A DNA stretch of 64,000 nt from Alphaproteobacteria bacterium LSUCC0684. GTDB lineage: Bacteria; Pseudomonadota; Alphaproteobacteria; Puniceispirillales; UBA1172. Where the stretch lies: positions 1,388,638 through 1,452,637 of the forward strand of contig CP166130.1 of NCBI GenBank assembly GCA_041228335.1, written 5' to 3'. A program made the translations under genes and the position numbers. A model generated the notes under the pieces. The model searched no databases and had not been told where the DNA came from. It was given only the letters and a program-made list of their open reading frames with translations. Below, piece after piece: positions 1-64,000 of this stretch; positions within the stretch are counted from its first letter, which is position 1; each line of letters starts with the position of its first letter.

Positions 1-799
1 CAAGGCTGAGCGATATCAGCTCGCCTTCGGCACCACCGATGATGACTTCGTTATCGCTGATGGCCGGGAAAGATGATCCGGTGACACGTGTATCCCCGCG
101 GCTGCCGATGCGGCTCCACAACTGCTGGCCATCCGCCGCCGATACGGCAATGACCCTGCCGCTGACATCGGTGACAATCACCACATCCAGGGAAATGGTT
201 GGCCCGCCGATGAGAAAGTCGTCAAAATCGGTGGACCAGATCTCCTCCCCCGTGGCGGCGTTCAGGGCATAGAGACGTTCCTTGCCGGCATGCGCAAAAA
301 GAATATCACCTTCAAGCCCAAGACCACCTGAAATACTTGCCTGGGTTTTATCGGTGGACTCATCGATATCCTTGCGCCAGACAGGCTTGCCATCGCTAAC
401 CGACGTTGCCCGAAGATCACCAAGGGGCATGATCGTATAGATATTCCCGCCTCCGGCTACCGGCTGCGCGACTTCGGTTCCCAACTCGGCATTGATCCCG
501 ACATCCAGATGATAGGCAGCACGAAGAGGCAGATCGACGCTGAAATGCCCTCCGGCATGGTTATCGGAAAATCCGGGCGTTTCAAAATGGCTGTTGGCTT
601 GTGGGGCGCCTGTCTGCGCCCCTTCGGCCGCCGCCGATGCATCAGGCTCAAGCAGAAGAGTGCTGTTGGAAGATGTAATCGAAATCCGTTCCCCCGGCAG
701 GATGACTTCTCTCTCCGAACAGGCGGAAAGAGCAAACCCTGCAATGAGCATGAGCACAGATTTCCACAATAGAATGGCGGGAGCGCGCCGCATTTTCAT
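1..799 (-). CDS. bamB: Outer-membrane assembly lipoprotein BamB (3' part missing)
   Basis: BamB is the beta-propeller lipoprotein of the BAM complex, which inserts beta-barrel proteins into the outer membrane; it acts on the periplasmic side. The start ATG at 799 opens a lipoprotein signal: basic residues MKMRRA, a hydrophobic stretch, then a lipobox ending LSAC with the lipidated Cys near residue 26. The frame stays open to the window edge. The far end reads SDNEVIIGGAEGELISL, typical of a PQQ-like propeller blade. About 266 codons are present, so roughly the last third is outside the window. The ATG overlaps the stop of the upstream TPR gene (ATGA), indicating translational coupling. The TPR-bamB order is common in Proteobacteria. 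The family call rests on the lipobox, repeat character and context. Confidence 0.85.
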   Translation of the reverse strand, partial: MKMRRAPAILLWKSVLMLIAGFALSACSEREVILPGERISITSSNSTLLLEPDASAAAEGAQTGAPQANSHFETPGFSDNHAGGHFSVDLPLRAAYHLDVGINAELGTEVAQPVAGGGNIYTIMPLGDLRATSVSDGKPVWRKDIDESTDKTQASISGGLGLEGDILFAHAGKERLYALNAATGEEIWSTDFDDFLIGGPTISLDVVIVTDVSGRVIAVSAADGQQLWSRIGSRGDTRVTGSSFPAISDNEVIIGGAEGELISLSL

Positions 800-1413
800 T
801 CCCCCAGCGCTTGCGCTATAACCTGAAGACGCTGGCTCAGACCCGCGGGCAGACCAGATTCAGCCTGCAACCCGTCGATGCGTTCACGGGCTTGCGCCAT
901 ATCCCCATCAGCAATAGCGAGACCGATCAGCAGTTCGGCGGCCAAAAGGCGCCAGGTCCCGCTTCCCTGAACCATGGGCTCAAGCCTTGCTTTTCTGGTG
1001 GCGCTATCGGTGGACGGAGCGGCGTTCATGACCGAAAGAATCATCGCCGCATCACGGTAGACAAGCGCAAGGGAAGAATCTCTTGCAATTTCAAGATACG
1101 CTTCTTCTGCCGCCGGATCAGCCGTGGCCGCAAGTTTGCCGGCCAGATGAAACCGGGCCAGCATCGGGTAGCCTTCGCCCGCGCCTGCCAGTTTTTCCAA
1201 CTCGGCCATGCCCCCATCGGCAAGGGCTGCGTGAAAACTGTCCGCGGCCTGCTGGCGGGCATTTTCCTGATACCCGACATAGCCCTGACGTCCGGCAACC
1301 AGCACCACCACCGCAACCGCCATGGCAATGACATATTTGCCATACTGTTTCCACAGCGCTCGTCTCCGCTCCTCACGCAGTTCCTGATTAATCTCGTGAA
1401 TGAAGTCGTTCAT
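796..1413 (-). CDS. YfgM-like TPR membrane protein (TPR_21 family)
   Basis: A 205-residue protein with a short cytoplasmic N terminus rich in Glu/Arg (EINQELREERRR), one membrane segment at about residues 27-47 and a periplasmic Ala/Leu-rich helical part that fits tetratricopeptide-like repeats. Known YfgM proteins sit upstream of bamB and associate with the Sec translocon and periplasmic chaperones; the same neighbourhood here supports that role. The start at 1413 is the only ATG placing the charged N terminus before the membrane helix. Its ribosome-binding site is weak (GAGAA). The stop overlaps the bamB start by four bases. Confidence 0.8.
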   Translation of the reverse strand: MNDFIHEINQELREERRRALWKQYGKYVIAMAVAVVVLVAGRQGYVGYQENARQQAADSFHAALADGGMAELEKLAGAGEGYPMLARFHLAGKLAATADPAAEEAYLEIARDSSLALVYRDAAMILSVMNAAPSTDSATRKARLEPMVQGSGTWRLLAAELLIGLAIADGDMAQARERIDGLQAESGLPAGLSQRLQVIAQALGE

Positions 1414-1530
1414 ACTGATTTTCTCTGTTCTTGCATCAGAATTTCATATCGCATCTTGACGTAGATAGACAACGCCATGCAACATACTAAGGAAATGGAT
1501 GAATAACCAGCAGGAATTGTTGCAAATCTT

Positions 1531-1544
1531 ATTATGCGCATAAT
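1531..1544. promoter_or_regulatory. Perfect 14-bp palindrome over a start codon
   Basis: ATTATGCGCATAAT is a perfect inverted repeat that contains the ATG (1534) of the DUF2794 gene. It lies in the short divergent region between the TPR gene and DUF2794. A dimeric regulator could bind it and block initiation, but no matching known operator is recognised. Chance occurrence is possible. Confidence 0.25.
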
Positions 1545-1893
1545 TAACGGCTCAGATATACAAACAAGCACACATTCCAGCTCGACCAAAAGGTCACGTA
1601 TCGGGTATTTTTCGCGCCCGGAACTCACCCGTATCCTTGGGGTTTATGCAATGCGTGTTGCCGCAGGTGAATGGCGGGACTATTCGCTTGATCACCTCGA
1701 AGGGCAGGCGTTTTTTTCAATCTACCGATCCAGTCATGAAATGCCTCTCTACACGATCGAAAAAAGGCGGCTCAAAGGCAAGGATCGTTGGCTCTTCAGC
1801 CTCAGGGACCGGAAAAAAACACTGAAAACCGGTGCACGGCTCCAGGATATACTTGATTACCTGACCGGCCTGCCGAGACTGGTCAACACCTGA
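1534..1893 (+). CDS. DUF2794 family protein
   Basis: A 119-residue soluble protein. Around residues 25-75 it carries the hallmarks of DUF2794: a phenylalanine before a PELTRIL segment, then VAAGEWRDYSLD, then PLYTIEK. The family is largely restricted to Alphaproteobacteria and has no assigned biochemical function. No signal peptide or membrane segment is visible. The ATG at 1534 lacks a well-placed Shine-Dalgarno sequence (AGGA lies 18 bases away), so the exact start is uncertain; the conserved part begins at about residue 25. It is followed 23 bases later by the DUF3126 gene on the same strand, so the two may be co-transcribed. Confidence 0.8.
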   Translation: MRIINGSDIQTSTHSSSTKRSRIGYFSRPELTRILGVYAMRVAAGEWRDYSLDHLEGQAFFSIYRSSHEMPLYTIEKRRLKGKDRWLFSLRDRKKTLKTGARLQDILDYLTGLPRLVNT

Positions 1894-1916
1894 TTACACC
1901 ATGGAAGGACAGTTAC

Positions 1917-2132
1917 ATGAATAGCCAGGAAGCGCTCAAAATCCAGACATTTCTGCGCGGAAAACTCGGGAATACGGGGATTGCCCTGCGCCCCCGCGCC
2001 GATGATGTTTCCGAAGATTCGGCCGAAGTCACCCTTGATGGGGAATTTCTGGGCGTGATCTTCAAGGACCGCGAAGATGGCGAGGTTTGCTATCATCTGC
2101 AATGGACGATCATCGAAGAAGACCTTGAATAG
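1917..2132 (+). CDS. DUF3126 family small protein
   Basis: A 71-residue acidic protein matching the alphaproteobacterial DUF3126 pattern: an N-terminal KIQTFLRGKLGN helix, then AEVTLDGEFLGVIFKD, an EDGE turn and a terminal DLE. The family has no assigned function. The start follows GGAAGGACAGTTAC, a good ribosome-binding site. It is probably co-transcribed with the DUF2794 gene just upstream. Confidence 0.8.
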   Translation: MNSQEALKIQTFLRGKLGNTGIALRPRADDVSEDSAEVTLDGEFLGVIFKDREDGEVCYHLQWTIIEEDLE

Positions 2133-2197
2133 AAAATAAGGGAACAACACGGGCACTATATCTCCCGGACATGTTGCATCACCGTACAGGCTGACCT

Positions 2198-2986
2198 CTA
2201 CTTATAGAAAAATATGTTGCCGCCCAAAAACTCCCCGGTGATTTCCCTCCCCCCCTCATCTTTTGCACGGAAACCGAGCCCGTACATCAGATTGTAGACC
2301 TCCGAGTGATGTTTGGTGACCTCGACCATCAGCGCCGTCACATAAGGCAATATATTAAATGCTCCCTGCAATACGTTGATTTCATGTCCTTCTGTATCGA
2401 TTTTAATAAACTTCGGCGTGATATCATATTGGTTGCAAACTTCATCAACCGTTGAAACAGGCACCGAAATTCTGGTTACCTGACTGTCGGTTTTGTGCTG
2501 GTATTTCCTCAATTCCCTGTGGGAGTTTTCGGTGAAATCCTTGTCGATCGAGTTCATGAAGCCGCCAAACTCTTCCAGGTAGAAATCTGCCTCGCCGACC
2601 TTGTCTGAAAGCGCCACGGGCAGGATTGTTGTTTCGGGCAACACATTTTTTTGCAGTAAATTCCGGCTGACCGGCGATGGCTCTGCCACAAAAACCCTGC
2701 CGGTATCTCCGACCAGTTTCTCAAAGACTTGCGTAACATAGCCTATATGGCCACCAACTTCGAGGACGCAATCACCGGTGTCTATGAACTCTTCAAATCG
2801 ACTGAGCTCGTTTAACTCCCGGGTGTTTCCGTAATACCAGTATCCCTTATGGAGCCAGGTCATCAGCGAAAACCCGCGGCGGGTGACATCATGTCGCCAC
2901 CTGACTTCCACGTTCATCCGGCGAAACAACGGGAAGAGTAAACGGCGCAGGAATTGGCAATCTGCCAGAACTCTTCGCAGGCTCAT
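2198..2986 (-). CDS. FkbM family SAM-dependent methyltransferase
   Basis: A 262-residue protein with a class I methyltransferase core. The SAM-binding loop is VLEVGGHIGYVTQ (near residue 95), followed by acidic-loop FVAEPSP, and the FkbM signature FIKIDTEGHEINVLQGA lies at about residues 196-212. FkbM enzymes O-methylate sugars, polyketides or lipid-linked glycans; the substrate cannot be read from sequence. The first 60 residues are basic and may contact a membrane or acceptor. The start ATG at 2986 is preceded by GGAAGGGG. Its composition is more AT-rich than its neighbours, and it abuts the guaA insertion scar, so it may be part of an older accessory segment. It has no co-directional partner. 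Confidence 0.85.
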   Translation of the reverse strand: MSLRRVLADCQFLRRLLFPLFRRMNVEVRWRHDVTRRGFSLMTWLHKGYWYYGNTRELNELSRFEEFIDTGDCVLEVGGHIGYVTQVFEKLVGDTGRVFVAEPSPVSRNLLQKNVLPETTILPVALSDKVGEADFYLEEFGGFMNSIDKDFTENSHRELRKYQHKTDSQVTRISVPVSTVDEVCNQYDITPKFIKIDTEGHEINVLQGAFNILPYVTALMVEVTKHHSEVYNLMYGLGFRAKDEGGREITGEFLGGNIFFYK

Positions 2987-3096
2987 TTCTGCCCCTTCCT
3001 CGGATTATGCGCCCTGCTATTCTAAGCTCTTGACCCCAGTTTTTCAAAGGCCTTGACCGCTCCTCCAAACCCGAGCATATCCACGCCTCTGAGACG

Positions 3097-3121
3097 CTAC
3101 TCCCACTCAATAGTTCCAATA
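3097..3121 (-). other. Displaced guaA 3'-end remnant (att-like site)
   Basis: Read on the minus strand, 3117-3097 encodes G-T-I-E-W-E-stop, the same last six residues as intact guaA, whose end lies at 3856-3876. The codons differ: GGAACTATTGAGTGGGAGTAG here against GGCACGATCGAGTGGGAATGA in guaA. No other guaA sequence lies upstream of it. A short gene-end duplicated at a distance is what integration into a gene 3' end leaves behind, and guaA is a known target of genomic islands. That this is an attachment remnant is inference. Confidence 0.6.
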
Positions 3122-3154
3122 GCGTAAGTCATTGTTATAAATGTATCTTATTTT

Positions 3155-3176
3155 TTGTTTGTAAGTTGTTTGTAAG
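3155..3176 (+). repeat. Tandem 11-bp repeat TTGTTTGTAAG x2
   Basis: TTGTTTGTAAG occurs twice back to back at 3155-3165 and 3166-3176. The core GTTTGTAA recurs at 3253-3260 and 3748-3755, and inverted or partial TTTGTAA copies occur near 3772-3779 and 3824-3830. Spaced short repeats on both sides of an att-like site resemble arm or excisionase sites of tyrosine-recombinase elements; the role is inferred. Confidence 0.45.
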
Positions 3177-3244
3177 TATTAAGAAATCAATTAAGAAAAA
3201 ATGAACATTGAGATGTTTTGGAATTATCAAATTAGAGTTCAACA

Positions 3245-3261
3245 GTTACAAAGTTTGTAAC
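3245..3261. promoter_or_regulatory. Perfect palindrome GTTACAAAGTTTGTAAC
   Basis: Two 8-bp arms (GTTACAAA and TTTGTAAC) flank one G, giving a perfect dyad just downstream of the SnoaL-like gene. The arm contains the TTTGTAA motif repeated across this insert, so it is probably a paired binding site for the same protein. There is no T-tract on either side that would make it a terminator. Confidence 0.35.
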
Positions 3262-3272
3262 TTGATGAGACA

Positions 3273-3674
3273 TCAAGCGTTCAACTGAGTTTTAATTGAA
3301 TCAACATCCCCTAAAACCCATAGTTCAGTTATCTTTTTGTCCGAAAATTTAAAGAAAGCAGCGCCGTACCACTGTATCATTTTGTTTGTGGGTTCTATGC
3401 CAAAAAAAGTATTTTTGTGAATGCCTTTAAAAATCATTTTGGCAGCAATCTGCTTATCGGAAATTACCATCTCTTCAATAATACATTGATAGTTCGATAA
3501 GGCATTATGTACAGATTCCACATAAGTCCAAAATCCATCAATTCCCTTTTTCGTGTTACCAAGCGAGCCTCTAAACAAAAAGTCTTCCGCGAGAATCTCG
3601 TTTGCTTTCTCTAAATTTTTTTTGTTCCAAACTTCAGAATAGAACACTTCAACTAAAGACTTTTCTATCGACAT
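3273..3674 (-). CDS. SnoaL-like / ester cyclase family protein
   Basis: A 133-residue protein of the NTF2-like fold. Features seen are an N-terminal helix (VEVFYSEVWNKKN), a NEILAEDFLFRG segment, a GIDGFWTYV helix, and a C-terminal sheet with FKGIHKNTFFGI and WYGAAFFKF, which match the SnoaL-like polyketide-cyclase/ester-cyclase group. The substrate is unknown, and such small proteins also act as binding or dehydratase domains. It is AT-rich with A/T-ending codons, unlike nearly every other gene here, and lies within the guaA insert, so it was most likely acquired horizontally. The start ATG at 3674 follows a purine-rich stretch. It has no operon partners. Confidence 0.75.
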   Translation of the reverse strand: MSIEKSLVEVFYSEVWNKKNLEKANEILAEDFLFRGSLGNTKKGIDGFWTYVESVHNALSNYQCIIEEMVISDKQIAAKMIFKGIHKNTFFGIEPTNKMIQWYGAAFFKFSDKKITELWVLGDVDSIKTQLNA

Positions 3675-3721
3675 TATTTTCTCGCCCCAACATTGATAAC
3701 TACTAAGATTTCTATGAATCG

Positions 3722-3735
3722 CAATAGTTCCAATA
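3722..3735 (+). repeat. Second copy of 14-bp direct repeat
   Basis: CAATAGTTCCAATA is identical to 3108-3121, where it forms part of the displaced guaA end. The two copies bracket the SnoaL-like gene at 614-bp spacing and differ on both sides. It probably marks a second attachment core or a tandem-insertion boundary. Confidence 0.5.
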
Positions 3736-3855
3736 CTTTGTATGAAAGTTTGTAAGTCGTCGTTTTTTTACATTACAAAACAATGACTTAAATTTTTAGC
3801 ATTTCTAATTGCCTAACATATTTTGTAATAAAATCAATTACTTAATAGATAAACC

Positions 3856-5406
3856 TCATTCCCACTCGATCGTGCCGGGGGGTTTGGACGTGATATCATA
3901 GACGACGCGGTTGATGCCCCGGACTTCATTGACGATACGGGTTGAAACACGCATCAGGAAGTCATGGGGGAAGGCATAACAGTCCGCGGTCATGCCATCG
4001 GTGGATGTGACCGCGCGAAGCCCGCAGACATGCTCATAGGATCGCGCATCCCCCATGACGCCCACGGTTTTCACCGGCAAGAGCACCGCAAATGCCTGCC
4101 AGATTTCATCGTAAAGACCGGCGTTGCGGATTTCATCAAGATAGATTGCGTCCGCCTGGCGGAGAATATCGCATTTCTCGGCACTCACCTCACCCGGGAT
4201 TCGGATGGCAAGACCTGGCCCCGGAAAGGGATGCCGCCCTACCAGATTTTCCGGCATGCCAAGCTCCCGCCCCAGCGCCCGGACTTCATCCTTGAAAAGT
4301 TCCCTGAGCGGTTCCACGAGTTTGAGCGCCATATCCTCCGGCAACCCGCCGACATTGTGATGGGATTTGATGGTCACGCTCGGCCCGCCCGAAGCCGACA
4401 CGCTTTCGATGACATCCGGATAGAGCGTTCCCTGGGCGAGAAACTCTGCGCCTTCGATGCGTGCAGCTGCCTTGTCAAAGACATCGATAAAGGTCGCGCC
4501 AATGATCTTCCTTTTTTCTTCAGGGTCCATTACCCCCTCAAGACGGCCCAGAAAAAGATCGGCGGCGTTTTCATGGACAAGAGGAATATTGTACTGCCCC
4601 CCGAAAAGCTGCAGCACTTCCTCGGCTTCACCCTTGCGCATCAACCCGTGATCGACAAAGACGCAAGTCAGCCTGTCGCCGATGGCTTCATGGATCAGCA
4701 CCGCTGTCACCGATGAATCAACGCCGCCTGAAAGACCGCAGATCACCCGGCCTTCTTCCCCCACCTGTTCACGAATAGCGGCAATCGCCCGCTGCCGGTA
4801 TGCTGCCATGGACCAGTCGCCCTTGACCCCGCATACACCTTTGGCAAATCGCGAAAGCAGGGCAGAACCATCCGGCGTATGGACAACTTCGGGATGAAAC
4901 TGCACCCCGTAATAGCCGCGCTCTTCATCCGCGATGGCAGCAAAGGGCGCCCCGGATGATGCTGCGACAACAGCAAAGCCTTCGGGCAATTTCACCACCC
5001 GGTCACCGTGGCTCATCCAGACGGGATAGGAACTGCCCTCTTCCCACACCCCGTCAAACAGGCGGCATGAAGAGGTTACGGTCACATCGGCACGGCCAAA
5101 TTCACGGTCCTCGCCCGGCTCAACCCTGCCGCCAAGCTGCTGGCACATTGTCTGCTGGCCATAACAGATGCCAAGAACCGGCACCGCGGAAGAAAAGACG
5201 ATATCAGGTGCCCTGGGGGTATCGGCAAGGGCCACCGAATTCGGCCCGCCTGAAAGAATGATCCCGCGCGGGGCAAGAGCTCCTATCCGGTCAGGGTCCG
5301 CCGTGCAGGGCAGAATTTCGGTATAGACACCATCTTCACGCAGGCGGCGGGCAATCAGCTGAGTGACCTGACTGCCAAAATCAAGGATTAGAATTGTATC
5401 GGTCAT
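3856..5406 (-). CDS. guaA: GMP synthase (glutamine-hydrolysing)
   Basis: Converts XMP to GMP with ATP and glutamine in the cytoplasm, the last step of guanine nucleotide synthesis. The 516-residue protein has an N-terminal class I glutamine amidotransferase domain with nucleophile Cys81 in GICYGQQ and the His171/Glu173 pair in FHPE. An ATP pyrophosphatase domain with P-loop LSGGVDSS (225-232) and the C-terminal dimerisation domain ending GTIEWE follow. Length is normal for the family. Start ATG at 5406 lies 8 bases after the guaB stop, so guaB and guaA form an operon. The gene is intact even though its 3' end borders an insertion scar: the last codons are complete and the stop is TGA. Confidence 0.97.
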
Positions 5407-5414
5407 TTTCTGGC

Positions 5415-6935
<1,521 letters not shown>

Positions 6936-6967
6936 CTAGAGATGCTGAAAAGGCAAAATATTGAGGA

Positions 6968-7708
6968 TTATTCGCGAGGATTGTCATCATCTTGTGGCTT
7001 GCCCCGAAATCCCATGGCCAGCACATAACTTTCCACGGATTCCTGACGACTGGCGGCAGGTTTGACATGCCTGACCGACGCAAAGTCACGTCGCATGAGA
7101 TCAAGGGCGGATTTCTCTGCCCCGCCGCGAAAACATTTCGCAAGGAATATCCCGCCAGGCGCAAGGATACGGCCGGCCATATCGAGCGCAATATCAAGAA
7201 GAGCTGTTGTGCGCAAATGATCGGTGGCGCGATGTCCGGTTGTATCCGCCGCCATGTCCGAAAGCACAACATCCGCTTTGCCTTCCATCACGTCAATCAG
7301 GGCATGCATCATGGCATCGTCATTGATATCACCTTTGAATATAGTGGCGCCGGGAACCGGATCACATTCAAGAAGGTCTATTCCCGCAAGCACGCCATGC
7401 CCCTGGGTCAGGCCGATTTTCTGGCTGGCATATTGCAGCCATCCGCCGGGGGCACAGCCAAGATCTAGCACCTTGTCATGGGGTTTGAGCAGGGAAAATT
7501 TTTCGTCAATCTGCTCAAGTTTCAGGGCAGCCCGAGACCTGAAACCACGCGATTTAGCCTCGGCGACAAAAGGATCATTGAGCTGACGCTGTATCCAGCG
7601 ACGCGAGGATTCCGATCTGCCACGGGATTTTTTCGGTGTTTTGGTGATCCCTGCCGAGCCGCGGTAACTGCGACCGCTGGCCCCTTTTTTCTGATCCCGG
7701 CCGGACAT
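6968..7708 (-). CDS. rlmE: 23S rRNA (uridine-2'-O-)-methyltransferase RlmE
   Basis: RlmE (FtsJ/RrmJ) methylates the ribose of U2552 in the A loop of 23S rRNA, late in 50S assembly. The 246-residue protein shows the SAM loop VLDLGCAPGGW (80-90) and the catalytic K-D-K set as Lys63 (ALKLEQID), Asp151 (VLSDMAAD) and Lys191 (FLAKCFRGG). A Lys/Arg/Ser/Gly-rich extension of about 30 residues precedes the core, as often seen in alphaproteobacterial homologues, and probably helps RNA binding. It starts 2 bases after the hisI stop and lies ahead of guaB, so it belongs to the long minus-strand run. Confidence 0.93.
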   Translation of the reverse strand: MSGRDQKKGASGRSYRGSAGITKTPKKSRGRSESSRRWIQRQLNDPFVAEAKSRGFRSRAALKLEQIDEKFSLLKPHDKVLDLGCAPGGWLQYASQKIGLTQGHGVLAGIDLLECDPVPGATIFKGDINDDAMMHALIDVMEGKADVVLSDMAADTTGHRATDHLRTTALLDIALDMAGRILAPGGIFLAKCFRGGAEKSALDLMRRDFASVRHVKPAASRQESVESYVLAMGFRGKPQDDDNPRE

Positions 7709-7710
7709 GT

Positions 7711-8043
7711 TTATTCCCCGGAAAGAGACCGGAAGAAACAGCTGCGCTCCCCGGTATGACAGGCGGCGCCAACCTGCTCAACCTTCATCAGGATCGTGTC
7801 ACCATCACAATCAAGATGCACATCAACCAGCCGCTGGGTATGCCCGGAGGTCAACCCCTTTTCCCACAACTCCTGCCGTGATCTGGAAAAATAGGTAACC
7901 CGCCGTGTCCGCAGGGTCAGCTCAAGCGATTCCGCACTCATCCAGGCCATCATCAAGACGTCACCCGAGGCGGCGCATTGCGCGATGGCCGGCACCAGCC
8001 CATCGGAGTTGAAACGAACATGTTCAAGCCTGGCAAGTTTCAT
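7711..8043 (-). CDS. hisI: Phosphoribosyl-AMP cyclohydrolase
   Basis: HisI opens the purine ring of phosphoribosyl-AMP, the third step of histidine synthesis. The 110-residue monofunctional form has the Mg/Zn-binding residues Asp78, Cys79, Asp80 and Asp82 in LDCDGD and the zinc cysteines Cys95 and Cys102 in CHTGERSC. The typical VLMMAWM segment is near residue 30. The fused HisE pyrophosphatase domain of enterobacteria is absent. The start ATG lies three bases after the RND pump stop. No other his gene is nearby, so this is a detached member of the pathway inside an efflux/rlmE/guaBA run. Confidence 0.95.
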
Positions 8044-8046
8044 CCC

Positions 8047-11000
8047 CTACTCCGCGGCAGATGGCGAGCTGGAAAACATCCGCCGCACGCCATGATACAT
8101 GACCTTGAAATCTCTGCCAATGGCGAGCGTGGACGGAACCACAAAAAGCACCAGCAGTGTCGTGATCCCCAGGCCGAAGACGATCGTTGTCGCCATCGGG
8201 ATCAGGAACTGCGCCTGCAGGGATTTTTCAAACATGAGGGTCGAAAGCCCGCAGATGGTGGTGATCGATGTCAGAAGAACAGGCCTCAGCCTGTCGGTCG
8301 TCCCGGAAATGATGGCCGCCATCCGGTCACCTTCCACCTCTTCCAGTCGCCGTTCGATCGTGGCAACGAGAATGATCGAGTTATTCACCACAATTCCGGC
8401 CAGCGCAATCAGCGCAAACATGGAAAGGATGGTCATGGTAAGCCCCATCAGGTAATGCCCCAGCACGGCGCCAATCAACGCAAAGGGGATCATGATCATC
8501 ACCGCCAGAGGAAGCACCCAGGATGAAAACACCCAGGCCAGGATGACATAGATGCAGACTAGCGCCATGATGCCGCCGGTCTGCATATCGGCAAAAGCTT
8601 CGGATTGTTCGCTGTCACGGCCATCAAACCGATAGCGGAGATTGTATTTCTCCGCCAGTTCCGGCAATCCGGCTTCCACCACTTTTGCCAGCGCTTCCGG
8701 CGTCGAGATGACGGTCGCATCCAGATCGCTTGTGACCGACACCTCACGGAAACCATCCTGACGGCGGACAACCGAAAAGCCGAGGCGGTTTTCAACCGTC
8801 GCGATATCGGCAAGACGGACAAAGCTCCCATCCGGTGCAATCAGGCGCAGCCCGCCGATATTATCGGTGAGTGTTTCATCTTCGGGAAGGGAGAGCCTGA
8901 CCGTAACTTCCTCATCACCCCGGGGGAAGCGGCGCACCACCGCGCCGTCCAGCGCCGACCTCAACTGCTGGCCCACCGATGAGACGCTGAACCCGAGAGA
9001 CTTGCCAAGCGGCGTCAGGCGAATGATACGTTCTTCTGCGCCATAGGAAAGATTTTCCGCCACCGAATTGGCCGTGGGTATGGTTTTGATAATCTCAACC
9101 AATTCAGTGGCCGCAGCCTTGAGAATTTCAAGATCATTCCCCATCAGCCGGATGTCTATATCCCGCCCGGGCGGGCCACCGGTCGGGGCCCGGACGGTCA
9201 GCCTGTCCAGCCCCGGCATGGGGTTTATTTCATCTCGCCAGGCATTCACGAAGTCCCGCATCCGCACCTGACGCTGATCGGCGGTTATCAGTTCCACCAC
9301 CACACCTGCCTGAATATCGGACGCGCCGGTATCGCCTTCCTGGTTATCGGCGTTGCGATTTGTTCCAAGTGATGCCACCGCCACGCGGATCAACCCGCCC
9401 TCGCCGCCGGTGACCTTCTTTTCTGCGACCTCGAGCGCCCGTTCCACCTCCCGCAGCATGACTTCGGTCTGACTCCGGGAAGACCCCGGCGCCATGACAA
9501 TATTGCCAAAGGCGACATCCGCCTCAGGTGACGTGAAGAAAACGAAATTGACCCTGCCACCGGCCATCATGCCGATGGAGAGGATCAGCAGACCAAAGGC
9601 CAGCGCGAGCGTCGAATATCGCCAGCGTACGGAAAGGGAAACAAGTTTGCGAAACGGCCCGTCCCTGAAAGCATTGAAGCCCGCGTCAAAGAACTGCCGG
9701 AAAGAGCTCTTGTTCCTTGATGCTCCACCGAAATGCGCAAGATGGGCTGGCAGAATGAAAAACACTTCGATCAGGCTGGCGATGAGCACCGCCACCACCA
9801 CCATCGGAATGGCCGAAATGATCTCACCTATAATGCCCTTGACGGTAAAGAGCGGCAGAAATGCCGCCACTGTTGTCAGCATCGCGCTCACCACCGGCGG
9901 ACCCATCCGGGTGGCGGCAAGCCCGGCGGCCTGATCAAGGGGAAGATTCCGCCGCTGGCTCAGATATTCCGAATGCTCGCCGATGACGATCGCATCATCA
10001 ACCACGATACCAAGCGCCATGATCAGCCCGAAGAGCGAGATCATGTTGATCGTCTGCCCCATGGCGAGCATGACACCGAATGTGGCCAGAAAGGCAACAG
10101 GTATCCCTGCCGCCACCCAGAAGGCCACCCGCGTCGACAGAAACAGAAACAGGACCAGCACCACCAGCACAAGCCCGCTCGCCCCGTTCTTCAGCAAGAG
10201 GGCAATCCGCTCCTGGATGAGATCGGCCTGAATATTATATTGCTCGATGATGAGACTTTCCGGGGCCTTGGTCCGATAGGCAGCAAGCCAGTCCTGAATG
10301 ACGTCATTTATTTCAAGGGAATCGTTTGTCTTGCCGCGCCTGAATTCCAGTTCAACCGCAGGCATCCCATTGCGGGTGATCTTGACATAGGGTTCATCAA
10401 ACGCATCGGTAATCGTGGCAATATCGCCGAGGAGGACACGGCTGCCATCAGGCCGGATCACCACTTCGACATCCTCGTATTCGGCGGCGGTGCGGCGCAG
10501 ACCAAGCGACCGGACACGCAACGCTCCATCGGCAAAACGTCCCGCCGGCACGTCAAGCGAGGTCCGGGAGATGGCATTGGCGACGTCATTGAACGGCATG
10601 CCCAGTTTCGCAAGTTCCGTCTCGCTCACCTCGATCCGGATGACTTCATCCGGAAGGCCGCTGATGATCACCTTGTCGACCCCAAGACGCTGAAGATCTT
10701 CCTTGATGGATTTGGCGATGCTGCGCAGGGCTTCGATGCTGAAAGGTCCGGAAAGTACAAGTTTGCTGATCGTATCGAAGAACTCCCCGCGGACAACTTT
10801 GGGCTGATCGGCTTCTTCGGGGAAATCAACCTGACCGACCGCTGTCTCGACATCAGCCAGCCCCTGTTTCATATCCGCGCCGAATTCAAATTCCACCTGG
10901 ACGGAAGCAAGGCCCTCGTAACTGTTTGAGATGACTTTTTTAACGTTGCTGATGGTGCGAAGTTCCGGCTCAAGCGGCTGGATGATATTGGCGTCAATAT

Positions 11001-11181
11001 CTTCTGCCGTGGCCCCGGACCAGCCGACATTGACCACGACCAGTTCGACTTCGAAACTGGGGAAGAACTGCCTGTTCAGGCGTTCAAGCGAGATGAGCCC
11101 CACCACCAGCATGAGTATCATCAGGAGGTTGGCCGCCGTCTTGTGGCGGATGAAGAATTGAAGAAAAGGCGAAGCGTTCAT
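8047..11181 (-). CDS. RND efflux permease (AcrB/MdtB-like)
   Basis: A 1044-residue inner-membrane proton-driven pump of the HAE/AcrB-AcrD-AcrF type. One N-terminal helix is followed by a periplasmic porter domain, helices 2-7, a second porter domain and helices 8-12. Recognisable pieces are the N-terminal HKTAANLLMILMLVVG helix, TINMISLFGLIMALGIVVDDAIV in TM4 with its paired Asp residues, and GIVVNNSIILV in the TM10 region. Family members export drugs, dyes, lipids or metals; specificity is not readable. The gene overlaps the membrane-fusion gene by four bases (ATGA). No outer-membrane channel gene is nearby, so a TolC-like partner must be encoded elsewhere. Confidence 0.93.
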   Translation of the reverse strand: MNASPFLQFFIRHKTAANLLMILMLVVGLISLERLNRQFFPSFEVELVVVNVGWSGATAEDIDANIIQPLEPELRTISNVKKVISNSYEGLASVQVEFEFGADMKQGLADVETAVGQVDFPEEADQPKVVRGEFFDTISKLVLSGPFSIEALRSIAKSIKEDLQRLGVDKVIISGLPDEVIRIEVSETELAKLGMPFNDVANAISRTSLDVPAGRFADGALRVRSLGLRRTAAEYEDVEVVIRPDGSRVLLGDIATITDAFDEPYVKITRNGMPAVELEFRRGKTNDSLEINDVIQDWLAAYRTKAPESLIIEQYNIQADLIQERIALLLKNGASGLVLVVLVLFLFLSTRVAFWVAAGIPVAFLATFGVMLAMGQTINMISLFGLIMALGIVVDDAIVIGEHSEYLSQRRNLPLDQAAGLAATRMGPPVVSAMLTTVAAFLPLFTVKGIIGEIISAIPMVVVAVLIASLIEVFFILPAHLAHFGGASRNKSSFRQFFDAGFNAFRDGPFRKLVSLSVRWRYSTLALAFGLLILSIGMMAGGRVNFVFFTSPEADVAFGNIVMAPGSSRSQTEVMLREVERALEVAEKKVTGGEGGLIRVAVASLGTNRNADNQEGDTGASDIQAGVVVELITADQRQVRMRDFVNAWRDEINPMPGLDRLTVRAPTGGPPGRDIDIRLMGNDLEILKAAATELVEIIKTIPTANSVAENLSYGAEERIIRLTPLGKSLGFSVSSVGQQLRSALDGAVVRRFPRGDEEVTVRLSLPEDETLTDNIGGLRLIAPDGSFVRLADIATVENRLGFSVVRRQDGFREVSVTSDLDATVISTPEALAKVVEAGLPELAEKYNLRYRFDGRDSEQSEAFADMQTGGIMALVCIYVILAWVFSSWVLPLAVMIMIPFALIGAVLGHYLMGLTMTILSMFALIALAGIVVNNSIILVATIERRLEEVEGDRMAAIISGTTDRLRPVLLTSITTICGLSTLMFEKSLQAQFLIPMATTIVFGLGITTLLVLFVVPSTLAIGRDFKVMYHGVRRMFSSSPSAAE

Positions 11182-12365
11182 GATCGATCCGCCTCAACCC
11201 GAACCCCTTCACCAAGGCCGGGAATGCGGGTGGTAACGATCTCATCGTTATTTTCAAGGCCATCGGAGACATAGATCTTCCCGTTGGTCTTGGCTTCGAT
11301 CACAACCTTCCTGGCCTGGGCGCGACCATCAATGATCACGAACACCGTATCATTGTCGAAAAGCGCCGCTTCTGGAATGATCGCTATATCTTCAAGCAGA
11401 ACCGAGGCAAACTCAACCTCGACAAATGCCCCGGCCGGGATCGGGGCATGCTGATCCTTGCCCGGCCCCGGCAGGACGGCATAGAATCTGCCGCCGCCTT
11501 CGCTCGCTGTCACGTTGCTTTCGGCGCGAACAATCCGGCCGTCCACGGTGCTGACGCTGCGGCCACCTGTTTTCCATGAAATGTCAACCTTCTGCCCCAG
11601 AATATCGTCATACGCAGCATAGACCGAAGCCGGCACAACAAACGAGACTTCAAGACTGGAAAGATCGGTGATCGTCCCGAGGCTTGTTGAAGTAGAGAGC
11701 ACGCGTCCCTCCCCGATTTCAATCTTCGAGAGGACCCCGGTGAATGGCGCCCGAAGCACCGTATCGCTGAGATTCTTTTCCGCCCGCCTCAAAGCTATCT
11801 GGAGCTGAAGAACACGAGAACGTGACTGGCTGAGCGCGTTTTTGGCCATGGAAAGCGCCAGCCTTGATTCTTCGAGCACGGATAAGCTTGCCACCGAAGC
11901 TGCCTTCATCTGGGTGATCCGCTCGAACTGGCGCTGCCTGAGATCAAGCTGAATTTCCAGTTCGGCCACATTGACCTCTTCGGCGGCCAGTTGCAATTCA
12001 ATCTCGTTTCTGGCCAGTTCAAGCAACTCATCATCGAGCCGGGCAAGCTCGTCGCCTTCGGCAACAAAAGCGCCGTTGCGCATCTGCTCGGAGACCTGGC
12101 TGACCTCACCGGCGATCGCAAAACTCAAGTTAGCCGTGCGCGTCGCACTCACGGATCCGAACGCCCTCAAGACAGGCCGCGCATCCTCGATCTTGACGAT
12201 ATGCGAGGTGACTTGACGAACAACTTCCTGTCTCGGCTGCGGGCTTACCTCAGGTTTTGTTGCAACCAGCACACGAAACCCGATTACACCAAGGCCGATG
12301 ATCGCCACAGCCATCAGCAACTTGGAAAAGACAGATAGAAATTGTCCAAGTCCAGATTTAAACAT
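11178..12365 (-). CDS. RND efflux periplasmic adaptor (HlyD/MFP family)
   Basis: Membrane-fusion protein that links the RND permease to an outer-membrane channel. The ATG at 12365 gives 395 residues with an N-terminal membrane anchor (about residues 13-33). A first beta strand, a lipoyl half with AGEVSQVSEQMRNGAFV, a coiled-coil hairpin of about 70 residues rich in Leu/Glu/Arg, a second lipoyl half (LRAPFTGVLSKIEIGEG) and beta-barrel domains follow. A TTG at 12425 is in frame, but the ATG gives a cleaner anchor. It is the first gene of the minus-strand run that continues through the permease, hisI, rlmE and guaBA. Confidence 0.9.
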   Translation of the reverse strand: MFKSGLGQFLSVFSKLLMAVAIIGLGVIGFRVLVATKPEVSPQPRQEVVRQVTSHIVKIEDARPVLRAFGSVSATRTANLSFAIAGEVSQVSEQMRNGAFVAEGDELARLDDELLELARNEIELQLAAEEVNVAELEIQLDLRQRQFERITQMKAASVASLSVLEESRLALSMAKNALSQSRSRVLQLQIALRRAEKNLSDTVLRAPFTGVLSKIEIGEGRVLSTSTSLGTITDLSSLEVSFVVPASVYAAYDDILGQKVDISWKTGGRSVSTVDGRIVRAESNVTASEGGGRFYAVLPGPGKDQHAPIPAGAFVEVEFASVLLEDIAIIPEAALFDNDTVFVIIDGRAQARKVVIEAKTNGKIYVSDGLENNDEIVTTRIPGLGEGVRVEADRS

Positions 12366-12610
12366 TGTTGATATTCCAGTATCGGTTTCAGCTACATCTG
12401 ACTGGCGCCTTAAGTGAAACCGCAAAAAAACAGGCCAGATCAGATTACATGTTCTACTAGCACAGGAAATAGACTGATGGAAATGTTCTTCAAGAAAAAT
12501 CCTCTATCTGCGACATGATAGACCAGTTTGCGCCCTTCGATTGTACGAATGTGGTGGCCAATCAGATATCAAAGGCCTATCCTCAGGATAATCGAAATTA
12601 AAGGAATTAC
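12366..12610. other. Divergent intergenic region, efflux adaptor / MATE
   Basis: About 245 bases between two divergent exporter genes. It contains a 13-bp dyad TATCCTCAGGATA at 12578-12590, just ahead of the MATE ribosome-binding site AAAGGA. No recognisable RNA element or convincing sigma-70 promoter pair was found. Confidence 0.4.
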
Positions 12611-13990
12611 ATGACGGCTCCCGCCTCCTGGCAGCATCACACCAAGGCTACCCTGTTTCTGTCCCTGCCATTGATCATCGGGCAGATTGCCATGATCGGC
12701 ATCTGGACGGTGGATATTCTCATGATGGGGTGGATCAGCACCGATGCGCTTGCCGCCGGCACCCAGGCAAACCGCCTTTATCAGCCGTTTTATTTCATTG
12801 CCCTCGGATTGACCATCGCTGTCAGCCCGCTTACCGCCCAGGCGCTGGGTGCTTTTCGTCGGCGCGAGGCCAGACGAGTGATGCGTCAGGGGATCTGGCT
12901 TGCCACCATCTATGGCGCCATCACCATGGTCCCCATGTGGTATGGTGAAAGCCTCTTGCTTTTCATGCAGCAGGAACCGGCTGTCGCCCGCGATGCCGGG
13001 CCATTTCTTCGCATGCTTGCTCCGGGGATGATCCCGACCTACATATATTTCGTCCTCAGGCATTATGTTTCGGCGCATAACCGGCCTATGCCGCCGGTCA
13101 TCATCAACCTGATCGGTGTCGGCATCAATCTGTTGCTCAATCAGGTGCTGGCCTATGGCTGGTTTGGCCTGCCCGCCCTCGGTATTGCCGGGATAGGGCT
13201 TGGCACGACCCTGACCTTCACCATCATGGCGGTGATGCTGTCGATTTATGTTGCCACGAGGAAACCTTTTCGCTTCACCCGTCCTTTTGCCCGCATGTTC
13301 AGGCTTGATACGACAATCATGAAAAGGCTGCTGCTGGTGGGCTTTCCCATTGGTATCACCCTTCTGGCTGAAACCGGGATGTTCATTTTTGCCGGGCTTT
13401 ATATCGGTATTTTCGGCACGCTCGCGGTTGCCGCCTCGGGCATTGCCAACCAGATCGCGGCTGTTGCCTTTATGGTGCCGCTGGCGATAAGCCAGGCTTC
13501 GACCATCCGTGTCGGGCATGCGGCCGGACGGCGGCATGTCGGCGATATCTTCAGGGCCGCCATCACGGCCCTGATGCTGACCATTGTGATCTGCCTTGCC
13601 CTCACCCTTCTTCTTGTTGCGGATCTGGAAATCTTCATTGCCGCCTTTCTCAATGCCGACGATCCGCAATATGATCAGGTGATGGCCATCGCCATTCCCA
13701 TGGTCCTGATTGTTGCCTTTTTCCAGCTGGTAGATGGCCTTCAGGCCGTGTTTACCGCCATTCTCCGCGGCATCAACGATACCCGCATCCCTGCCCTGGC
13801 CTCGACTTTTAGTTACTGGGGCGTCGGTGTTGCGAGCGGTATCGGCCTTGCCAGTGGCCTTGGCTGGGGACCGATCGGCATGTGGTGGGGATTGTTTCTC
13901 GGCCTTGCGATGGGCAGCCTGCTGCTGGGATGGCGATGTGTTGTGACCTGGAGGCGTATCCTTCAAGGGGGAAGAATTGTCCAGGTCTGA
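12611..13990 (+). CDS. MATE family efflux transporter
   Basis: A 459-residue integral membrane protein with about twelve hydrophobic helices in two halves, the pattern of NorM-type Na+ or H+ coupled multidrug and toxin exporters. Early landmarks are LPLIIGQIAMIGIWTVDILMM in TM1 and SPLTAQALGAFRRREA in the first cytoplasmic loop. In the second half, VGFPIGITLLAETGMF and QASTIRVGHAAGRR match the family. The start ATG at 12611 follows AAAGGAATTAC. It is followed 19 bases after its stop by glnE, so the two may be co-transcribed. The exported compound is unknown. Confidence 0.92.
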   Translation: MTAPASWQHHTKATLFLSLPLIIGQIAMIGIWTVDILMMGWISTDALAAGTQANRLYQPFYFIALGLTIAVSPLTAQALGAFRRREARRVMRQGIWLATIYGAITMVPMWYGESLLLFMQQEPAVARDAGPFLRMLAPGMIPTYIYFVLRHYVSAHNRPMPPVIINLIGVGINLLLNQVLAYGWFGLPALGIAGIGLGTTLTFTIMAVMLSIYVATRKPFRFTRPFARMFRLDTTIMKRLLLVGFPIGITLLAETGMFIFAGLYIGIFGTLAVAASGIANQIAAVAFMVPLAISQASTIRVGHAAGRRHVGDIFRAAITALMLTIVICLALTLLLVADLEIFIAAFLNADDPQYDQVMAIAIPMVLIVAFFQLVDGLQAVFTAILRGINDTRIPALASTFSYWGVGVASGIGLASGLGWGPIGMWWGLFLGLAMGSLLLGWRCVVTWRRILQGGRIVQV

Positions 13991-14009
13991 TCCCGTGGTA
14001 TGTTAAGAC

Positions 14010-16844
14010 ATGAGTGATTCACAGATCCCTATCTTCAAGGCCCCGCCCCGATGGCCGGGTGAACGCACCTCCGGCATGGAAACGCCGGAGCCCGAAGGTC
14101 CGGCAGATATCGTCGCGGCCATCACCTCAATCGCGCCCTATCTGCATCGGCTGCAGCAACGTTTTGGCGAAGACCTTGATCGCATTCTCACCGGCGATGG
14201 AGAAGCAATATTCACCGAGGCCGAAGCCGTCTTTCATGATCGGCTAGCAAAGACAGGCCAGGAAGATGAAGTGATGGCCGCGATACGCCGGTTTCGCGGA
14301 AGGGTGAATTATCTCGTTGCGATGTCGGATGTCTTTGAGATAACGCCGCTGGCAACCCAGATAACCTGGCTCAGCCGCTGCGCGAGCATTGCCGTGGAAG
14401 GCGTTGCAAGATGGCTTTGCGGCCAGGGGGCGGAAGGCGATGCGATCCATCACGGGTGGTTTATTCTCGGAATGGGGAAGCTTGGGGCAAATGAGCTGAA
14501 TTTCTCCTCCGATATTGATCTGATCATCATCACCCTTCCTGGCGCGGATGAAAACACCAACGCCGGATATGTGCGAAGGGCACGGCGCCTGACCTCGCTT
14601 CTCAGCACCCCTACCGCCGACGGGATCGGCTGGCGGGTTGATCTCAGGCTGCGGCCGGATCCGGGTGCAACGCCCATCGCCATCCCGCGTGATGCCGCCA
14701 TCAGCTATTACGAATCCCTGGCCCGAACCTGGGAGAGAGCTGCCTTTATCCGGTCCCGCCCCATCGCTGGTAACCTTAAGGCAGGTGAAGATTTTCTCAA
14801 ATCGATCCAGCCGTTTATCTGGCGGCGTCATCTTGACTATACCGTGCTTGAGGATATGCGCGTCATGCTGCGGCGTGACCCACGCGACGATCATCTTCTC
14901 GGCTTCAACATCAAGACAGGTATCGGCGGGATCAGGGGGATTGAATTCTTTGTCCATGTGCATCAGCTCATCGCCGGGGGGCGAGAGCCGGTCTTGCGCG
15001 AGAAGGAGACGACAAAAGCTCTCGGCAGGCTTGGTGACGGCAACTGGATCACCCCGGAAGAAGCTGCCCGGCTGAGCGATGCCTATTATATCTGGCGGCG
15101 GCTGGAACATCGCTTGCAGATGATCGGTGATGCTCAGACCCATCAGCTGCCCAAAAGCGACGAGTCCATGCGGGCAATAGCGGCGTTCTGCGGGCATGAG
15201 AACAGCGATGATTTTCGTGCAGCACTGATCTGCCTGAGCGATCAGGTCGCCGCTGATACGGCACCGTTGATCAGGGCAATCGGTCAAGATGATCAGGGTG
15301 AGCAGGACACTTTCCGTGACTGGCTTTATGGCAATACCGATACCCGCGAGGATGCGGCAGATCTTCTGGCCTCTCTTGGCTTTCATGATCCGGCAAGCCT
15401 GTTTGCGGTATGCGAAGGCTGGATGGCTGGCCGCGCCCCGGCAACACGGTCAGATCAGTCACGGGAAAAACTGCGCCGGATGCTGCCCAAGCTTATACGG
15501 CGATTTGCGGAAACCGACAATCCGGATCAGGCGTTCATCAGTTTTGCCCAGCTGGTGGATCAGCTTCCTGCCGGGCTGCAGCTGTTCTCCCTGCTTGAAA
15601 GCAACGACGGGCTTGCCACCACACTTGGCGCAATCGTGACCGGCGCGCCATCGCTCAGGGAACAACTGGTCCGTCACCCCATGGTCGTTGACCGGTTGAT
15701 GTATGAGGATTTCTGGGATGTCGATATAAACTGGGAAAACCGCAAATCCGAGTTGGACACAGCCCTCAAGGATGCGAGGGATTACGAAGATGTGCTCGAT
15801 ATCCTAAGGCGGATTCAACGTGACTGGTCGTTTCAGGTAGCGGTGCAACTGCTCCATGAAGTGCTCGATCCTGTCGCCGCTGGCAAGGCTTTTTCCATGA
15901 TCGCCAGCATCTCGATCCAGGCCATTCTGCCGATCGTTCACCGCGAGATGACCGAACGCTATGGCGGTATCGAAGGTGGCTCCATTTCGGTGCTGGCACT
16001 TGGCCGCCTCGGGGCCGAGGAAATGACTATGTTGTCTGATCTTGACCTGATCTGCATTTATGACTGCGCGGAAAATGCCAATTCCTCCGGCCCCAGATCC
16101 TTGAGTGCAAGCCAGTGGTTTACGCGCTTCGTGCAGCAGATGATCAACGCCCTCACCGCACCAACCGCTGAAGGCAGATGCTACAATGTCGATATGAGGC
16201 TTCGTCCAAGCGGCAATGCGGGGCCCGTGGCAGTTCATATCAGCAGTTTTCGGCAGTATCAGATGGAGGAAGCCTGGTTGTGGGAGCATTTCGCGCTGCT
16301 CAAGGCGCGGATTGTCGGGACAATCGGCGCTGTATCGCTGGCCCATGAAGTTGAGGCCGTTATCAGCGACGCGTTGCAGAAACCAAGGGATCCCGCCAAT
16401 ATGCGGGAAGAAGTGATCTCGATGCGCCAGCGGATTCGTAAAGCCATGTCAGCGCCATCCGCCCATGATCTTCGCCATCGTGACGGCGGGCTTCTTGATC
16501 TTGATTTTCTAACCCAGATGCTTCAACTCATGCCGAATTCAACAGATATTGTCCGCTGTCGTTCTGCCCGTCTTGCGGTGCCGGAACTGGCCCGGCAGAA
16601 ACTGCTGGATGAAGAACAGGCAGAATTTCTCAGCATGGCGGCAGAAAGGCTCACGGCGCTGCATCAATGGATACGCCTGATCCTGCCGGAAAGCCGCTCG
16701 AGACCTCAGGAGGAGAAATCTCTTCCCGAGACATTTCAACAACTCACCGGGCATTCGGATAGCGAAACCCTGGAAGTCGAAATCGAAAGACTTTGCGGCG
16801 GGATCAGCGCCATGCTCGAACTCTTCCTTCACCCAAAAACCTAG
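14010..16844 (+). CDS. glnE: Glutamine synthetase adenylyltransferase/deadenylase
   Basis: GlnE adenylylates glutamine synthetase to lower its activity when nitrogen is plentiful and removes AMP when nitrogen is scarce, under PII control. The 944-residue protein carries two nucleotidyltransferase domains. The N-terminal one has GMGKLGANELNFSSDIDLI at about 154-172 (metal Asp168 and Asp170). The C-terminal one has LGRLGAEEMTMLSDLDLI at about 663-680. Each is followed by a helical domain. Length matches the E. coli enzyme. The start ATG at 14010 lies just after the MATE gene with only a weak ribosome-binding site, hinting at coupled translation. No glnA or glnB is nearby. Confidence 0.95.
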   Translation: MSDSQIPIFKAPPRWPGERTSGMETPEPEGPADIVAAITSIAPYLHRLQQRFGEDLDRILTGDGEAIFTEAEAVFHDRLAKTGQEDEVMAAIRRFRGRVNYLVAMSDVFEITPLATQITWLSRCASIAVEGVARWLCGQGAEGDAIHHGWFILGMGKLGANELNFSSDIDLIIITLPGADENTNAGYVRRARRLTSLLSTPTADGIGWRVDLRLRPDPGATPIAIPRDAAISYYESLARTWERAAFIRSRPIAGNLKAGEDFLKSIQPFIWRRHLDYTVLEDMRVMLRRDPRDDHLLGFNIKTGIGGIRGIEFFVHVHQLIAGGREPVLREKETTKALGRLGDGNWITPEEAARLSDAYYIWRRLEHRLQMIGDAQTHQLPKSDESMRAIAAFCGHENSDDFRAALICLSDQVAADTAPLIRAIGQDDQGEQDTFRDWLYGNTDTREDAADLLASLGFHDPASLFAVCEGWMAGRAPATRSDQSREKLRRMLPKLIRRFAETDNPDQAFISFAQLVDQLPAGLQLFSLLESNDGLATTLGAIVTGAPSLREQLVRHPMVVDRLMYEDFWDVDINWENRKSELDTALKDARDYEDVLDILRRIQRDWSFQVAVQLLHEVLDPVAAGKAFSMIASISIQAILPIVHREMTERYGGIEGGSISVLALGRLGAEEMTMLSDLDLICIYDCAENANSSGPRSLSASQWFTRFVQQMINALTAPTAEGRCYNVDMRLRPSGNAGPVAVHISSFRQYQMEEAWLWEHFALLKARIVGTIGAVSLAHEVEAVISDALQKPRDPANMREEVISMRQRIRKAMSAPSAHDLRHRDGGLLDLDFLTQMLQLMPNSTDIVRCRSARLAVPELARQKLLDEEQAEFLSMAAERLTALHQWIRLILPESRSRPQEEKSLPETFQQLTGHSDSETLEVEIERLCGGISAMLELFLHPKT

Positions 16845-16987
16845 CCGGAAAACCCCTGCTGTCAGGAAATTTGCCAGCGTGGAATTTTCCGATTGCAAAT
16901 CCCCGGTCAAGGGAGTAGAGAGCGGGGAGATCGCAGGATAAATCTGCGCAAAATTTCAATACACACGGCAGAACAGGAGCTTGGAGA

Positions 16988-18241
16988 ATGCAGGCAGCGT
17001 TACTCTCCTCATGGACCTTGTTTTTTGGCATTTTCCTGTTCATGGCCGGAAATGGGTTGCAGGGGATTCTGCTTGGCACGCGGGCAGAACAGCTTGCCTT
17101 TGGCGACCTGACCACCGGCTTTGTGATGTCCGGGTATTTCTTCGGCTTTCTTCTCGGCTCCAAAATCGTACCAAGGATGGTAAGCCGGGTGGGCCATGTC
17201 CGGGTTTTCGGTGCACTGGCCGGGCTGGCCTCTTCATCCATTCTTGTCCATGCCCTGTTTGAACTGGCGTCGCTATGGATGTTGATGCGCATCATCACCG
17301 GCTTTGCCTATTCGGGCATGTATATTGTTGCCGAAAGCTGGATCAACGCCAAAGCCGACAACCGGACAAGAGGCAGTCTTCTTTCCATCTACATGATCGT
17401 GAGCATGATGGGGCTGATCATAGGCCAGCTGTTGCTTTCAGCCGGTGAGCCGGACGACGTGACCCTCTTTCTGATCGTATCCATTCTGGTTTCGATCGCC
17501 GTTATTCCTATTCTCATGACCGCCGCGAAAGTGCCGGAAATTTCCGAGCCTGAAAAGACATCACTCCTCCGGGCCTATCACGTCTCGCCGCTGGCGGTGA
17601 TCGGGATGGGGTTCAACGGCATGACCTCGGCGGTGCTGTTCGGCATGGGGGCGGTCTACGCCAACAAACTGCAGCTGAGCCTCAATGAAGTTGCAATATT
17701 CATGTCCTCGATCATGGTAGGGGCGCTTATTTTGCAATACCCCATCGGCAAACTGTCCGATATTTTTGACCGCCGGTCGGTGATTCTCGTGGTCCAGATT
17801 CTGGCCACCGCAACCGCCATGCTCGGCTTTGTGGCGGAAAGCCTCAGCTTTCCCCTCCTGCTGCTTGCCGGATTGATTTATGGCGGCGTGCATACGCCTC
17901 TCTATTCGCTCTACATCGCTCATGCCAATGACTATCTCACCCCGAAGCAGATCATTGCCATGTCGTCGATGCTGGTGATGATCAACGGTATCGGGGCTGT
18001 TTTCGGCGCACCAATCGTCGGGTATTGCATGAAAATTTTCGGGCCTTCGGCGTTCTTCCCAACCATGGCAATCATGCATTTTATCATGACCGTGATCGTG
18101 GTGATCCGGATGCAGGTCCGCGATTCCATGCCCGTCGAAGCCCAGGCACCTTTCGTTGCCATGCCTGAGCGCGCCACCGCCATCGCAACAAGCCTGCTGC
18201 CCGAGGCCGAATGGAAAAACACCGGCATTGCACCTGAATAA
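16988..18241 (+). CDS. MFS transporter (YcaD-like)
   Basis: A 417-residue polytopic membrane protein with about twelve helices. It has major-facilitator features: GYFFGFLLGSKIVPRMVSRVGH for TM2 and the conserved loop 2-3, RIITGFAYSGMYIVAESWIN in TM4-5, and PIGKLSDIFDRRSV in the loop between TM8 and TM9. The pattern resembles the YcaD branch, whose substrates are poorly defined. AGGAG lies eight bases before the ATG. It stands alone, with 143 bases after glnE and a convergent DUF1489 gene downstream. The short C-terminal tail is hydrophilic. Confidence 0.88.
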   Translation: MQAALLSSWTLFFGIFLFMAGNGLQGILLGTRAEQLAFGDLTTGFVMSGYFFGFLLGSKIVPRMVSRVGHVRVFGALAGLASSSILVHALFELASLWMLMRIITGFAYSGMYIVAESWINAKADNRTRGSLLSIYMIVSMMGLIIGQLLLSAGEPDDVTLFLIVSILVSIAVIPILMTAAKVPEISEPEKTSLLRAYHVSPLAVIGMGFNGMTSAVLFGMGAVYANKLQLSLNEVAIFMSSIMVGALILQYPIGKLSDIFDRRSVILVVQILATATAMLGFVAESLSFPLLLLAGLIYGGVHTPLYSLYIAHANDYLTPKQIIAMSSMLVMINGIGAVFGAPIVGYCMKIFGPSAFFPTMAIMHFIMTVIVVIRMQVRDSMPVEAQAPFVAMPERATAIATSLLPEAEWKNTGIAPE

Positions 18242-18304
18242 AAATGTATTTCCGGCGATTTCACCAGCTCCTATGCCCCGGGGCCGGATATCATTCAAGG
18301 CGGA

Positions 18305-18724
18305 TCAGAGCAGACCGAGATCGCGCAGCTCTTCGGCCATTTCCAGGGGCATGACATCGTCCGGTGTATCACCTAGAGGCAGATCAATCGGGGCATCTGC
18401 CTCTTCAAGGTAGCGCCAGCCCTGAAAAGGTCGGTGTCGACGTTCAACCACCCGCATCAATCCAGGTTTCAAGACGATACCACAGGAAACACCGCCATCT
18501 TCCCGCTCGATTTCGACAAATTCCTCGATCAGTTGCCGTACGCACATCCGGCCCTTGATGATCCAGAACATGCTTCCACCCGGGAGAATTTCAGCAGCAC
18601 GACGAGGAAAAGATCGCGTGGTATGCATGATGCGTCCACGACGTTTCAGCACCTCATCATGCCATTCTGTCAGGCTCTCGATACTGGTTGACCCAACCGA
18701 CAGTTTTTTCAGATGAAGTGGCAT
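18305..18724 (-). CDS. DUF1489 family protein
   Basis: A 139-residue soluble protein typical of Alphaproteobacteria. The start MPLHLKKLSVGSTSIESL matches the family, as do TTRSFPRRAAEIL and a GWRYLEEADAPIDL segment near the C terminus. Function is unknown. The ATG at 18724 was chosen because AAGGAG precedes it and the conserved N terminus begins there; an in-frame start 48 bases upstream would add an unconserved leader. It lies 19 bases downstream of mgtE on the same strand and may be co-transcribed with it. Confidence 0.85.
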   Translation of the reverse strand: MPLHLKKLSVGSTSIESLTEWHDEVLKRRGRIMHTTRSFPRRAAEILPGGSMFWIIKGRMCVRQLIEEFVEIEREDGGVSCGIVLKPGLMRVVERRHRPFQGWRYLEEADAPIDLPLGDTPDDVMPLEMAEELRDLGLL

Positions 18725-18743
18725 TGATCTCCTTTCCTGCCAA

Positions 18744-20144
18744 TCAGACAAGGAACATCGCTGCAAGACCAAGAAACGTCAGAAACCCGATCACATCGGT
18801 CACCGTGGTGATGAATACCGACGAGGCAATCGCGGGATCAATACCGAAACGCTCCAACGCAAGCGGGATGAGAGTCCCGCTCAACCCGGCGATCACCAGA
18901 TTGGCCAGCATCGCCAGCCCCATGATCACCGCGATTTCAGGCTGGCCAAACCAGATCCATGAAATACCGCCAGCGGTCAGGGCAAAGACCATGCCATTGA
19001 CAAAACCGACACTGAGCTCCCGCAACACAAAGCCTGTCGCTGTCTGCCGGGAAAGCTGGCGCAGGGCCAGTGCCCTGACCGCAACGGTCACCGTCTGGGT
19101 ACCGGCATTTCCCCCCATCGATGCCACGATCGGCATCAATACCGCCAAGGCTACGAGTTTTTCAATCGTACCCTCAAAGAAACCGATAACCACCGACGCG
19201 GCTATCGCCGTCAGCAGATTGACAAAAAGCCAGGAAAACCGTGACCGGATTGTCTCCAGCAGATTGGAACGGATGCTGACATCACTGATCCCGCCAAGCG
19301 CCATCAGATCTTCTTCCGCCTCTTCTTCGATCACATCAACCACATCATCGACGGTGATCATCCCGACAAGCCTGTGCTGATCATCCACCACGGACGCAGA
19401 GACAAGCCCATATCGCTTGAACAGAAGCGCCACCTCTTCCTGATCCATGTTGACCGGTATCTGGTATGGCGTATTCGTCATGATTTCCGACATCCGCACC
19501 GGACGCTGTGAGGCCAGCAGTCGCGACAGCATCACCTGCCCCAGCACACGCCTTGCCGGATCTATCACGACAATGGCGTAAAAATCTTCCGGCAGGTTAT
19601 CCTGACTGCGCATGAAATCAATGGTCTGGCCAACCGTCCAATGCGAAGGACTGACCACCACTTCCCGCTGCATCAGGCGGCCGGCGCTGTCTTCGGGAAA
19701 GGCGAGACCTTCCTCGACAATCAACCTTTCCGCCACTGGCATGGCAGCAAGAATTGAATCACGTTCTTCGGGGTCAAATTCCTCAAGGATATCCACCGCG
19801 TCATCACTGTCGAGCTCAGGCAGGGCCTTGGCTACGCCCTCCGCCCCCATGATATTGAGCGCAACATCAAGAAGATCATCATCCAGAAATGCAAGGGTTT
19901 CAGGGTCGAGGTTTGAGCCCATGTAACTGAAAAGACGCCGCCGCTGCGGCATATTGAGCCGTTCGATCAGATCAGCCTGATCCGCCGGGTGCAAGGGCGA
20001 GACCAGCGCACGAACACGCGCGATCTTCCCTTCGGCCAGTGCCGTGATCACGGCAGCCTCAACCTTTGGCGTCATGCCATAGAGGCTGGACAACGGCGCC
20101 GGATCTTCACGTCCGATCGGTGATTTTTCGTTCTGCTCTGACAC
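18744..20144 (-). CDS. mgtE: Magnesium transporter MgtE
   Basis: MgtE is a dimeric Mg2+-gated channel of the inner membrane. The 466-residue protein has an N-terminal helical domain (PLHPADQADLIERL and repeats with ALPELDSDDAVDIL), two CBS domains at about 150-270 including IPVNMDQEEVALLFKRYGLV and GMITVDDVVDVIEEEAEED, a connecting plug helix, and five membrane helices with the pore motif MPIVASMGGNAGTQ. The start is taken as GTG at 20144 because AGGAGG stands five bases ahead; a TTG 45 bases upstream is less likely. DUF1489 follows downstream and the ScfR-type regulator lies upstream on the same strand. Confidence 0.94.
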   Translation of the reverse strand: MSEQNEKSPIGREDPAPLSSLYGMTPKVEAAVITALAEGKIARVRALVSPLHPADQADLIERLNMPQRRRLFSYMGSNLDPETLAFLDDDLLDVALNIMGAEGVAKALPELDSDDAVDILEEFDPEERDSILAAMPVAERLIVEEGLAFPEDSAGRLMQREVVVSPSHWTVGQTIDFMRSQDNLPEDFYAIVVIDPARRVLGQVMLSRLLASQRPVRMSEIMTNTPYQIPVNMDQEEVALLFKRYGLVSASVVDDQHRLVGMITVDDVVDVIEEEAEEDLMALGGISDVSIRSNLLETIRSRFSWLFVNLLTAIAASVVIGFFEGTIEKLVALAVLMPIVASMGGNAGTQTVTVAVRALALRQLSRQTATGFVLRELSVGFVNGMVFALTAGGISWIWFGQPEIAVIMGLAMLANLVIAGLSGTLIPLALERFGIDPAIASSVFITTVTDVIGFLTFLGLAAMFLV

Positions 20145-20206
20145 GTCAACCTCCTGACGAGGTTCTATCAAATTCCAGTCATCCGTCAATCCTGGAGGTG
20201 ACCAGG

Positions 20207-21631
20207 TCAGCTTTCTATGTCAAATAGTCCAAGCCGTCGCCGGTAGGGGTCAAAGCGCACATTGTACCCAAGCGGCGGCTGTGATCGCTGGGCGCAATCC
20301 ATGCGCTCACAGACATGGCAGCCAATGCCGATCTGAACAGGTTTGCTGTTCTTGCCCAGATCATGGGTATCGGCATAGACGATATCCCGCGCCTGATTGA
20401 CATGACAGCCAAGCCCGACGGCAAATTCAGGCTCGGGCTGATCTTTCGGGGTCCATTGCGGCGATACCGTTCGCGCCATGGTGAAGACCTGCTGGCCTTC
20501 TTCGAGTTCGGCCACCTGGGTCAGGACCTTGCTTGGAACACGGAAGGCCTGATGCACCACCCAGCGCGCGCAGGTACCGCCATGGTTGGCGAATTGCATC
20601 TTGCCGGCGGAAAGACGCTTGGACACATTACCCGCCGGATCAACCCGGATGAAGAAAAACGAAATGCCGCGATCCCCCGGCCTGTTGAGCGTCGTCAGCC
20701 GATGGCAGACCTGCTCGAAACTGACACCGAAGCGGCGCCCGATGAGATCAATATCATATCTCAGCTTTCGCGCCGCATCAGCGAAGGGCGTGTAGGGCAT
20801 CATCACCGCACCGGCAAAATATCCCGCGAGCGTGTTGCGCAACATACCGGTGATATGCGGCATGTCGGCATCCTTGACCATTTTTTCAATGATTTCATGC
20901 TGGGTAAGGGCAACCACCTGCAACAAGAGCTGAAAGACCCGCCGCGGGCGGCGCAGCCCTTCCGACAGAAGGATGCGCCCTTTATGGGGATCATACTGAC
21001 GCAGGTTTACGCCCATGACTTCCGCTGGCACAACCTGAACATCGATACCCCTCTCATCGAGGAACCAACGGCAAAGATCGGCATAAAGGGTTTCGGTTCC
21101 GAGCGACGCCTGATTGGCGAAATCCTCGGCGGCCTCTTCGAGTTCGGCGAAGTAATTGCCGTTATCCTGCAGATAAAGCCGCAGATCATCGGCAAGAGAT
21201 GAGGACGAAATCGCCGAACGCTGGCCGCCTCCTGCGGCTGCAACATTCTGCATCTCAGCCTTGACGATGCGATAATTGCTGTAAAAACGTGACAGCGCAC
21301 CGGCGATATTCGGCTGGCTGTTGACAAAATCACGCATCTCACGTTTTGAGACCGAATGCCCTGCCATGGCGGGGTCGGCAAACATTTCCGTTATATCAGC
21401 CATGAGGCGGGTGGTATCGTCGGCCGCAAAATCCTTGAGGTCAATGTCGAAACTCTGCCCAAGCTTGAACAATAGCGGCACCGTCACCGGCCGCTGGTTA
21501 TGCTCGATCAGATTGAGGTAGCTTGCGCTGATGCCGATTGCCGCGGCCATATCCGATTGCGTGAGCCCGAGATCCGCCCTGAGTTTGCGAATCTTGTGCC
21601 CGATCATGGGCTTTTCCCCCATTTCCAGCAT
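20207..21631 (-). CDS. XRE/ScfR-type short-chain acyl-CoA-responsive regulator
   Basis: A 474-residue regulator with an N-terminal helix-turn-helix (about residues 9-65, IGHKIRKLRADLGLTQSDMAAAIG). A central ImmA/IrrE-like domain has a changed metal motif (HEIIE instead of HExxH). The C-terminal DUF2083 domain has conserved cysteines (CARW, GLGCHV, GCHVCERMDC). Known relatives (RamB, PccR, MccR) sense short-chain acyl-CoA and control acetate, propionate or glyoxylate metabolism. Three in-frame ATGs (21631, 21622, 21607) are possible; the first is given, and the last has GGGGAA ahead. An inverted repeat in the upstream region could be its own operator. Targets in this window are not proven. Confidence 0.85.
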   Translation of the reverse strand: MLEMGEKPMIGHKIRKLRADLGLTQSDMAAAIGISASYLNLIEHNQRPVTVPLLFKLGQSFDIDLKDFAADDTTRLMADITEMFADPAMAGHSVSKREMRDFVNSQPNIAGALSRFYSNYRIVKAEMQNVAAAGGGQRSAISSSSLADDLRLYLQDNGNYFAELEEAAEDFANQASLGTETLYADLCRWFLDERGIDVQVVPAEVMGVNLRQYDPHKGRILLSEGLRRPRRVFQLLLQVVALTQHEIIEKMVKDADMPHITGMLRNTLAGYFAGAVMMPYTPFADAARKLRYDIDLIGRRFGVSFEQVCHRLTTLNRPGDRGISFFFIRVDPAGNVSKRLSAGKMQFANHGGTCARWVVHQAFRVPSKVLTQVAELEEGQQVFTMARTVSPQWTPKDQPEPEFAVGLGCHVNQARDIVYADTHDLGKNSKPVQIGIGCHVCERMDCAQRSQPPLGYNVRFDPYRRRLGLFDIES

Positions 21632-21692
21632 GATCGCTCTTCTCCGTCTTCAGAACAAGGGATAGACAATCAAAATACGGGATACTCTGTCT

Positions 21693-21717
21693 TTTGTAAA
21701 TTAGAAATGTTTACAAT
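21693..21717. promoter_or_regulatory. Inverted repeat TTGTAAA-N9-TTTACAA, likely ScfR operator
   Basis: Arms TTGTAAA (21694-21700) and TTTACAA (21710-21716) are perfect inverted repeats with a 9-base spacer, 60-80 bases upstream of the regulator start. Relatives such as RamB recognise TTTGCAAA-like boxes, which this resembles. Autoregulation, and control of the divergent dehydrogenase gene, are inferred. Confidence 0.4.
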
Positions 21718-22010
21718 TTTCACTATTTCACTTTTTTCTTTGATGCCTCCAGCAGGATACCCTAGGCTATATTTCTAACTTGACCCCATGGTGTGGTTTT
21801 CTCTCCCTCCGAACTGCACCGTTCTCATTTCCCCGGTGAGCTTGTGGGGGGCTTGACCGGGAGATGAAGCCTGGCCCAGCCAGGCTTCATTGCATCTGGT
21901 GGCATGCCTCCCTTCAAGATGAATTATCTTGACCCATCCGGAATTTTCACCCTTTACCTGCTGCATAAAGAGGATCACGATCAATTCTTAATGCAATAAA
22001 GAGGCGTGTG
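21718..22010. other. Divergent noncoding region with a perfect 12-bp hairpin
   Basis: This stretch between the regulator and the alcohol dehydrogenase has no credible gene. It holds a perfect stem-loop at 21864-21890: arm ATGAAGCCTGGC, loop CCA, arm GCCAGGCTTCAT. No T-tract follows on either strand, so it is not a standard terminator. It could be part of the dehydrogenase mRNA leader. No known riboswitch core was recognised. Confidence 0.45.
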
Positions 22011-23087
22011 ATGAAAGCTGCTGTCTGCCGTCAATTCGGCGCCCCCCTTACTCTTGAACCTCTCTCTCTTGCTGATCCCACAGGACATGAGCTCAAGATC
22101 CGCATAAAGGCCTGCGCGATCTGCCATAGCGATATCAGCTATATCAAGGGCTATTGGGGTGGCAATCTGCCCATGATCTTCGGCCATGAAGCAGCAGGGG
22201 TCATTGAGGCGGTGGGCGATGCCGTGACTGGCTTCAGACCGGGAGACCGTGTTGTCGTGACGTTGATGCGGTCTTGCGGCACCTGCCCGTCCTGCCTTGA
22301 CAACATGGAAGCGATCTGTGCAACCCCGCCAGCCATCACCAGCCCGAGCCACCAGGCCGCAAGCGAGGTGATACAGCCCTCGATGAACACAGGGGCTTTT
22401 GCCGAAGAAGTTCTGGTGCATGAGCGGCAATGTATCGCCATTCCGGATGATCTTGATTTTGAAACAGCCTCACTGCTGGGATGCGGCGTGATCACCGGGT
22501 TCGGGGCCGTATTCAGGGTAGGCAACGTCAAATCCGGGGATCGTGTTGGCGTCATCGGCAGCGGCGGGATCGGGATCAACGCCATTCAGGCGGCCCGGAT
22601 TGCCGGCGCATCGACCATCATCGCCATGGATGCGTCTTCAGCAAAACGTGACCTCGCCCTTGATCTCGGCGCAACGCATTTCCTGAACGTCCTCGAAGAT
22701 GATGTTGCCGTTGCCGTGGATGAAGCCACCGGCGGGGAAAAACTTGATATGGTTTTTGTTGCCGTGGGTGTGGCAAAGGCCATCGAAAATGCCCTGCCGC
22801 TGATCCGCCGTGCCGGCAAGGTGGTGATCCTCGGCATGCCTGCCTCCGATGATCTGGCCCGTATCGACGCCTCATCCCTTGCCAGCAGCGCCCAATGCAT
22901 CATCGGCACCAAGATGGGATCCGCCATGATCAGGGAAGACATTCCGCATTTGATCGGTCTCTTTCAGGAAGGGAAGATCGCCCTCGACCGTCTCATCAGT
23001 CACCGTTATCCTTTTGAGGATATCAACACCGCGATTGAAATGGCGGCTGACCCCTCCTCCGCAAGGGTGGTGCTGACCTTTGACTGA
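22011..23087 (+). CDS. Zinc-dependent alcohol dehydrogenase
   Basis: A 358-residue medium-chain dehydrogenase/reductase. Catalytic zinc ligands are Cys38 (AICHSD), His59-Glu60 (GHE) and a later Cys in LLGCGVITG. The structural zinc site is complete (Cys89, Cys92, Cys95, Cys103). The Rossmann loop GSGGIGINAIQAA binds NAD(P). The pattern is close to class III or aryl/alkyl alcohol dehydrogenases; the natural substrate is unknown. The ATG at 22011 is preferred to the GTG at 22008, with AGAGG six bases ahead. The enolase-superfamily gene follows after 23 bases and is probably in the same transcript. Confidence 0.9.
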   Translation: MKAAVCRQFGAPLTLEPLSLADPTGHELKIRIKACAICHSDISYIKGYWGGNLPMIFGHEAAGVIEAVGDAVTGFRPGDRVVVTLMRSCGTCPSCLDNMEAICATPPAITSPSHQAASEVIQPSMNTGAFAEEVLVHERQCIAIPDDLDFETASLLGCGVITGFGAVFRVGNVKSGDRVGVIGSGGIGINAIQAARIAGASTIIAMDASSAKRDLALDLGATHFLNVLEDDVAVAVDEATGGEKLDMVFVAVGVAKAIENALPLIRRAGKVVILGMPASDDLARIDASSLASSAQCIIGTKMGSAMIREDIPHLIGLFQEGKIALDRLISHRYPFEDINTAIEMAADPSSARVVLTFD

Positions 23088-23110
23088 AAAGGCTAGAAAA
23101 GAGGACGACC

Positions 23111-24310
23111 ATGAAACTTGACCAGCTTGAAACCTTTGTTGTCGGCAACCCGCCCCCGGGGCATGGCGGGCAGTATTTTCTCTTTGTCAAACTGGTTACT
23201 GCCTGCGGGATTGTCGGTTATGGAGAGATGTATACCGCCTCTTTCGGCCCCCAGACAATGATTGCCATGGCCGAAGATGTGTTTTCCCGTGATCTTGCCG
23301 GTGAAGATCCGTTCAATATCGAGCGCATGTGGCGACGTGTTTACAGCCGCGGGTATTCCTCACGTCCGGATATCTCCCTGATGGGGGTGATGAGCGGCCT
23401 TGAAATGGCCTGCTGGGATATTATCGGCAAGGCGCTTGAAAAACCTGTTCACGCCCTGATTGGCGGTAAACTCCATGAACGGCTGAGGAGTTATACCTAT
23501 ATCTATCCCGGGGAAGGCATGGATCCGGCCAGTTTCTATAATGATGCCGATGCTTCGGCGGAAATGGCCGCAAAATACCTCAAAGAAGGGTTCACGGCGC
23601 TAAAATTTGATCCGGCCGGGGCCTATACGATCCTGGACCCGCACATGCCGGAACTGGCGGATATCGAACGATCGGAAAACTTCCTCAAGAAATTGCGTCA
23701 GGCGGTGGGCAATGATGCTGATCTGCTGTTCGGCACCCATGGACAGTTTTCACCATCAGGCGCAAGGCGCATGGCGCGAATGATGGAGTTCTATGATCCG
23801 CTCTGGTTCGAGGAGCCGACCCCGCCGGAACGACCCGAGATCATGGCTGAAGTGGCCCGCGCCACTTCCATCCCCATCGCCACCGGCGAACGGCTGACGA
23901 CCAAATATGAATTCGCGCGTGTTCTTGAACTTGGCGCGGCGAATATCCTGCAGATGAATCTTGGCCGCGTCGGCGGCATCCTTGAAGCCAAGAAAATCGC
24001 CTCCATGGCCGAAGCCTTTTATGCCCATATCGCGCCCCATCTCTATTGTGGGCCGATCGTGGGGGCGGCAAATATTCAGGTATCTGCCGCCTCACCGAAC
24101 TTTCTTATTCTTGAATCAATCCGCAAATGGGAAGGGTTCCATCGCGACATCCTGACAAGCCCGATCCGTTGGGAAGATGGTTATGTTATCGTACCGGATG
24201 CCCCCGGGCTCGGCGTTGAGGTGAACGAGGACGTTGCCCGCGCCAACCCCTATACCGGCGACCGGCTTCATCTCACCTCAACCGAGCGGGATGATCCAAG
24301 ACAAGCCTAG
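23111..24310 (+). CDS. Mandelate racemase/muconate lactonizing family enzyme (sugar-acid dehydratase-like)
   Basis: A 399-residue enolase-superfamily protein with the capping domain (1-120) and barrel. By comparison with galactonate dehydratase, metal ligands Glu234 (FEEP) and Glu260 (TGER), catalytic His210 (GTHGQ) and His310 (APHLYCGPI) are present, and Lys165 lies in ALKFDP. The third metal carboxylate, Asp of the DFHGR motif in galactonate dehydratase, aligns with Gly208 here. Members dehydrate or epimerise acid sugars or related carboxylates; the substrate is not clear. Its stop codon overlaps the stop of the convergent GcvT-type gene in the sequence CTAG. The start ATG at 23111 follows GAGGACGACC. 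Confidence 0.85.
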   Translation: MKLDQLETFVVGNPPPGHGGQYFLFVKLVTACGIVGYGEMYTASFGPQTMIAMAEDVFSRDLAGEDPFNIERMWRRVYSRGYSSRPDISLMGVMSGLEMACWDIIGKALEKPVHALIGGKLHERLRSYTYIYPGEGMDPASFYNDADASAEMAAKYLKEGFTALKFDPAGAYTILDPHMPELADIERSENFLKKLRQAVGNDADLLFGTHGQFSPSGARRMARMMEFYDPLWFEEPTPPERPEIMAEVARATSIPIATGERLTTKYEFARVLELGAANILQMNLGRVGGILEAKKIASMAEAFYAHIAPHLYCGPIVGAANIQVSAASPNFLILESIRKWEGFHRDILTSPIRWEDGYVIVPDAPGLGVEVNEDVARANPYTGDRLHLTSTERDDPRQA

Positions 24311-26748
24311 CTGCGCATTCGGCTGGCATTGGCATCAAAGAGCGGCACAGGCTGCAGCCGGGCATCGAGCTCCTCCCCCAAGAGCTCGATTGTCCATCCG
24401 TCCTGCTCATCGGCAATCTCCTTGGGAACATACCCCATGGCAACAGACACACCTGATGCATGGGCAAACCCGCCGGAAGTGACCCAGCCGCAGACCTCGC
24501 CATTATGGGCAATAGGTTCATCCCCGATCGTATCTGCATCCCTGGCATCGACCACAAAGGCCCTCAGCCGCATCTTGCCGCCATGCTTCTTTTCAGCATG
24601 AGCACCGGCCTTGCCGATAAAATCCGTTTCCTTGTCATAGGCGACAAACCTTGAAAGCCCGCATTCCAGCGGCCCATAGACCGGCCGGAATTCTCTTGCC
24701 CATGATCCGAAATTCTTTTCAAGCCGGAGCGCGTTAAGTGCCCGCGCTCCGATCAGCCGGATATCGTGCTCGGCCCCGGCCGCCATGATCAGATCAAACA
24801 GATAGCGCTGGTATTCCGGCGTCACCCAGATTTCATAGCCGAGATCACCTGTATAGCTCATACGGCCCACGATGGCCGGTGCCATGCCGAGATGCAACTC
24901 CCGCACGTCCATGAAACGGAAGCCATCGTTCGACACATCCTCCCTCGTCAGCGAAGCCAGCACATCCCGCGCTTTCGGGCCGGCTATTGAAAGGCCGGTG
25001 AGGCTCAGGCCCATGGCCTCTACCTCCACCGAACCGTCCCCGGGCAGATGGTCGGTAAACCACCGCATATGATAGCTTTCAGCGATACCGGAACCAACGA
25101 TCAGGAAAGTATCCTCATCAAGACGGGCAAGCGAGAAATCGCCGATCACCTTGCCGTCATCTTTCAGCATCGGCGCCAGCGTCATCCGTCCCTCTTCGGG
25201 AATACGGCAGGCCAGCAGTTGATCAAGCCAGGCTTCCGCCCCTTCGCCGGTCACCATGTATTTGGCGAAGTTGGAAATCTCAAGGAGGCCAACCCCATCC
25301 CGTACCGCCCGGGCTTCATTGCCGACATGCTCGAAATCCACGCTGCGGCGCCAGCTGAATACATCCGCAAGCCCCTCCGGCGCAAACCAGAGCGCATGTT
25401 CAATACCAAAACTGACGCCAAACTGCGCCCCGGCATCTTTCAGCCGATCATAGATCGGGGTGGTCAACAGGGGGCGCGCCGCGGTCAGTTCTTCATTGGG
25501 ATAGCGAATAGAAAACCGACGGGAATAATTCTCCCTCACCTTGGCGTTGGTGTACTGCATTGAGGCATAATCGCCAAATCGGCTGATATCCATGGCCCAG
25601 ACGTCAAATTCAGGATCACCATTGATCATCCAGTTCGACAAGGCAAGGCCAACCCCGCCCCCCTGGCTGAACCCGGCCATCACGCCGCAGGCACACCAGA
25701 AATTCGTCAGCCCCTCAACCGGGCCGACCAGCGGATTGCCATCAGGGGCAAAGGTGAACGGGCCGTTGATGATCTGCCGGATACCGGCGTTTTCGAAAGC
25801 CGGGAAATGCTTGAAGCCGACTTCGAGGGATGGCGCGATACGGTCAATATCCGGTTCAAGCAATTCATGGCCGAACTCCCATGGCGTATTGTATTCAGAC
25901 CATGGGCGGCAGGCCTTTTCATAGGTACCCATGAGCATACCCCCCCGCTCCTGCCGGAGATAGAGCTCACCATCGAAATCAACCGCATGGATGACTTCTT
26001 TGCCTGTGGTGGCATTGATTTCCGCAACTTCGGGCATATCCTCGGTCAGAAGATACATATGCTCCATGGCGAGCACTGGCAGTTCCAGCCCGACCATGCG
26101 GCCGATTTCACGCGCCCAGAGCCCGCCACAATTAACGACATGTTCGGCAAGAACCTGGCCTTTGTCGGTTTCAACGCACCAGGTGCCATCGCTGTTCTGG
26201 GACAGTGATTCGACCTTGGTATGGGTGAAATAGCTGGCGCCATTCTTGCGTGCCGCCCTGGCATAGGCATGGGTGACGCCATAAGGATCAACATGGCCTT
26301 CGATCGGGTCATACATCGCCCCGGTAAAATGCTTCGGGTCCAGAAGCGGCATGAGTTTCGCGGCCTCATCAGGGGTGATCAGTTCAAGCCCTTTCATGCC
26401 GAGATACTTGCCCTTGGCGTAGACACCTTTCAGCCAGTCAAACCTTTCCTTTGTGGCCGCCAGCATCACCCCGCCGGTGATGTGCATGGTTATATCCTGA
26501 CCGGAAAGTTCTTCAATTTCATTATAAAGATCAATGGTATACTGCTGGAGTTTAGCAACATTCGGATCACCATTGATGGTGTGCATCCCCCCCGCTGCAT
26601 GCCAGGTGGAACCTGAAGTGAGCTCCGACCGCTCAAGCATCATGACATCTTTCCAGCCCAGTTTTGTCAGATGGAACAATACAGATGCTCCGACAACCCC
26701 GCCGCCGATCACCACCACCTGTGCTTGAGATTTCATTTGTTCAGCCAT
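24307..26748 (-). CDS. GcvT-type FAD oxidoreductase (dimethylglycine/sarcosine dehydrogenase-like)
   Basis: An 813-residue two-part enzyme. The N-terminal DAO domain has VVVIGGGVVGASV and His50 in SGSTWHAAGG, the residue that carries covalent FAD in dimethylglycine dehydrogenase. A middle FAO domain and a C-terminal GcvT-like folate-binding domain follow (GLSIAGPKARDVLASLT, then SYTGDLGYEIWV). Such enzymes oxidise N-methyl groups and pass the carbon to tetrahydrofolate. The ATG at 26748 has AGGAGG six bases ahead; an upstream in-frame start would add 43 unconserved residues. It follows the MttB-like gene after 28 bases, so the pair is probably one operon for methylated-amine breakdown. The exact substrate is inferred, not shown. 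Confidence 0.85.
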   Translation of the reverse strand: MAEQMKSQAQVVVIGGGVVGASVLFHLTKLGWKDVMMLERSELTSGSTWHAAGGMHTINGDPNVAKLQQYTIDLYNEIEELSGQDITMHITGGVMLAATKERFDWLKGVYAKGKYLGMKGLELITPDEAAKLMPLLDPKHFTGAMYDPIEGHVDPYGVTHAYARAARKNGASYFTHTKVESLSQNSDGTWCVETDKGQVLAEHVVNCGGLWAREIGRMVGLELPVLAMEHMYLLTEDMPEVAEINATTGKEVIHAVDFDGELYLRQERGGMLMGTYEKACRPWSEYNTPWEFGHELLEPDIDRIAPSLEVGFKHFPAFENAGIRQIINGPFTFAPDGNPLVGPVEGLTNFWCACGVMAGFSQGGGVGLALSNWMINGDPEFDVWAMDISRFGDYASMQYTNAKVRENYSRRFSIRYPNEELTAARPLLTTPIYDRLKDAGAQFGVSFGIEHALWFAPEGLADVFSWRRSVDFEHVGNEARAVRDGVGLLEISNFAKYMVTGEGAEAWLDQLLACRIPEEGRMTLAPMLKDDGKVIGDFSLARLDEDTFLIVGSGIAESYHMRWFTDHLPGDGSVEVEAMGLSLTGLSIAGPKARDVLASLTREDVSNDGFRFMDVRELHLGMAPAIVGRMSYTGDLGYEIWVTPEYQRYLFDLIMAAGAEHDIRLIGARALNALRLEKNFGSWAREFRPVYGPLECGLSRFVAYDKETDFIGKAGAHAEKKHGGKMRLRAFVVDARDADTIGDEPIAHNGEVCGWVTSGGFAHASGVSVAMGYVPKEIADEQDGWTIELLGEELDARLQPVPLFDANASRMRS

Positions 26749-26776
26749 CGCCGGCCTCCTTCCTGTTCTATAAGTC

Positions 26777-28333
26777 CTAAAAATCCGTTGGCGCGCCGCC
26801 CTCGGCCTTTCGCCGGGCAACAAAATCATTGAGTTCGTCGGCGATCGCTTCATCGAGCGGCGGCGGTGTAAATTCATCGAGAATGGATTTCATGATCCGG
26901 TTTGCGCGCTCTTCCACCCTCAGCGATCCGCTTTCCTCCCAGGTTTCAAAATTCCGCCAGTCGGAAAGAAACGGTGCGTAGAAAGCATCCTTGAAACGGC
27001 GCTGGGTATGTTCGGCGGCAAAAAAGTGACTCCCCGGCCCCACTTCACGTATCGCCTCAAACGCCATGGCATCATCAGAGACATCCAGCGGCGTATTGAG
27101 ATAGATGATCTGCTGAAGAACCTCACAATCCATGATCAGTTTCTCAAAACTTGCGCAGAGCCCGCCCTCCAGCCATCCGGCGGCGTGATACACCATATTG
27201 CAATGCCCGGAAGAAACCCCATTGAGCGACTGAACGCTCTCCCATACCGACTGCCCGTCCGGGGTATTGGCAGCGTTTGCGTTCGATCCCCGCCAGGGGA
27301 GGTTGTATTTGCGGGCAAGCTGGCCCGAGATCTGCATCGCCCGCACATATTCAGGCGTGCCGAAAGCCGGCGCCCCGGATTTCATATCGACATTTGATGT
27401 AAACGCCCCGTACACCACCGGTGTTCCTGGCCGTATCGCCTGAAGCAGCACAAGGGCAGCCAGAAATTCGGCATTCTGCTGCACCAGCGCCCCCACCACC
27501 GTGGCTGGCGCCATCGCCCCGGAAAGCGTGAACGGGCTGACAACGACCACCTGCCCGCGGCGGGCGGCGCGCATGGCACCATCGAGCATCGGCCAGTCAT
27601 GCTTGAGGGGGGATGAGGAATTGATATTGGTGAACATGCGCGGGCTGGCTTCAAATTCCGCCTCGGTAAGGCCGCCGGCAATGCGGACCATCTCCATCCC
27701 GTCTTCAATCCGCTCCGGGCCGAGCGAATAGGCATGGACAACCTTGTCGGTGAGGGTCAGCATGTCATGAAGCGCATCCAGATGCCGGATCGAGGCATGG
27801 ATATCCACCGGCTCAACCGGATAGCCGGCAACAAAATGAAGGCAGTTGAAAAACTGGTTTAGCCGCAGGAGATTCTGAAAATCAGCGCGTGTGCCGACAC
27901 GCCTGCCGCCATCGAGATCGCTGACATTGGGCGCTGACGAAACGGTCGAATACGCGATATGTCGGCCACCAAGATGAATTTTGTGCTTCGGATTTCTTGG
28001 GGTGACGGTGAAGATTGATGGCGCTTTGCTGATCGCATCCAGCACCAGCGCCCTGTCCATCCGGACGTTTTCGGTGTTGTCATCCACCTCACAGCCGATA
28101 TCTTTCAGATGCGATCTTGCTTCACTATTGAGAAAGAGAATACCGATCTCCTCCAGCACCCTGAGCGAGGTCAAATGGATGCGCTCAAGCGTTTCCTCAT
28201 TAGCAGGTTCAACCGGCGGATCGATATATTCAGGAATTGACCAGGCAAGCTGTTCGATCGCCGCCCTGGTGTCGGTCCTGCTTTGGGACCGGCCTGAACG
28301 TCGCCGGCCACGTTCTGATGCTGGTGCGTTCAT
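26777..28333 (-). CDS. MttB-superfamily (trimethylamine methyltransferase-like) protein
   Basis: A 518-residue (beta/alpha)8-barrel protein of the MttB superfamily, with no in-frame stop that would need pyrrolysine. Landmarks are an N-terminal VLEEIGILFLNSEARSHL segment, ISKAPSIFTVTPRNP, SPFTLSGAMAPATVVGAL, NAANTPDGQSVWES, and the cysteine/histidine part GHCNMVYHAAGWLEGG. Characterised non-pyrrolysine members (MtgB and relatives) move a methyl group from quaternary amines to a corrinoid protein. No corrinoid protein or reactivase gene is adjacent here. AAGGA lies eight bases before the ATG. It is first in an operon with the GcvT-type flavoprotein and divergent from the cobalamin genes. Confidence 0.87.
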   Translation of the reverse strand: MNAPASERGRRRSGRSQSRTDTRAAIEQLAWSIPEYIDPPVEPANEETLERIHLTSLRVLEEIGILFLNSEARSHLKDIGCEVDDNTENVRMDRALVLDAISKAPSIFTVTPRNPKHKIHLGGRHIAYSTVSSAPNVSDLDGGRRVGTRADFQNLLRLNQFFNCLHFVAGYPVEPVDIHASIRHLDALHDMLTLTDKVVHAYSLGPERIEDGMEMVRIAGGLTEAEFEASPRMFTNINSSSPLKHDWPMLDGAMRAARRGQVVVVSPFTLSGAMAPATVVGALVQQNAEFLAALVLLQAIRPGTPVVYGAFTSNVDMKSGAPAFGTPEYVRAMQISGQLARKYNLPWRGSNANAANTPDGQSVWESVQSLNGVSSGHCNMVYHAAGWLEGGLCASFEKLIMDCEVLQQIIYLNTPLDVSDDAMAFEAIREVGPGSHFFAAEHTQRRFKDAFYAPFLSDWRNFETWEESGSLRVEERANRIMKSILDEFTPPPLDEAIADELNDFVARRKAEGGAPTDF

Positions 28334-28492
28334 ACGCGTGTTCCTTCACCTATCACCTTAACCACGAATACCGGCCTGAAAAGTCTAAAAAAGACATTTT
28401 AATGCGAAAATTCGCCCTTACCTTAAATCTATACTGGCCAAGATGGTTGCGGCATCATAAAAGCAGATAATCATGGCAACGGGAGAAAAGGC

Positions 28493-29017
28493 ATGCCTCT
28501 TCGATCCAGGAAAATCATGCTGGCCCTTGGTGGCGCCCGCTCCGGCAAGACAGCCTATGCCGAAGGTGAGGCGCTGGCGCTTGCCGGGGAATCTCGCCCC
28601 TTCTATCTTGCCACCGGCCAGGCTTTTGACGCGGAGATGGAAGCAAGAATATCCCGCCACCGCGAGTTGAGGCAGGATCGATTCACCACCATTGAAGAGC
28701 CGCTTGATATCGCATCAATCCTGAGGGGACAGGACGAAGGAAGTGTCATCCTTGTTGACAGTATCGGCGTCTGGATCACCAACCTGATGCTGGGCGAGAG
28801 CGACAGACCCGCGGCTTTTGACGCGTTCATCACCGCACTCGAAGAGACGAAAGCATCCGTGGTGATTGTCAGTGAGGAAACCGGCCTTGGCATCGTGCCT
28901 GAAAACAAAATGGCCAGAGATTTCCGTGATGATACAGGACTTCTCAACCAACGTGTCGCCGCCATGGCCGACAAGGTCGTCCTGATGGTAGCCGGTCTCC
29001 CCATGATCCTGAAATAA
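28493..29017 (+). CDS. cobU: Adenosylcobinamide kinase / cobinamide-phosphate guanylyltransferase
   Basis: CobU (CobP) phosphorylates adenosylcobinamide and attaches GMP, the first step of nucleotide-loop assembly of cobalamin. The 174-residue protein has the P-loop GGARSGKT (13-20), ATGQAFDAEMEARI(S)RH with the guanylylated-His region, a VDSIGVWITNLML segment and a C-terminal VSEETGLGIVPENKMAR stretch. Length is standard. It opens the plus-strand cluster cobU-cobT-cobS. The upstream 159 bases shared with the MttB-like gene show no clear B12-box, so cobalamin riboswitch control is not supported. Confidence 0.95.
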   Translation: MPLRSRKIMLALGGARSGKTAYAEGEALALAGESRPFYLATGQAFDAEMEARISRHRELRQDRFTTIEEPLDIASILRGQDEGSVILVDSIGVWITNLMLGESDRPAAFDAFITALEETKASVVIVSEETGLGIVPENKMARDFRDDTGLLNQRVAAMADKVVLMVAGLPMILK

Positions 29018-29065
29018 TTGCCGGGATATTGTGAAAATCGTGGCCAAAATTCGAGGCAGACACCC

Positions 29066-30079
29066 ATGACCATCTCTCTCCTTGACGTCGAATCCTATCA
29101 AAAAGCCATAAAGAGCCTGCCCGGACCAGATGGGAAGGCTGAAGATGCGGCACGACTGAGGCAGGGGCAATTGACCAAACCCCCCGGCTCCCTCGGGCGG
29201 CTTGAAGATATTGCTATCTGGATGGCCGGATGGCAGGGCCGGGAAAAGCCGCATCTCAACTCACCTTCCTGCCTGATTTTTGCAGGCAACCATGGGGTTG
29301 CGGCGCGCGGCGTTTCCGCCTTTCCGGCCGAAGTCACGGCCCAGATGGTAGGTAATTTCACCGCAGGCGGGGCCGCGATCAATCAGCTGACCCGTGCGGC
29401 GGGGATCAGGCTTGAGGTGACTGCACTGGAACTGGATCGCCCGACCCGGGATTTCACCGCTGAACCCGCGATGAGCACCGAAGAGACGCTTGCTGCCATG
29501 AAAACAGGTGCTGATGCCATCCCCGATGACGCCGATATCCTTCTTCTCGGTGAGATGGGAATAGCCAACACCACCGCCGCCGCGGCTGTTGCCGCCGCCT
29601 GCCTTGGGGGGGTGGCACGCGACTGGGTTGGCCCTGGCACCGGCCTTGATGCGGCTGGCGTAAACCATAAGGCGGATGTGGTCGAAGAGGCAATTGCCCT
29701 TCATTCGGATGCCCGGGATGGTTTTTCCATCCTTGCATGTCTTGGTGGACGCGAGATTGCCGCAATTGCTGGCGCTGTGCTGGCGGCCCGGCATCGCTCT
29801 CTTCCTGTCCTTCTTGATGGGTATATCAGCACCGCTTCGGTTCTGCCTCTTTACCTGGACAACCCTTCTATTCTGGACCATTGCCTGATCAGTCATCGAT
29901 CCGAGGAGCCGGGGCACCAGCGTATTCTTGCCAAAACCGGACTTGAGCCTATACTGGATCTCAGGCTTCGGCTTGGTGAAGGAAGCGGTGCTGCGACGGC
30001 GCTTCCCATTATCAGGGCCGCCGTGGAAGCCCATAGCGGCATGGCCACCTTTGCCGAAGCCGGTGTATCCGACGGATAG
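29066..30079 (+). CDS. cobT: Nicotinate-nucleotide-dimethylbenzimidazole phosphoribosyltransferase
   Basis: CobT makes alpha-ribazole phosphate from dimethylbenzimidazole and nicotinate mononucleotide for the lower ligand of cobalamin. The 337-residue protein begins LTKPPGSLGRLED near residue 38, has AGNHGVAARGVSAFP, LLLGEMGIANTTAAAA, and the catalytic glutamate in LGEGSGAA close to the C terminus. The ATG at 29066 is chosen because the product then begins like other CobT proteins; the upstream TTG at 29018 would overlap the intergenic region after cobU. It lies between cobU and cobS in the same direction. Confidence 0.95.
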   Translation: MTISLLDVESYQKAIKSLPGPDGKAEDAARLRQGQLTKPPGSLGRLEDIAIWMAGWQGREKPHLNSPSCLIFAGNHGVAARGVSAFPAEVTAQMVGNFTAGGAAINQLTRAAGIRLEVTALELDRPTRDFTAEPAMSTEETLAAMKTGADAIPDDADILLLGEMGIANTTAAAAVAAACLGGVARDWVGPGTGLDAAGVNHKADVVEEAIALHSDARDGFSILACLGGREIAAIAGAVLAARHRSLPVLLDGYISTASVLPLYLDNPSILDHCLISHRSEEPGHQRILAKTGLEPILDLRLRLGEGSGAATALPIIRAAVEAHSGMATFAEAGVSDG

Positions 30080-30092
30080 AAATGGAGGGATG

Positions 30093-30890
30093 ATGACCAG
30101 ATCCCAACCCCCTTCATCGGACTGGAGCAACATAACGCCCGGCCTTCTTTATCAGGATATCATGGCGGCATCGATGATCCTGACGCGGATACCGGTGACC
30201 TATGAATTTGAAACCGAACCGGACACGAAACGAAGCTATTGGGCTTTCCCCATCATCGGCGTTGGTGTTGCCGCCATCCCCGGGGCGATCGGCGCGTTGC
30301 TTGTCACTGCCGGTATTCCGCCGCTGGCATCAGCCATGCTGGCGCTGGGCGGCATCATGATACTGACAGGCGGGCTTCATCAGGACGGGCTTGCCGATGT
30401 CGCGGACGGGCTTGGCGGGCGTGATCCATCGCATCGGCTTCGAATCATGCGCGACAGCGCCACCGGCAGTTTCGGCACCCTTGCCTTGCTGATTTTCACC
30501 ATGACGGCCGCGGTATACCTTGCTGATCTCGGCAGCAACAGCCCATGGGGAATGCTCCATGCGCTGGTGGCAAGCGCGGCCCTCTCGCGGGCGATGATGG
30601 CGCTCCAGCGGGTTATGCGCTCACCTCCGGATGAGACGGGACTTGCTCATCTGACCGGTCAGCCCGACATGATCGTTGCAGCGACAAGCCTGCTGCTCGG
30701 TCTTCTTCTGGCAATTGTCTTCACCGGCATCAGCGCCGCGATTGCTGGGTTTCTGGCCGGCGTTGCGGTCACGCTGGCGCTTGGCTGGTTTCTTGAGAGG
30801 TGGATTGGCGGCGTCAATGGCGACGGGCTCGGCGCCACCCAGCAGATCAGCGAAACCGCAATCCTCATGACTTTCGTGATGATCGGCTGA
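30093..30890 (+). CDS. cobS: Adenosylcobinamide-GDP ribazoletransferase (cobalamin synthase)
   Basis: CobS joins adenosylcobinamide-GDP to alpha-ribazole at the inner membrane, giving adenosylcobalamin. The 265-residue protein has ILTRIPV at about residue 30, the Asp-rich motif GGLHQDGLADVADGLGG, a DSATGSFGTLALL helix and several further hydrophobic helices, matching the family. The ATG at 30093 was taken over 30090 because GGAGGG then stands about four bases ahead. It begins 13 bases after the cobT stop and is followed one base after its stop by a histidine phosphatase gene. Confidence 0.93.
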   Translation: MTRSQPPSSDWSNITPGLLYQDIMAASMILTRIPVTYEFETEPDTKRSYWAFPIIGVGVAAIPGAIGALLVTAGIPPLASAMLALGGIMILTGGLHQDGLADVADGLGGRDPSHRLRIMRDSATGSFGTLALLIFTMTAAVYLADLGSNSPWGMLHALVASAALSRAMMALQRVMRSPPDETGLAHLTGQPDMIVAATSLLLGLLLAIVFTGISAAIAGFLAGVAVTLALGWFLERWIGGVNGDGLGATQQISETAILMTFVMIG

Positions 30891-30891
30891 A

Positions 30892-31518
30892 ATGGCGGAG
30901 ATGGTGCGGCCACTTCACCTGACCCTTATCCGGCATGGCCCTTCGGTTCATGAAGAGGGATGCCTGCCGCCCGCCGATCCGGAGGCCGATATGTCGGATA
31001 TAGCGGCATTTGAACGTCTGGCCGGTTTGCTGCCTGCTGATGCGACCTGGTGGGTCAGCCCCCTCCGCCGGACACGCATGACCGCTGATGCCCTCATTGC
31101 GGCCGGGGCACATCCGGGTGAGATGATCACCGCCCCCATGCTCAAGGAGCAGGATTACGGAACCTGGCATGGACGACCCGTCGCTGAAATCTGGGAAGAG
31201 ATCAAGGATGGCCCGCTGACACCGTTCCATTTTCTGCATCCTTCGGTCACGCCCCCCGGTGGTGAAAGTTTTGACCAGCTATGGGCCCGGGTAGCTGAAC
31301 TTAGGCAATCCATCGAAAAAACCCGGGAAGATCACCTGGTGCTGATCGGCCATGCCATGATCTTCCGCGCCCTGATCGGTCAGGCGATGGGGCTTGATGC
31401 GGAACGCGCGCTTGCCTTCGGTATCAGCCCTCTTTCGATGAGCCGGATTACATTTATCCGCCCGCAAGGCGAGAGCAGGGGAAGCTGGATGCTTGATCAG
31501 CTGAATGTTCCGGCCTAG
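30892..31518 (+). CDS. Histidine phosphatase (CobC-like, probable alpha-ribazole phosphatase)
   Basis: A 208-residue phosphoglycerate-mutase-fold protein with the phosphohistidine motif LIRHGP at about residues 12-17, the second arginine in SPLRRTRMTAD, the acidic KEQDYGTWHG segment and the second histidine in LIGHAMIFRAL. In cobalamin clusters this family removes phosphate from alpha-ribazole phosphate. Its start lies one base after the cobS stop, which supports that role, though the family is broad. Its stop overlaps the stop of hpf on the other strand (CTAG). Confidence 0.85.
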   Translation: MAEMVRPLHLTLIRHGPSVHEEGCLPPADPEADMSDIAAFERLAGLLPADATWWVSPLRRTRMTADALIAAGAHPGEMITAPMLKEQDYGTWHGRPVAEIWEEIKDGPLTPFHFLHPSVTPPGGESFDQLWARVAELRQSIEKTREDHLVLIGHAMIFRALIGQAMGLDAERALAFGISPLSMSRITFIRPQGESRGSWMLDQLNVPA

Positions 31519-32093
31519 CGGTTGCCTCTCGGGTCCACCCAGCCGATACTTCCGTCGTCCCGCCGATGCAGCATGTTGAGCCCGAGATGGGCCTTGTTCC
31601 TGAACATCAGCGCCGACTGGCCCGAAAGTTCAAACACCATCACCGCTTCTTCAACGGTCATGAGATGCACTTCGTAATCCATTTCGGCCAGAATAGGTGG
31701 TGCGGATATATCTTCGGGCAGAGCGGCTTCGGCTTCAGGTTCTTCCTGGGCAAAAACCGTCACCGTTGCCGGCATAATATCTTCTGCCGACGTCTCAGCG
31801 CGATGATTCTTGAGCCTACGATGGTAACGGCGAAGCCGTTTCTCGATATGATTGATAGCCTGATCCAGCGCGACATGGGCATCAGAGGCCGCGCCACTGG
31901 CCTCCATGACTATTCGGCGGGTAAGCGTTATCCGGATGCCAACATCAAATCCTGCGGTTCCCTTGGTCAGGGTAACGGATCCGCTGATCGCGTTATCAAA
32001 ATATTTTAGAACCGCTGCGGACAACGAATCATTTGCATGTTCCTGAAAGGCTCCACCGGTATCCATGTTCTTGCCGGAAACGCTTATCTTCAT
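31515..32093 (-). CDS. hpf: Ribosome hibernation-promoting factor, long form
   Basis: HPF binds the 30S A- and P-sites in stationary phase, and long forms dimerise ribosomes into 100S particles. The 192-residue protein has an N-terminal HPF domain (KISVSGKNMDTGGAFQEHA, then DQAINHIEKRLRRYHRRLKNH), an acidic linker, and a C-terminal dimerisation domain with YEVHLMTVEEAVMVFEL and GWVDPRGN. AAGGAG precedes the start; ATG at 32093 is taken, with GTG at 32096 also possible. In many Alphaproteobacteria hpf lies beside rpoN and ptsN, but here it stands alone between the cobalamin cluster and an oxygenase-like gene. Confidence 0.93.
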   Translation of the reverse strand: MKISVSGKNMDTGGAFQEHANDSLSAAVLKYFDNAISGSVTLTKGTAGFDVGIRITLTRRIVMEASGAASDAHVALDQAINHIEKRLRRYHRRLKNHRAETSAEDIMPATVTVFAQEEPEAEAALPEDISAPPILAEMDYEVHLMTVEEAVMVFELSGQSALMFRNKAHLGLNMLHRRDDGSIGWVDPRGNR

Positions 32094-32176
32094 CACCGCT
32101 TCTCCTTATATATATTCAAGTCGTAATATCAGGATCGCAGATCAGGGCCATCCCTGCAACAATCCCGATGGGAATA

Positions 32177-32818
32177 TCAGGTGGATAGGCTGGAATCGTC
32201 CCTCAGACCTATGGACAATCTGCCGCCGGTGATACCGCTGACGAAATGCAATGGCCGCGCGGCCTCGCCTTCCCGCCCCCTGAAACCTGGCGCCGAGAGG
32301 ATCGTCAACATCCCGGGGCTGTCGTCAAGAACCGTGGCGCCGGTACCATCTCGATCCGCACAGAGGCAGAAGCGGGACTCGCCGGCTAGCGTGATGATAA
32401 AAACAAGCCGGCGATAGCGCAGGGCATCGCGGTGAACACCGATCCCTTTTGATCCGCTGGCGTAATGCTGCACCGCCAGGTCATTGAGCGTGAGCGGCCC
32501 GTCAAGAAAGGGAGAGTTCCTATCTTTTTCAACTTCGGCCACGCATATCTCCAGCAGATCGGCAAGATCAGCCAGCGCATCCTGCCGCGGTGCCGGAAAG
32601 CAGATATCGAAATCCTGATGCACCTCACGCCCCTGAGCCCCGGCCCGGGGCTTTGCCTTTCGCATGGGCAGACGTGAAGCCTGGCGGATCAACGCCGCCA
32701 CTTCATCGGGGCTGAAAAACGGCACCGACACGCCGAGTGTGCCCTCTGCCGCCAGCTCGTCAAGCGCCGCGCCCAACGCCCTGACCTTGCCCGGCGTTCT
32801 GGACAATGGCGGGGGCAC
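32177..32818 (-). CDS. Putative 2OG-Fe(II) oxygenase-like protein
   Basis: A 213-residue protein not assigned to a named enzyme. Its second half has the pattern of a double-stranded beta-helix dioxygenase: a HxD pair (His129 and Asp131 in GVHRDAL), a distal histidine (His191 in RPLHFV) and arginines (Arg200 and Arg206) near the C terminus for 2-oxoglutarate. The N-terminal half is helical and has no motif I recognise. The start is a GTG at 32818, five bases after the aminotransferase stop, with little ribosome-binding site, so translation is probably coupled. It is the third gene of an SDR-aminotransferase-oxygenase run. Confidence 0.6.
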   Translation of the reverse strand: MPPPLSRTPGKVRALGAALDELAAEGTLGVSVPFFSPDEVAALIRQASRLPMRKAKPRAGAQGREVHQDFDICFPAPRQDALADLADLLEICVAEVEKDRNSPFLDGPLTLNDLAVQHYASGSKGIGVHRDALRYRRLVFIITLAGESRFCLCADRDGTGATVLDDSPGMLTILSAPGFRGREGEAARPLHFVSGITGGRLSIGLRDDSSLST

Positions 32819-32823
32819 TTGTG

Positions 32824-34218
32824 CTACCCGCGCAGATCCGCGGCCATGGCGTCGATCTTTGGCATGGCCTTTTCCACCCGGTCAAAGAGCAGGTTGATTT
32901 CATCTTCAGATGTAATCAAAGGCGGGCAGAAACCGATACCATCCACCGGCAGCGCGCGCAGGATAACCCCATGCTCCTGAATGATGGCCATGGCTTTGGC
33001 GGCAAATTTCTGGGCAGGATCAATCTTGATGCGTGTGCCGGGTTCAGCCACGAATTCCATGGCGCCGATCAGGCCGACGGCACGCGTATTGCCGACGCTT
33101 TCAAACCTTCCCATGGCGGTGACACGTTCATTGAAAAGCGGTGCAATGGAACGAACATGACCGAGAATATCCCGTTCTTCCATAAGCTCCATCGTCCGTT
33201 TGGCCACCGCCGCCGGCACCGGATGCGCCGAATAGGTATAACCGTGGCCGAACTGGCCGAGGCGATTTGCCTGTTCTTCAACACCTGCCGCCACCTTGCC
33301 GGAGACCATGACGGCGGATATCGGCAGATAGGCCGATGAAAGGGCCTTGGCGCAGGTCAGAATATCAGGCTTGATCCCGAAAGTTTCGGATCCCCACATA
33401 TTGCCGGTACGGCCGAAGCCGCAAATCACCTCATCGGCGATCATGAGGATGTCATTCTTGTCAAGAATCGGCTTGAGCGCCTGGAAATACCCTTCCGGCG
33501 GCACGATGACGCCGCCCGCTCCCATCAGGGGCTCGGCAATGAAGGCACCGATCGTGTCCGCGCCTTCCCGTTCGATCATCTCTTCAAGTTCGTGCATGAT
33601 ACGGCTGGTGAATTCAGCCTCGCTTTCGCCGTCATGGGCATCCTGGAAATAATGCGGCGATGAGGTGTGGCGGGCAAAATCAAGCGGCAGGCCAAACCCA
33701 TCCTGAACATAGGCCAGCGCCGTCAGGCTGGCGGCCGCGAGGGTGACCCCGTGATACGCCCGCTTGCGGCTGATGATCTTCTTCTTCTCCGGCTTGCCGA
33801 TGGCCGCATGATAGTACCAGACCATCTTGATGGCGGTGTCATTGGCCTCTGATCCGGAATTACAGAAGAACACCTTTTCAAGCCCTTCCGGAGCAATCCG
33901 GATGAGGATTTCGGCAAGATCAATGGCTGGATTGACGGTCTTGCCGGTAAAACTGTGGTAATAGGGCAGATTCTGCATCTGCTCTGCTGCTGCCTTCACG
34001 AGTTCGGGCTCGTTGAACCCGAGCGAGGCGCACCACAATCCGCTCATCCCCTCAATATACTCTTTCCCATCGGCATCGGTGACATAGATCCCGCTGCCGG
34101 AATTGATGATCTGCGGGCCTTTTTCCTTCAGCATAGCCGGGCTGGTGTAAGGATGCAGGTGATGGGCGATATCTCGTGCTTCTGCAGAATTGGGGGAGAA
34201 TTGTTCAGGTTTGTTCAT
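32824..34218 (-). CDS. Class III omega-aminotransferase
   Basis: A 464-residue PLP enzyme of the acetylornithine/omega-amino acid aminotransferase type. The PLP lysine is Lys291 (CAKALSS), the Asp262 pyridine contact lies in ADEVICGFGRTG, and SGSEANDTA (121-129) and RAYHGVTLAA bind cofactor and phosphate. An N-terminal HPYTSPAMLKEKGP segment is seen in the putrescine/taurine/beta-alanine:pyruvate branch. The amino donor cannot be fixed from sequence. It follows an SDR gene by 23 bases and precedes the oxygenase-like gene by five, suggesting a small amine-catabolic operon. Confidence 0.9.
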   Translation of the reverse strand: MNKPEQFSPNSAEARDIAHHLHPYTSPAMLKEKGPQIINSGSGIYVTDADGKEYIEGMSGLWCASLGFNEPELVKAAAEQMQNLPYYHSFTGKTVNPAIDLAEILIRIAPEGLEKVFFCNSGSEANDTAIKMVWYYHAAIGKPEKKKIISRKRAYHGVTLAAASLTALAYVQDGFGLPLDFARHTSSPHYFQDAHDGESEAEFTSRIMHELEEMIEREGADTIGAFIAEPLMGAGGVIVPPEGYFQALKPILDKNDILMIADEVICGFGRTGNMWGSETFGIKPDILTCAKALSSAYLPISAVMVSGKVAAGVEEQANRLGQFGHGYTYSAHPVPAAVAKRTMELMEERDILGHVRSIAPLFNERVTAMGRFESVGNTRAVGLIGAMEFVAEPGTRIKIDPAQKFAAKAMAIIQEHGVILRALPVDGIGFCPPLITSEDEINLLFDRVEKAMPKIDAMAADLRG

Positions 34219-34241
34219 GGCTTTACCTCATTGATTGATGA

Positions 34242-34982
34242 TCAGACATGCTGACCGCCATTAATATGAATTTCCGCACCATTAAGATAGCTCGAGGCAT
34301 CGGAACAGAGAAAATAGATAGTTTCCGCCACCTCATCGGTGGTGCCCAACCGGCGCATGGGAATATCGGGCAGGACCTTTGCTTCGGTCTCGGGAGAGAG
34401 GATATCGGTTTTGATTTCCCCCGGCGCAATCGCGTTGACACGCACACCGAGCGGCCCGAAATCCGCCGCCATCTCCCGGGTCAGCGCCGCCAGCGCGGCC
34501 TTGGATGTAGCATAGGCTGTACCAGCGAAACTATGCACCCGGCTTCCGGCGATGGACGTGACATTGACAATCGATCCCTGGCCCTTGACCAGCGATGCAC
34601 TCAACCCCCGGGCAAGCATAATCGGGGCAAAGAAATTCACCTGAAAAACCTGACTCCAGGTTTCCATCGGCGTATGCAGGCTGTCCATGCGTTGCTGATC
34701 GGGCATTTTTGGGGAAATACCGGCATTGTTCACCAGCGCATTGAGGGGCTGGCCATTGAGCCGCTCCAGGAGTTCACTCACTCCCTTTTCGATGCTGGAT
34801 ACATCGCCAAGATCCACCTGAAGGTGATCTTCCTCACCGGCGGGCCAGGGACAGTTTTCAGGAAAAGCATGTCGGGAACAGGTGATGATGCGCCATCCTT
34901 CCTGGGAAAAACGCTTCACGGTCGCGTGCCCTATGCCCCGGCTTGCGCCGGTCAAAACTAGGATGGGTTTTTGCTTCGTCAT
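34242..34982 (-). CDS. SDR family oxidoreductase
   Basis: A 246-residue classical short-chain dehydrogenase/reductase. It shows the NAD(P) loop TGASRGIG (12-19), NNAG at about 88-91, the active-site Ser in NVTSIAGS, and Tyr-x3-Lys in AYATSKAALAA. The C-terminal end ALEIHINGGQ-type sequence is standard for 3-ketoacyl-ACP reductase-like SDRs. The substrate is unknown. It heads a three-gene run with the aminotransferase and the oxygenase-like gene, so it may act on an aldehyde or alcohol of the same pathway. Confidence 0.9.
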   Translation of the reverse strand: MTKQKPILVLTGASRGIGHATVKRFSQEGWRIITCSRHAFPENCPWPAGEEDHLQVDLGDVSSIEKGVSELLERLNGQPLNALVNNAGISPKMPDQQRMDSLHTPMETWSQVFQVNFFAPIMLARGLSASLVKGQGSIVNVTSIAGSRVHSFAGTAYATSKAALAALTREMAADFGPLGVRVNAIAPGEIKTDILSPETEAKVLPDIPMRRLGTTDEVAETIYFLCSDASSYLNGAEIHINGGQHV

Positions 34983-35009
34983 GAATGGCCCTTGGCTATG
35001 TTTTTCACC

Positions 35010-35162
35010 TTATCCCCAGAAACCCCATACGGCAAGACCTGCGACCACCAGCCAGGCAATCCCCTTGAAGAGGAAAAAGAGAAACGCCCCAACCCCGAGA
35101 TGCTTAAGCCAGCGTTTGCGGGACGGCCCGGCGGTGTCTTTGTCAGTCGGCGGGTCTGCCAA
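35010..35162 (-). CDS. 50-residue single-pass membrane protein
   Basis: A short open frame with TTG start at 35162, overlapping the last 20 bases of the gamma-glutamylcyclotransferase-like gene. The product has a charged N terminus (DPPTDKDTAGPSRKRWLKHL) and a hydrophobic segment of about 27 residues (GVGAFLFFLFKGIAWLVVAG). It then ends AVWGFWG. No ATG or GTG exists in this frame after the preceding stop. The Lys/Arg cluster before the helix, with hydrophobic FLFFLFKG, resembles small alphaproteobacterial membrane proteins often encoded beside similar genes. Function is unknown. The low-scoring start makes the exact N terminus uncertain. Confidence 0.65.
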   Translation of the reverse strand: MADPPTDKDTAGPSRKRWLKHLGVGAFLFFLFKGIAWLVVAGLAVWGFWG

Positions 35163-35562
35163 ACCCTCGCCCCCCCATGAACGTTTCGATGAACCCCTGC
35201 CTCAGCTCGCGCGCCCAGCGCTCAAGCTCAAAGGGGCCGCCATCTTCGTAAACACCGCTGTCAACATAGACCCTGACGGCCTGCTCCCTCCCATCGGGCA
35301 GAACTGCCATCATTACCTCAAGACTGTATGTATCCCCTTCGAACTTGTCCAGAGCGTCAATATCTTCTTGTGAAAGATCATGCAGGATAAGCCCTTCCAC
35401 CACGCCATCCGGCGAAGGCCGGATCATGGGGAAGTCTCCTCCGCGAACAAGCCGTGCCTGATATCCTCTTATCAGCGATGGGGTCACGCGCGGCACGGCA
35501 TGGCCGATCACCACCTCACGAATGGCCGTATCACGCAAGGTTCCATATACAAAGACATCCAT
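35143..35562 (-). CDS. Gamma-glutamylcyclotransferase family (AIG2-like) protein
   Basis: A 139-residue protein with the GGCT fold signature: MDVFVYGTLRD at the N terminus, a RGYQARLVRGGDFPMI strand and ALDKFEG, where the glutamate of the family general base sits. The family cyclises gamma-glutamyl amines or acts on related substrates, but the specific reaction is unknown. The ATG at 35562 is preferred, with AGGAGG seven bases ahead, over an in-frame start 66 bases upstream. It overlaps the small membrane protein gene at its 3' end. Confidence 0.85.
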   Translation of the reverse strand: MDVFVYGTLRDTAIREVVIGHAVPRVTPSLIRGYQARLVRGGDFPMIRPSPDGVVEGLILHDLSQEDIDALDKFEGDTYSLEVMMAVLPDGREQAVRVYVDSGVYEDGGPFELERWARELRQGFIETFMGGRGFGRPAD

Positions 35563-35709
35563 CCTGATCCCTCCTTCAAAGGATAAACAACTACCTGCAC
35601 TCTTGCCGATTGACTTGCCCTGCCTCAATCAGGACCACAACTGGAAAAACAACTTTCCAGACCTCGGAACTGGAGTATAGTACGTGAAATTCTTGATCAG
35701 ACAGAGCCA

Positions 35710-37335
35710 ATGCGCAAGGCAGATTATATCATCATCGGGGCAGGTTCGGCCGGATGTGTTCTCGCGAACCGACTGACGGAAGACCCGAAAGTCAGTGTCA
35801 TCCTGCTTGAAGCCGGTGGCGAAGATCGCAACCCTCTCATCCATATTCCGGCAGGATATATCAAGACCATGGTCAATCCGGCCATAAACTGGATGTTTGA
35901 AAGCGAACCTGAAGCCAATACCGCCATGCGCCCCATCGCGTTTCCGCGAGGCAAGGTCATGGGCGGATCATCGGCGATCAATGCCATGCTCTATGTGCGC
36001 GGGCAGTCACATGATTACGATGGCTGGGCCCAGCGCGGCAATCGTGGCTGGTCGTATCAGGATGTGCTGCCCTATTTCCGCCAGGCCGAGCATTGCGAAG
36101 CTCTGGAGAGCGAAGACATGGACCCCGATCTTCGTGGCCGCGGCGGGCCGCTCAATGTGGCGATGGTCCGCTCACGCTACAAGGCCCTTGATCTGGTGAT
36201 TGACGCGGCCGAACACCTCGGCTACCCGCGCAACCCGGATTACAACGGCCATGACCAGGAAGGCTTTGCCTATTATCAGGTCACCCAGAAGAACGGAGTC
36301 CGCCATTCGGCCAAGAAAGCCTATATTGATCCGGTCCGGCACCGGAAAAACCTGACAATCCTGCCACGAACCCGGGCAACCGGCCTGATCATGGAAGGGC
36401 GAAAAGCTGTCGGCGTGCTTGGCCGGAAAGATGGACAGGATATCCGGCTTGAAGCCGGCCGGGAGGTGTTTCTTTCCGCAGGTGCGATCCAGTCCCCTCA
36501 ACTGCTTGAATTAAGCGGCATCGGCAATCCGGAAATTCTGGCACGGCACGGTATCGAGCCTCGCCATGACCTTTCCGGTGTTGGCGAAAATCTGCAGGAT
36601 CATTATATCTCGCGAATTTCATGGAAACTGAACGGTAATATTTCGATCAATCATCTGTCACGAGGACTTGCGCTGGCAGGCGAGGTTGTCAAATACGCCC
36701 TGACACGACGCGGGGCATTGTCACTTCCCGCCGGTATTCTCGGCGGTTTCGTGAAATCGCGCCCTGGTCTCATCGGCCCGGACATCCAGTATCACATCGC
36801 CAATGCCAGTTTCGCCAATCCGGCCAGGCGCATATTTGATGATTTCCCCGGCATGACCTTCGGCCCCTGCCAGCTGCGTCCGGAAAGTCGGGGGCATATC
36901 CATCTCCGCTCACCGAACCCGACCGATGCGCCGATGATTTTCCCGAATTATCTTGAGAGCGATGAAGACCAGCGGGTGCATGTCGCAGGGCTGAAGATCG
37001 CGCGCGATATCATGCAAAGCGATATCATGCGACCACATGTGAATATTGAACTCCGGCCCGGCAAGGAAATCGGCAGCGACGCGGATCTCCTTGCCTATGC
37101 GAGGGAAACCGGCGTTACGCTATATCACCCTGTGTCCACCTGCCGGATGGGCCCGTCGCCCGCATCAGGGGATGTGGTGGATGAAAGGCTGCGCGTTCAC
37201 GGTATAGATGGCCTGCGTGTCGTGGATGCCTCGATCATGCCCACGCTTGTTTCAGGCAACACAAATGCGCCAACCATCATGATTGGAGAAAAGGGCGCGG
37301 CCATGATCAAGGAAGATCACGGCAGAAAACACTAG
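35710..37335 (+). CDS. GMC family FAD oxidoreductase (choline/alcohol dehydrogenase-like)
   Basis: A 541-residue flavoprotein of the glucose-methanol-choline family. The FAD loop is YIIIGAGSAGCVLANRL (6-22). The GMC signature 1 RGKVMGGSSAINAMLYVRG lies at about 80-98, signature 2 GAIQSPQLLELSGIG at about 260-274, and the catalytic end HPVSTCRMGP and SGNTNAPTIMIGEKGA close the protein. It resembles choline dehydrogenase BetA and alkan-1-ol or PEG dehydrogenases, which cannot be told apart here. It stands alone ahead of a flavin reductase gene. The ATG at 35710 has only a weak ribosome-binding site. Confidence 0.9.
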   Translation: MRKADYIIIGAGSAGCVLANRLTEDPKVSVILLEAGGEDRNPLIHIPAGYIKTMVNPAINWMFESEPEANTAMRPIAFPRGKVMGGSSAINAMLYVRGQSHDYDGWAQRGNRGWSYQDVLPYFRQAEHCEALESEDMDPDLRGRGGPLNVAMVRSRYKALDLVIDAAEHLGYPRNPDYNGHDQEGFAYYQVTQKNGVRHSAKKAYIDPVRHRKNLTILPRTRATGLIMEGRKAVGVLGRKDGQDIRLEAGREVFLSAGAIQSPQLLELSGIGNPEILARHGIEPRHDLSGVGENLQDHYISRISWKLNGNISINHLSRGLALAGEVVKYALTRRGALSLPAGILGGFVKSRPGLIGPDIQYHIANASFANPARRIFDDFPGMTFGPCQLRPESRGHIHLRSPNPTDAPMIFPNYLESDEDQRVHVAGLKIARDIMQSDIMRPHVNIELRPGKEIGSDADLLAYARETGVTLYHPVSTCRMGPSPASGDVVDERLRVHGIDGLRVVDASIMPTLVSGNTNAPTIMIGEKGAAMIKEDHGRKH

Positions 37336-37400
37336 GATCAGGACTGGACACGAACGCTTTCTCTGCCCCATATAGGGGAAGGCGTTGAAAGGATCAAAAA

Positions 37401-37880
37401 ATGAGTGTTGAGCAAGCCGATCTTCGTAAAGCTTTTGGCAGTTTCATGACCGGCGTTACCGTGGTCACGGCCCGCAACGGAAGCAACCAGCCTCTCGGCT
37501 TTACCGCCAATTCTTTCAGTTCAGTATCGCTTGAGCCACCTTTGTTGCTGATCTGCATTGATAAATCCTCTGAAAATCTAAGCGCCTTCAGTGATGCCGG
37601 TCATTTTGCCGTCAACATCCTTGCCCATGACCAGCAGGAGATATCAACTCGTTTTGCCCGCAATGTCGAAGATCGTTTTGCCGGCATAGACTGGTCGTTA
37701 AGCGATGAAGGCACCCCGATCCTTGGTGGCACTGCGGCATTTTTCAGCTGCCGGATGCACAAGACCGTCGATGCCGGCGATCATGTCATCATGATTGGCG
37801 AGGTTGTCTCTTGCGCCAGCACCGACAAGCCTGGCCTCGGCTATCATAAAGGCAGGTATTTCACCCTCGGCCATGACTGA
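37401..37880 (+). CDS. Flavin reductase domain protein
   Basis: A 159-residue FMN-binding protein of the flavin reductase-like family (HpaC/RutF type). Features are FGSFMTGVTVVTAR, GFTANSFSSVSLEPPLLLICIDK and FAVNILAHDQQEISTRFA, and the C-terminal GLGYHKGRYFTL. It may supply reduced flavin to a two-component monooxygenase, though none is adjacent. The start has AAGGA seven bases ahead. Its last eight bases overlap the start of the FAD/NAD(P) protein gene (start 37873), a sign of co-translation. Confidence 0.88.
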   Translation: MSVEQADLRKAFGSFMTGVTVVTARNGSNQPLGFTANSFSSVSLEPPLLLICIDKSSENLSAFSDAGHFAVNILAHDQQEISTRFARNVEDRFAGIDWSLSDEGTPILGGTAAFFSCRMHKTVDAGDHVIMIGEVVSCASTDKPGLGYHKGRYFTLGHD

Positions 37881-39216
37881 ACCGATCCCCATTCTGATCA
37901 TCGGGGATGGGTATGCAGGTGCCGTCCTGACCCTGCATCTCCTTGAACGCGGCATCGACACATCGCGGATGGCCATTCTTGGCCCTGATCGTCTGGGTGC
38001 TGGCAAGGCGTATGGCTGCCGAAACCCTGACTTCCGGCTCAATGTCCGGGATGATCTGATGATGCTGCGTCCCGGCGACAGCCAGCATTTCGCCACCTGG
38101 GCCGAACATAACCTCAAGGATCCCGATGCCGAAACCAGCGCTGGCAGGTTTTTCCGGCGTCAGGATTTTGCCCGCTACCTTGAACAGGAAATCCATGACG
38201 CCCTAGGAGGCCGGGAATTGCTGCAAATCAGGGACCGGGCGCATGACCTTAAACCCATCACCGGCAAGAAAGAGACATGCTGGCACATCACCACAACAGA
38301 GAGGAGAAATCTGGCAGCGGAAACGGTTGTGCTCGCGCTGGGGAATCCTGATCCTTCCCCCACCTTCCCCTTGAGCGATGGCGCGCGCAAACACCTGATC
38401 CCGAATGCCTGGACCGGCACCTGGGTTGAGCAGGTGGACAAGGATGCCGATATGACCGTCATCGGCGGCGGATTGACCGCCATGGACGCCATCCTCACCC
38501 TCGAGCAGAGAGGTCACCGCGGCCAGATCAACATCATCAGCCCCATTGGAATGCTTCCCCCCCGGCAAACTGCCTGGATACGAAAAGCCCCCTACCCCTG
38601 GCCACGCCATCTCAGCGGCCGGGAATTCCTCGCGATATTCCGGCGGCAACTTGGTGATGGTGACTGGAAAGACCCGGACTGGCAGGCCAGATTTGAATCC
38701 CTGCGGCCGGGTATTTCATTCGCCTGGCAGAACCTGCCCGAGACCGACCGCCAACGGTTGAAGCAAGAAATGGGCTGGTGGTGGCAGCTTATCCGCTATC
38801 GCGCCTCACCACAGACGGTGGCAGCGGCCGCAAGGCTTGAGGCCTCAGGCCAGCTAAAACTCTATCATGGCCGTTGCGAGGCTGCCCGGACAGGTGAAAA
38901 CGACAAGGCACGCATCACCATATCCCTTGCTGATGAAACCACCCATGAGGTTGACACCGATCACCTTCTTCTTGCCACCGGGGCCGGGAAGGACCCGCTT
39001 GCCGCCAGCATGTTCCAGAACGGTCTTCTGGCCGGATCACCGGCAGGGCTCAAGGTGGACCACGGGCTTAACGTCCTTGGTGCAGATGGTCTTCCGCTTG
39101 GCCGCTGCCATGCGATAGGACCGCCGACAGCCTTTGCCCTTGGTGATGTCATCGGCGCCAGCAGTATTGGCCGCCAGGCTTTTGATCTCGCCCGTCATCT
39201 GGCCGGAGACAGGTGA
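37873..39216 (+). CDS. FAD/NAD(P)-binding protein (HcpE/flavin-dependent type)
   Basis: A 447-residue flavoprotein. The N-terminal IPILIIGDGYAGAVL loop binds FAD, a DMTVIGGGLTAMDAIL loop in the middle binds NAD(P), and the end TAFALGDVIGASSIGRQAF is a typical FAD-contact strand. FAD/NAD(P)-binding domain proteins of this type include ones fused to or encoded with hydroxyacylglutathione-like or mercury-like partners, but no specific role is known here. The true start is taken at ATG 37873, overlapping the flavin reductase gene; an in-frame upstream start would overlap it by 86 bases. It is followed by ycgN with a TGATG junction. Confidence 0.78.
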   Translation: MTEPIPILIIGDGYAGAVLTLHLLERGIDTSRMAILGPDRLGAGKAYGCRNPDFRLNVRDDLMMLRPGDSQHFATWAEHNLKDPDAETSAGRFFRRQDFARYLEQEIHDALGGRELLQIRDRAHDLKPITGKKETCWHITTTERRNLAAETVVLALGNPDPSPTFPLSDGARKHLIPNAWTGTWVEQVDKDADMTVIGGGLTAMDAILTLEQRGHRGQINIISPIGMLPPRQTAWIRKAPYPWPRHLSGREFLAIFRRQLGDGDWKDPDWQARFESLRPGISFAWQNLPETDRQRLKQEMGWWWQLIRYRASPQTVAAAARLEASGQLKLYHGRCEAARTGENDKARITISLADETTHEVDTDHLLLATGAGKDPLAASMFQNGLLAGSPAGLKVDHGLNVLGADGLPLGRCHAIGPPTAFALGDVIGASSIGRQAFDLARHLAGDR

Positions 39217-39656
39217 TGAAGGCAGAACGCTTCTGGGAGACAACGCCGCTCGAAGAGATGAGCCCTGATGAATGGGAAAGCCTCTGCGATGGCTGCGGCA
39301 AATGCTGCGTTATCAAACTCGAAGATGTGGATGACGGCACGATCCACTATACCGATATCGGCTGCCGACTTCTGGATGGAAAGACATGCCGTTGCACCGA
39401 TTACGCAAACCGGAAGAAAGAAGTGCCGGATTGCGTCATTCTATCCCCATCGAGCCTCGACAGCCTGCCGTGGATGCCTTCAACCTGCGCGTATCGGCTT
39501 ATCCATGAAGGCAAGCCTCTGCCCCGTTGGCATCCGTTGATTACAGGAGATCCCGAAAGTACCCATAAGGCCGGCATCTCCGTCAAAGGACAAATAATTC
39601 ATGAAGATGATATTGCGGAAGATGACTACCCCGCACATATAAAAGAATGGGATTGA
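39216..39656 (+). CDS. ycgN: YcgN family cysteine cluster protein
   Basis: A 146-residue protein of the YcgN/UPF0260 family. It has the Cys-rich motif CDGCGKCCVIKLED (about 23-36), further cysteines in GCRLLDGKTCRCTDY, the conserved VPDCVILSP segment and CAYRLIHEGKPLPRWHPLITGDP. The cysteines may bind a metal or FeS cluster; function is not established. The ATG at 39216 overlaps the stop of the preceding FAD gene (TGATG), indicating coupled translation. A small membrane protein gene follows. Confidence 0.9.
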   Translation: MKAERFWETTPLEEMSPDEWESLCDGCGKCCVIKLEDVDDGTIHYTDIGCRLLDGKTCRCTDYANRKKEVPDCVILSPSSLDSLPWMPSTCAYRLIHEGKPLPRWHPLITGDPESTHKAGISVKGQIIHEDDIAEDDYPAHIKEWD

Positions 39657-39666
39657 TGGAGAAGAC

Positions 39667-39909
39667 ATGACCGAACAGGAACCGAAACGCCAAAGCGGAA
39701 GCCTGCGCTGGGTGCTTTACGCCCTGATCACGGCGCTGATTATCGCAAGCCTCTATCAGAGCCGCAATGCCAAGGCCCCTGATTGGGAGCAGTGCAAAGA
39801 GTCGCTCTTCACCCAGATGATCAGCGGTGACTGCACCCCGCGTCGAGGTCTCGGCGGGGATCAGAGCCCTTCCTCAATTTTGCCGGACAGCCCCGGCCGC
39901 AAGATCTGA
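39667..39909 (+). CDS. Small hypothetical membrane protein (80 aa)
   Basis: Eighty residues with a charged N terminus (EQEPKRQSGSLR), one hydrophobic helix at about 15-31 (WVLYALITALIIASLYQ), then a hydrophilic tail with two cysteines (EQCKES and GDCTPRR) that may face the periplasm. No family was recognised. GGAGA precedes the ATG. It lies 10 bases after ycgN and may be part of the same transcript. A spurious frame cannot be excluded, but the signal-anchor pattern and position favour a real gene. Confidence 0.6.
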   Translation: MTEQEPKRQSGSLRWVLYALITALIIASLYQSRNAKAPDWEQCKESLFTQMISGDCTPRRGLGGDQSPSSILPDSPGRKI

Positions 39910-39981
39910 ACAGATACCCCAAACGAGATCAGGCGGAAGATCTGATCCATCCATGGCCCTGAAACGTAATGGAGAAATACA

Positions 39982-40599
39982 ATGTTTTTTACCCCAGGCA
40001 CCCATCAAGAACACGGCCTTCCCTTCAATCCCCTCAAGGCGATTGTTGCCCCGCGTCCCATCGGCTGGATATCCACCGTGAATGCGGCGGGCAACGCCAA
40101 TCTTGCGCCCTATAGTTTCTTCAACGCGATCTCGGAAACTCCGCCCATGGTCGGGTTTTCAGTATCGCCAGCCGAGCGGGAAAAGGATTCGCTTGTCAAT
40201 TCCCGCGAGACCGGGGAATTTGTCGTCAATATCGTCTCCCACGCGCAGATGCAGGCCATGAGCGACACCTCCGCCCCGGCGGCCCATGGCGTATCGGAAT
40301 TTGACCTTGTGGGGATAGAGGCTGAGCCTTCGACCAGGGTTGCACCGCCGCGGGTCAAGGATGCCCCCTGTCATCTCGAATGCAAGGTCTGGGATATTCT
40401 GGCCCTGCCCGAAGATGAAAACGGCGACAGGAATTACTGGGTCATGGGCACAATCATCGGCATAAACATCAATGATGCGGTGATCGTCGATGGCAAGGTT
40501 GATGTCAGCCTCTATCAGCCGGTCAGCCGACTTGGATACAAGGACTACTCGGTTGTTCGTGATGTGTTTGAGATCGAACGGCCCAAAGGCGGTTACTGA
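39982..40599 (+). CDS. Flavin reductase family protein (FMN-binding)
   Basis: A 205-residue DIM6/NTAB-type flavin reductase-like protein. Landmarks are IVAPRPIGWISTVNAAGNANLAPYSFFN, PPMVGFSV and EFVVNIVSHAQMQAM, then a PCHLECKV strand and VSLYQPVSRLGYKDY at the C terminus. Such proteins bind FMN and reduce it with NAD(P)H, or act as nitroreductase-like partners. It is distinct in sequence from the 159-residue flavin reductase encoded 2.5 kb upstream. Its 3' end overlaps the convergent coiled-coil gene by seven bases. Confidence 0.88.
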   Translation: MFFTPGTHQEHGLPFNPLKAIVAPRPIGWISTVNAAGNANLAPYSFFNAISETPPMVGFSVSPAEREKDSLVNSRETGEFVVNIVSHAQMQAMSDTSAPAAHGVSEFDLVGIEAEPSTRVAPPRVKDAPCHLECKVWDILALPEDENGDRNYWVMGTIIGININDAVIVDGKVDVSLYQPVSRLGYKDYSVVRDVFEIERPKGGY

Positions 40600-41315
40600 T
40601 CAATCGGACAAGTATCAACAACCAGATTGATATATCCCTGCAGGCTTGTTTCATAAAGATGTATCTTGATCAGCCATGTATCGGCGATCAGCACCGTATC
40701 GAACGGCAACATGCCCGAATTGATCTTCTCCCCACCGAAATAGCTGATCCGCATGGAAACAGGCTTGGCCGGATCAAACCAGGGGGTATCGCGTGTCGCT
40801 TCGTGCCCGGCTTCGCCTTCGATGAAGACCTGAAGCGAACCACCGAGAAGATCAGCCTTGGATTCCCCGCCGGCAAACAAGCTCGTCGCCACCGCGACAT
40901 CCTTTGTCTCGATGGTCCGGCACCGCGCCGGTTTGGAGAGGGTATTCAATGCCCTGACAATCTGCTGTTCATCCACCCCTCGTGCAAGAAAACGGGCAAT
41001 CCGGCGGTTGAGCTGCTTCATCCTGGCGTCCTGCCCGGATGATCCGCCGACAAGTTCAGCCTCCATCCGAAGGCGCTGCTCTTCTTCAAGCGAGGTATTG
41101 AGTGTGGTGATCTGCTGCTGCAGTTTCTCGTTTTCCTGCTGCATTTCGAGAAGCTGCTGGGCATTGGTGGATACGAGCGCCGATTGCTGGCTGTTGCCCC
41201 AGAACCATCCGATCCAGAGCATGAAACCAAGAACGCATAAACGAATAAGCCAGTTGATCTGGGCACGGAATTCTTGTTTTCGATATCGTTCTGTTGTTTG
41301 GTAATAATCCTTCAT
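40593..41315 (-). CDS. Hypothetical coiled-coil membrane protein
   Basis: A 240-residue protein with a basic cytoplasmic start (MKDYYQTTERYRKQEF), one membrane helix at about 23-40 and a predicted coiled coil of about 35 residues rich in Gln/Glu/Leu (residues 54-88). A C-terminal globular part with two cysteines follows (PARCRTIE and DTCPIDQ). I do not recognise a family. The periplasmic position of the C-terminal part suits an envelope role. The ATG at 41315 gives a cleaner anchor than the upstream in-frame start at 41471. It is divergent from the HD hydrolase gene. Confidence 0.6.
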   Translation of the reverse strand: MKDYYQTTERYRKQEFRAQINWLIRLCVLGFMLWIGWFWGNSQQSALVSTNAQQLLEMQQENEKLQQQITTLNTSLEEEQRLRMEAELVGGSSGQDARMKQLNRRIARFLARGVDEQQIVRALNTLSKPARCRTIETKDVAVATSLFAGGESKADLLGGSLQVFIEGEAGHEATRDTPWFDPAKPVSMRISYFGGEKINSGMLPFDTVLIADTWLIKIHLYETSLQGYINLVVDTCPIDQ

Positions 41316-41423
41316 ATGGTGCGCGTCCCCTTGCACTTGAGTTATACGGCGCGACCCGAAGATGAGCAATAGCAAGCTGCGCGTTTTCAGTTGGAGAAAC
41401 AATCGAGGCGGATCGAGATACTT

Positions 41424-42035
41424 ATGGCGAGCGGAAAGAAAAATCATCCCAAGACACCCCGGGCCTGGCAACGCATGCTAAGCGGGCGACGCCTTGATCT
41501 GATCAACCCATCACCCATGGATATCGAAATCGAGGATATCGCCCATGGCCTTGCGCGCGTCGCACGCTGGAACGGGCAGACATCAGGCGAATGGGCCTAT
41601 AGCGTCGCCCAGCATAGCGTCCTTGTGGAACGGCTCTTTGCAAAGCAGAATCCGGGCATTGACCGGCGGTGGCGGCTGGCTTGCCTGCTGCATGATGCAC
41701 CTGAATATGTAATCGGTGATATGATCACGCCAGTCAAGGCAGTTTTATCACATGAATACAAGGAAATAGAGAAAAGACTTGAGATGGCGGTTCATATTCG
41801 TTTTGGCCTGCCCGGCACCCTTCCTGAAGGGGTGCACAAGGCGATCAAACGGGCAGATAAACTGGCGGCATTTATCGAGGCTGTCCAGATTGCCGGATTT
41901 ACGGAAAAGGAAGCGCGGGCCGCGATCGCCCGTCCCCGGATAATTCCCGATATCCGCATCAAGCCCGAATCCCCGATCCGAACAGAAGAGACCTATTTGC
42001 GCCGGTTCCGGTATCTTGGAGGAAGAAAAGATTGA
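41424..42035 (+). CDS. HD-domain phosphohydrolase (YfbR-like)
   Basis: A 203-residue HD-superfamily protein. The metal residues lie in VAQHSV (His), LLHDAPEYVIGDM (His-Asp) and a later Asp in RADKLAAF. The DLINPSPMDIEIEDIAHGLARVARWNGQT start is typical of a YfbR-like dNMP-hydrolase branch. It probably hydrolyses a nucleotide, but the substrate is unknown. A TTG start at 41391 is possible; the ATG at 41424 is chosen because it lies closer to the conserved region. It stands alone on the plus strand. Confidence 0.8.
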   Translation: MASGKKNHPKTPRAWQRMLSGRRLDLINPSPMDIEIEDIAHGLARVARWNGQTSGEWAYSVAQHSVLVERLFAKQNPGIDRRWRLACLLHDAPEYVIGDMITPVKAVLSHEYKEIEKRLEMAVHIRFGLPGTLPEGVHKAIKRADKLAAFIEAVQIAGFTEKEARAAIARPRIIPDIRIKPESPIRTEETYLRRFRYLGGRKD

Positions 42036-42144
42036 AGGCAGGATCACGCCCATGAAATCACGGCATAACAGAATATCTTCATAAGCTGGTGTCCTGAACC
42101 ATATCAGGGCAAGCTATCACTACCTAAAGGAGCGTTGAGCAACC

Positions 42145-42768
42145 ATGCCAGATATACCAATCGAGATCGATTACTACCTGACCCCGGTAAGCCCATGGAC
42201 CTATCTCGGCGCGGAAAGGTTCCGCCACCTTGCCGAAAAGCATAAGGCAAAAGTTCACCTTCGCATTGTTGATTACGGCGTGATATTTCCCCAGACCGGC
42301 GGGCTCCCGCTGCCGAAACGTGCCCCGGCAAGGCAGGCTTACCGGTTGCAGGACCTGGCCAGATTTCGGGATTACCTCAATATCCCTCTCGTGCTTCAGC
42401 CAAAGCATTTCCCGTCACGGACGCGTCTTGGCGCCTATACCATCCTTGCCGCGGTTGAAGCGGGTGGTGTCCATGACGGGATGATCGCATCGGAGGCTTT
42501 GCTCAAGGGGCTCTGGGCCGAGGAAAAGGATATGGATGATCCGGCCGCTGTCAGTGCCACGCTCAACGCCGCAGGTCTTGATGGCGAAAAACTGGTCCGG
42601 ATCGCCGGGGCCAACAGCAGCGGTTTTGACAGCCGTATCGCCGCCGATACGGAAAAAGCCCTGGACCAACAGGTTTTCGGCGCGCCATCCTATGTCTATA
42701 AAGGCGAAGTCTTCTGGGGGCAGGACAGGCTTGACCTGCTTGCCTGGAGGCTTGAGGGGGAGGCTTGA
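42145..42768 (+). CDS. 2-hydroxychromene-2-carboxylate isomerase family (DsbA-like)
   Basis: A 207-residue protein of the kappa-class GST/DsbA-like fold. The N-terminal YYLTPVSPWTYLGAERF contains the SPWTY substitute for the CxxC motif of DsbA, followed by the RLGAYTILAAV helix and VFGAPSYVYKGEVFWGQDRLDLL near the C terminus, as in 2-hydroxychromene-2-carboxylate isomerase (NahD). The family is broad and often acts on glutathione conjugates, so aromatic degradation is not proven. AGGAG lies ahead of the ATG. It is followed 21 bases later by apt. Confidence 0.85.
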   Translation: MPDIPIEIDYYLTPVSPWTYLGAERFRHLAEKHKAKVHLRIVDYGVIFPQTGGLPLPKRAPARQAYRLQDLARFRDYLNIPLVLQPKHFPSRTRLGAYTILAAVEAGGVHDGMIASEALLKGLWAEEKDMDDPAAVSATLNAAGLDGEKLVRIAGANSSGFDSRIAADTEKALDQQVFGAPSYVYKGEVFWGQDRLDLLAWRLEGEA

Positions 42769-42789
42769 AGGGGAAACTTGAGGTCAAAG

Positions 42790-43317
42790 ATGATGTCTGT
42801 CAGTGAACTTGAACACCATATCGGGCTCTATCCGGATTTTCCCAAAGCCGGTATCCTATTTCGGGATATCAGCCCGATGCTGGCCTCGCCCGGAGCCATG
42901 CGGGTAGCCATTGATGCCTTCAGGCAAGGCCTCGAGCCATTTGAGCCAGACCTTTTTGCCGGGATCGAATCCCGCGGGTTTCTCTTTTCAACTCTGCTGG
43001 CGCATGAATTCGGCAAGGGATCGCTCATGATTCGCAAGCCAGGTAAACTTCCCGGCAGCCTGATCGCCGAAAGCTACGCGCTGGAATATGGCGAAAACAC
43101 CCTGACCATGCAAAACGACGCCCCGGTAAGGGGCAAGCGCGTTGTGCTGGTGGATGATCTGCTGGCCACCGGCGGGACCGTCGCGGCCTCGGCGGCATTG
43201 CTTCGACGCCTCGGGGCCGAACCGGTCGCCACCGCCGTCGTCATTGAACTCGAAGCCCTGAAAGGACGCGCGGCTGTCGGCATGCCGGTTGTCTCACTAC
43301 TGGCCTATGATGACTAG
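42790..43317 (+). CDS. apt: Adenine phosphoribosyltransferase
   Basis: Apt converts adenine and PRPP to AMP in purine salvage. The 175-residue protein has PDFPKAGILFRDISP near residue 18, SRGFLF, KPGKLPG, and the PRPP-binding motif VVLVDDLLATGGT. The ATG at 42790 has GAGG six bases ahead; 42793 is equally in frame, and a TTG at 42778 is less likely. Its last codons overlap the start of a nucleosidase-like gene (43307) that would release adenine, so the two genes could form one salvage step pair. Confidence 0.94.
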   Translation: MMSVSELEHHIGLYPDFPKAGILFRDISPMLASPGAMRVAIDAFRQGLEPFEPDLFAGIESRGFLFSTLLAHEFGKGSLMIRKPGKLPGSLIAESYALEYGENTLTMQNDAPVRGKRVVLVDDLLATGGTVAASAALLRRLGAEPVATAVVIELEALKGRAAVGMPVVSLLAYDD

Positions 43318-43861
43318 TTTTGATCCATCAACCACCCTCATTCTTGTTGCGCTTCAGGACGAGTTGCCCGAAGCCGCCGCGCCGGGGTGGATCATTCGCT
43401 ACACCGGGGTTGGCAAGGTCAATGCCGCCATCCGGGGCTTTCAGGCCATTGTTGAGACAAGACCGGAGGCCGTGATCAATTTCGGCACTGCCGGGACGCT
43501 TATGGACAATCTTTCCGGCATACATGAGGTCAGCCGGTTTTATCAGCGCGATATGGATGTCCGCGGGCTTGGCTTTGCCCTCGGCCAGACACCTTTTGAA
43601 GATGAAGGCCCGATTGATCTCGGCCGCCCCGGGCTCAGCATCGGTACAGGTGACAGTTTTGTTGAACGAACGCCAGAACTCATGACCGATCTTGTCGATA
43701 TGGAAGCCTATGCCCTTGCCCGCCTGAGCATGTCGCTCGGCCTGCCCTTCTGGTGCTTCAAATATATCTCCGATAAAGCCGACGAGGCCGCCGCCACGGA
43801 TTGGAGCGCGTCCCTGCAATTTGGAGCGCAGCTTTTCGCAACCACCGTTCTGGGGAGATGA
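43307..43861 (+). CDS. MTA/SAH nucleosidase-like protein (PNP/UDP family)
   Basis: A 184-residue nucleosidase/phosphorylase-fold protein. Matches are YTGVGKVNAAI near residue 34, NFGTAGT, SIGTGDSFV, and LVDMEAYALARLSM, the segment with the nucleoside-binding Met-Glu and the Asp-like catalytic region of MTA/SAH nucleosidases. It would remove adenine from methylthioadenosine or adenosylhomocysteine. Its start overlaps apt by 11 bases, and Apt uses adenine, so adenine recycling is a sensible joint role. It is shorter than E. coli Mtn (about 232). A mobile-element duplicate is not suggested. ATG 43307 or 43310 are both possible. Confidence 0.75.
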   Translation: MMTSFDPSTTLILVALQDELPEAAAPGWIIRYTGVGKVNAAIRGFQAIVETRPEAVINFGTAGTLMDNLSGIHEVSRFYQRDMDVRGLGFALGQTPFEDEGPIDLGRPGLSIGTGDSFVERTPELMTDLVDMEAYALARLSMSLGLPFWCFKYISDKADEAAATDWSASLQFGAQLFATTVLGR

Positions 43862-43877
43862 TCGTGCCGGGCCAAGG

Positions 43878-43964
43878 TGGTGGGAGCGACGGGACTCGAA
43901 CCCGTACACCATTGAAGATAAACGATTTTAAGTCGTTTGCGTCTACCAATTCCGCCACGCTCCC
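43878..43964 (-). tRNA. tRNA-Leu (UAA)
   Basis: The minus strand folds as a class II tRNA: acceptor arms GGGAGCG and CGCTCCC, then A73, with CCA encoded (43880-43878). The anticodon loop CTTAAAA, within stems AACGA and TCGTT, gives the anticodon UAA. A long variable arm and the TTCGAGTC T-loop sequence are present. Eighty-seven bases with CCA. It lies in the 248-base gap between the nucleosidase-like and rhomboid genes. No att repeats or integrase flank it. Confidence 0.97.
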
Positions 43965-44109
43965 GTGCCAGACCCTGGCTCGCTGCCCCCTCAATATTGA
44001 CGAAACAGCCACCCATTTCACTACAGAGACCCGGCGCTGATTTCAAGTGCAATATCCACTCGATCCGGGCTAAGCTTGATCATCACTGCCGCAAGGGTAC
44101 AATCTCCCC

Positions 44110-44955
44110 ATGTTCTTTCTGCCGCTCTTTGACGACAATCCGACCAGTCGCCCGCCACTGGTCACCTGGATGATCATGGCGCTATGTATTCTGATTTTCC
44201 TCATTCAGGCCACACAGCCTGAACGTGGCCAGTATGAAATCCTGCTGCGATACGCAACCATTCCGGCGATTGTCACCGGGGAGGCTTTTCTGCCTGATGC
44301 GCTGCGGTCCATTCCATCCTGGGCAACCTTGGTGTCCTCTACCTTTCTTCATGGCGGCTGGATGCATCTTGGCGGAAATATGCTCTATCTCTGGATCTTT
44401 GCCGATAATGTCGAAGATCGCATGGGTCCGGTCAGATTTCTTTTGTTCTACCTGATCTGCGGCGTGGCGGCCTCGCTTGCCCATGTGATGGTTGATCCGG
44501 CCTCGACCACGCCTCTTGTCGGGGCATCCGGGGCTATCGCCGGGGTTCTTGCGGCCTATCTGCTGATGTTTCCCCGAGCAAAAGTCCGCGTCATCATGGT
44601 GATCCTGATCTTCATCCGGTGGATTTATATCCCGGCTTTTGTGGTTCTCGGCGTCTGGGTCCTGCTTCAATTCGTGGCGGCGCCGTCTTCACTTGCAGGC
44701 GACGGGGGAGGCACGGCATATTTTGCCCATATAGGCGGGTTTCTGGCCGGGCTTGTCTTGACACCTTTCTTCAAGAAAAAAGGTGTGGTGCTGCTGCCGA
44801 AACAGGACGAACCGCCGCATTGGGATATCTCCCCGGCACCAGCCCGACAGGTCCGGGATGAGTTCAGAAAAAGATACAGTTATCGGCGTCCGGGCCGCTC
44901 GGATATCCCTTCCATCAGCCGCAAGAACTCAAGACGAAAAGGCCCTTGGGGGTAA
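44110..44955 (+). CDS. Rhomboid family intramembrane serine protease
   Basis: A 281-residue polytopic protein with six or more helices. The catalytic pair is Ser140 in VGASGAIAG and His207 in FAHIGGF, and the HxxxN oxyanion element is in HGGWMHLGGNMLYLW (Asn90). After the last helix a hydrophilic tail of about 70 residues, rich in Arg/Pro/Ser, faces the cytoplasm. The protease cleaves membrane substrates near the lipid surface; targets are unknown. It stands alone downstream of the tRNA-Leu gene. Confidence 0.92.
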   Translation: MFFLPLFDDNPTSRPPLVTWMIMALCILIFLIQATQPERGQYEILLRYATIPAIVTGEAFLPDALRSIPSWATLVSSTFLHGGWMHLGGNMLYLWIFADNVEDRMGPVRFLLFYLICGVAASLAHVMVDPASTTPLVGASGAIAGVLAAYLLMFPRAKVRVIMVILIFIRWIYIPAFVVLGVWVLLQFVAAPSSLAGDGGGTAYFAHIGGFLAGLVLTPFFKKKGVVLLPKQDEPPHWDISPAPARQVRDEFRKRYSYRRPGRSDIPSISRKNSRRKGPWG

Positions 44956-44980
44956 TCTTTGATATTTGGCCACCCCCGGC

Positions 44981-45751
44981 TCATGGCGTATTGCCGCCAA
45001 CCACCTTCTCATCGATAAAGCCGGTGCCGCCAAAACTTTCCACCAGTTTCACCAGCGCGGCCGCCGCGGCTTCCACCAGACTCAGATCAAGGCCGGTGAC
45101 AACAAGCGCCGTGCCGTAGGTTCCAGGCTTGAACCAGGGATAGCTGCCCACTGAAATCCCCTCATATTCAGCTTCGATACGGGCCAGACCTTCAGCAAGG
45201 GAGCCTTCGCCGATATCTGTCTGGACCGTCAACCGATGGGCCTTGGTGCCACCGGGAAGCTGATCTCCCATATTCTCCACCATGGCCTGAAGGATTGATG
45301 GCACACCAGGCAGAACATAGACATTGTTGATAATAAACCCGGGCGCAGCCGAAACCGGGTTGTCGATCAGTTCGGCTCCTTCGGGAATATCGGCCATCTT
45401 CTGCCTTGCTGCGTTGTATTCAAGCCCGGTGCCGGTATAGTGATCAATGAGCCGCTGGTCTGCCTCGGGATGGCGGATCACCTTAACCCCGAAGGCTTTG
45501 GCGATAGAGGCGGTGGTGATGTCATCATGGGTCGGCCCGATGCCGCCGGATGTAAAAACGATATCATGGGCCAAGGACAGCGCCTTAACCGTTTCAATGA
45601 TCAGCGCTTCGTCATCTCCGATTACCCGGGCCTGCGAAAGCTTGATGCCGCGTTCATAAAGAACAGAAGCCAGCCAGTTGATGTTTTTATCCGCGGTTCG
45701 ACCGCTCAGAATCTCATCGCCGATGATGATGATGGCTGCAGTTGGTTGCAT
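44981..45751 (-). CDS. CinA-type molybdopterin-binding domain protein
   Basis: A 256-residue protein of the competence/damage-inducible CinA N-terminal type (MoCF fold). Features are IIIIGDEILSGRTADKNINWLA, VFTSGGIGPTHDDITTASIAKAF, and PGFIINNVYVLPGVPSILQAM. The C-terminal nicotinamide-nucleotide amidase domain of full CinA is absent, giving a stand-alone COG1058 form. That form in other bacteria hydrolyses ADP-ribose or similar nucleotides. It is convergent with the rhomboid gene and divergent from sfsA. Confidence 0.88.
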   Translation of the reverse strand: MQPTAAIIIIGDEILSGRTADKNINWLASVLYERGIKLSQARVIGDDEALIIETVKALSLAHDIVFTSGGIGPTHDDITTASIAKAFGVKVIRHPEADQRLIDHYTGTGLEYNAARQKMADIPEGAELIDNPVSAAPGFIINNVYVLPGVPSILQAMVENMGDQLPGGTKAHRLTVQTDIGEGSLAEGLARIEAEYEGISVGSYPWFKPGTYGTALVVTGLDLSLVEAAAAALVKLVESFGGTGFIDEKVVGGNTP

Positions 45752-45838
45752 GAAAAACCTTTTGAAGACATTGATAGGTCCTATGTCTATATAGATAATT
45801 CATGCGAATAACCAGCCCCTGCCCTGCAAGAGGTTTAC

Positions 45839-46576
45839 ATGCTTCTCCCGCAATTGACAAAAGGGATTCTCATCAGACGCTACAAGAGATTTCTCGCAGA
45901 TGTGGATTTCAACGGTGAGGTGGAAACCGTGCATTGCCCTAATCCCGGGGCGATGACCGGACTCAAGGACCCAGGGATGAATGTCTGGTGTTCGACGTCG
46001 GATAACCCTGCCCGCAAGCTCAAGAAAACGCTTGAATTGATTGAAGCTGACGGCGTTATGGTCGGGATCAACACCAACCAGCCCAACAAGCTTGCACTCG
46101 AAGCTCTTGAAGCGGGGATTATCCCGGCCTTCAGGACGTTTTCAGCCATCAGCCCCGAATTCACCTATACAAAGGGCACACGTTTTGATTTTCGCCTGCA
46201 GAATCCGGAAACGGGTGAGGCGCTCTATCTCGAAGTCAAGAATGTCCATCTTGCCCGGCCGGACGGTCCAAATCCAGGGGCAGTCGAATTTCCCGATTCC
46301 GTCACCAGCCGCGGGGCAAAGCACCTACGTATTCTGGCGGAGATAGCCCGCAAAGGGAAGAAAGCCGCCATGCTCTATGTGATCCAGCGCGGCGATGGCG
46401 ACAGGTTTACCCTTGCGGACGATATTGATCCGGTTTATGCAGAAGCCTTCATGGAGGCCCGCGCCGCTGGGGTTCACATGGAAGCCTGGCGTTGTATGGT
46501 CAGCCCTGACGCCATAAAGATTACCGAAGCGATGCCGATGGACATCGCCTCGCTGCAACACAAACGAGACGCATGA
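45839..46576 (+). CDS. sfsA: SfsA, sugar fermentation stimulation protein homologue
   Basis: A 245-residue protein of the SfsA family, which binds DNA or RNA in E. coli and carries a nuclease-like fold. Matches are GILIRRYKRFLADV at the N terminus, HCPNPGAMTGL, YTKGTRFDFRLQN, and FPDSVTSRGAKHLRIL with the VKNVHLARPDG strand. Length is standard. The stop overlaps the start of map by four bases (ATGA), as part of a short operon. Its DNA-binding function in Alphaproteobacteria is untested. Confidence 0.92.
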   Translation: MLLPQLTKGILIRRYKRFLADVDFNGEVETVHCPNPGAMTGLKDPGMNVWCSTSDNPARKLKKTLELIEADGVMVGINTNQPNKLALEALEAGIIPAFRTFSAISPEFTYTKGTRFDFRLQNPETGEALYLEVKNVHLARPDGPNPGAVEFPDSVTSRGAKHLRILAEIARKGKKAAMLYVIQRGDGDRFTLADDIDPVYAEAFMEARAAGVHMEAWRCMVSPDAIKITEAMPMDIASLQHKRDA

Positions 46577-47370
46577 TGCGAGTTGAACCAGTCATACGAC
46601 ATGATGAGAGCGGATTTATCGGCATGCGAAACGCCGGCAGACTGGCGGCGGAAACCCTCGATTACATTACCCCTTTTGTTCAGGCTGGGGTAACAACACT
46701 TGAATTGAATGATCTCTGCCATCGCTTTATCGAAGACCATGACGCTGTTCCTGCCCCGTTGAATTACAAAGGGTTTCCCAAGGCGACCTGCATTTCGGTC
46801 AATCATGTTGTATGCCACGGCATCCCTTCGGAAAAGGTGCTGCATGATGGCGATATCCTCAACATCGATGTGACGGTCATCCTCGATGGCTGGTATGGTG
46901 ATACCAGCCGCATGTACTGGGTTGGCACGCCCTCGGTCAAGGCAAGACGGCTGACCGAGGTCACCTACGAATCCATGATGCGGGGGATACGCGCGGTCAA
47001 ACCAGGCAATACGCTTGGTGATATCGGCCACGCTATTCAGCAATTCGCCGAAGCGGCACGATTTTCAGTGGTACGGGATTTTACCGGCCACGGCCTAGGC
47101 CGCACCTTCCATGCCTCCCCCACGGTGCTGCATTACGGTGAACCCGGTGAAGGCATGGTTCTCGAAGAAGGGATGATCTTCACCATTGAACCGATGATCA
47201 ATACCGGCACCTGGCAGGTCAAACTACTCGCCGACGGCTGGACTGCAGTCACGCGGGACCGCGGCCTTTCCGCCCAGTTTGAGCATTCGGTTGGCGTGAC
47301 TTCGGATGGCGTGGAAATATTCACGCTTTCCCCTGGAGGCCTGACAAAACCTCCCTATTCCGGTAATTGA
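46573..47370 (+). CDS. map: Methionine aminopeptidase, type I
   Basis: Removes the initiator methionine from nascent proteins. The 265-residue protein has the five metal ligands of the family: Asp in LNIDVTVILDGWYGDTS (two aspartates), His in FTGHGLGRTFH, Glu in FTIEPM, and Glu in SAQFEHSVGVT. The substrate His is in VCHGIP. It overlaps sfsA at its start, and ATG 46576 is an alternative start by one codon. A stem-loop after the stop may end the transcript. Confidence 0.95.
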   Translation: MMRVEPVIRHDESGFIGMRNAGRLAAETLDYITPFVQAGVTTLELNDLCHRFIEDHDAVPAPLNYKGFPKATCISVNHVVCHGIPSEKVLHDGDILNIDVTVILDGWYGDTSRMYWVGTPSVKARRLTEVTYESMMRGIRAVKPGNTLGDIGHAIQQFAEAARFSVVRDFTGHGLGRTFHASPTVLHYGEPGEGMVLEEGMIFTIEPMINTGTWQVKLLADGWTAVTRDRGLSAQFEHSVGVTSDGVEIFTLSPGGLTKPPYSGN

Positions 47371-47373
47371 TCT

Positions 47374-47391
47374 GGCCGGATTCTTCCGGCC
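47374..47391 (+). terminator. Candidate stem-loop after map
   Basis: GGCCGGA, loop TTCT and TCCGGCC form a 7-bp perfect stem just after the map stop, followed by GTAGCCCCTTTCG. The T-rich tail is short and interrupted, so factor-independent termination is only possible. Confidence 0.35.
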
Positions 47392-47518
47392 GTAGCCCCT
47401 TTCGATTTCAGGCGATGGGAAAAGCCCGTTGCCAGCAACCTGCTCTTTGCCTAAAGTTAGGCAATCAGTTCTGGCCCTGTCCTTGTTCCGGCCCTTGTCT
47501 TCATCAACAGCAGAAGAG

Positions 47519-48223
47519 ATGACGGAAATGCAGGGATCAGCAGACACCGGAGCAGACCTGCATAAAGGTCACCGCGAGCGGTTACGCAAGAAGGTCATGA
47601 AGGGTGGCACGTCCAGCCTCTATGACTATCAAGTCATTGAAATGCTGTTGCATTACTGCATCCCGCGAAAAGACACCAAATCTCTGGCCAAGACATTGCT
47701 GGCACAGCACAAGACCGTTCAGCATCTCATTTATGCAGAACAGGAAGGCCTGCTTGAAATTCCGGGTATTGGCGAGAATGTCGTCGTTTTCTTCAAACTG
47801 CTGCAACGGCTGACCAGGGACATGCTGCATGAAGCGCTGATCGACAGCAACGTTTTGTCATCATGGCAGATGGTGGTGCAGTATTGCCGCAATGAAATCG
47901 GCTTTGATCGTGAGGAAAAGATAGCGGTTTTGTATCTCGATTCCCGCAACCGGTTGATCTGCTCGGATATTCTTGCCGCAGGAACAGTCAACCGGGTGAA
48001 TGTGTATACCCGTGAAGTCGTGCGGGAGGCAGTGCTGAGGAAAGCCGTATCTATTATCCTTGTTCACAATCATCCTTCCGGTGACACAACCCCGTCCAAA
48101 CAGGATATTGAAATGACGCGGACGATCAGGGATGCCTTGAGGAATGTGGATATCCTTCTCCATGATCATTTGATCATCAGCCCGAACAGCTGTTCGAGTT
48201 TCAAAACCATGGGACTTTTATGA
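47519..48223 (+). CDS. radC: RadC family protein (JAMM/MPN domain)
   Basis: A 234-residue protein with an N-terminal helix-hairpin-helix-like part (YDYQVIEMLLHYCIPRKD and LLEIPGIGENVV) and a C-terminal JAMM metal motif, HNHPSGDTTPSKQD, with the upstream glutamate in TREVVREAVL. The family is widespread and of uncertain function; the name comes from early recombination studies since reassigned. The start is taken as ATG 47519, which has a weak ribosome-binding site. It is followed by purB after 70 bases. Confidence 0.9.
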   Translation: MTEMQGSADTGADLHKGHRERLRKKVMKGGTSSLYDYQVIEMLLHYCIPRKDTKSLAKTLLAQHKTVQHLIYAEQEGLLEIPGIGENVVVFFKLLQRLTRDMLHEALIDSNVLSSWQMVVQYCRNEIGFDREEKIAVLYLDSRNRLICSDILAAGTVNRVNVYTREVVREAVLRKAVSIILVHNHPSGDTTPSKQDIEMTRTIRDALRNVDILLHDHLIISPNSCSSFKTMGLL

Positions 48224-48293
48224 CAATGAGTGGAAAAACCCTGTCTGAGATGTTATGGAACAGATGCAAACCCAACATCAGATGGAATGAATA

Positions 48294-49589
48294 ATGATCC
48301 CACGCTACTCCCGACAACAGATGCAGCAGATATGGTCCGATGAAAGCCGTTTCCGGATCTGGCTTGAAATTGAAGTCCATGCCTGTGATGCCCAGGCCAG
48401 GCTTGGCGTCATCCCGGAAGAGGCCGCGGCGATCATCCGCGAGAAGGCGAATTTCGACATCGAGGAAATTGACCGGATTGAGCGTGAAACCAAGCATGAT
48501 GTCATAGCCTTTCTGACAAGCGTCGCCGGATTTGTCGGCCCGGAAGCTCGTTTCATCCATCAGGGAATGACCTCATCGGACGTGCTCGACACTACCCTTG
48601 CCGTTCAGCTCAGCCGCGCAACCAATCTGCTCATTGATGGTATTGACCTCTTGCTCGATGCGCTCAAGACCAGGGCCGAAGAACATAAATACACCCCGAC
48701 CATCGGCCGCAGCCACGGGATACACGCCGAACCCGTCAGTTTCGGGCTGAAACTTGCCGGATTCCATGCCGAATTTGCCCGTGCCAAGAAGCGGCTCATC
48801 GCGGCAAGGGAAGAAATCGCCACCTGCAAGATCTCCGGCGCCGTCGGGACATACGCCCATATTGATCCGCTGGTTGAAAGTCATGTTGCCGAACGCATGG
48901 GGCTGATACCCGAAACACATTCCACCCAGGTCATCCCCCGCGACCGGCATGCCATGTATTTTTCCACCCTCGGCGTGGTGGCCTCCTCAATCGAACGGCT
49001 GGCGGTGGAGATACGTCACCTGCAGCGGACCGAAGTCCGCGAGGCCGAGGAATTTTTCTCCCCGGGGCAGAAAGGCTCATCGGCCATGCCGCACAAGCGC
49101 AATCCGGTGCTGACCGAAAACCTCACCGGCCTTGCCAGAGTTGTGCGGGCAGCCGTTACCCCGGCGCTGGAAAACGTCGCCCTCTGGCATGAGCGTGATA
49201 TCTCTCATTCGTCGGTTGAAAGAGTGTTTGCGCCTGATGCCACCATTGCCCTCGACTTCGCCATTCATCGGCTGGCTTCGGTCATCAAGAATCTGGTGGT
49301 CTATCCCGAAGCGATGCAGAGCAATCTCGATGCACTTGGCGGGCTTGTGCATTCCCAGCAGGTGTTGCTGGCGCTGACCCAAAAAGGTGTCAGCCGCGAG
49401 GACGCATATAAACTGGTGCAGGTCAACGCCATGGATACATGGCATAATGGCGGCTCATACCTTGATCGCCTTAAGGCTGATCCGGGCATCCGGGCCGCCT
49501 TGAGCGAAGATGACCTCGATGCCCTCTTTGATCTTGAGCAGCATTTTGCCCGTATCGACATGATTTTTGAGCGTGTTTTTGCTCAATAA
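48294..49589 (+). CDS. purB: Adenylosuccinate lyase
   Basis: PurB splits SAICAR and adenylosuccinate, serving both purine synthesis and AMP formation. The 431-residue protein has the fumarase-superfamily signature GSSAMPHKRNP at about 263-273, GRSHGIHAEP with the catalytic His, and TSSDVLDT for substrate binding. The length is typical of the short PurB group. It opens a purine gene run followed by purC, purS, purQ and purL, although a 94-base gap with a probable promoter lies before purC. Confidence 0.96.
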   Translation: MIPRYSRQQMQQIWSDESRFRIWLEIEVHACDAQARLGVIPEEAAAIIREKANFDIEEIDRIERETKHDVIAFLTSVAGFVGPEARFIHQGMTSSDVLDTTLAVQLSRATNLLIDGIDLLLDALKTRAEEHKYTPTIGRSHGIHAEPVSFGLKLAGFHAEFARAKKRLIAAREEIATCKISGAVGTYAHIDPLVESHVAERMGLIPETHSTQVIPRDRHAMYFSTLGVVASSIERLAVEIRHLQRTEVREAEEFFSPGQKGSSAMPHKRNPVLTENLTGLARVVRAAVTPALENVALWHERDISHSSVERVFAPDATIALDFAIHRLASVIKNLVVYPEAMQSNLDALGGLVHSQQVLLALTQKGVSREDAYKLVQVNAMDTWHNGGSYLDRLKADPGIRAALSEDDLDALFDLEQHFARIDMIFERVFAQ

Positions 49590-49605
49590 GCCCTGCTTAT
49601 CAGCG

Positions 49606-49634
49606 TTTACAGTCAGGTAAAAGAGTTCTATATA
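49606..49634 (+). promoter_or_regulatory. Probable sigma-70-type promoter for purC-purS-purQ-purL
   Basis: TTTACA at 49606-49611 (5 of 6 to TTGACA), 17 bases, then TATATA at 49629-49634 (4 of 6 to TATAAT), 50 bases upstream of the purC ATG. It sits in an AT-rich gap after purB. A start within the transcribed leader would leave about 40 bases of 5' UTR. A promoter match alone is weak evidence in an alphaproteobacterium. Confidence 0.4.
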
Positions 49635-49683
49635 TTGCATGTAGAATCTTTCTATTCACCATATCTCTGTCTGACCAGGTCCA

Positions 49684-50439
49684 ATGGCGCAGCGCGAACA
49701 ACTTTATGACGGCAAGGCCAAGACACTCTTCTCCGGGCCTGAGCCGGGCACATTGATCCAGTATTTCAAGGATGACGCAACCGCGTTCAACGCCGTCAAG
49801 CATGACGTGATTGCCGGCAAGGGCGTGCTGAACAATATCATCTCGGAATTTATCATGGGCAAGGTTGGGGCGGCCGGGGTTCCCACCCATTTCATCCGCC
49901 GGGTCAATCGTCGTGAGCAGCTTGTTCGCGAGGTATCGATTATTCCGATTGAAGTCGTTGTGCGGAATATTGCGGCGGGATCACTCGTCAAAAGACTGGG
50001 CGGGGAAAATATCAGGATCAAGGATGGCGACGCGCTTCCTGCCCCCCTGATCGAATTCTATTTAAAGGAAGATGCCCTTAATGATCCGATTTTAAGCCGT
50101 GAGCATATCCTTGCCTTCGGGATCGCTTCATCGCAGGAGCTTGAGATCATCACGGGCCTGACCGCCAAGGTAAATACCATCCTTGGTGAGATTTTTCGTG
50201 ATATCGGTATCCGCCTGATTGATTTCAAGCTTGAATTCGGCCGTCTCGGGGAAGATGGATCGATCTTGCTGGCTGATGAAATCAGCCCCGACAACTGCCG
50301 CCTGTGGGATATGGAAACCGGGGAGAAGAAAGATAAGGACCGCTTTCGCCAGGATCTGGGTGGCCTCATTGAAGCCTATCAGGACATCGCGGCGCGCTTT
50401 GGCCTTGATCTCTCGCCGCTAGAAGAAAAAGAGGACTGA
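49684..50439 (+). CDS. purC: SAICAR synthase
   Basis: PurC joins CAIR with aspartate using ATP in purine synthesis. The 251-residue protein has the N-terminal [33 protein letters not shown], and LIDFKLEFG with the acidic [12 protein letters not shown] motif. Length is typical. It starts a tight run: purS follows after three bases. The ATG at 49684 is 94 bases after purB. Confidence 0.96.
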
Positions 50440-50442
50440 CAC

Positions 50443-50706
50443 ATGCTGGTTACCGTTACCATCACGCTCAAGCCCGGGGTGCTTGACCCGGAAGGCCGGG
50501 CCATTGAAAGCTCACTTGCCAATCTCGGTTATCAGGATGTTCGCGGCGTCAGCACCGGCAAGCAGATTGTGCTTGATCTGGATGAAGAGGATGAAGCCCG
50601 CGCCCGACAGAAAACCGCCAAGATGTGTGAAACCCTCCTCGTCAACACCGTGATCGAGGATTACGAGATCACCTGCCATATCGAGGCTGATGAGGATATC
50701 GGCTGA
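50443..50706 (+). CDS. purS: Phosphoribosylformylglycinamidine synthase subunit PurS
   Basis: PurS is the small partner that lets PurQ and PurL form the FGAM synthase complex, which uses glutamine to convert FGAR to FGAM. The 87-residue protein has VTVTITLKPGVLDPEG, GYQDVRGVSTGKQIVLDLDE and a C-terminal LLVNTVIEDYEI, matching the family. It is placed between purC and purQ with three-base gaps, consistent with a single transcript. The window's PurL is the short bacterial form that needs PurS. Confidence 0.93.
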   Translation: MLVTVTITLKPGVLDPEGRAIESSLANLGYQDVRGVSTGKQIVLDLDEEDEARARQKTAKMCETLLVNTVIEDYEITCHIEADEDIG

Positions 50707-50709
50707 CCC

Positions 50710-51393
50710 ATGGATATTGTCGTCATCACGTTTCCGGGATCGAATTGCGACCGCGATATCATTACCGCCGCCGCCAGCATCACCGGGCATCAGCCACGGG
50801 TAATCTGGCATAAGGACAGTGAGATCGGCAAACCTGATCTGGTTCTGGTTCCGGGCGGGTTTTCCTTTGGCGACTACCTGAGATGCGGGGCGATTGCGGC
50901 CCGCTCGGCGGCGATGGAAAGCGTCTATGAACATGCGCTGAGGGGCGGTATGGTGATGGGTATCTGCAATGGATTCCAGATACTGATTGAAACAGGTCTG
51001 CTTCCGGGGGCATTGATCCGGAACAAGGGGCTGAAATTTGTCTGCCGTGATACGGTGCTGCGCGTTCACCAGTCCGACAAGCCGATCATGGGTGAGTTGA
51101 AAGACGGGGCTGAACTCGTCATTCCCGTGGCCCATAACGAAGGCCAGTTCTTCGCCGATGAGGAGACCTTGCGCCGGATTGAAGATAACGGCCAGATCGC
51201 CTTTACCTACGCACCTGCCGGAAGCAAGGGGGATTACAACCCAAATGGCTCAGCCCTTGATATCGCCGGCATCACGTCAGAAAACGGCAAGGTGCTCGGG
51301 CTTATGCCTCACCCGGAGCGTCGGATGAGTGCCGAAGTTGGCGGCGCCGATGGCCGGACCATGCTGACCAGAATTTTTGAGGCCTGCCAGTGA
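50710..51393 (+). CDS. purQ: FGAM synthase glutaminase subunit PurQ
   Basis: PurQ hydrolyses glutamine and passes ammonia to PurL. The 227-residue protein is a class I amidotransferase with the nucleophile Cys in MGICNGFQ, the His-Glu pair in MPHPERR, and GSNCDRDI at the start. [16 protein letters not shown] is the expected ligand segment. Its last four bases overlap purL, so the two are co-translated. Confidence 0.96.
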
Positions 51394-53621
51394 TGACATC
51401 ACCTCACCCGATCATGACACAAGAACACGCTGCCGAAATGGGGCTCTCGACCGAGGAATTTGACCGGATCTGCACCGCCATAGGACGCATCCCGAACATG
51501 ACCGAACTTGGCATTTTTTCCGCCATGTGGTCAGAGCACTGTTCCTATAAATCCTCGAAAAAATGGCTCAAGACCCTGCCGACAACCGGCGATTGCGTCA
51601 TTCAGGGACCAGGCGAAAACGCTGGTGTCGTCGATATCGGAGACGGCTGGGCCGCTGTCTTCAAGATCGAAAGCCATAACCATCCTTCCTATATCGAACC
51701 CTATCAGGGAGCGGCGACAGGTGTTGGCGGCATTCTTCGCGATGTCTTCACCATGGGAGCGCGGCCTGTCGCCCTGCTCAACGCTCTCCGGTTTGGCGCC
51801 CCGGACCATCCGCTGACACGGTATCTGACCGGCGGTGTCGTGGCCGGAATAGGCGGCTATGGCAACTGTATCGGCATCCCGACTGTTGGTGGTGAAGTCA
51901 ACTTCGACAAATCCTATAACGGGAATATTCTTGTCAACGCCATGGCTGTCGGGCTTGCACGGGCGGACCGGATATTCTACTCCGCAGCTTCGGGGGCCGG
52001 AAATCCTGTCATCTATATCGGCGCCAAGACCGGACGGGACGGCATCCACGGTGCAACAATGGCATCAACGGAATTCAGCGATGATGCTGCCTCCAAACGT
52101 CCGACTGTCCAGGTCGGGGATCCTTTTGCGGGTAAACTGCTGATGGAAGCAAGCCTCGAACTGATGGCATCGGATGCGGTGATCGCCATTCAGGATATGG
52201 GTGCTGCCGGGCTGACGTCTTCTTCGGTGGAAATGGCCGCCAAAGGCGGGCTAGGAATGGATATTGATCTTGATCTTGTACCGGTGCGTGAAGACGGCAT
52301 GACTTCCTATGAAATCATGCTTTCGGAATCCCAGGAACGCATGCTTGCCGTTCTCAAACCTGATGCGACCGAAGCGGCGAGAGCCATTCTCGAAAAATGG
52401 GATCTTGATTTTGCAACCATCGGCACGGTGACCGAAACCGGAAGGCTGGTGCTGCGCAAAGATGGCGATATCGCCGCTGATATTCCGCTCTCCCCTCTGG
52501 TGGACGACGCCCCGGAATACGACCGTGCGCACCAGGCATCCCCTGCCCTTGGGCGGCTTGAAAGCGCCAACGTCCCTGCGCTTGCCCCTAGCGATGCGCT
52601 TCGCGGCATGATCGGATCACATCATCTGGCGTCACGGCGCTGGATCTGGGAGCAGTATGACTGCGACGTCATGGCCGATACCGTGGCATCTTCCGGAGGT
52701 GATGCGGCACTGGTGCGGGTTCATGGCTCGACAAGGGGCATGGCCATCACAACCGACTGCACCCCGCGTTACGTGAAGGCTGATCCCGAATGCGGCGGCA
52801 TGCAGGCAGTAGCCGAAGCCTATCGGAATATCAGCGCAACCGGCGCCCTGCCGCTGGCCATCACGAACAACCTTAATTTCGGCAATCCCGAAAAGCCTGA
52901 AATCATGGGCCAGATTGTCGGTGCCGTAACCGGGATGGGCAAAGCTGCCAGGGTTCTTGATACGCCTGTCGTTTCGGGCAATGTCTCACTCTATAACGAA
53001 ACCGAAGGCAAGGCCATCAATCCGGCACCGGTTGTGGGGATGGTGGGCCGTATCGATGATATCCATGACGCGGCCCGCATCGCTTTTCCGGCATCCGGTC
53101 TTGATCTTTTGGTTATTGGCCAGACATCGGCGCAAGATGACGGCTGGCTTGGATGCTCGGTTTACGCTGATCTCTTTTTTGAAAATCCTGAAGCCGCCCC
53201 GCCACCGGTCAATTGCGAGGATGAACGTCGCCATGGCAGTTTTGTGCGGCAACAGATACTGGATGGCAAGGTTGCCGCCGCCCATGATATCAGCGATGGC
53301 GGCCTGCTGGTGACAATAGCTGAAATGGCGATGGCCGCAGGTGGAACATATGGCGCGGAAATCGATCTTCCGGGTGGCAAAACCGTGCATGGCTGGTGTT
53401 TCGGCGAAGATAAGGGGCGATATATCCTCGCATCCCGTGATGGTGACGCCATGCTTGCCGCAGCCGGGGATGCCGGTATTCCCGCATGCCGTATCGGCCG
53501 CACCAGCGATGATGGTGCATTGAAATTCAGCACCGGTGATAGTATCTCTATAGAAGAATTGATTGATATCAGTGAATCCTGGCTCCCCGTGCTCATGGCC
53601 GGAGGTCGTGAGACGAAGTAA
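51390..53621 (+). CDS. purL: FGAM synthase, large subunit PurL
   Basis: PurL performs the ATP-dependent amidation of FGAR using ammonia from PurQ. The 743-residue protein has the N-terminal [14 protein letters not shown] with catalytic His, [20 protein letters not shown], and the AIRS-like parts [30 protein letters not shown] and [17 protein letters not shown]. This is the short, Bacillus-type form that works with PurS and PurQ, all of which are encoded next to it. The coding start overlaps purQ. Confidence 0.96.
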
Positions 53622-53668
53622 CAGGATAAAACGCCTCAAGAAAGAAAACCCAGAGGAGACGTTGGCCC

Positions 53669-53908
53669 ATGGCCATGGAAGCAAGAGAAATCGAACGGCT
53701 GATCAAGGAAGCCCTGCCCGACAGCACCGTGACGATCACGGATCTTCGCGGTGATGCAGATCACTACGCCTGCCATGTTGTTTCTGCAGAATTCAGGGGC
53801 AAGACACGCATACAGCAGCATCAGATCGTATATAACGCGCTAGGGGGGCGTATGGGCGGTGAATTGCATGCCCTTGCGCTCCAGACAACCCCATCGGAAG
53901 AGGATTGA
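53669..53908 (+). CDS. BolA family protein
   Basis: A 79-residue protein with the BolA fold: EIERLIKEALPDSTVTITDLRGDADHY, the FRGKTRIQQHQIVYNAL segment and a C-terminal ALQTTPS. The conserved His in QHQIVYNAL and Cys at residue 34 fit a ligand set for a [2Fe-2S] cluster shared with a monothiol glutaredoxin. The next gene encodes such a glutaredoxin three bases later. The pair would act in iron-sulfur cluster assembly or iron sensing. Confidence 0.93.
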   Translation: MAMEAREIERLIKEALPDSTVTITDLRGDADHYACHVVSAEFRGKTRIQQHQIVYNALGGRMGGELHALALQTTPSEED

Positions 53909-53911
53909 GCC

Positions 53912-54259
53912 ATGGACGCCCAGACAAAAAGCCTTATCGAAAATGAAATCTCAAGCCAGGATGTCGTGCTTTTCATGAAAGGGACGCCCGTCTTCCCGCA
54001 ATGTGGTTTCTCCGCCGCCGTTGTCGGGGTGCTTTCTCATCTCGGGGTCAAATTCAAGGGCGTGAATGTTCTTGAAGATGACGCGGTTCGAGAGGGTATC
54101 AAGAGCTACACCAACTGGCCGACCATCCCCCAGCTTTATATCAAGGGGGAATTTGTCGGCGGTTGCGATATCATCCGGGAAATGTATGAAACCGGCGAGC
54201 TGATCGAATTGATGAACAGCCGCGGCATCGATGTGAATCCGCAACCGCTTCAGGCCTGA
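53912..54259 (+). CDS. grxD: Monothiol glutaredoxin, Grx4 family
   Basis: A 115-residue single-domain monothiol glutaredoxin. VVLFMKGTPVFPQCGFSAAVV contains the CGFS active-site motif, with Cys30 the cluster-binding and catalytic residue, and TNWPTIPQLYIKGEFVGGCDI supports glutathione and metal binding. Partners with the BolA-family protein encoded just upstream, as in many bacteria. Its 3' end overlaps a convergent GNAT gene by 10 bases. Confidence 0.95.
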   Translation: MDAQTKSLIENEISSQDVVLFMKGTPVFPQCGFSAAVVGVLSHLGVKFKGVNVLEDDAVREGIKSYTNWPTIPQLYIKGEFVGGCDIIREMYETGELIELMNSRGIDVNPQPLQA

Positions 54260-54705
54260 TCAGGCATCATCTCATAGGTGTTCCAGTCCGTTTTGACTGC
54301 ATGCCGGTCATAAACAGTTCTGGCACGATAGTTATCATCACGGGTTATCCACCGAATGACCGGCCAGCCTTTTGCGGCCGCTTCCTGACGGAGAGTTTCG
54401 AGCAGCATTGACGCTATGCCCGAGCCGCGCTCGCCCGGGTCAACGAAGAGATCATCCAGAAAGCCGATCTCCCTGCCTCTGAGCGGGCTTGGCATCGCCC
54501 GGAAATGGGCAAGGCCAATCGGAACCCCGTCCCTCACCGCGACTAGCCCTGTGAGCGGATGGGCCGGGTCCAGCAACCAGGACCAGGTTGTCAGGGCCGA
54601 GCTTTCGGCAAGTTCAACCTGGTAATGATCCGCATAACCCTGATAGAGCTGATACCACGCCTCGTAATGCGAGGCCTCAAGGGGCACGATTTTAATTGCT
54701 GCCAT
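54250..54705 (-). CDS. GNAT family N-acetyltransferase
   Basis: A 151-residue acetyltransferase. Landmarks are the FLDDLFVDPGERGSGIASMLLETL motif (acetyl-CoA pyrophosphate-binding loop, GERGSGIA) and a C-terminal GWPVIRWITRDDNYRARTVYDR with the typical Tyr near the catalytic site. Acceptor is unknown; the broad family acts on amino groups of proteins or small molecules. The ATG at 54705 is preferred to GTG 54714, since AAGG lies eight bases ahead. Confidence 0.85.
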   Translation of the reverse strand: MAAIKIVPLEASHYEAWYQLYQGYADHYQVELAESSALTTWSWLLDPAHPLTGLVAVRDGVPIGLAHFRAMPSPLRGREIGFLDDLFVDPGERGSGIASMLLETLRQEAAAKGWPVIRWITRDDNYRARTVYDRHAVKTDWNTYEMMPDQA

Positions 54706-54766
54706 GATGATCACCTTCCCGATTATAGTCTATTGCCGCGCCTGATGATTAGAGGCTAATCTCGGA

Positions 54767-55672
54767 ATGAAGTCAAGGAAGCTGAACATGTCTCTCCGCA
54801 CCTGGATATTGATGAGCCTGCTCGGCCTGTTGTGGAGCGGAACCTTCTTCATAACTGAAATTCTGCTGGAACATTTTCTCCCCTTTACCATCGTCTTTCA
54901 CCGGGTGGGACTGGCGGCGCTTGCCATGTTGATCCTGCTCTGGCTTCGCGGCAAGAGATTGCCGGGAGATTTCCGGAACTGGGGCAGTTTTATCGTTATG
55001 GGGTTTCTGAACAATGCCCTGCCGTTTTCCGCCATTGTTTTCGGCCAGCAATACATCACCGGCGGCCTTGCCTCCATCCTCAATTCCACCACCGCGTTCA
55101 TTGCCGTGGTGATCTCCGGGATATTTCTTGCAGATGAGAAGATTACAGGGGCGCGGCTTTTGGGGGTAACGCTTGGCGTTGTCGGGGTAGCGCTTGCCAT
55201 GGGCATAGATACGCTGGGTGATCTTTCGCTCGCCAATATCGGACAGTTCTGCATTCTGCTATCTTCCACGAGTTATGTTCTTGCCAGTATCTGGGGGAAA
55301 CTCAAGCTTCGTGGCCATGATGCGGAGGTCACTGCGACAGCGATGCTGATCACCTCTTCGGGCTGGATGTTTGTCATCGCCCTGTGGGTTGAGGGTATTC
55401 CCTTTACCCTGATGCCCGCGCCGATTTTTGTCTCCTTTCTAGTCTACGCGGTATTATGCACAAGCCTTGCCTATATCCTCTATTTTGCGTTGCTGAAAGA
55501 GGCCGGCGCTGGCAACACCATGCTGGTCACGATCATCATCCCCCCGTTCTCGCTTCTCCTTGATGCGCTGGCACTCGGGCAATGGGTCAAATCTCATGAA
55601 ATGCTTGGCTTCGGGGTAATTGCCATCGGCCTGCTGATCCTCGGCAACAAGATCAGACTCCCCGGCAGGTGA
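54767..55672 (+). CDS. DMT/EamA family permease
   Basis: A 301-residue protein with about ten hydrophobic helices in two EamA repeats. The first starts WILMSLLGLLWSGTFFITEILLE and the second GQFCILLSSTSYVLASIWGKL, and the C-terminal end is basic (NKIRLPGR). The family includes small-metabolite exporters and importers, and the substrate is not inferable. A bidirectional-looking hairpin at 55689-55707 sits just after it and before the end of rpsD. Confidence 0.9.
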   Translation: MKSRKLNMSLRTWILMSLLGLLWSGTFFITEILLEHFLPFTIVFHRVGLAALAMLILLWLRGKRLPGDFRNWGSFIVMGFLNNALPFSAIVFGQQYITGGLASILNSTTAFIAVVISGIFLADEKITGARLLGVTLGVVGVALAMGIDTLGDLSLANIGQFCILLSSTSYVLASIWGKLKLRGHDAEVTATAMLITSSGWMFVIALWVEGIPFTLMPAPIFVSFLVYAVLCTSLAYILYFALLKEAGAGNTMLVTIIIPPFSLLLDALALGQWVKSHEMLGFGVIAIGLLILGNKIRLPGR

Positions 55673-55682
55673 TCCCGCCAAG

Positions 55683-55712
55683 AAAAAAGGGCGGCACCTG
55701 GCCGCCCCTTTA
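55683..55712 (-). terminator. Factor-independent terminator for rpsD (and weakly for the DMT gene)
   Basis: The hairpin has arms GGGCGGC (55689-55695) and GCCGCCC (55701-55707) and loop ACCTG. On the minus strand the second arm is followed by TTTTTT, the classical termination tail after the rpsD stop at 55731. On the plus strand only a short CTTTATT follows, so it is weaker in that direction. Confidence 0.8.
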
Positions 55713-55730
55713 TTGTCCTGAAGACGTGAA

Positions 55731-56360
55731 TTAGCGTGAATAGAATTCGACCACGAGGTTCGGTTCCATCTGTACAGGATAGGGCACATCGGCCAGTTCC
55801 GGCACGCGGTTCATCGAACCTTTGAAACTGCCTTCATCAACGGTCAGGTATTCAGGGATATCGCGTTCAGCCGAGGCTGCGCCTTCCATCACCGCAGGAA
55901 TAGTGCGTGATTTTTCCTTGAGCTGGATTACATCCCCGACTTTCATCATGGCTGATGGAATATTGCAGCGGCGACCATTGACCAGGACATGGCCATGGTT
56001 GACCAGCTGGCGTGCGGCAAAAACGGTTGGTGCAAATTTCATCCGGTAGACAAGGGCATCAAGACGGCATTCCAGAATCCCGATCAGGTTCTGGCCGGTA
56101 TCACCGCGGCGACGGACAGCCTCCTGATAATATTTCTTGAACTGCTTTTCACCGATATTGCCGTAATACCCTTTGAGCTTCTGCTTGGCCATCAGCTGCA
56201 CGCCGAAATCCGTAGGCTTGCGGCGGCGCTGGCCATGCTGACCCGGACCGTATTCACGGGCGTTGACAGGGGATTTCGCACGTCCCCAGAGGTTAACGCC
56301 AAGACGGCGATCAATTTTATGCTTGGAATGGTGACGCTTGTGGTCTGACTTTGCAGCCAT
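55731..56360 (-). CDS. rpsD: 30S ribosomal protein S4
   Basis: S4 nucleates 30S assembly and binds 16S rRNA near the 5' domain. The 209-residue protein has the N-terminal [46 protein letters not shown], the S4 RNA-binding domain [31 protein letters not shown] and the usual C-terminal LVVEFYSR. Its first 15 residues ([14 protein letters not shown]) are an unusual His/Lys-rich start. The gene is separate from the spc/alpha operon. A leader of about 100 bases holds a perfect hairpin, and S4 is a known repressor of its own mRNA in other bacteria. Confidence 0.96.
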
Positions 56361-56422
56361 TGATATACTCCGTTATTTTGAGGCGCGTTGGCCATTGTTG
56401 CCCCGGTAGTGCCACATGGCCG

Positions 56423-56449
56423 GGACAACAGCGAAATCTCCTGTTGTCC
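56423..56449 (-). promoter_or_regulatory. Perfect hairpin in the rpsD leader
   Basis: Arms GGACAACAG and CTGTTGTCC (9 bp each) enclose a 9-base loop about 65 bases upstream of the rpsD ATG. On the minus strand it has no T-tract and so is not a terminator. It lies between a TTGACA box and the start codon, in the probable 5' UTR. Regulation of S4 synthesis through this structure is inference. Confidence 0.45.
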
Positions 56450-56468
56450 ACTTTCCCAGGAATGGCGC

Positions 56469-56497
56469 TTTTTTGCAGAAAAGACGGATAATGTCAA
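56469..56497 (-). promoter_or_regulatory. Possible rpsD promoter
   Basis: A perfect TTGACA (56497-56492, minus strand) overlaps the stop region of trmJ. With a 17-base spacer the -10 place reads CAAAAA, only 3 of 6 to TATAAT. Alphaproteobacterial housekeeping promoters often keep the -35 better than the -10, so it stays possible. Confidence 0.3.
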
Positions 56498-57285
56498 CCC
56501 TTGCGGGGTGTTGACTGGCGCAGGGCCTTGACCATGCCGTGCAGTGTCCGGATATCCTGCATCGAAAGCGTGCTGCGCTGGAACATTGCGGTGATGTTCC
56601 GCATCACCACCGGCCGCATATCGGAACTGGTAAAAAACCCGCCTTCGTCAAGACCCTCTTCCAGCACACGAAAGAAAAACTCCCGCTCTTCGACGGTTGC
56701 CGGCTCCGGCGCCCCGTCCTCTTCGGTCAGGAGAGGCATATCAAGGACAGATGCGGCGGCCTTGCGGCACTCCCACCCCATCAGCAGTACCGCCTGCGCA
56801 AGATTTAGCGAAGAGAATACCGGATTTAGCGGCACCGTGATGATGAAATCCGCCAGTGCCACATCGGCGTTGTCGAGACCGGCACGCTCCGGCCCGAAAA
56901 GAAGCGCCGTCTTCCCCCCTGATCTCGCATGCACCGCCAGACGCTCGGCGGCTTCGGGTGGGGTGAGGCACTCTTTTGCCATGCCGCGGCGACGTGCTGT
57001 CGTGGCGGCGATCATCGTATAAGAAGCCGCAGCTTCGGCTGTGTTATCAGCAAGCGACGCCGAATTCAGTATATCGATCCCCCCCGATGCCATGGCATCA
57101 GCGGCTGGATTGGGCCAGCCATCCCGCGGACTGACCAGATGAAGACGCGAAAGCCCGCAGTTCTTCATCGCCCGGGCCGCGGCGCCGATATTTTCCCCCA
57201 TCTGGGGTTCGACAAGGATCACGCCGGGCAGAAGATCAGCCCATGGCCCGTCGGTTTCGACAGCCTTTCGGTTGGTTCCGGCCAT
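56494..57285 (-). CDS. trmJ: tRNA (cytidine/uridine-2'-O)-methyltransferase TrmJ family
   Basis: A 263-residue SPOUT-fold methyltransferase. The N-terminal ILVEPQMGENIGAAARAMKNCGL and the C-terminal knot segments ALLFGPERAGLDN and ITVPLNPVFSSLNLAQAVLLMGWE are characteristic. TrmJ 2'-O-methylates position 32 in the anticodon loop of several tRNAs. A helical C-terminal extension follows. The ATG at 57285 is chosen because it lies two bases after the cimA stop; an upstream in-frame start would overlap cimA. Confidence 0.9.
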   Translation of the reverse strand: MAGTNRKAVETDGPWADLLPGVILVEPQMGENIGAAARAMKNCGLSRLHLVSPRDGWPNPAADAMASGGIDILNSASLADNTAEAAASYTMIAATTARRRGMAKECLTPPEAAERLAVHARSGGKTALLFGPERAGLDNADVALADFIITVPLNPVFSSLNLAQAVLLMGWECRKAAASVLDMPLLTEEDGAPEPATVEEREFFFRVLEEGLDEGGFFTSSDMRPVVMRNITAMFQRSTLSMQDIRTLHGMVKALRQSTPRKG

Positions 57286-57287
57286 GA

Positions 57288-58901
57288 TCAGGCTTTGGGC
57301 TGGACAACAGCACCAGACCGGAAGAGTTTCCATGTCATGGCATCAGCCAGCGCCATCACCGACGCATCGATGATATTGGTCGACACCCCAACCGAGATCC
57401 AGCTGAGGCCTTCCTTGTCCTGACATTCGATCAGCACCCTTGTGACGGCGCCGGTGCCGCCATCGGCCTTGTCTCCTGAAAGGATCCGGACCTTGTAATC
57501 TACGAGTTTCACGCCCGCAAGTTCAGGGTAGGCCGTCACCAGCGCCTTGCGGATGGCCGTATCCACCGCATTGACCGGCCCGTTGCCGATGGACGCTTCG
57601 TGATATTGCCTGCCGGAAACAAAAATCGTGGTGGTGGCTTCGGATTCCACCACCAGTTTGCCTTTGGCGTTAAAGCGGCGTTCATCCATGACACGAAAAC
57701 GTTCAATGACGAAATATTCAGGCACTTCGCCAAGCGCCCGCCGCACCAGAAGTTCCATACTGGCTTCAGCCGTATCGAAAGCCCAGCCGTTATATTCCTT
57801 TTCCTTCACATCGGCGATCAGGGCATCAAGGCGGCGATCCTTCTTGTCAACGGTGATCCCGAGCTCTTCAAACCTGGCCAGAAAATTCGCCTTTCCGGAC
57901 TGGTCGGAAACAATATATTCACGGGCATTGCCCACGGTTTCCGGAGGAATATGTTCATACGTCCTCGGGTCCTTTAATGCCGCGGATGCGTGCAAGCCGC
58001 CCTTATGCGCAAACGCCGCATCGCCGACATAGGGCGCGTGCGGGTTCGGCAGACGGTTGATCCGGCTGTCCATCATCCGGGAAAGGGATTTGAGTTTGCC
58101 AAGACGTTCTCTGGAAACACCTGTCTCATACCCGTATTTGAGCATCAGCGTCGGAATAAGGGTGATCAGGTTGGCGTTGCCGCAACGCTCCCCGATACCG
58201 TTGATCGTGCCCTGCACCTGCCGTGCACCTGCTTTGATCGCGGTGATGGAATTGGCCACCGCAAGGCCGGAGTCATTATGGGTATGGATGCCGATCCTGG
58301 CTTCGGGCAGCACCTCCTTGACGGCCGAAACACCGGCATGGATATCTTCTGGCATCGCGCCGCCATTCGTATCGCAGAGAACGATCCATTCCGCCCCCCC
58401 TTCAAACGCAGCCTTTGCGCAGGCAATGGCATAGTCGGGGTTGTTCTTGTAGCCATCAAAGAAATGTTCGCAATCGAACATCGCTTCACGTCCACGCTCA
58501 CGCACGGCGGCGATAGAATCCGTGATCATGGAGAGGTTCTCTTCAAGCGAAACCTCAAGCGCGGTTTCAACGTGAAAATCCCAGGTCTTGCCGACAAGAC
58601 ATGTGCCGTCGGTTTCTGCGTCAATCACCGCCACCAGCCCGGGATCGTTTGAGGCACTGCGGCCACCTCGTCGTGTCATCCCAAAAGCCACAGAGCGGGA
58701 TTTCCTGCCTTTTGGAAAATCCTTGAAAAACTCATTATCCGTGGGGTTGGCGCCCGGCCAGCCACCTTCGATATAATCTATCCCCATATCATCAAGGGCC
58801 TTGGCAATGGCAATCTTGTCGGCCACGGAAAAATCAATACCGCGCGCCTGGCACCCATCGCGAAGCGTGGTGTCAAAAAGCCATATGCGCTCACCGGTCA
58901 T
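57288..58901 (-). CDS. cimA: (R)-citramalate synthase
   Basis: CimA condenses pyruvate and acetyl-CoA to (R)-citramalate, giving a threonine-independent route to isoleucine. The 537-residue protein has the HMGL-like barrel with WLFDTTLRDGCQARGIDFS, IYIEGGWPGANPTD-like text, TSVA-type loop, IGIHTHNDSGLAVANSI (metal His), GTINGIGERCGNANL, and a LeuA-type regulatory C-terminal domain that senses isoleucine. The DxCQARG start differs from isopropylmalate synthase. It lies downstream of cysS and upstream of trmJ in the minus-strand run. Confidence 0.92.
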   Translation of the reverse strand: MTGERIWLFDTTLRDGCQARGIDFSVADKIAIAKALDDMGIDYIEGGWPGANPTDNEFFKDFPKGRKSRSVAFGMTRRGGRSASNDPGLVAVIDAETDGTCLVGKTWDFHVETALEVSLEENLSMITDSIAAVRERGREAMFDCEHFFDGYKNNPDYAIACAKAAFEGGAEWIVLCDTNGGAMPEDIHAGVSAVKEVLPEARIGIHTHNDSGLAVANSITAIKAGARQVQGTINGIGERCGNANLITLIPTLMLKYGYETGVSRERLGKLKSLSRMMDSRINRLPNPHAPYVGDAAFAHKGGLHASAALKDPRTYEHIPPETVGNAREYIVSDQSGKANFLARFEELGITVDKKDRRLDALIADVKEKEYNGWAFDTAEASMELLVRRALGEVPEYFVIERFRVMDERRFNAKGKLVVESEATTTIFVSGRQYHEASIGNGPVNAVDTAIRKALVTAYPELAGVKLVDYKVRILSGDKADGGTGAVTRVLIECQDKEGLSWISVGVSTNIIDASVMALADAMTWKLFRSGAVVQPKA

Positions 58902-58975
58902 GATTGTCTCCCTTTAACCTTGAGTATTATGTCACCTGTCTTAAGCCGAGTTTGGCGGATTGTCAAAACCAAGGG

Positions 58976-60313
58976 CTATCCGCGCCGCCATATCGTTCCA
59001 TCAGCTGTATCTTCAAGAAGAATGCCACGTGCCGCCAGATCATCACGAATACGGTCAGCTTCAGCAAAATTCCGTTCCTTCTTTGCCGTGGCGCGGGCTG
59101 ATATCGCGGCCTCGATATCTTGCGCATCCGCATCACCGCCCCGGAACCAGGTATCGGCATCGCTGGCAAGAAGCCCCATCATTTCGGCCGTTGCCCGGAG
59201 GTTGCCGGCAGCTGCTTGATCGCCTTTATTGGCCTGCCGCGCAAGTTCATGGAGCCGGGCCAGCGCAACAGGGGTGTTGAGATCATCTGCAAGCGCCGCC
59301 ATGACTTCATCGTCGATGTCCCCTGCCTCAGCGTCGCCCACCGCGCGATAAAGTGAATCCAGCGCGGCTTTGGCTTCCTCAACGCCGGTCATGGAAAAAT
59401 CAAGCGGCGCGCGGTATTGCGCTGTCAGAAGCGCGTAGCGCACCGCCTCCCCGGGAAAACGGGCAAGAACATCGGCAACCGTGGTGAAATTGCCAAGCGA
59501 TTTGGACATCTTCTCACCATCGACAGTGACATATCCGTTATGCATCCAGACACTGGCCATGGTATCGGTGCCATGGGCGCAGCAGGATTGCGCCATCTCG
59601 TTTTCGTGATGGGGAAAGATCAGATCAAGTCCCCCGGCGTGGATATCAAACGTTTCGCCGAGATAGGCCGCGCTCATGGCCGAACATTCGATATGCCATC
59701 CCGGCCTGCCTCTGCCCCAGGGGCTGTCCCATCCGGGCTGATCTGCCGTTGAAGGTTTCCACAGGACAAAATCCGCCGCATCTTTCTTGAACGGGGCGAT
59801 CTCCACCCGTGCGCCAGCAACCAACTCGTCCCTTGAACGCCGGGAAAGCCGGCCATAGTTTTCCATACTGCTGACATGGAACAGCACATGACCTTCAGCT
59901 TCATAGGCATGGCCGGCCTCAATCAGTCGTTCGATCATCGTGATCATCTGCGGGATATGATCTGTTGCTCTCGGCTCGATGTCAGGGGCCAGCACGCCGA
60001 GCGCGGTGCAATCATCATGGAACGCTTCGATGGTGCGAGCCGTCAACTCACGGATGGTGATACCTTCCTCGCTGGCCCGGGCGTTGATCTTGTCGTCGAC
60101 ATCGGTAATGTTTCGTGCATAGGTCACTTTCGGATAAAGACGGCGAAGAAGACGAACCAGCAGATCAAACACAACCAGCGGACGGGCATTGCCGACATGA
60201 ATCCGGTCGTAAACCGTCGGCCCGCAGGCATAGAGCCGGATATTTGCAGGGTCAAGCGGCGTAAATCTCTCCTTGCCCCGGTTCAGCGTATTATGAACAT
60301 GAAACACCGCCAT
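58976..60313 (-). CDS. cysS: Cysteinyl-tRNA synthetase
   Basis: A 445-residue class I aminoacyl-tRNA synthetase. The ATP sites are a HIGH-like HVGNARP near residue 38 and KMSKSLGN at about 265. Zinc ligands include Cys29 in YACGPTVYD, and the WHIECSAMS and HHENEMAQS segments complete the zinc site. The C-terminal DALR domain follows. Its ATG overlaps the gltX stop, so cysS is co-translated with gltX. Confidence 0.96.
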   Translation of the reverse strand: MAVFHVHNTLNRGKERFTPLDPANIRLYACGPTVYDRIHVGNARPLVVFDLLVRLLRRLYPKVTYARNITDVDDKINARASEEGITIRELTARTIEAFHDDCTALGVLAPDIEPRATDHIPQMITMIERLIEAGHAYEAEGHVLFHVSSMENYGRLSRRSRDELVAGARVEIAPFKKDAADFVLWKPSTADQPGWDSPWGRGRPGWHIECSAMSAAYLGETFDIHAGGLDLIFPHHENEMAQSCCAHGTDTMASVWMHNGYVTVDGEKMSKSLGNFTTVADVLARFPGEAVRYALLTAQYRAPLDFSMTGVEEAKAALDSLYRAVGDAEAGDIDDEVMAALADDLNTPVALARLHELARQANKGDQAAAGNLRATAEMMGLLASDADTWFRGGDADAQDIEAAISARATAKKERNFAEADRIRDDLAARGILLEDTADGTIWRRG

Positions 60314-61653
60314 CAGGCTGTCTCTCCATTGAGCCGTGCGAGGATACGTGCCCGTCCCATGACCGGCAGAAGACCGGCAAGTTCAGGCCCCGATGCCTGC
60401 CCGGTCAGCGCCAGCCGCAAGGGCATGAAAAGTGCCTTTCCCTTTTTGCCTGTGGCTTCCGTTATGGCCTTTGTCCAGATACCCCAGGTGGTTCCATCAG
60501 GCTCACCCTCCGGCAGGGCAGATATCGCCGCCGCCAGGAGATCTCCGTCTTCAAGCTGAGGTTTGAGCGGCTCTGTCGCCATATGAAAGAGCCTGGCCGT
60601 ATCTTCGAGACGGTCGATATTTCCGCGCACCGCCTCCCAGAAGCCAGCGCCACCGCCAACACCCAGAGCCTCAAGCCTCTTTTCAACCGACGTAAAAGGC
60701 ATGCCATTCAACACACGGCTATTGACGAGTTTAAGTTCTGCCGGATCAAAACGCGGGGTGGCGCGGCCAAACCTGCTTATATCAAAACCTTCAATAAGCT
60801 CCTGCATCGATTGGCGAGCCTCAACGGGGTCAGCGGTTCCGATCCGCGCCAGCAGGCTGGCAATGGCCATGGCCTCAATCCCGTCTTCACGCAGACTGCC
60901 AATCGAAAGCGAGCCAAGGCGTTTCGAAAGCCCCTCTCCATCGGCCCCGGCCAATAGCGCGAAATGCCCCATTTCAGGGGGCGTTGCGCCAAGTGCCTCG
61001 AACAGCTGGATCTGGGCGGCGGAATTCGTGGTGTGATCTTCACCCCTGAGGATATGGGTAACGCCGTGATCGCGATCATCCACCACCGATGCAAGGGTAT
61101 AGATCACCCGTCCATCTGCCCGCAGGATCACCGGATCCGACAAGGACGAGGTAGGCACGCTGACTTCCCCTCGAACAAGATCATTCCACATCACGGTTGT
61201 GTCGTCGAGCCTGAACCGGTAATGCGGCTTCTCGCCGGCGGCTTCACGGCGGGCAATGTCTTCGGGGCTGAGCGAAAGCGCCGCCCGGTCATAGACCGGT
61301 GGACGCCCGGCCGCCAGCTGGGATTTGCGCTTGAGCGAGAGCTCTTCCTGGGTTTCAAAACATTTATAGGCCCGGCCCGTGGAAAGCAGATATTCAAGCG
61401 CATCGGCATAATGGGAAAGCCGTGACGACTGCCGATCCTCCCTGTCCCACTCCATCCCCAACCATTTGAGATCAGCCCGGATCGAGGCTTCGTATTCCGG
61501 GGTTGATCTCTCATCATCGGTATCATCAATCCGAAGCATGAAATCGCCGCCGGTCGCCCGGGCAAAAAGAAAATTCACCAGCGCAGTTCGCATATTGCCA
61601 ACATGGAGGTTGCCTGTCGGGCTCGGGGCGAAACGGACAAGAGTTCGGGTCAT
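60313..61653 (-). CDS. gltX: Glutamyl-tRNA synthetase (DDTD-type paralogue)
   Basis: A 446-residue class I synthetase. VRFAPSPTGNLHVGNMRTALVN carries the HIGH-like signature and ELSLKRK and GEGLSKRLGSLS the KMSKS-like one (LSKR). The acidic-loop reads RIDDTDDERS, where many GluRS have EDTD. Alphaproteobacteria often have two gltX genes, and the DDTD form next to cysS is usually the second copy. Whether it charges tRNA-Glu, tRNA-Gln or both is not readable. It overlaps nadE at its start (61650-61653) and cysS at its end. Confidence 0.93.
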   Translation of the reverse strand: MTRTLVRFAPSPTGNLHVGNMRTALVNFLFARATGGDFMLRIDDTDDERSTPEYEASIRADLKWLGMEWDREDRQSSRLSHYADALEYLLSTGRAYKCFETQEELSLKRKSQLAAGRPPVYDRAALSLSPEDIARREAAGEKPHYRFRLDDTTVMWNDLVRGEVSVPTSSLSDPVILRADGRVIYTLASVVDDRDHGVTHILRGEDHTTNSAAQIQLFEALGATPPEMGHFALLAGADGEGLSKRLGSLSIGSLREDGIEAMAIASLLARIGTADPVEARQSMQELIEGFDISRFGRATPRFDPAELKLVNSRVLNGMPFTSVEKRLEALGVGGGAGFWEAVRGNIDRLEDTARLFHMATEPLKPQLEDGDLLAAAISALPEGEPDGTTWGIWTKAITEATGKKGKALFMPLRLALTGQASGPELAGLLPVMGRARILARLNGETA

Positions 61654-63320
61654 CTGCCTTCTCCGGCAAGAGGGTAACGGTTGGTAATCGGAAAGCGTCG
61701 ATCGCGGGTAAAGGCGCGACGCGTCACTTTGGGGCCGGGCGCGGCCTGACGGCGTTTATATTCAGCCCGCATCAGCATCCGGGCACATCGCCTTACATCA
61801 TCCTCGTTGAAACCTTCGCCGATCAGTTGATCCACCGAGGACTGCTTTTCAACAAGACCTTTCATGATGGCATCAAGCATCTCATAATCCGGCAGACTGT
61901 CGCTGTCTTTCTGATCCGGGCGGAGCTCGGCTGAAGGTGGACGCGTGATGATCCGTTCGGGGATAACTTCGCCTTTTGGCCCCAGCGCCCCGCGGGGCTG
62001 AACGGAATTGCGAAACCGGCAGAGATCAAACACCCTTGTTTTCCAGACATCGATAAGCGGCGCATAGCCGCCGCACATATCACCATAAAGCGTAGCGTAG
62101 CCGGTGGCATATTCGGATTTGTTTCCGGTGCTGAGCAGCAGCTGCCCCGTCGTGTTCGAGATGCTCATCAAGGCAAGCCCGCGCAGCCGGGACTGGAGAT
62201 TTTCCCGGGCAAGACTGGCATCACCTGCGGCAAACGGAGCTTCAAGCATTGCATCAATGGCGACCATGGCGGGATTGATATCGATATTATCAAGGCGGAT
62301 ACCAAGATTTGCCGCAAGCAGCGCGGCATCATCAAGGCTGATCTGGCTTGTATAGGGTGATGGCATCATCACGGCATCCACCCGGTCAGCCCCGAGCGCA
62401 TCGACCGCAAGCACCGCCACAAGCGCGCTGTCGATACCGCCGGAAAGACCGAGAATGACACGCTCAAACCCGTTCTTTTCCACGTAATCCCTGATCCCGA
62501 GCATGAGGCAGCGCCAGATGGCGAGATTGCCCTCATCAGGTTTGTGGACAGGCCCTTCCAGACGCCAGCCATCGGCGCCTTTACGAGCCTCGATCAAGGT
62601 GACGGATTCCGTAAAACACGGCAGGTAAGCGGCGATCCTGCCGCCCGGGTTGATGGCAAAAGATGCCCCGTCAAAGACCTGATCATCCTGACCGCCCACC
62701 AGATTGACATAGATGAGCGGCAACCCGCTTTCGCTGACCCTTGCCACTGCCGCCATCATGCGGTCATCGATCTTGCCTTCCTCAAAAGGTGACCCGTTGC
62801 AGGAGATCAGCATCTCGGCGCCGGATTCCTCAAGACATTCAACGAGATCCGCATGCCACATATCCTCACAGACGGGCAGACCAAGCCGCACGCCACGGAC
62901 CATCACCGGGCCAGGCATTTCGCCTGGAATGAAATTCCGTGGATCATCGAAAACACCTGTCCGCGGCAATCTTGCCTTGTCACGAACACCGATGATCTCA
63001 CCGCCATCAAGCACATAAACCGAATTCCGGATGAAGCCCTTTTCATCACGGCGTGGCGCCCCGACGATGATCCCGGGGCCGCCATCACTTGTGGCGGCGG
63101 CGAGCATCCCCACTGTTTCCTCGACCTTTTCAAGAAAGCCTTCGACCTGAACAAGATCATCCACCTGATAGCCGCTGAGATAGACTTCCGGCGCAACGAT
63201 GATATCCGCACCCTGCGCCATGGCCGTCTTGCGGGCATCGAGCAGTTTGCGGGCATTTCCCGTAATATCGCCAACCGTGGAATTCAGTTGGGCCATGGCA
63301 AAGAGAAGCGTATCGGTCAT
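61650..63320 (-). CDS. nadE: NAD+ synthase (glutamine-hydrolysing)
   Basis: A 556-residue two-domain enzyme that amidates nicotinic acid adenine dinucleotide. The N-terminal nitrilase-like glutaminase domain has the Glu-Lys-Cys triad in IVAPEVYLSGY (Glu), RDKARLPRTGVFDD (Lys) and LPVCEDMWHA (Cys). The C-terminal synthetase has the P-loop LGLSGGIDSALVA and STGNKSEYATGYATLYGDM. It opens the series nadE-gltX-cysS-cimA-trmJ and overlaps gltX by four bases. Confidence 0.95.
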   Translation of the reverse strand: MTDTLLFAMAQLNSTVGDITGNARKLLDARKTAMAQGADIIVAPEVYLSGYQVDDLVQVEGFLEKVEETVGMLAAATSDGGPGIIVGAPRRDEKGFIRNSVYVLDGGEIIGVRDKARLPRTGVFDDPRNFIPGEMPGPVMVRGVRLGLPVCEDMWHADLVECLEESGAEMLISCNGSPFEEGKIDDRMMAAVARVSESGLPLIYVNLVGGQDDQVFDGASFAINPGGRIAAYLPCFTESVTLIEARKGADGWRLEGPVHKPDEGNLAIWRCLMLGIRDYVEKNGFERVILGLSGGIDSALVAVLAVDALGADRVDAVMMPSPYTSQISLDDAALLAANLGIRLDNIDINPAMVAIDAMLEAPFAAGDASLARENLQSRLRGLALMSISNTTGQLLLSTGNKSEYATGYATLYGDMCGGYAPLIDVWKTRVFDLCRFRNSVQPRGALGPKGEVIPERIITRPPSAELRPDQKDSDSLPDYEMLDAIMKGLVEKQSSVDQLIGEGFNEDDVRRCARMLMRAEYKRRQAAPGPKVTRRAFTRDRRFPITNRYPLAGEGR

Positions 63321-63440
63321 AGCCGTTATGTATCCTCTTTATGGGGAATTATCAAAGGAAACCGTCATCCATGTTGCGGCGGCGATGTTTCCATGCAAGG
63401 CTTTAATCATCAACAGGTATTCAATACAGGAAAATCCATC

Positions 63441-63740
63441 ATGGCAAAAGGATATCTCGTCGGCACCATCACCGTCACCGACCCGGATGCGTATAAACCC
63501 TATATGGAAAACACCTCCCGCCTGGTGGCGAAATATGGCGGCAGATACCTCATTCGCGGCGGCGACATGACCGTGGCGGAGGGCCAGATCGACCATGACC
63601 GTGTTGTCGTCATCGAATTCGGCAGCATGGAGGCGCTTCAAAACTTCTACAATGACCCTGAATACGCGGAAGTGAAGAAGATCAGGCAGGCAAATTCCCG
63701 TGGCGTCATCATGAAGGTTACCGGCGTGGAAAGCGACTGA
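63441..63740 (+). CDS. DUF1330 family protein
   Basis: A 99-residue protein with the dimeric ferredoxin-like DUF1330 fold. KGYLVGTITVTDPDAYKPYMENT is the start, AKYGGRYLIRGG and a VVIEFGSMEALQNFYNDPEYAEVKKIRQ segment are characteristic. The family has no established activity. The frame stays open far upstream into the nadE region, but the ATG at 63441 fits the family length and has AGGA ahead. It is convergent with the pncB-like gene end. Confidence 0.9.
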   Translation: MAKGYLVGTITVTDPDAYKPYMENTSRLVAKYGGRYLIRGGDMTVAEGQIDHDRVVVIEFGSMEALQNFYNDPEYAEVKKIRQANSRGVIMKVTGVESD

Positions 63741-63759
63741 GCCAAGATCCAGGGCCAGA

Positions 63760-64000
63760 TTAGGACGGGATCAGGAATTCTCGACCTGTTTTGACCCGGT
63801 AGACCCCATCATAGGAAATAATATCTGCAGTAGCATAGGTCTCGGACCATTTTTCCGGCAGATACGAGCCGGTGCCGATGAGATTGACGGGCGCCTCAGC
63901 GAGCGCAAAAACCCGGCATTTTTCCGGATCAAAACCGCTTGAGCACACGATCTTGACATCAGGAAATCCGGCAGCGTCAAGTTGTTCCCTCAGATGCCAA
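63760..64000 (-). CDS. Nicotinate phosphoribosyltransferase, C-terminal part
   Basis: About 80 codons from the 3' end of a gene running off the window. The part visible begins LREQLDAAGFPDVKIVCSSGFDPEKC and continues LAEAPVNLIGTGSYLPEKWSETYATADIISYDGVYRVKTGRE, which fits the C-terminal barrel of nicotinate phosphoribosyltransferase (PncB), including the KIV-SSGFD strand and the GTGS-type loop. That enzyme makes nicotinate mononucleotide in the same pathway that nadE completes. The N-terminal part cannot be seen, so the assignment is tentative. Confidence 0.7.
   Translation of the reverse strand, partial: WHLREQLDAAGFPDVKIVCSSGFDPEKCRVFALAEAPVNLIGTGSYLPEKWSETYATADIISYDGVYRVKTGREFLIPS

Follow-up and report, generated by a model that had tools for sequence, protein, structure and literature searches.

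Aerobic demethylation of glycine betaine by the MtgBCD route has been described in Ruegeria pomeroyi DSS-3 (Mausz et al. 2025, PMC12478193), where MtgC, MtgD and RamA act in trans and the MttB proteins SPO2108 and SPO2134 increase on N-osmolytes. In Eubacterium limosum, the homologues MtpB, MtcB, MtyB and MthB are reported for proline betaine, carnitine, gamma-butyrobetaine and phosphocholine, respectively, and the first three have a common corrinoid protein, MtqC (PMC12155760). For D. hafniense MtgB, the glycine betaine contacts Y94, N199, R309 and H345 are docking predictions (PMC6855144).

Here, we analysed a gene pair within a window of 64,000 nucleotides from Alphaproteobacteria bacterium LSUCC0684, a member of the SAR116 order. 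An initial annotation had considered the pair a possible undescribed system; the MtgBCD route, published in 2025 (PMC12478193), removes that claim in its general form. Judging from the sequence, what is new relative to MtgBCD is an MttB that belongs to another branch of its family and has an altered active-site loop.

The gene pair and its surroundings

The first gene of the pair (26777..28333, minus strand) encodes a cobalamin-dependent methyltransferase of the MttB family (PF06253) without pyrrolysine, 518 aa in length, which was assigned to a group termed here clade B from its ORF, profile match, tree, loop comparison and AlphaFold model. Residues 11-513 match the whole profile (positions 1-500 of 500; 665.7 bits, cut-off 25, E 3.5e-200) and the full-length ORF has zero in-frame stops. 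A pyrrolysine trimethylamine methyltransferase was ruled out by the lack of an in-frame stop and by a TIGR02369 score of 299.9 bits against a cut-off of 525. The second gene (24307..26748, minus strand; 813 aa when translated from MAEQ, the likely start) was identified by domains, alignment and ribosome-binding site as encoding a dimethylglycine-dehydrogenase (DMGDH)-like flavoprotein. It carries DAO, FAO_M, GCV_T and GCV_T_C domains in one chain together with a STWHAAG stretch, the His of which we take to be the FAD-binding residue, and aligns along its length with the PDB dimethylglycine dehydrogenases 5l46 (579.7 bits) and 4p9s (573.4 bits), presumably the human and rat enzymes. As called, the ORF extends over 24307-26877(-) and 856 aa; the true start is probably 26748 rather than 26877, since the ATG of MAEQ stands after GGAAGGAGG, which leaves a gap of 28 bp beyond the mttB stop. 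These matches bear out the initial description of an MttB-superfamily gene without pyrrolysine followed by a DMGDH-like gene with a folate domain, and the make-up of the pair would fit the proposal made with it, in which a quaternary amine is demethylated aerobically and the carbon enters folate one-carbon metabolism. No corrinoid or reactivase gene adjoins the pair, as had also been remarked.

Pairing of this kind is above chance in the genome: five of the nine PF06253 genes have a long GCV_T gene (ORF of at least 800 aa, with the DAO domain checked in part of the nine) no more than 3 kb away, seven of the nine long GCV_T genes adjoin an MttB gene, and none of 20,000 random placements matched the observed 5/9.

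Divergent from mttB on the plus strand are cobU (cobinamide kinase, 28493..29017; PF02283 E 1.4e-53), cobT (29018..30079; over the PRK00105 and TIGR03160 cut-offs), a cobS-like ORF whose true start is probably internal (29928..30890; 153.8 bits, under the 322-bit cut-off) and a gene for a cobC-like phosphatase (30892..31518; TIGR03162 70.6 bits, under the 162.9-bit cut-off), which likely constitute a B12 nucleotide-loop operon. Many SAR116 genomes keep these genes next to window-type mttB; of 36 other SAR116 loci, 18 have cobU there. A cobalamin riboswitch was not found between mttB and cobU, and Rfam at gathering thresholds gave only a tRNA in the window. On the other side, at 22008-24310, are enolase-superfamily and Zn-ADH genes, sugar-acid dehydratase- and alcohol dehydrogenase-like with scores under the cut-offs; two genomes of the same family (L057, L058) retain both next to the pair, and L116 has a homologue of the enolase gene at 61%.

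Corrinoid genes in trans and MttB paralogues

The methyl acceptor had been called unclear in the initial annotation, and a genome search for a corrinoid protein and RamA was suggested there. Both were found in one cluster at C1:1873.6-1878.7 kb, approximately 460 kb from the pair, with genes for an MtgD-like protein and a MetF2 candidate; the absence of a methyl acceptor from the genome is thereby ruled out. The MtgC-like protein (241 aa, C1:1878 kb) exceeds the cut-off for PF02310 with 98 bits and reaches 215 bits with NF047996 MtgC, under the cut-off of 370. Also encoded in the cluster are the MtgD-like methyl-corrinoid:THF methyltransferase (299 aa; PRK07535 378.4 bits, cut-off 259), the RamA-like reductive activase (685 aa; PF14574 292.4 bits) and, between mtgC and mtgD, the MetF2 candidate (299 aa; PF02219 23.0 bits, just under the cut-off of 24). 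DUF1638 (PF07796), the companion of RamA in Ruegeria, had no match in the genome at E ≤ 0.001. The MtgC-like protein may additionally serve methionine synthesis, since the B12-binding proteins found in the genome number only three and none has the MetH layout. MtgC was also present, at 77-81% identity, in 7/7 roseobacter genomes with window-type MttB, which were picked for carrying this MttB type, so that the count is no measure of how frequent the type is.

The genome has nine PF06253 genes and one MtgC, which makes a direct test of substrates feasible. One paralogue, M1848, scores 443 bits against D. hafniense MtgB compared to 300 bits for the window MttB, has a DMGDH neighbour of its own (D1850) and is separated from the MtgC cluster by 21-24 kb; the window MttB is therefore probably not the MtgB of this genome. 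The flavoprotein beside M1848 is only 40% identical to that of the window, and M1848 with D1850, not the window pair, is the best candidate for glycine betaine in this genome.

Clade B and its distribution

In the tree, the window MttB falls within a distinct clade B (42 rows, support 100/100), separate from the clade of M1848 and 4yyc. Clade A has 20 rows (99/96); D. hafniense MtgB is outside clades A and B alike, on a branch flagged as long, so the tree alone does not tell which of them is closer to it. The loop that bears pyrrolysine in MttB lacks one residue in all 42 clade B rows versus 0/29 others, and the same region has Asn in 41/42 clade B rows versus Lys in 29/29 others (D. hafniense MtgB and 28 more). 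In the window MttB, this loop is one residue shorter and has Asn356 in place of the Lys of D. hafniense MtgB, loop length and Lys being features of that characterised enzyme whose requirement for activity is not established. The remodelled loop by itself does not exclude glycine betaine. Among the four docked contacts, N199, R309 and H345 are kept as N238, R348 and H383, and Tyr94 is replaced by Ser132; in the alignment with 7xcl, Ala352 takes the place of the modified residue X. The AlphaFold model (pLDDT 89.2) predicts a TIM-barrel fold of the MttB/MtgB type, with Z scores of 55.7 to 4yyc (an uncharacterised protein of S. meliloti whose ligand is unknown), 54.9 to 9yce (titled 'Active site of MtgB') and 49.3 to 7xcl.

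Among the matches listed, window-type MttB occurs in at least 49 of the 136 genomes of the SAR116 order (7 of the 49 being partial matches), an orthologous DMGDH (≥72%) in at least 31 and both in at least 28. The two co-occur with a Fisher p of 1e-12, where genomes were counted as independent of kinship, the sets were read by eye from the match listings and a number of draft contigs stop close to the genes. The pair recurs within SAR116; the DMGDH is not beside window-type MttB in 23 of the 36 other SAR116 loci compared, and its orthologue is located elsewhere in about half of the genomes with both genes. In g14 its neighbours are a 594-aa ORF and ORFs resembling transporters (judged by eye), in genus g4 it is apart from window-type MttB and near another MttB paralogue in two of four loci (L228, L238), and in genus g18 there are 11 genomes that carry the MttB but, among the matches listed, no orthologous DMGDH.

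Clade B is present in many roseobacter and SAR116 genomes, and many Rhodobacteraceae were among the best 80 matches to the window MttB across species genomes. Outside SAR116, proximity of the two genes is rare: they lie within 3 kb on one strand, with differing flanks, in five (L116, L122, L129, L131, L141) of at most 75 loci drawn from those 80 matches, some of which are labelled 'Alphaproteobacteria' and may be SAR116. Four of the seven roseobacter genomes, all Ruegeria, have a PF06253 gene from the class with the lower scores at 26-28 kb from mtgC, which fits SPO2134 by gene distance only, M358-type identity having been checked only in L200 and L206, both among the other three genomes. Since at least 49/136 genomes of the SAR116 order and many Rhodobacteraceae among the best 80 matches carry window-type MttB, the clade B substrate could account for a sizeable part of B12 demand and of the cycling of dissolved organic nitrogen (or sulphur) in the sea.

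The flanks of window-type MttB include kbl-tdh directly upstream (L103, L105), tdh (L102), an aromatic-amino-acid lyase with a Rieske oxygenase (L082), DddP-like M24 enzymes (L129, 300.6 bits; L110, 428.7 bits; cut-off 600), a DMSP_lyase-like cupin (L122; PF16867 41.3 bits, cut-off 27; no NCBIfam match) and, at 56 non-SAR116 loci, a HAD-containing ORF cluster in which the HAD domain was confirmed in one (L097). A further DddP-like M24 enzyme (310.7 bits, same cut-off) is beside an M1223-type gene in L098. Assignment of a substrate from gene context was dropped, as the flanking genes differ by lineage and do not converge.

A putative two-step demethylation module

We lean towards the reading that the pair is a two-step demethylation module for an acidic, betaine-like quaternary amine that is not glycine betaine. 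Going by homology and the genes present, one N-methyl group would be moved by the window MttB onto Co(I) in the distantly encoded MtgC-like protein, from which MtgD would hand it on to tetrahydrofolate, with RamA holding the cobalt in the reduced state and the MetF2-like enzyme oxidising the methyl-THF. The domains and pairing of the adjacent flavoprotein suggest that it would then oxidise the remaining tertiary amine, its GcvT domain capturing the one-carbon unit as methylene-THF. The two steps are suggested by full-length homology and fold, by MtgC, MtgD and RamA in trans, by the short intergenic gap, by the recurrence of the pair and co-occurrence of its genes, by MtgC in all seven roseobacters and by the adjacent cobUTSC genes; the substrate class is suggested by the three docked contacts kept (PMC6855144). 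Counted against the module are the frequently unlinked DMGDH, the rarity of proximity outside SAR116, the lack of the DMGDH among the matches listed for the 11 g18 genomes and its relocation in g4, the lack of a DUF1638 match, the weak MetF2 score and the position of D. hafniense MtgB outside both clades.

The pair could instead be an isozyme of M1848 and D1850, a second module from glycine betaine through dimethylglycine to sarcosine in which the loop change is neutral, as the match of about 580 bits to a PDB dimethylglycine dehydrogenase and the three conserved docked contacts would allow. SPO2108, raised on N-osmolytes in R. pomeroyi (PMC12478193), could also be a clade B protein, and in the tree clade A is no closer to D. 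hafniense MtgB than clade B is. We nevertheless judge this unlikely, and glycine betaine probably not to be the substrate, because the window MttB and M1848 belong to separate clades, the Tyr94 equivalent is gone, a loop residue is deleted and Lys is changed to Asn, and a pair with a better MtgB score (443 versus 300 bits) is already in the genome.

Rather less probable is that the two genes are neighbours without a common pathway, the MttB acting on one substrate and the flavoprotein on a different tertiary or secondary amine. The DMGDH orthologues located elsewhere (g14 and the two g4 examples) and the MttB alone in the g18 genomes listed are in line with this, whereas the 28-bp gap, the recurrence of proximity in other families with different flanks and the four further MttB genes by long GCV_T genes in the same genome argue against it. 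Partnership with a second corrinoid set at C1:939-946 kb, which encodes a CmuA-like 622-aa URO-D and B12-binding protein, a pterin-binding protein and RACo, appears very improbable: its corrinoid domain is fused to a URO-D-type domain of its own, and the roseobacters with window-type MttB all have MtgC, the only partner that this count covers.

Returning to the two-step module, we tentatively propose, with less confidence than in the module itself, that clade B makes up a second major family of aerobic B12-dependent demethylases, with a wide distribution across roseobacters and SAR116. Its re-cut pyrrolysine-loop site would be specific for a quaternary (or sulfonium) zwitterion that is common in the sea and as yet without a linked methyltransferase, and in some lineages it would be completed by a DMGDH paralogue dedicated to it and by a lyase, DddP-like or other.

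Compared to the system of R. pomeroyi, the genome has in common a PF06253 methyltransferase, MtgC, MtgD and RamA in trans, several PF06253 paralogues in an aerobic marine genome, putative later demethylation steps downstream and an MtgC that possibly doubles in methionine synthesis; unlike R. pomeroyi, DUF1638 was not found at the threshold given above. The window MttB resembles D. hafniense MtgB (PDB 2qne, 9yce) in predicted fold (Z 54.9, rmsd 1.9 over 472 residues) and differs from it in sequence (34% identity) and in Ser132, the deleted loop residue and Asn356. Set beside E. limosum by description, the genome likewise has several MttB paralogues, which there serve different acidic quaternary amines; that bacterium is an anaerobic acetogen and, in contrast to the window pair, no flavoprotein partner is described in the excerpted part of the report (PMC12155760). 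The window flavoprotein is like the mitochondrial dimethylglycine dehydrogenases 5l46 and 4p9s over approximately 810 aligned residues (580 and 573 bits), and unlike them is bacterial and encoded next to an MttB gene.

The gene pair and the firmness of its association

The genome of LSUCC0684, a member of SAR116 (Puniceispirillales), is a single contig (C1) of 2.70 Mb, on which the window occupies C1:1388638-1452637. The initial annotation had described an MttB-superfamily protein without pyrrolysine followed by a dimethylglycine-dehydrogenase-like (DMGDH-like) flavoprotein with a folate domain, and both identifications were borne out. The window MttB (518 aa; 26777-28333, minus strand) is a full-length match to PF06253 (E 3.5e-200) and its ORF has no in-frame stop. 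It is followed, also on the minus strand, by the gene (24307 to about 26748) for a flavoprotein of 813 aa with DAO, FAO_M, GCV_T and GCV_T_C domains; about 810 residues, STWHAAG included, align with the PDB dimethylglycine dehydrogenases 5l46 (580 bits) and 4p9s (573 bits), which we take to be the human and rat enzymes. The ORF caller placed its start at 26877, within the end of mttB; an alternative start, ATGGCTGAACAA at 26748, is preceded by GGAAGGAGG and leaves a gap of 28 bp to the mttB stop. Genes for cobU, cobT, a cobS-like and a cobC-like protein lie divergent from mttB, and no riboswitch was found in the window using Rfam.

A long GCV_T gene (an ORF of 800 aa or more) lies beside five of the genome's nine MttB genes, which was reached in 0 of 20,000 random placements. 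Across 136 genomes of the SAR116 order, in sets read by eye, window-type MttB was present in 49, the DMGDH in 31 and both in 28. Forty other SAR116 loci were fetched, 36 with window-type MttB and four with a 51-54% paralogue; a 49-55% DMGDH relative adjoins each of the four, and at the 36 loci a DMGDH of at least 72% adjoins in 13 and cobU in 18, with one further DMGDH-by-MttB case seen by eye at a contig end (L232). As evidence to the contrary, genus g18 has 11 genomes that carry window-type MttB without the DMGDH, and in genera g14 and g4 the DMGDH lies away from window-type MttB, near another MttB paralogue in two g4 loci. Of the loci without a SAR116 assignment, 75 at most, five have both genes within 3 kb (Pontivivens insulae, Oricola indica, one Rhodobacteraceae MAG and two Rhizobiaceae-group MAGs); the flanks of these otherwise differ, and L122 and L129 have one gene between the pair. 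We regard the pairing as real and under selection, yet optional.

In genome G078 the same syntenic place (L087) holds a 79% DMGDH and cobUTSC, and its MttB is nested, with two other SAR116 rows, in a Rhodobacteraceae clade, which suggests that a foreign gene from this clade replaced the resident copy in place. In two g4 loci (L228 and L238) a window-type DMGDH lies near an MttB resembling the paralogue M2175, a ketopantoate-reductase-like gene and an APH-family kinase (domains from L228); a choline kinase is likewise found beside an MttB in the anaerobic MthB system (PMC12155760).

Position among the paralogues and the active site

Against D. hafniense MtgB (2qne), the methyltransferase of the glycine betaine route, the paralogue M1848 (C1:1848 kb) reaches 443 bits, and against the S. 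meliloti MttB-family structure 4yyc 751 bits; its DMGDH-like neighbour, D1850, scores 650 bits to 5l46, and the MtgC cluster lies 21-24 kb from both. The window MttB reaches 300 bits to 2qne and 343 to 4yyc, and the paralogues M8, M1653 and M1223 score 360, 312 and 281 bits to MtgB, so the window MttB is ordinary among the paralogues and M1848 the exception. The MtgB of this genome is probably not the window MttB.

Comparison with MtgB in a 71-row tree (LG+C20+F+G4) placed the window protein in a separate clade B with M1223 and relatives (42 rows, 100/100), but D. hafniense MtgB itself fell outside both this clade and clade A (20 rows, 99/96; 4yyc, M1848, M1653 and M8), on a branch marked as long by the program, and the tree therefore ties MtgB to neither. 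A third group of eight includes M2175, M210, M358 and M796. M2175 (L018:8772-10508) and M210 (L019:8087-9649), far apart in the genome, are 90% identical and represent a recent duplication; by eye, M210 lies beside a LysR-like gene and peptide-transporter-like ORFs.

In a pairwise alignment, the modified residue X of M. barkeri MttB (7xcl), pyrrolysine, stands opposite Ala352 of the window protein. One residue is missing at this site in 42/42 clade-B rows of the multiple alignment versus 0/29 others, and the Lys four positions on, present in all 29 others, is Asn in 41 clade-B rows and Thr in one. Asn136, Tyr171, His200 and Tyr202 are invariant in the window protein's 30-row sub-clade; the same sites are Phe, Thr, Met and Ser in MtgB and ten rows of the 4yyc/M1848 type. 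The AlphaFold model (pLDDT 89.2) predicts His200 and Tyr202 at or just beyond strand 198-200 and the remodelled loop after strand 347-350. In D. hafniense MtgB, Y94, N199, R309 and H345 are named as residues docked against glycine betaine (PMC6855144). Transferred through our alignment, three of the four have conserved equivalents in the window protein (N238, R348 and H383); the Y94 position in clade B is Ser or Ala in 41/42 rows, Gly in one and Tyr in none. Judged from these residues, the window MttB may still accommodate an acidic quaternary amine, but it differs on the methyl-cage side.

Corrinoid proteins in trans and possible substrates

The genome encodes three B12-binding and two RACo proteins. 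A corrinoid protein and reactivase, noted initially as not adjacent to the pair, are indeed encoded elsewhere, but a candidate methyl acceptor is not lacking. A cluster on one strand at C1:1873.6-1878.7 kb, about 460 kb away, encodes first a corrinoid protein of 241 aa that resembles MtgC (its score of 215 bits against the model NF047996 is below the cut-off of 370), then a protein of 299 aa that is a candidate for MetF2 (PF02219 at 23.0 bits, slightly below the cut-off of 24), an MtgD-like methyltransferase (299 aa; PRK07535 at 378 bits, cut-off 259) and the reductive activase RamA (685 aa). DUF1638 was not found in the genome; its two PF02574 genes could act as MtgE.

In the proposed route, the window MttB would transfer a methyl group from a quaternary amine to Co(I)-MtgC, yielding a tertiary amine and methyl-MtgC, from which MtgD would form methyl-THF, with RamA repairing Co(II). 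The flavoprotein would then convert the tertiary amine, with FAD and THF, to a secondary amine and methylene-THF. Such action in trans is supported because, in seven of seven roseobacter genomes picked for carrying the window MttB type, MtgC is 77-81% identical to that of LSUCC0684.

A second corrinoid cluster (C1:939-946 kb; L023:7242-13916) contains a 622-aa URO-D and B12-binding fusion at 944 kb, which we take to be CmuA-like in layout, a pterin-binding protein, the second RACo protein and a 638-aa ORF without a Pfam match; its third-position GC is below that of most other loci, and it is possibly a separate methyl-compound system. The third B12-binding protein lies in a 720-aa frame at 64 kb.

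The gene context of window-type MttB varies from lineage to lineage. DddP-like enzymes stand beside MttB genes in three loci (L129, L110 and L098), and from these neighbours a DMSP- or betaine-like zwitterion is an attractive guess for the substrate. On a Phaeobacter sp. G2 plasmid (L097), a window-type MttB (61.7% identical) is flanked by genes for a HAD hydrolase and a haem-NO-binding protein, and a carnitine 3-dehydrogenase lies about 10 kb away. At C1:2167-2186 kb (L018), the neighbours of M2175 are a DMGDH-like gene, an aminotransferase, a Rieske oxygenase that reaches 161 bits against GbcA (below the cut-off of 670) and an enolase resembling cis-3-hydroxyproline dehydratase (319.7 bits, cut-off 500), with two additional ORFs enolase-like in appearance; this might be a hydroxyproline-betaine-type cluster.

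Comparison with the published aerobic system

Searches of open-licence PMC papers showed no functional assignment for clade B. According to PMC12155760, MthB is the sixth protein of the superfamily whose physiological substrate has been identified, and the other known family substrates carry a carboxylic acid group. Mausz et al. (2025, PMC12478193) found by proteomics and knockouts that MtgC and MtgD are required for aerobic glycine betaine use in R. pomeroyi, proposed SPO2108 and SPO2134 as MtgB1/B2, and counted as many as seven PF06253 genes in a genome; our counts are nine in LSUCC0684 and 16 each in two of the 54 genomes of a Ruegeria search. The general mechanism is therefore already known, and the initial suggestion of an undescribed system is not supported. 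Of the aerobic methylated-amine module proposed there, the observation was confirmed and the interpretation partly supported; the system is of a known kind, within which the window enzyme is a variant with a distinctive loop.
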